From the NCBI GenBank assembly GCA_040755715.1, contig JBFLXN010000071.1, positions 1-12,446 on the forward strand: a DNA stretch of 12,446 nucleotides. Direction: 5' to 3'. Under the pieces are notes generated by a model. That model searched no databases. It had not been told where the DNA came from and worked only from the letters and a program-made list of their open reading frames with translations. Numbering within the stretch: the stretch's first letter is position 1; every line of letters begins with the position of its first letter. Both the position numbers and the translations under genes were made by a program. Of the stretch, positions 1 through 12,446 are shown piece after piece. Origin of the DNA: JBFLXN01 sp040755715 [NCBI: Candidatus Edwardsbacteria bacterium] (GTDB lineage: Bacteria > Edwardsbacteria > AC1 > JBFLXN01).

Positions 1-23
1 TTCTTATGCAACTGTTTTGCCAT
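1..23 (-). CDS. Transposase N-terminus (partial, runs off left edge)
   Basis: Only seven complete codons are inside the window, read on the - strand from ATG at 23-21: MAKQLHK. The start is well supported. An AAGGAGGG Shine-Dalgarno sequence (39-32) lies 8 nt upstream and a consensus TATAAT -10 box at 55-50. The placement just inside an insertion-sequence terminus makes this the transposase of that element. The residues alone identify no family. The matching 3' end of such a gene is at 12353-12445, also on the - strand. Confidence 0.55.
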
Positions 24-49
24 AATCCAAACCCTCCTTTTTGGGTTAG

Positions 50-79
50 ATTATAGCAGTTTAAGAGTTCACTTTTGAA
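50..79 (-). promoter_or_regulatory. Transposase promoter inside the IS terminus
   Basis: On the - strand a perfect TATAAT lies at 55-50. Eighteen nt upstream is TTCAAA (79-74), a 4/6 match to the -35 consensus, and it is part of the inner TTCAAAAGTGAAC repeat. Transcription would start near 43. Transposase bound to its terminal repeat would cover its own -35 box, so autorepression is plausible (inference). Confidence 0.5.
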
Positions 80-141
80 CTTTAAATTCGCTAAAAAGAG
101 TTCACTTTTGAATTTTAAATGACACGAAGGCGAGATTTTCC

Positions 142-171
142 TTGACAAATTTGTCCCCGATGCATTAAAAT
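142..171 (+). promoter_or_regulatory. Promoter of the riboflavin operon
   Basis: A perfect -35 box TTGACA (142-147) is followed after 18 nt by TAAAAT (166-171), a 5/6 match to TATAAT. The predicted start near 178 falls at the first base of riboswitch helix P1 (179). The -35 box lies only 17 nt from the insertion-sequence end at 124. Confidence 0.75.
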
Positions 172-204
172 AAACTAGTCCTTCGGGGTGTCTGCCGTAA
201 GTCG

Positions 205-233
205 TGGCGGATCCGCCAATGTTATTTGGCGGA
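205..233 (+). repeat. Palindromic insertion at the P1/P2 junction of the riboswitch
   Basis: TGGCGGATCCGCCA (205-218) is a perfect 14-nt palindrome. Its right half also forms an 8-bp hairpin with what follows: TCCGCCAA (212-219) pairs with TTGGCGGA (226-233) around a 6-nt loop. In standard RFN elements the GGGG block runs almost directly into P2, so about 45 nt (189-233) appear to be added here. Confidence 0.65.
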
Positions 234-260
234 AGGTGCAAATCCTCAACCGGCGGTTTA

Positions 261-313
261 CCCCGTTAGAAATCGGGAAAACATCCGAGATGGACTTCCT
301 GTTTCTAACGGGG
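261..313 (+). repeat. Palindromic repeat in riboswitch P3 (copy A)
   Basis: CCCCGTTAGAAA (261-272) and TTTCTAACGGGG (302-313) are perfect 12-bp inverted repeats around a 29-nt loop. A sequence with nearly the same termini is found before ribD at 774-880. CCCCG (261-265) can instead pair with CGGGG (377-381), extending the TTTA/TAAA base of P3, so two P3 folds compete. Confidence 0.7.
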
Positions 314-318
314 TTCAT

Positions 319-380
319 CCCGTACCTATCCTAAATTGGCGCCATAGGCGCCACCTGGCATCGTGGAGGATAGGTGCGGG
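319..380 (+). repeat. Second long hairpin in riboswitch P3
   Basis: The nested stems are CCCG 319-322 with CGGG 377-380, ACCTATCCT 324-332 with AGGATAGGT 367-375, and TGGCGCC 337-343 with GGCGCCA 347-353 around an ATA loop. Together with the hairpin at 261-313 and a closing TTTA/TAAA stem (257-260/382-385) this makes a three-way junction on P3. Confidence 0.65.
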
Positions 381-515
381 GTAAAGCCCGCGAGTCCAGC
401 ACCTTTCTTAAAACGATATCCGAACAGTGTAAAGAAAAGGTGCTGGATTGATCCGGTTAACTTCCGGAGCCGACGGTGAAAGTCCGGATGGGAGAAGGAA
501 GATATTTTTCTATTT

Positions 516-545
516 CCCGAAGGAAGTAATCTTCGGGTTTTCTTG
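516..545 (+). terminator. Intrinsic terminator controlled by the FMN riboswitch
   Basis: CCCGAAG (516-522) and CTTCGGG (531-537) form a 7-bp hairpin followed by TTTTCTTGTTT. The 5' arm with the next base, CCCGAAGG (516-523), is perfectly complementary to CCTTCGGG (180-187), the 5' strand of P1 and the adjoining conserved bases. Without FMN the two can pair as an antiterminator. With FMN, P1 forms and the terminator folds. This is the known layout of FMN switches that act on transcription. Confidence 0.85.
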
Positions 546-888
546 TTTAGTTCATCTACCAAAGAATTGGTAAAATCCTATCAAAGTGCTAAAGGGGAGT
601 TCACCATAATTCTTGAACTCTTACCACCGACTAAAGGAGAAAACAACTTCTTAGAATGAATTTATTGCTTCTGGATGCCTTGACGCCCCGATATGTCAGG
701 GCGTAGGCTGTCCTTCTTCCCCCGACTTGTCGAGGGACAAGAGAAGAACAGAAAAAAATATGGACAACGTTCACCCTGTTAGAAAAGAAAAGAGGCTCTG
801 TCCCGATGAAATTGGGACGGGGATTGAAGGAATAAATAGTTTGGGAGAGAGTGAAGCCTGTTCCCAATTTTCTAACGGGGCTCATTAC
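546..888 (+). other. Repeat-rich leader between terminator and ribD
   Basis: I see no gene here. Besides the repeat at 774-880 it holds two short hairpins: ACGCCC (683-688) with GGGCGT (699-704), and CTTGTC (726-731) with GACAAG (736-741). An open frame in phase with ribD runs through from about 727 and has an ATG at 760, but it has no good ribosome binding site and encodes no recognisable domain before residue 1 of RibD. A 16-codon ATG frame at 657 has only a distant AAAGGAG and is not called. Confidence 0.6.
774..880 (+). repeat. Palindromic repeat before ribD (copy B)
   Basis: CCCTGTTAGAAAA (774-786) pairs with TTTTCTAACGGGG (868-880) over 13 bp with one G-U pair. The termini match those of the repeat in riboswitch P3 (261-313), including the TCAT just beyond the right end. 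The interior differs and contains its own hairpin, GTCCCGAT (800-807) with ATTGGGAC (811-818). The right terminus ends 8 nt before the ribD start codon, so its CGGGG may double as a weak ribosome binding site. Confidence 0.7.
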
Positions 889-1959
889 ATGAAATTAGCC
901 CTGAAGTTGGCCCAGAAAGGCAGAGGCAAGACCTCGCCTAATCCAATGGTGGGAGCAGTAATTGTTAAAAATGGAAGAATTGTCGGACAGGGTTTCCACC
1001 AAAAAGCCGGAGAGCCACATGCTGAAATAATAGCCTTACAAAAAGCCAAAGGCAAAACTAAAGGAGCTACCCTCTATGTAAATTTGGAACCTTGCTGTCA
1101 TCAGGGAAGAACTCCTCCTTGCACTTCTGCTATTATCAAAGCAAAAATCAAACGGCTGGCCTGTGCGATGATTGACCCTAATCCCTTGGTTAATGGAAAG
1201 GGAATAAATACATTGCGCCAAGCGGGAATTGAGGTAAAGATCGGAATTTTAGAAAAAGAAGCCAGAGACTTAAATGAAGTTTATCTTAAATTTATTCAGA
1301 AACACTTACCATTTGTTACACTCAAAGCAGGAATGACTCTGGATGGGAAGATTGCCACCAATGCTGGAGAATCAAAATGGATTACCTCTGAAGAGTCCAG
1401 AAAATTTGCTCACAAACTCCGCTTTGAAAATGAGGTGGTGATGGTAGGTGTAAATACTATCATCAATGACGACCCCGAACTGACGGTCAGATGGCAGAAA
1501 GAAAAAAAAACGCAACCAATAAGATTTATTCTTGACAGCCATTTGAGAATTCCCTTGAAGGCAAAAGTAATTAGTGATAAAAAAGCAAGAACCATTATCG
1601 CTACCTCAAAAAAAGTTTCTCTTAAAAAAATAAAATATCTTGAAGACCAGGGTATAGAAGTGTGGCGTATTGAATTAGATGAAACCGGAAAGGTCAGTCT
1701 AAAGAAAATAGTCTGTAGAATGGGAAAAGAAAATTTCACCAGTCTTTTGATTGAGGGGGGGGCTGAAGTAAATGCTGCTGCCTTAAAAGCAAGATTAGTA
1801 GATAAAATATACCTCTTCATTGCACCCAAAATTTTAGGTGGGGAACACCTGTCAGTAGTAGGAGATTTAGGAATAAAAAGTTTAAGGACTTGTATAAAAT
1901 TGTCCAATCTAAAAGTAAAAAAACTCGGAGAGGATTTTTTTCTCACGGGGTATCTCTGA
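889..1959 (+). CDS. ribD: Bifunctional riboflavin deaminase/reductase RibD
   Basis: RibD carries out two steps of riboflavin synthesis in the cytoplasm. It deaminates the pyrimidine from GTP cyclohydrolase II, then reduces the ribosyl side chain with NADPH. The protein is 356 aa, normal for RibD. The N-terminal zinc deaminase domain (about 1-145) shows SPNPMVGAVIV (16-26), HAE (44-46) and EPCC...TPPC (67-78), with H44, C69 and C78 as zinc ligands and E46 as the proton shuttle. The reductase domain (about 143-356) shows KAGMTLDGKIA (146-156) and VGVNTIINDDPELTVR (186-201). I chose ATG 889 because the conserved family N-terminus MKLALKLAQKGRG begins there. The in-frame sequence upstream is repeat DNA. 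It is the first gene after the FMN riboswitch, so it is expected to be repressed by FMN. Confidence 0.95.
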   Translation: MKLALKLAQKGRGKTSPNPMVGAVIVKNGRIVGQGFHQKAGEPHAEIIALQKAKGKTKGATLYVNLEPCCHQGRTPPCTSAIIKAKIKRLACAMIDPNPLVNGKGINTLRQAGIEVKIGILEKEARDLNEVYLKFIQKHLPFVTLKAGMTLDGKIATNAGESKWITSEESRKFAHKLRFENEVVMVGVNTIINDDPELTVRWQKEKKTQPIRFILDSHLRIPLKAKVISDKKARTIIATSKKVSLKKIKYLEDQGIEVWRIELDETGKVSLKKIVCRMGKENFTSLLIEGGAEVNAAALKARLVDKIYLFIAPKILGGEHLSVVGDLGIKSLRTCIKLSNLKVKKLGEDFFLTGYL

Positions 1960-2083
1960 ACAGACTATATCCATCAAAAACTTCATGGTAAGATGATAAA
2001 ATCCCCAAAAATTAAAAATGACCTAAAAAATCAAAGATGAAATTTTTTGAAAAAATTGTAAAAAGGTGAGAGGGAAGAGCCTT

Positions 2084-2671
2084 ATGTTCACTGGTATCGT
2101 TGAAAAAACTGGAAAAGTCCAAAGAATAAGGAAAACCTCAAAGAGTGCAATTCTGACAATTACCGCACCAGAGATTTGTCAGGGAATGAAGATTGGCGAC
2201 AGTATTGCGGTCAACGGTGCCTGTCTCACGGTAATCTCTCACTCAACCCAAGATTTTATTGTTGAACTAATGGAAGAAACCTGGTGCTCAACAAATCTTA
2301 AATATCTCCACCTCACTAGTCCAGTTAATTTAGAGAGGGCACTTCAGTTGGGAGACCATCTGGGTGGACATTTGGTCAACGGACATATTGATACGCTCGG
2401 ACGGCTTATTTCCATAAAAAGACAGGATTCAAGCAAAATCTTTGAAATACAACTAAATAAAAAATTCATCTCTTACCTTATAGAAAAAGGTTCTATTGCA
2501 GTTGATGGTGTGAGCCTTACTATCATAGAAGTTAAAAGAAACTCCTTCACTACCGGCCTCATTCCGCACACTTTGACTCAGACAACTTTGGGCTTACGGC
2601 GAGTAGGTGATGAATTAAATATTGAAATAGACCAAATCGCTAAATACTGCAAACAGTTTACACACAGATGA
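2084..2671 (+). CDS. ribE: Riboflavin synthase, alpha chain type
   Basis: This enzyme catalyses the last step of the pathway, dismutation of two molecules of 6,7-dimethyl-8-ribityllumazine to riboflavin and the pyrimidinedione. The protein is 195 aa and starts with the family signature MFTGIVE. It has the expected tandem lumazine-binding barrels, visible as GDSIAVNGACLTV in the first half and KGSIAVDGVSLTI in the second, with GGHLVNGHID between them. ATG 2084 is preceded by GAGGGAAG. A GTG at 2066 in frame would add six residues but breaks the family start. The stop codon lies inside a repeat (CACAGATGAGCACAGATA), so the C-terminal residues FTHR are probably repeat-encoded. The gene lies 124 nt after ribD, and no terminator is seen between them, so it is probably in the same operon. 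Confidence 0.95.
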   Translation: MFTGIVEKTGKVQRIRKTSKSAILTITAPEICQGMKIGDSIAVNGACLTVISHSTQDFIVELMEETWCSTNLKYLHLTSPVNLERALQLGDHLGGHLVNGHIDTLGRLISIKRQDSSKIFEIQLNKKFISYLIEKGSIAVDGVSLTIIEVKRNSFTTGLIPHTLTQTTLGLRRVGDELNIEIDQIAKYCKQFTHR

Positions 2672-2745
2672 GCACAGATAAAGGCCACAGATGAGCACAG
2701 ATAATCTGTGTTCATCTGTGAAAAAATCTTTGCTTATCTGTGTTT
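2662..2745 (+). repeat. CACAGATGA-type direct and inverted repeats
   Basis: CACAGATGAGCACAGATA occurs at 2663-2680 and again at 2686-2703. The second copy forms a nearly perfect 17-bp hairpin with 2704-2720 (one G-U pair, one-base loop). A further partial inverted copy, GCTTATCTGTG, ends at 2742. No T run follows the hairpin, so a terminator is unlikely. The repeat supplies the ribE stop codon and fills most of the gap to ribBA. Confidence 0.8.
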
Positions 2746-2760
2746 AATTGATAAAGCCTT

Positions 2761-3966
2761 ATGAAAAGCCATTTCAGTAGCATCCCTGAAGCCATCAGGG
2801 AAATTAAAAAGGGGTGCTTCATCATTGTAGTAGATGATGAAGCTCGTGAGAACGAAGGTGACCTGATAATGGCGGCACAAAGAGTGTCACCCAGAGCAAT
2901 AAATTTTATGGCCAGAGAAGCCCGCGGTCTGATTTGCGTTTCCCTCCCTGCCAAAAGGCTTGAAGAACTGCACTTGTATCCTATGACTGTTCGCAATACT
3001 TCAAAGCACGGAACTTCTTTCACGGTTTCTGTTGATGCACTTCACGAAACGACCACTGGTATCTCCGCTCACGACCGAGCATTGACTATAAAGACATTGC
3101 TTAACTCAAAGACTCGCCCTGAGGACCTGGCCAAGCCAGGTCATATCTTCCCTCTGCGGACAGCTGAGGGTGGTGTCCTTCACCGAGCTGGACATACAGA
3201 AGCCGCCAGTGACCTGGCAAAATTGGCTGGGCTATATCCTGCTGGGATTTTGTGTGAAATTATGGCTGAAAATGGAAGAATGGCTAAATTGCCAAAACTA
3301 ATAAAGATGTCCCAGCGGTTCAAACTAAAATTGATTACGATTAAAGATTTAATTGAACATCGGCGTCGGACAGAAAAACTGGTGAAAAAAGTTGTCCAGA
3401 CCAAACTTCCCACTCGTTTTGGTGAATTTGATTTAATCGCCTATGAAGATATGGTGGAAAAGTATCACCACTTGGCTTTGGTCAAGGGAAAGGTAGCTGG
3501 CGAAAAAAATGTTTTGGTGAGAGTTCACTCTCAGTGTTTGACTGGCGACATTTTAGGTTCTCTGCGCTGTGATTGTGGGGAGCAGTTGGTAAAGGCTTTG
3601 AGTCTGATAGAGAGGGAAGGTAAAGGTGTCTTTCTCTATATGCGCCAGGAAGGGAGAGGCATCGGACTTCTGAACAAACTCAAGGCTTACGAACTTCAGG
3701 ACAAAGGGCTTGATACAGTGGAAGCCAATGTGGCTTTAGGGTTTCAGCCAGATGAAAGGGATTATGGAATTGGGGCACAGATTCTTTCTGACCTTGGACT
3801 TTCTACGATTAGACTCCTTACCAACAATCCTAAAAAGATTGCCGGTTTAGAAGGCTATGGGCTGAAGATTGTCAAGCGTATTCCTATTGAGGTGCCGCCG
3901 CATCCGAAAGTTAGAAAATATTTAAAAACAAAGAAAGAAAAATTAGGACATTTCTTAAAAGTTTAA
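2761..3966 (+). CDS. ribBA: Bifunctional DHBP synthase / GTP cyclohydrolase II
   Basis: This 401-aa fusion makes both precursors of riboflavin: 3,4-dihydroxy-2-butanone 4-phosphate from ribulose 5-phosphate (N-terminal RibB) and the pyrimidine from GTP (C-terminal RibA). RibB (about 5-200) shows DDEARENEGDL (25-35), HGTSFTVSVDA (83-93), TTTGISAHDRA (97-107), GHIFPLR (127-133) and HRAGHTEAA (141-149). RibA (about 205-401) shows the zinc site C259, C270, C272 in SQCLTGDILGSLRCDCG, then MRQEGRGIGL (294-303), PDERDYGIGAQ (330-340) and LLTNNPKK (352-359). All key residues are present, so both activities are expected. The start codon lacks a clear Shine-Dalgarno sequence and closely follows repeat DNA. 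The fusion is common in bacteria. Confidence 0.96.
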   Translation: MKSHFSSIPEAIREIKKGCFIIVVDDEARENEGDLIMAAQRVSPRAINFMAREARGLICVSLPAKRLEELHLYPMTVRNTSKHGTSFTVSVDALHETTTGISAHDRALTIKTLLNSKTRPEDLAKPGHIFPLRTAEGGVLHRAGHTEAASDLAKLAGLYPAGILCEIMAENGRMAKLPKLIKMSQRFKLKLITIKDLIEHRRRTEKLVKKVVQTKLPTRFGEFDLIAYEDMVEKYHHLALVKGKVAGEKNVLVRVHSQCLTGDILGSLRCDCGEQLVKALSLIEREGKGVFLYMRQEGRGIGLLNKLKAYELQDKGLDTVEANVALGFQPDERDYGIGAQILSDLGLSTIRLLTNNPKKIAGLEGYGLKIVKRIPIEVPPHPKVRKYLKTKKEKLGHFLKV

Positions 3967-3974
3967 TTTTCATC

Positions 3975-4004
3975 TTGTATCTTCGGTAGTAGTTGTGGTA
4001 AAAT
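3975..4004 (+). promoter_or_regulatory. Possible secondary promoter before ribH
   Basis: TTGTAT (3975-3980) and TAAAAT (3999-4004) with an 18-nt spacer lie in the 155-nt gap between ribBA and ribH. The match is moderate and AT-rich DNA gives such pairs by chance, so this is only a candidate. Confidence 0.3.
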
Positions 4005-4121
4005 ATTAAAGATTATGATTCAGAGATTGTGGGAGAAGGATTGAAAGGCATCCGTAAAGAATCTTTTCGCCTTTGACCTTAAGAAAATATCAGAAATAGT
4101 GAAATAAAACAGGAGGTTTCA

Positions 4122-4586
4122 ATGAAAGTCTATGAGGGTAAACTCACCGCCAAGGGTAAGAGATTTGGTTTGATTGTCTCTCGCTTCAATGATTTCGTCT
4201 CAAAGCATCTCTTAGAAGGAGCCCTTGACTGCTTAAGAAGACACGAAGCGGAAGAGGAAAAGATAGAAATAGCTTGGGTTCCGGGTTCGTTTGAAATTCC
4301 CGCCGTAGCCAAGAAGATGGCTCTCTCTAAGAAATATGAAGCGATTATCTGTCTCGGCACCATTATTAGAGGGGAGACCCCGCATTTTGATTACATCGCC
4401 TCAGAAGTGGCTAAGGGAATTGCCCAGGTGAATTTAGAAAGTGGAATTCCAACCATCTTCGGTATCATTACCGCTGATACGATTGAACAGGCAATTGACC
4501 GAGCAGGAACAAAGTCCGGAAACAAAGGGTGGGACGCCGCCCTTTCAGCAATGGAATTGGTCAACCTTTACGGACAAATTGGGTAA
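4122..4586 (+). CDS. ribH: 6,7-dimethyl-8-ribityllumazine synthase
   Basis: RibH condenses the RibD product (after dephosphorylation) with the four-carbon phosphate from RibBA to give lumazine, the substrate of RibE. The enzyme usually assembles into pentamers or 60-mer capsids. The protein is 154 aa, standard length. Visible motifs are SRFND (20-24), WVPGSFEIP (52-60), [14 protein letters not shown] (77-90) with the catalytic-site H88, and [12 protein letters not shown] near the C-terminus. A textbook ribosome binding site, AGGAGG, stands 5 nt before ATG 4122. It closes the riboflavin operon. The ribH-nusB neighbourhood is common in bacteria. Confidence 0.96.
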
Positions 4587-4958
4587 GAAGCCCCTGAAGA
4601 ACTCATTAACCACGGAAACACAAAACGATGATATGCTAATATGCTTATACGCTGAGACGGATTCATCCTAAACGGAAAGTATATATGGCGGACAGGTTAG
4701 GGTTACGGTTAAAGGGTTACGGTTACGAGGCCCGTTTCGGTCAATAAGTTTATTGGGTTTATTGAGTTCATTGAGTTTCTTGAGTTTTTTAACCCAAGAA
4801 ACTATGTAAACCCAAAAAACTGTGCAAACTTTCTCAAGATTGACGATACAAGCCTCATAACCCTAACCATTGGCGATGTTGCCTATACATATCAGCTTAT
4901 CACCATATCAATCTGCCATAGGCGGATGTTTCTGTAGTTTTTTAGGAGTAACTAAGTA
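4587..4958 (+). other. 372-nt repeat-filled gap between ribH and nusB
   Basis: No gene is seen here. GGTTAGGGTTA (4695-4705) begins a telomere-like run of GGTTA units to 4727 and is exactly inverted at 4858-4868. Inside that pair lie the 9-nt tandem repeat at 4749-4784 and a 9-bp inverted pair, AGTTTCTTG (4774-4782) with CAAGAAACT (4795-4803). Near nusB, ATCTGCC (4911-4917) and GGCGGAT (4921-4927) form a hairpin around ATA. The nusB ribosome binding site AGGAG is at 4944-4948. Confidence 0.7.
4749..4784 (+). repeat. Four tandem 9-nt repeats
   Basis: Consecutive units read TTTATTGGG, TTTATTGAG, TTCATTGAG and TTTCTTGAG, followed by a T run. Nine nucleotides keep any reading frame, but no coding frame is apparent here. 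Confidence 0.8.
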
Positions 4959-5360
4959 GTGGGGAGAAGAAAAGCCAGAGAGCTGGCATTACAAGTTCTT
5001 TATCAGATAGAAATTACCGGGGATAAACCAGAAAAAGCCCTAACTGATGTTTCCTTGAGGGTAACGCTTGAACCAGAAGTTTTTGAATTCATTGACCAAC
5101 TCGTAAATGGAACAATCAGGAATCTTGAAAAAATAGACCTGATGATTCAAGGAGCTCTGGAAAATTGGCAGCTGGAACGTCTGGCGATGATTGACCGTAA
5201 TATTCTACGTTTAGCCTTGGGTGAAAGAATGACTTTTGGTTCCGCTATCCCAGCCAAGGTGACGATTAACGAGGCGATTGAATTAGCCAAACGCTATAGC
5301 ACCGAAGATTCTGGCACCTTTGTTAATGGAGTCTTAGACCGCTTGATTGAAAAGGAGTGA
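4959..5360 (+). CDS. nusB: Transcription antitermination factor NusB
   Basis: NusB binds boxA RNA together with NusE (ribosomal protein S10) and promotes antitermination, chiefly of rRNA operons. The protein is 133 aa, typical for the family. It begins with the arginine-rich MGRRKARELALQVLYQIE, the usual N-terminal RNA-binding helix, and ends with the conserved PAKVTINEAIELAKRY...FVNGVLDRL segment. The start is GTG at 4959 with AGGAG ten nt upstream; no ATG in frame fits the family N-terminus. It probably does not depend only on the FMN switch, because 372 nt of repeat DNA separate it from ribH, but no convincing promoter was found. Confidence 0.93.
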   Translation: MGRRKARELALQVLYQIEITGDKPEKALTDVSLRVTLEPEVFEFIDQLVNGTIRNLEKIDLMIQGALENWQLERLAMIDRNILRLALGERMTFGSAIPAKVTINEAIELAKRYSTEDSGTFVNGVLDRLIEKE

Positions 5361-5369
5361 GTTTACTGA

Positions 5370-5432
5370 ACGCTAGACGCTGGACGCTAAACGCCAAAAG
5401 CGTAAAGCGTAAAGCATAAAGCATAAAGCGTA
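5370..5432 (+). repeat. Nine in-phase 7-nt tandem units
   Basis: From 5370, four units of ACGCTAG/ACGCTGG/ACGCTAA/ACGCCAA are followed without a phase break by five units of AAGCGTA/AAGCATA, ending 2 nt before the ATG of the next gene. GCGT in the second block is the inverse complement of ACGC in the first, so the two blocks can pair into a hairpin. No Shine-Dalgarno sequence remains for the downstream gene. Confidence 0.85.
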
Positions 5433-5434
5433 AA

Positions 5435-6166
5435 ATGAAGCGAAGATATGCTTTAATCTCAGACATTCATAGCAATCTGGAGGCCTTAGAAGTGGTTCTG
5501 GTGGCCATTGAGCAAGAAAAGGTAGATTTTATTCTCTGCTTGGGCGACCTGGTCGGATATGGTGCCAATCCTAATGAATGCATTTCTCAAATAAAAGAGC
5601 GCACTGATTATATTATTGCTGGCAATCACGATTATGCCTCAGTGGGCTTAACTTCCATTACCAACTTCAATCCTTTGGCAGCTAAAGCCGCCCTCTGGAC
5701 AGAACAGGTTTTAAATCCACTACACAAGTTATTTTTGCGTCAGTTGCCTTTAGTAATGAAGGTTGATGATTTACTTTTAGTCCACGCTACACCTTCAAAA
5801 CCCGAAGCCTGGGAATATATCTTTTCCTTAAAAGACGCCTCTAAAGAATTTAAGTTTTTCCGTGAAAAAATCTGTTTTGTTGGACATTCACATCAACCAT
5901 TCATAGTAGTGGAAAACGCTGGAGAACATAGGATTCACCAGGGATGGCAAATCACTCTGGAACCCCCAAATCGCTATTTAATCAATATTGGTAGTATCGG
6001 TCAGCCGCGAGATGGAAATCCAAAAGCCGCTTACGCCATCTACGACCAGCACACCAAAACCATTGAAATTAAAAGAATCGCTTATAATATTCAGGAGGCC
6101 CAGCGGAAAATCAGAGAGGTTCAATTGCCGGCTTTCTTAGCTGACCGCTTGGCTACCGGAGAGTGA
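5435..6166 (+). CDS. Calcineurin-like metallophosphoesterase
   Basis: This is a cytoplasmic two-metal phosphoesterase of the YfcE/MJ0936-like group, 243 aa. The metal-ligand motifs appear in order: DIH (10-12), GD (37-38), GNHD (63-66), H117 in LLVHATPSKP, and GHSH (150-153). NIGSIGQPRDGNP (184-196) follows, typical for the family. The substrate cannot be read from the sequence; characterised relatives act on phosphodiesters and phosphomonoesters. The gene overlaps the next one by 4 nt (GTGA), so the two are translationally coupled, which ties it to a glycosyltransferase rather than to riboflavin synthesis. There is no ribosome binding site before ATG 5435, where 7-nt tandem repeats end. Confidence 0.88.
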   Translation: MKRRYALISDIHSNLEALEVVLVAIEQEKVDFILCLGDLVGYGANPNECISQIKERTDYIIAGNHDYASVGLTSITNFNPLAAKAALWTEQVLNPLHKLFLRQLPLVMKVDDLLLVHATPSKPEAWEYIFSLKDASKEFKFFREKICFVGHSHQPFIVVENAGEHRIHQGWQITLEPPNRYLINIGSIGQPRDGNPKAAYAIYDQHTKTIEIKRIAYNIQEAQRKIREVQLPAFLADRLATGE

Positions 6167-7194
6167 AACCAAAAGTTAGTATCATTATCCCACACCACAA
6201 TGGAGAAGAAATCTTACTCCATTGCCTTCAGTCTCTCTTTCAGACTGACTATCCAGACTTTGAGGTTATTCTGGTAGACAATGGTTCCACTGACAGAAGT
6301 GTCATCAAAGCTAAAGAGCGTTTTGAAGGGAGATTAAAGATAGTAGCCCACCAGAAAAATTTAGGTTTCGCCGGTGGGTGTAACTCTGGAATAAAAGTCG
6401 CTCAAGAAAAATATGCGGTGCTTCTCAACAACGATACTGAGGTGGAAGGTGGATGGCTAAAGAGGCTGGTAGAAGTGGCAGAGAGTGATTCCCAAATTGC
6501 AGCCTGTCAGCCCAAAATGCTCTCTTTCAAAGAAAGGAATCGCTTTGATTATGCCGGTGCGGCTGGAGGAATGATTGATATCTTTGGTTATCCCTTCTGT
6601 CAAGGAAGGGTCTTTGAGGAGATTGAATTTGATGAAGGGCAATACGACAAAGTTTCTCCCATCTTCTGGGCTTGCGGAACCTGTGTCCTTTTGCGCAAAT
6701 CTGTTCTTGAAGAAACCGGACTTTTGGATGAGGATTTTTTCTTGCATATGGAAGAAATTGATTTAAACTGGCGGATGCATTTAGCCGGTTACAAAATTCT
6801 GTTTGTGCCCACGGCTAGAATTTATCACCTTTCCGGAGCTTCTCTTCCAGCTGATGATGAATTTAAGATGTATCTCAACCATCGCAACAGTCTGTTGATG
6901 CTTTTGAAAAACTATTCTTCTCTAAGTCTTTTGTTTCTATTTCCGGTTAGACTGATTTTGGAATTGGTCGCTTTCTTCACCTCTATGAAACATCAAACAA
7001 AACGCTCCAAAGCTATAGTCAGAGCACTTTTCTGGTTTTTTACTCATCTAAAATTGATTAGGAAAAAGCGTTATGAGACACAAAAAAGACGCAAAGTTAC
7101 TGATAGAGAGATTATGAAAAAGATGTATAAAGGAAGCATCGCCTTTGACCATTTCTGCCGGAAGAAAAAAATGAAAACCACGCTGTTCGTTTAA
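6163..7194 (+). CDS. Family 2 glycosyltransferase (rhamnosyltransferase-like)
   Basis: The 343-aa protein has a GT-A fold catalytic domain in about the first 250 residues: VSIIIPHHNG (5-14), VILVDNGSTD (35-44), NLGFAGGCNSG (66-76), the metal-binding LLNNDTEV (87-94) and the acceptor-side motif HMEEIDLNWR (195-204). This pattern is typical of WbbL/RfbN-like enzymes that add rhamnose or related sugars to polysaccharides. A hydrophobic stretch at about 252-272 and a following Lys/Arg-rich tail suggest attachment to the inner face of the membrane. The start is GTG 6163 overlapping the previous stop; KVSIIIP follows as expected. Sugar and acceptor cannot be determined. No other polysaccharide genes are nearby. 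Confidence 0.85.
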   Translation: MKPKVSIIIPHHNGEEILLHCLQSLFQTDYPDFEVILVDNGSTDRSVIKAKERFEGRLKIVAHQKNLGFAGGCNSGIKVAQEKYAVLLNNDTEVEGGWLKRLVEVAESDSQIAACQPKMLSFKERNRFDYAGAAGGMIDIFGYPFCQGRVFEEIEFDEGQYDKVSPIFWACGTCVLLRKSVLEETGLLDEDFFLHMEEIDLNWRMHLAGYKILFVPTARIYHLSGASLPADDEFKMYLNHRNSLLMLLKNYSSLSLLFLFPVRLILELVAFFTSMKHQTKRSKAIVRALFWFFTHLKLIRKKRYETQKRRKVTDREIMKKMYKGSIAFDHFCRKKKMKTTLFV

Positions 7195-7212
7195 AAGAGA
7201 GGAGGAATAACC

Positions 7213-9297
7213 TTGCAAGAATATAAGATTGAGAATTTACGAAATGTGGCCTTGGTAGCTCATGGCAGTGCCGGCAAGACCACTCTGGCTGAAGCTATTC
7301 TCTTTAATACGAAGAACACTGAGAGATTAGGTCGGATTGAAGAAGGAAATACGGTAATGGATTTTGACGCCGATGAAATTGCCCGAAAAATTTCTATCAG
7401 CACCAGTTTAGCCTGGTGCAATTGGCAGGGTAAGAAGATTAATCTTTTAGATACACCAGGATACGCTGATTTTGCCGGAGAAGTGAAGGCAGGCTTGAGA
7501 GCGGTTGATTCTGTAATAGTAGTGGTTCAAGCGGTCGCCGGAGTGGAAGTTGGCACAGAGAAAGTCTGGAAATATGCTGAGGACCTTTCTTTACCCCGAA
7601 TGGTCTTTATTTCTCGGCTACAAAAGGAACACGCTGACTTTTATAGAACCTTAACAATGTTGCAGGAAATCTTTGGTCGCTCATTGGTGTCTCTGACATT
7701 ACCCATCGGGGAATATACCGGCTTTAAAGGTGTAATCAATTTAATCAGGATGAAGGCGATAGTATATGACTCCGAGGGAAAAGGAAGAGAGGAAGAAATT
7801 CCGGCAAATCTCCTGCCGAAAGCAAAAGGATACCAGGAAAAAATGGTTGAATCCGCGGCTGAGTGTGATGATGAATTGATGACCAAATACCTTGATGGCG
7901 CTACCTTAAGTGAAGAGGAAATCCTGAGGGGTTTACATCTGGGCACCATTACTGGAAAGGTCGCGCCTGTTCTCTGCGGCGATGGATACTCTAATATGGG
8001 TATTGACCTTTTATTGGAAAATATTGTCACACTTCTGCCTTCACCAGTTGAGCGCGGTTTGGTTTTGGGGAAGAAGCCCGGATTAGAGGAAGAAATAACT
8101 CGCCAGGTCTCCACTCAAGAACCTACCTCGGCTCTAGTCTTTAAAACACTAATTGAACCTCATGCCGGAAGTCTTACCTATTTTCGGGTCTTCTCAGGAC
8201 TCATTGAAGCTGGCACCGAGATTTACAATGCAACCAAAGAAAAATCTGAGAAGATTGGACAACTCTTCTTTGGTCGGGGGAAAGACAGAACCGATGTCCC
8301 TAAGGTGATGGCTGGAGACATTGGAATTGCTGTGAAATTGAAAGATACCTCTACCGGAGATACCCTCTGCTCCAAAACAGCGCCTATTCTTTTTCCACCT
8401 CTGGATTTACCAAAGCCAACCATCTCCATGGCCATTGAAACCAAATCAAAAGAAGATGAAGGAAAAGTTGCAGTAGGTTTGGCCAGACTGCATGAAGAAG
8501 ACCCCACTTTTAGTTTTGGCTATCAACCGGAGATTAAGCAAACATTGATTTCAGGATTGGGCGAACTCCATTTGGATGTGATGATGACCAGAATGAAACG
8601 CAAATATGGCGGTGAGGTAAATGCCTTCAAGCCCCGCATTGCCTATCGGGAGACGATTACAAAAAAGGTGGAAGCAGAATATAAACATAAGAAACAGACC
8701 GGCGGTCATGGACAATTCGGACATGTCTTCTTGAGATTAGAACCTCTGCCACGGGGTAATGGTTTTGAATTTGTGGACGAAATTGTTGGCGGAGTGATTC
8801 CTTCCAATTATATTCCTGCAGTAGAAAAAGGAACCAAAGCGGCCATGGCCGAAGGAGTGCTGGCTGGCTATCCAATTGCTGATATTAGAGTCGCTCTGTT
8901 CTTTGGTTCCTATCATCCGGTTGATTCCTCGGGAACCTCTTTTGAAATTGCAGGAGCCCAGGCTTTGAAGAAGGGTGTTTTGGAGGGCAGTCCTGTTCTT
9001 TTAGAACCGATTATGAAAGTAGAGGTGATGGTACCAGAAGAGTTTGCCGGCCAGGTGATGGGCGATTTGAATGCCCGAAGGGGAAGGATTCAAGGAATGG
9101 ATAGCCACCAAAGCAGTCAGATTGTTAAGGCTTTGGTGCCTCAAGCCGAGATGTATAAATATTCCACCTCTTTGCGTTCAATGACACAGGGAACAGGAAG
9201 TTTTGAAATGGGATTTTCACATTATGAAGAAGTGCCATACGAACTTACCCAGAAAATTATCGCTGAAGCAAAGAAAGAAAAGGAAGAGAAGAAATAA
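7213..9297 (+). CDS. Elongation factor G-like translational GTPase (EF-G-2 type)
   Basis: The 694-aa protein has the five-domain layout of EF-G, including domain IV (KKQTGGHGQFGHVFLRLEPL and SYHPVDSSGTSF) and domain V (MVPEEFAGQVMGDLNARRGR). It is not a canonical EF-G. The P-loop is intact (AHGSAGKTTL, 16-25), but the switch II motif is DTPGY (80-84) where EF-G has DTPGH, and the position of the NKxD specificity motif reads SRLQ (134-137). Tyr for His is also known in EF-G-2 paralogues such as that of Thermus, whose function is unsettled. Translation starts at TTG 7213, with AGGAGG ending 8 nt upstream. It follows the glycosyltransferase by 18 nt, so the two are probably cotranscribed. A standard fusA must exist elsewhere. 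It could still be a slow GTPase or a ribosome-associated regulator. Confidence 0.88.
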   Translation: MQEYKIENLRNVALVAHGSAGKTTLAEAILFNTKNTERLGRIEEGNTVMDFDADEIARKISISTSLAWCNWQGKKINLLDTPGYADFAGEVKAGLRAVDSVIVVVQAVAGVEVGTEKVWKYAEDLSLPRMVFISRLQKEHADFYRTLTMLQEIFGRSLVSLTLPIGEYTGFKGVINLIRMKAIVYDSEGKGREEEIPANLLPKAKGYQEKMVESAAECDDELMTKYLDGATLSEEEILRGLHLGTITGKVAPVLCGDGYSNMGIDLLLENIVTLLPSPVERGLVLGKKPGLEEEITRQVSTQEPTSALVFKTLIEPHAGSLTYFRVFSGLIEAGTEIYNATKEKSEKIGQLFFGRGKDRTDVPKVMAGDIGIAVKLKDTSTGDTLCSKTAPILFPPLDLPKPTISMAIETKSKEDEGKVAVGLARLHEEDPTFSFGYQPEIKQTLISGLGELHLDVMMTRMKRKYGGEVNAFKPRIAYRETITKKVEAEYKHKKQTGGHGQFGHVFLRLEPLPRGNGFEFVDEIVGGVIPSNYIPAVEKGTKAAMAEGVLAGYPIADIRVALFFGSYHPVDSSGTSFEIAGAQALKKGVLEGSPVLLEPIMKVEVMVPEEFAGQVMGDLNARRGRIQGMDSHQSSQIVKALVPQAEMYKYSTSLRSMTQGTGSFEMGFSHYEEVPYELTQKIIAEAKKEKEEKK

Positions 9298-9298
9298 A

Positions 9299-9397
9299 GC
9301 CACGGAGACGAGAAATAGATTCAATATAAAATTAATCCCGATGGACATCGGGACTAATTTTGAATTGAATTCTCTGTGTTCTCTGTGCCCTCTGTGG
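9299..9397 (+). repeat. Compound palindrome and CTCTGTG repeats
   Basis: A nested hairpin spans 9319-9370: ATTCAAT/ATTGAAT, AAAATTA/TAATTTT and TCCCGAT/ATCGGGA around GGAC. Three 9-nt units (TCTCTGTGT, TCTCTGTGC, CCTCTGTGG) follow at 9371-9397. Their end can pair with CCACGGAG just after the stop codon of the preceding gene. No T run follows the main hairpin, so termination is doubtful. Confidence 0.75.
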
Positions 9398-9437
9398 TTA
9401 AATCAACATTCTGATTGCATTATAGAAGGGAGGGAAT

Positions 9438-10193
9438 ATGTCGGGTCATTCTAAATGGGCAACTATTAAGCGTAAGAAAGGGAAGGCTGACCTGGAGCGA
9501 GGTAGAATTTTTACCCGTTTGATTAGGGAAATTACTGCGGCTGCTCGTCAAGGAGGCGACCCCGAAGCCAATCCTCGTCTGCGCACCGCTGTTGCGGCGG
9601 CAAAGACGGCCAATATGCCGCAAGATAATATAGAGCGGGCAATCAAAAAAGGAACGGGCGAATTGCCTGGTGTAACTTATGAGGAAGTGACTTATGAAGG
9701 CTATGGCCCAAACGGCGTCGCCATTTTGGTAGAAGCCTTGACTGACAACAAGAATAGAACAACTTCAGAACTCCGACATCTGTTCTCCAGACACGGTGGG
9801 AACCTCGGTAGCGTTGGTTGCGTCTCATGGATGTTTGAGCATAGAGGAATAATTACTATTGACCAGAATAAGTGTGATGAAGACTGCTTATTAGCTTTAG
9901 CCTTGGAAGCCGGAGCAGAAGATGTCAGAAGTGAAGACGGCACTTTTGAAATTATCACCAGCCCAGCAAATTTTGAGAAGGTGAAAAAATCTCTGGAAAC
10001 GCAAAAGATTGAATGGATTAACGCTGAACTCACGAAAGTCCCACAAAGCAATGTCCCCTTGGAAGGGAAGGATGCGGAACAAATGCTGAAATTGATGGAA
10101 GCGATTGAAACCTGTGAAGATGTCCAGAAAGTCTACGCCAATTTTGATATTCCAGAAGTGGTAATGGAACAAATAGCCAGCTCCACTCAGTAA
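9438..10193 (+). CDS. yebC: YebC/PmpR/TACO1 family protein
   Basis: Full-length YebC (251 aa) with the invariant start MSGHSKWATIKRKKGKAD, then IFTRLIREI, NPRLRTAVAAAKTANMPQDNI and YEGYGPNGVAILVEALTDN. Members were first described as transcriptional regulators. More recent work links the family to translation of proline-rich stretches at the ribosome, and mitochondrial TACO1 activates translation of COX1. GGGAGGG stands a few nt before ATG 9438, a strong ribosome binding site. The order yebC-ruvC-ruvA is conserved in many bacteria and supports the identities of the genes that follow. Confidence 0.95.
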   Translation: MSGHSKWATIKRKKGKADLERGRIFTRLIREITAAARQGGDPEANPRLRTAVAAAKTANMPQDNIERAIKKGTGELPGVTYEEVTYEGYGPNGVAILVEALTDNKNRTTSELRHLFSRHGGNLGSVGCVSWMFEHRGIITIDQNKCDEDCLLALALEAGAEDVRSEDGTFEIITSPANFEKVKKSLETQKIEWINAELTKVPQSNVPLEGKDAEQMLKLMEAIETCEDVQKVYANFDIPEVVMEQIASSTQ

Positions 10194-10195
10194 AA

Positions 10196-10295
10196 TCAAA
10201 AATCAAAAGGCAAAATGTCTTTTAATGGAATTTCTAAATATTTGAATTTTGGTTTGTCATTTTGATATTTGATTTTTAAATTTTGATTTTTACCT
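10196..10295 (+). repeat. ATCAAAA-type AT-rich inverted repeats before ruvC
   Basis: Copies of ATCAAAA and AAATC motifs (10196-10220) are inverted in TTTTGATATTTGATTTTT and TTTTGATTTTT (10260-10291), so nearly the whole 107-nt gap between yebC and ruvC is one imperfect palindrome. No ribosome binding site for ruvC is left. Confidence 0.6.
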
Positions 10296-10300
10296 TACAG

Positions 10301-10876
10301 ATGTCCTCACGAAAAATCTTAGGTATTGACCCGGGAAGCCTTTCTACGGGTTATGGAATTATTAAGACCCCACCCTTACCCTCCCCTTCACCGCAAATGC
10401 GGGATCCCGCTCTGGCGGGACAAGAGGAGGGATATAGGGAGGGGTCAAGTGACAGGATTGCCAAGCGGAGTGAAGCACATCTTGTAATTTGTGGTTGTCT
10501 CAAAAACAAACAAAAAATCCCTTTCTCTTTCCGGTTTCTTCACATTTATGAAGGATTAGAAGAAATAATTGCCCGCTATCAACCTGACGAAGTGGCGATA
10601 GAATCTATCTTTTATCATAAAAATGTGCGCAGTGCCTTATTGATGGGTGAAGTTAGAGGAGTGGCTCTTTTAGCCTGCCAGAAGGCTAACCTACCTATTT
10701 TTGAATATTCGCCATTAGAAATAAAGCAATCGGTGGTTGGCACGGGGTCTGCTTCAAAGAAACAAATTCAATTTATGGTGAAAACACTTTTGCGACTGAA
10801 AGAATCACCGGCGGAAGACGCTGCTGATGCCTTAGCGGTAGCCTTGTGTCACCTACACAGAAGTAGATCGTGCTAG
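10301..10876 (+). CDS. ruvC: Holliday junction resolvase RuvC with an insert
   Basis: RuvC is the dimeric endonuclease that cuts Holliday junctions after RuvAB branch migration. The catalytic acidic residues are all present: D10 in ILGIDPGS, E101 in EVAIES, and D173 and D176 in EDAADALA. The body matches the family, for example HIYEGLEEII (81-90) and VGTGSASKKQIQ (146-157). The 191 residues include about 30 that the family lacks, between the first strand (GYGII, 17-21) and the second (LVICGCL, 61-67). The core of that insert, T23-S49, is encoded by a palindromic element at 10366-10446. The insert lies in a strand-to-strand turn away from the active site, so the enzyme may still work. I chose ATG 10301 over TTG 10283 for the family N-terminus; no Shine-Dalgarno sequence is visible. 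Confidence 0.93.
   Translation: MSSRKILGIDPGSLSTGYGIIKTPPLPSPSPQMRDPALAGQEEGYREGSSDRIAKRSEAHLVICGCLKNKQKIPFSFRFLHIYEGLEEIIARYQPDEVAIESIFYHKNVRSALLMGEVRGVALLACQKANLPIFEYSPLEIKQSVVGTGSASKKQIQFMVKTLLRLKESPAEDAADALAVALCHLHRSRSC
10366..10446 (+). repeat. 81-nt palindromic element inserted in frame in ruvC
   Basis: The left arm GACCCCACCCTTACCCTCCC (10366-10385) continues CTT to 10388. The right arm at 10422-10446 reads AAGAGGAGGGATATAGGGAG, then GGGTC. The arms are inverted repeats of 23-25 nt with few mismatches. The centre holds TCCCGC (10405-10410) and GCGGGA (10415-10420) around TCTG. The length of 81 nt is 27 codons and keeps the ruvC frame open. Translated, it gives a Pro/Ser-rich then Glu/Gly-rich stretch unlike any RuvC sequence I know. 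Confidence 0.8.
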
Positions 10877-10935
10877 ACGACATTCGTAATGGGGTAGTAT
10901 AAGAAGTCCTTCAAGTTTGAAGAGGGAGGTGAAAT

Positions 10936-11145
10936 GTGAGTATCACGTTAAAGGAACGTTATCTAATAGATGAAAAGGGAAAGCGTGTTGGCGTGCTACT
11001 AGATATGAAAGATTACCGTAGGTTGCTTGAGGATTTGGAAACATTGGAATCTATTCGTGCCTATGATGCCGCTAAAGCCTCTGGTGATGAGGCTATTCCA
11101 TTTAAGCAAGCAGTTGATGAGATTGAGCGAAAGCGACGACAATGA
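10936..11145 (+). CDS. RelB/Phd-type antitoxin
   Basis: This small acidic/basic protein of 69 aa has the pattern of prevent-host-death/RelB-like antitoxins: a short N-terminal DNA-binding part with KGKRVGVLLDMKDYRRLLEDL (in two blocks, from residue 15), then a helical toxin-binding tail ESIRAYDAAKASGDEAIPF. It should neutralise the adjacent RelE-type toxin and repress its own promoter. The start is GTG 10936; the ATG two nt earlier is followed at once by a stop. GGGAGG lies 6 nt upstream. The stop overlaps the toxin start by 4 nt (ATGA), the usual coupling in such pairs. It looks intact although its toxin is interrupted. No operator was identified in the 59 nt after ruvC. Confidence 0.82.
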   Translation: MSITLKERYLIDEKGKRVGVLLDMKDYRRLLEDLETLESIRAYDAAKASGDEAIPFKQAVDEIERKRRQ

Positions 11146-11566
11146 GTTATAGCGTTTTCATTCTGCGACGCGCCCAGAAGGAGTTGGCACAATTGTCCAG
11201 TGAGGCTTATGAACGCGTTAGAGATGTCATTCGTACTCTTGCCAAAGACCCTCGACCAGCCGGCTGTCTCAAGTTGATAGGCCGCAATGGATGGCGCATC
11301 CGTATAGGTGATTATCGTGAAGCATCGGAATTTGGAAAATTCCGATGGTGTAAGGAGAGGTTTGGAGAGGAAAAACGGTTTTCCTCTCCAAGGGGTGACA
11401 GCGGAAAAATGCGACGAGTAGGAGCATTTTGGAGCGCCATAGGGGCTATCGCCCCTATGGACAAGATTGCGACGAAGTCGCATATCTTGTGATTTATGAG
11501 ATAGACGGCAAGCAACGGGTGGTGACGGTCCTTCATATCGGTCATCGGCAGGCTGTTTACCGCTGA
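11142..11566 (+). pseudogene. RelE/ParE-type toxin interrupted by a repeat element
   Basis: The N-terminal 59 residues (11142-11318), from MSYSVFILRRAQKEL to GWRIRIGDYR, are a clear RelE-superfamily ribosome-dependent RNase/ParE-like toxin fold. The family continues directly with VIYEID...VLHIGHR. Exactly that continuation, 25 codons from GTG 11489 to TGA 11566, is found 170 nt later in another frame. Joined, the two parts give 84 aa, the normal length. The 170-nt insert (3n+2) shifts the frame, and translation from ATG 11142 runs instead to TGA 11490-11492, replacing the last strands, where catalytic residues lie, with an unrelated 57-residue tail. The toxin is therefore probably inactive unless the insert is bypassed. 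Confidence 0.85.
11319..11488 (+). mobile_element. Multi-hairpin repeat element inside the toxin gene
   Basis: Five hairpins stand one after another: CATCGGAATT/AATTCCGATG (11323-11332/11338-11347); TTGGAGAGGAAAA/TTTTCCTCTCCAA (11362-11374/11379-11391); AAAATGC/GCATTTT (11406-11412/11424-11430); CCATAGGGGC/GCCCCTATGG (11437-11446/11451-11460); and ACAAGAT plus TGCGAC with GTCGCA plus ATCTTGT (11461-11473/11477-11490, one bulge). GTGA stands at both edges (11317-11320 and 11489-11492), perhaps a short target duplication. It encodes no transposase, so it would be a passive MITE-like element moved by functions supplied elsewhere. Confidence 0.7.
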
Positions 11567-11609
11567 AAGAGATTTGGCGGCTTTAGCTATTAGCGTGTTT
11601 TACAATGCT

Positions 11610-11631
11610 AGTGCCAAAAGCCTTCGGCACT
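11610..11631 (+). repeat. Short hairpin before ruvA
   Basis: AGTGCC (11610-11615) and GGCACT (11626-11631) enclose a 10-nt loop. No T run follows, so it is a weak terminator candidate at best. The rest of the gap from the toxin remnant (ends 11566) to ruvA (11671) holds nothing recognisable. Confidence 0.4.
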
Positions 11632-11670
11632 TCGTAAATACCCAAACCATTACCATATTTATTGGCTTAT

Positions 11671-12261
11671 ATGTTCTCCTATCTTTGCGGCAAGTTAATA
11701 GAAAAACATCCTACCCACCTGATTCTTGATGTCCAGGGAATCGGCTATCATATTTCTATTCCACTTTCTACTTATGAAGCTCTGAGCAGTGGCGGAGAAT
11801 TGTGCAAAGTTTTTACCTATCTTTATGTGCGTGAGAACCTTCTACAACTCTTTGGTTTTGCCACACCCCAAGAGCGAGAACTTTTTGAAATACTAATTTC
11901 TGTTTCCGGAGTAGGACCAAAGTTGGCAGTAGCAATCCTTTCCGGAGTCAAAGTGGAAGAATTTGAGTTAGCTATTATTAGAGGTGATTTGAAGAGAATC
12001 ACTGCTATTCCCGGCATTGGCAAGAAAACTGCCCAAAGACTAATTTTAGAACTAAAGGAACGCTTTGCCACTCAACTCCCTGAAGGGAAGACAGTAATGG
12101 CGGGAGAAAGAAGCATTTTTGAAGAAGCGGTTTCGGCCTTAGTCTCTTTGGGCGTCAATTATTCTAACGCCTATCAGTCAGTGCAAAGAGCAAGAGAAAG
12201 ACTTGGTGAAGTGAAAGGAATAGAAGAACTAATTAGAGAAGCATTGAGAGAACCCAAATGA
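11671..12261 (+). CDS. ruvA: Holliday junction branch-migration protein RuvA
   Basis: RuvA tetramers bind the four-way junction and position the RuvB motor. The 196-aa protein has all three domains: the N-terminal OB-fold (MFSYLCGKLIEK to about residue 63), two helix-hairpin-helix motifs (SVSGVGPKLA, 77-86, and AIPGIGKKTA, 112-121), and the C-terminal RuvB-contacting three-helix domain (about 147-196). I chose ATG 11671 because the family starts with M-x-x-Y-L-x-G-K; a TTG at 11662 in frame would add three residues. No Shine-Dalgarno sequence is visible. In many bacteria ruvA directly follows ruvC and precedes ruvB. Here a toxin-antitoxin pair separates it from ruvC, and an insertion sequence begins 63 nt after its stop. 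Confidence 0.95.
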   Translation: MFSYLCGKLIEKHPTHLILDVQGIGYHISIPLSTYEALSSGGELCKVFTYLYVRENLLQLFGFATPQERELFEILISVSGVGPKLAVAILSGVKVEEFELAIIRGDLKRITAIPGIGKKTAQRLILELKERFATQLPEGKTVMAGERSIFEEAVSALVSLGVNYSNAYQSVQRARERLGEVKGIEELIREALREPK

Positions 12262-12324
12262 GAAAAAATCTCAGAGACTCCGTATGGATTGGTTAAAAAT
12301 AATCTGCGAGTGCAAAGAATTTTC

Positions 12325-12446
12325 TGTTAGCTAAATTTCAAAAGTGAACCATTTAAACTTCAAAAGTGAACTGCTGTAGATCACTGATTTTTACTCTTTG
12401 AACATCGATAAGTTTGTTATTACACCAGAATCTGACCTCAGCTATG
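12325..12446 (-). mobile_element. 3' end of an insertion sequence (right window edge)
   Basis: Reading inward on the + strand from 12325, TGTTAGCTAAAT leads into TTCAAAAGTGAAC at 12337-12349 and again at 12359-12371 (22-nt spacing). This matches the element end at 1-124 in inverted orientation. A - strand reading frame enters from the right and stops at 12353, inside the repeats, so this is the element's 3' end. The gene on the left edge is also on the - strand, so the two copies lie in direct orientation. The 63 nt between ruvA and 12325 hold nothing recognisable. Confidence 0.7.
12353..12445 (-). CDS. Transposase C-terminus (partial, runs off right edge)
   Basis: Thirty codons are read on the - strand from 12445 to the stop TAA at 12355-12353, beginning IAEVRFWCNNKLIDVQ and ending KISDLQQFTFEV. 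The alternation VRFW...KLIDVQRVKISDL resembles the small beta-barrel tail of DDE integrase-type transposases. This resemblance is a recollection and was not searched. The frame ends within the terminal repeats of the element, as expected of a transposase gene that fills its insertion sequence. Confidence 0.55.
   Translation of the reverse strand: MAEVRFWCNNKLIDVQRVKISDLQQFTFEV

What the first reader, a model, noticed from the sequence alone, without database searches (positions are those of the whole stretch)
10366..10446. In-frame palindromic element inside the ruvC coding sequence
An 81-nt palindrome with 23-25-nt arms and a nested central hairpin lies inside ruvC between strands 1 and 2. 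Its length is a multiple of three, the frame stays open, and the four catalytic acids of RuvC remain. Removing it leaves a normal-length turn. This resembles the Rickettsia palindromic elements that insert in frame in protein genes, but here in an unrelated-looking genome and in a DNA repair enzyme. It may create a new protein segment (Pro/Ser-rich, then acidic) in a solvent-exposed loop.
Basis: partly seen in the sequence, partly recalled or inferred. Interest (0 to 1): 0.85.

Follow-up and report, generated by a model that had tools for sequence, protein, structure and literature searches.

The report
BoxC-like mobile palindrome inside ruvC
A short self-complementary DNA repeat has been inserted in frame into the gene of a DNA-repair enzyme without destroying it, and in other bacteria a small nuclease gene (DUF559) is usually bracketed by repeats of the same kind, which may be the missing enzyme that spreads them.

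Summary
Window 10366-10446 is an 81-nt imperfect palindrome (-48.8 kcal/mol, z -4.6) inside an open ruvC. In 44 homologues the same turn has 3-10 residues; here it has 39. The four catalytic acids remain and the insert models as a low-confidence loop.

It is not a Rickettsia element. Its ends have the intrastrand-triplex geometry of BoxC/PIT/"TM" repeats: on the minus strand CCCTCCTC-(37 nt)-GGGGAGGG-TAA-GGGTGGGG, plus a weaker inverted unit. A strict scan finds this only here in the window, in 0 of 60 simulated windows, 0 of 60 control loci, and 51 of 60 loci of DUF559 (Vsr-like nuclease) genes. Hairpins lie within about 400 nt of DUF559 in 47/48, 28/30 and 28/30 loci of three phyla, against 1/19 and 2/28 controls. 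DUF559 and such palindromes also sit in frame inside HsdM, a type ISP enzyme and an Elp3-like protein.

Best reading: a non-autonomous BoxC/PIT-like palindrome, possibly mobilised by a DUF559 nuclease, landed in frame in ruvC. Insertion is well supported; mobilisation is inferred. The window's own genome is not held, so copies there could not be counted.

The parts
10301..10876 (+). ruvC coding sequence (191 aa) carrying the insert
   Evidence: Pfam RuvC 1.9e-45; Foldseek to solved RuvC structures, best E 4.2e-17
10366..10446 (.). 81-nt imperfect palindromic element, in frame (27 codons' length)
10368..10375 (-). third strand of triplex unit 1 (minus strand GGGTGGGG)
10376..10378 (-). second loop of unit 1 (minus strand TAA; BoxC/TM type A has TTA)
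   Evidence: TM loop from PMC4666352
10379..10386 (-). purine stem of unit 1 (minus strand GGGGAGGG)
10424..10431 (-). pyrimidine stem of unit 1 (minus strand CCCTCCTC, one mismatch)
10379..10443 (+). weaker inverted unit 2: CCCTCCC ... AGGAGGG-ATATA-GGGAGGG
   Evidence: relaxed scan (7-nt stems, one mismatch allowed in the third strand)
10391..10402 (.). possible inner hairpin 1 CCGC-AAAT-GCGG
10405..10420 (.). possible inner hairpin 2 TCCCGC-TCTG-GCGGGA
10447..10482 (+). stretch after the element (about SSDRIAKRSEAH), a few residues more than homologues carry
   Evidence: alignment
10328..10330 (+). catalytic Asp10
10601..10603 (+). catalytic Glu101
10817..10828 (+). catalytic Asp173 and Asp176

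Best explanation
The element is a non-autonomous mobile palindrome of the BoxC/PIT (intrastrand-triplex) type: two inverted C-rich/G-rich triplex units around a variable core. It was inserted in frame into ruvC, where it codes a 27-residue, Pro/Ser-rich then acidic loop between strands 2 and 3 and leaves the predicted fold and the active-site acids in place. Elsewhere such palindromes bracket a small Vsr-like PD-(D/E)XK nuclease gene, DUF559, and both the palindromes and the whole DUF559 unit occur in frame inside other protein genes. Proposed mechanism, all inferred: the palindrome folds when its strand is exposed in replication; the DUF559 nuclease, made in trans, cuts or nicks at the folded unit or at a target; repair copies the unit into the new site. 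In-frame copies survive because the C-rich repeat is often open in several frames and because host proteins tolerate a flexible loop at a turn.
For: Insert: the 44 RuvC homologues aligned lack it; palindrome z -4.6; 122 of 191 residues have pLDDT 90 or more, the insert about 50-65. Family: the strict triplex scan hits only this element in the window, 0 of 60 Markov windows, 0 of 60 control loci (177,233 bases), 51 of 60 DUF559 loci. A covariance model of 15 such palindromes (none from the window) gives the element as best window hit, 20.2 bits, E 0.014; 129 matches in 59 DUF559 loci at E <= 0.1; none in 60 control loci at E <= 1. DUF559 link: hairpins in near flanks 82/93 versus 6/53 at 1-1.4 kb (phylum of G011), 48/60 versus 6/60 (phylum of G012); 28 of 30 loci in the phylum of G006. 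Genomes with strong DUF559 carry more copies of CACCCTNACCCTC (mean 4.9 in 35 versus 1.04 in 112, p 1.3e-6; the reversed control shows no difference). In E. coli the DUF559 gene is ycjD, and a TM unit that fits the published pattern starts 167 nt after it in a K-12-like strain. In-frame precedent: HsdM of G155 and G160 and an HsdM piece of G151, a type ISP enzyme of G094, an Elp3-like protein of G453. One palindrome is present in HsdM of G155 where HsdM of G160 has 8 other residues.
Against: No second copy could be sought in the window's own genome, and none of the 13 window ORFs scanned is DUF559. The element does not fit the strict TM_ECO pattern: 8-nt stems and a 37-nt first loop instead of 9 and 3-6. 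The covariance model aligned the left arm but took inner bases for the right side, and E 0.014 is modest. No nuclease activity on such palindromes is shown; a DUF559 protein of Caulobacter is thought to act in mismatch repair (PMC12907096, passages). Some palindrome-rich genomes gave no strong DUF559 hit (9 of 112 others have 4 or more pattern matches), and E. coli O157 genomes have TMs without ycjD (rows). E. coli strains without ycjD carry efflux genes at that site, so there is no clean empty site. Of five named DUF559 regions, the hairpin rule found both sides in two, one side in one and none in the two E. coli ones, whose TM stem has a mismatch. No target-site duplication is evident by eye in ruvC. 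The CACCCTNACCCTC pattern includes chance coding matches.
Confidence: 0.6

Rival explanations
1. The palindrome is a real in-frame BoxC/PIT-like insert, but DUF559 is a passenger: a homing-type nuclease gene that settles in pre-existing palindromes rather than the enzyme that spreads them. (Shares the insertion part with the best explanation.)
For: DUF559 copies are few while palindromes are many (G131: 47 pattern matches, 2 DUF559 places). E. coli genomes without ycjD still hold some TMs.
Against: Hairpins flank DUF559 on both sides in most loci examined (37/48, 20/30, 22/30), and copy number rises with DUF559 (not corrected for kinship).
Confidence: 0.3
2. The palindrome belongs to the REP/REPIN kind and is spread by a RAYT (Y1 transposase).
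For: Y1_Tnp genes are common in the same phylum (87 of 147 genomes), and copy number correlates weakly with them (rho 0.18, p 0.03).
Against: No GTAG or CGTC word or complement in 10346-10466. The correlation nearly vanishes once DUF559 is accounted for (partial 0.08 versus 0.37). The palindrome model matches in 1 of 12 Y1 loci, against 129 matches in 59 DUF559 loci.
Confidence: 0.07
3. A Rickettsia-type palindromic element of unrelated sequence, or another lineage-specific MITE, with its own unknown mobiliser.
For: Same behaviour: in-frame palindromic insert in a conserved gene (PMC2229807, passages).
Against: 81 nt against 105-146 nt; the arm sequence and triplex geometry match the DUF559-flanking family.
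Confidence: 0.13
4. Artefact or local accident: an assembly chimera, or a chance inverted duplication inside ruvC.
For: No genome is held for the window, so nothing independent confirms this stretch.
Against: Arms are imperfect, the frame and active site are kept, and the geometry occurs in 0 of 60 simulated windows.
Confidence: 0.04
5. An old, conserved lineage-specific RuvC loop that only looks like a mobile element.
For: A few extra residues beyond the palindrome; nearest relatives are distant (RuvC 52%, EF-G 53%).
Against: None of 44 aligned homologues, including 29 taken from the phylum of G011, has it.
Confidence: 0.06

Closest known systems
BoxC / PIT / intrastrand triplex motif TM_ECO (PMC4666352: abstract, sections 10, 15, 16, 18, part 1 of section 20, passages)
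   Same: C-rich stem, G-rich stem, 3-nt second loop, mirror third strand with a T*A position; inverted pair of two unlike units.
   Different: 8-nt stems, a 37-nt first loop with inner hairpins, and position inside a protein gene (TM_ECO is described as always intergenic in E. coli MG1655). The paper reports that no mobility activity was found around TM sites (passage); here, starting from DUF559 genes, such palindromes flank most of those examined.
Rickettsia palindromic elements (PMC2229807, passages)
   Same: Palindromes read in frame inside conserved protein genes; a tolerated loop in an enzyme.
   Different: Different length, sequence and host; RPEs are called Rickettsia-specific there.
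REP/REPIN with RAYT (PMC3116915, PMC3733652, PMC8266576: search listing only)
   Same: Short palindrome with a one-sided tag, inverted pairs, bracketing of a DNA-cutting enzyme gene (REP features partly recalled).
   Different: The tag here is a triplex third strand, not GTAG/CGTC, and the bracketed gene is DUF559, not a Y1 transposase.
M. jannaschii palindromic elements with coding potential (Suyama 2005; seen only in the reference list of PMC2229807)
   Same: Coding palindromes outside Rickettsia (title only).
   Different: Not compared here.

Membership tests
BoxC/PIT/TM (general intrastrand class II triplex) | Pyrimidine stem, purine stem and mirror third strand of 8 nt or more, at most one mismatch | tested here: met
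   Minus strand CCCTCCTC / GGGGAGGG / GGGTGGGG, one mismatch in the first stem, none in the third
BoxC/PIT/TM (general) | Loops of 1-6 nt (ITxF rule) | tested here: not met
   Second loop 3 nt fits; first loop is 37 nt
TM_ECO | CCCTCNCCC N3-6 GGGNGAGGG N3 GGGNGAGGG | tested here: not met
   8-nt variant stems and long first loop (against the pattern); filed as a variant, not a member
BoxC/PIT/TM | Many copies in the genome | not testable with these tools
   Own genome not held; one copy in the window
DUF559-bracketing palindromes (defined here) | Matches the covariance model of such palindromes | tested here: met
   Best window hit, 20.2 bits, E 0.014; controls empty at E <= 1; right side only partly aligned
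DUF559-bracketing palindromes (defined here) | Found next to a DUF559 gene | tested here: not met
   None of 13 window ORFs scanned with Pfam is DUF559; read as a non-autonomous copy
Rickettsia palindromic elements | In-frame insertion in protein genes | tested here: met
Rickettsia palindromic elements | 105-146 bp, Rickettsia-specific | tested here: not met
REP/REPIN-RAYT | GTAG or CGTC tag at the stem foot | tested here: not met
   Neither word nor its complement in 10346-10466
RuvC | RNase H-like fold with four acids | tested here: met
   that these four are the catalytic acids is recalled

The most novel reading that the evidence does not exclude
BoxC/PIT triplex palindromes and DUF559 nucleases form one mobile system found in at least three phyla, run by a Vsr-like nuclease instead of a transposase. 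Both its autonomous (nuclease-bearing) and miniature forms enter genes in frame and so add new segments to proteins, here to the Holliday-junction enzyme RuvC, whose own substrate resembles the cruciform that such a palindrome can make.
Probability: 0.4. Interest if true: 0.9.

Novelty: new variant of a known kind. Interest (0 to 1): 0.72.

Why it matters
[quoted passage not shown] coli sites it analysed (PMC4666352, abstract and passages). A nuclease family that is bracketed by such palindromes in three phyla makes their spread directly testable, including in E. coli K-12, where the DUF559 gene ycjD and a BoxC/TM unit are neighbours. In-frame copies in RuvC, HsdM, a type ISP enzyme and an Elp3-like protein show a route by which selfish palindromes could add segments to working proteins outside Rickettsia.

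Tried and rejected
Own-genome copy count: not possible. Viral contigs: RuvC gave nothing; the arm gave one contig with a half element and no palindrome evident by eye; the inner hairpin gave none. Phage and plasmid DNA searches with the element gave only short weak matches, best E about 3 in plasmids and 10 in phages. RuvC DNA against plasmids: none. Rfam at gathering thresholds: none. The phylum of G003 was tried as the window's home and fits worse (EF-G 43% at best in 98 genomes, against 53% in 147 genomes of the phylum of G011). Placement in or near the class of G032 is inferred from distant identities; no name is told for these genomes. RAYT as mobiliser: tested and not favoured. A clean E. 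coli empty site for ycjD was sought; the two strains looked at without it have efflux genes there, the eef operon of PMC12817139 (passages), so this shows replacement, not simple insertion. The gap between ycjD-positive and ycjD-negative E. coli in TM places (39 rows mean 4.3, 21 rows mean 1.8) is confounded by lineage. The E. coli control genome of the PF04480 search did not ring although ycjD is annotated as DUF559, so that search can miss members.

Selections: DUF559 loci were the best-scoring ones returned (30 per phylum, plus 20 more in the phylum of G011, that is 50 of 55 places with E up to 1.3e-16; 48 had both flanks of 150 nt or more). A few of them lie inside longer frames, so not all are stand-alone genes. 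The 35 'strong' genomes use the same limit. The weak PF04480 controls are 20 of the lower-scoring places (19 with both flanks). L130 was left out because its genome trained the model. L040 was dropped from the 45 RuvC sequences as a duplicate of L011. The RuvC set is the best 30 of 113 genomes with a match; the other 83 were not aligned. One of the 15 training palindromes (L230) is an HsdM copy, so its own match is not independent. Four smaller records were dropped from the 60 rows.

Full report
What is there. The window holds ribD, riboflavin synthase, ribBA and ribH genes, nusB, a phosphoesterase, a glycosyltransferase, an EF-G, yebC, ruvC and ruvA (Pfam). Inside ruvC (10301-10876) lies an 81-nt imperfect palindrome at 10366-10446. 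As a single strand it folds to -48.8 kcal/mol; 200 dinucleotide shuffles average -31.4 with sd 3.8 and none folds as well. Neither its arm nor its inner hairpin occurs elsewhere in the window with up to 3 mismatches.

The insert. Forty-four RuvC homologues, 15 from a scan of the genome contigs and 29 further ones from the phylum that holds the best relatives (its best 30 of 113 matching genomes less one duplicate), were aligned. Between the GYGII and LVICG positions they have 3 to 10 residues, median 7; the window has 39. The palindrome accounts for 27 of these and a few more residues lie after it. All four acids (D10, E101, D173, D176) are kept. AlphaFold2 gives a RuvC fold (mean pLDDT 87, insert residues about 50-65) with the insert as a loop between strands 15-22 and 60-68; Foldseek finds solved RuvC structures first. 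Whether the loop touches DNA or the dimer interface was not tested.

Lineage. No whole genome is held for the window. EF-G is 53% identical to its best relatives, G019 and G025, and RuvC 52% to G032; these three make up one held class. The relation is distant. A search of that class with the whole element gave only weak short matches, best E 0.33. One of them, in G032, was a palindrome at the 3' end of a DUF559 gene, which opened the lead below.

The family. In the phylum of G011 the arm word CACCCTNACCCTC occurs 288 times in 147 genomes against 81 for the word read backwards, with 47 in one genome, G131. Many copies of G131 show the architecture of the window element: a C-rich arm with two blocks, a variable core, and the mirrored G-rich arm. 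One (L139) shares the 13 letters GAGGGATATAGGG with the window's right arm, although its core is different. Of the 27 G131 copies fetched, 15 lie under no open frame of 100 codons or more (counted); the rest lie under frames on either strand that I did not test for being genes. The literature search for the arm words led to PMC4666352, which describes them as BoxC, PIT elements or intrastrand triplex motifs, with the pattern CCCTCNCCC N3-6 GGGNGAGGG N3 GGGNGAGGG. It reports that TM_ECO is always intergenic in E. coli MG1655 and that the five inverted pairs there each join unlike types, and that no mobility activity was found around the sites (passage).

The window element by the same rule. On the minus strand it reads CCCTCCTC, 37 nt, GGGGAGGG, TAA, GGGTGGGG. 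The third block is an exact antiparallel mirror of the second with T opposite A. A weaker unit points the other way (relaxed settings). I scanned with 8-nt stems, one mismatch in the first, none in the third, first loop up to 60. The window has this site only, in overlapping registers; 0 of 60 first-order Markov windows and 0 of 60 control loci (177,233 bases: EF-G, RuvC and weak PF04480 loci) have one; 51 of 60 DUF559 loci do. The first loop is too long for the published rule and the stems are variants, so the element is filed as a variant of the kind, not as TM_ECO.

An independent model. A covariance model was built from 15 palindromes, 14 of G131 and one of G155. It matches 129 places at E <= 0.1 in 59 DUF559 loci of two phyla (188.7 kb; many places are counted on both strands) and nothing at E <= 1 in 60 control loci (177.2 kb). 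In the window its best match is the element (10367-10431, 20.2 bits, E 0.014, filters off); the next is 12.9 bits. The alignment uses the left arm well but takes inner bases for the right side.

DUF559. DUF559 genes (strong PF04480 hits) are bracketed by such palindromes. A hairpin was counted when it had a perfect stem of 8 or more, loop 3-12, and at least half G+C. In the phylum of G011 hairpins lie in the 400-nt flanks of 47 of 48 loci (both sides 37); around weak PF04480 hits 1 of 19, around RuvC 2 of 28. In the phylum of G012 28 of 30 (both 20); near flanks 48 of 60 against 6 of 60 at 1-1.4 kb; the same comparison in the phylum of G011 is 82 of 93 against 6 of 53. In the phylum of G006 28 of 30 (both 22), far flanks 6 of 57. 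Strict triplex sites within 500 nt on either side: 42 of 50 (G011), 21 of 30 (G012) and 25 of 30 (G006) loci. Of five named regions, Deinococcus and Sphingomonas have hairpins on both sides, Synechocystis on one, and two E. coli records on neither by this rule. Genomes with strong DUF559 have more arm words (mean 4.9 in 35 against 1.04 in 112, Mann-Whitney p 1.3e-6; the control word shows no difference). Shared ancestry is not corrected for, and 9 of the 112 others have 4 or more words. Y1 transposase genes explain little: partial rank correlation 0.08, against 0.37 for DUF559, and 1 of 12 Y1 loci has model matches.

What DUF559 is. The domain consensus keeps F-RQ, DF, E-DG and H at 90% or more in 45 domains. 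The only clear solved relative by sequence is 3hrl, an endonuclease-like protein (5.5e-24). A DUF559 protein of Caulobacter, VsrA, is described as Vsr-like and of the PD-(D/E)XK superfamily (PMC12907096, passages).

E. coli. The gene ycjD is annotated as DUF559. A 500-nt query of ycjD with short flanks matches 3365 of 5426 complete genomes, 3362 of them over at least 80% of the query. In a K-12-like chromosome a BoxC/TM unit starts 167 nt after ycjD; in MG1655 derivatives it lies at the coordinates of number 9 in the published table. With 23 TMs in the chromosome, one within 500 nt of a given gene has a chance of about 0.007. In two strains without ycjD that place holds efflux genes (PMC12817139, passages). 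ycjD-positive rows have more near-identical TM places (mean 4.3 in 39 against 1.8 in 21), but lineage confounds this, and O157 rows have TMs without ycjD.

In-frame precedents. HsdM of G155 and G160 carries DUF559 in frame, flanked by palindrome-coded peptides such as RPSPFPLPK, and further in-frame palindromes; a piece of the same gene in G151, spread over two frames, is built alike. One palindrome, RPSPLPSPIGRGSEGEG, is in HsdM of G155 where that of G160 has 8 other residues. A type ISP enzyme of G094 has DUF559 and arrays of in-frame palindrome peptides. An Elp3-like protein of G453 (Radical SAM and weak GNAT matches; the Elp3 name is my reading) has a DUF559 domain in frame ahead of its Radical SAM match. 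The G155 HsdM insert and the ruvC insert read the C-rich strand in the same frame (xCA CCC ... CCC TCx); another HsdM insert uses a different one.

How it most likely works. Shown: an in-frame palindromic insert in ruvC, triplex-type ends by sequence, and the bracketing of DUF559 genes by the same kind of ends in three phyla. Inferred: that DUF559 cuts at the folded units, that repair copies them to new sites, and that the ruvC copy came that way. Not shown: activity, expression, triplex formation, or movement.

Literature limits. DUF559 occurs in 14 papers of the held library; I saw titles and abstract starts and read passages of one (PMC12907096). None of the listings showed me a paper linking DUF559 to BoxC/PIT/TM repeats; most subscription papers and all bioRxiv preprints are missing from that library.

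Noticed in passing
window 260-390: Two further inverted repeats of another kind (ACCCCGTTAGAAATCGGG... and CGGGGTTCATCCCG...CCTATCCT) upstream of ribD; no Rfam family reaches its threshold in the window.
   Followed up: no
window 4746-4831: A 41-nt-armed imperfect inverted repeat (71%) between ribH and nusB.
   Followed up: no
window 10192-10290: A-T rich inverted repeats (AAAATCAAAAATCAAAAGGCAAAATG) fill the yebC-ruvC gap.
   Followed up: no
window 66-121 and 12332-12372: Inverted copies of AGTTCACTTTTGAATTTTAAATG near both ends of the window.
   Followed up: no
window 11142-11492: ORF between ruvC and ruvA whose start looks like a RelE-type toxin by eye; no Pfam match at 0.001.
   Followed up: partly
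L229, L230, L231 (G151, G155, G160): HsdM genes with DUF559 and several palindromes in frame; one palindrome differs between G155 and G160.
   Followed up: yes
L287 (G453) 772-3000: Elp3-like Radical SAM gene with a DUF559 domain in frame inside it.
   Followed up: partly
E. coli genomes: BoxC/TM copy number per E. coli chromosome looks bimodal in the rows listed: 12 of 56 chromosome rows have 3-7 places and 44 have 15-33.
   Followed up: partly
L018 6277-6300: A GC-rich viral contig holds one arm (GACCCCACCCTAACCCTCCCCTTC) without a palindrome evident by eye.
   Followed up: no
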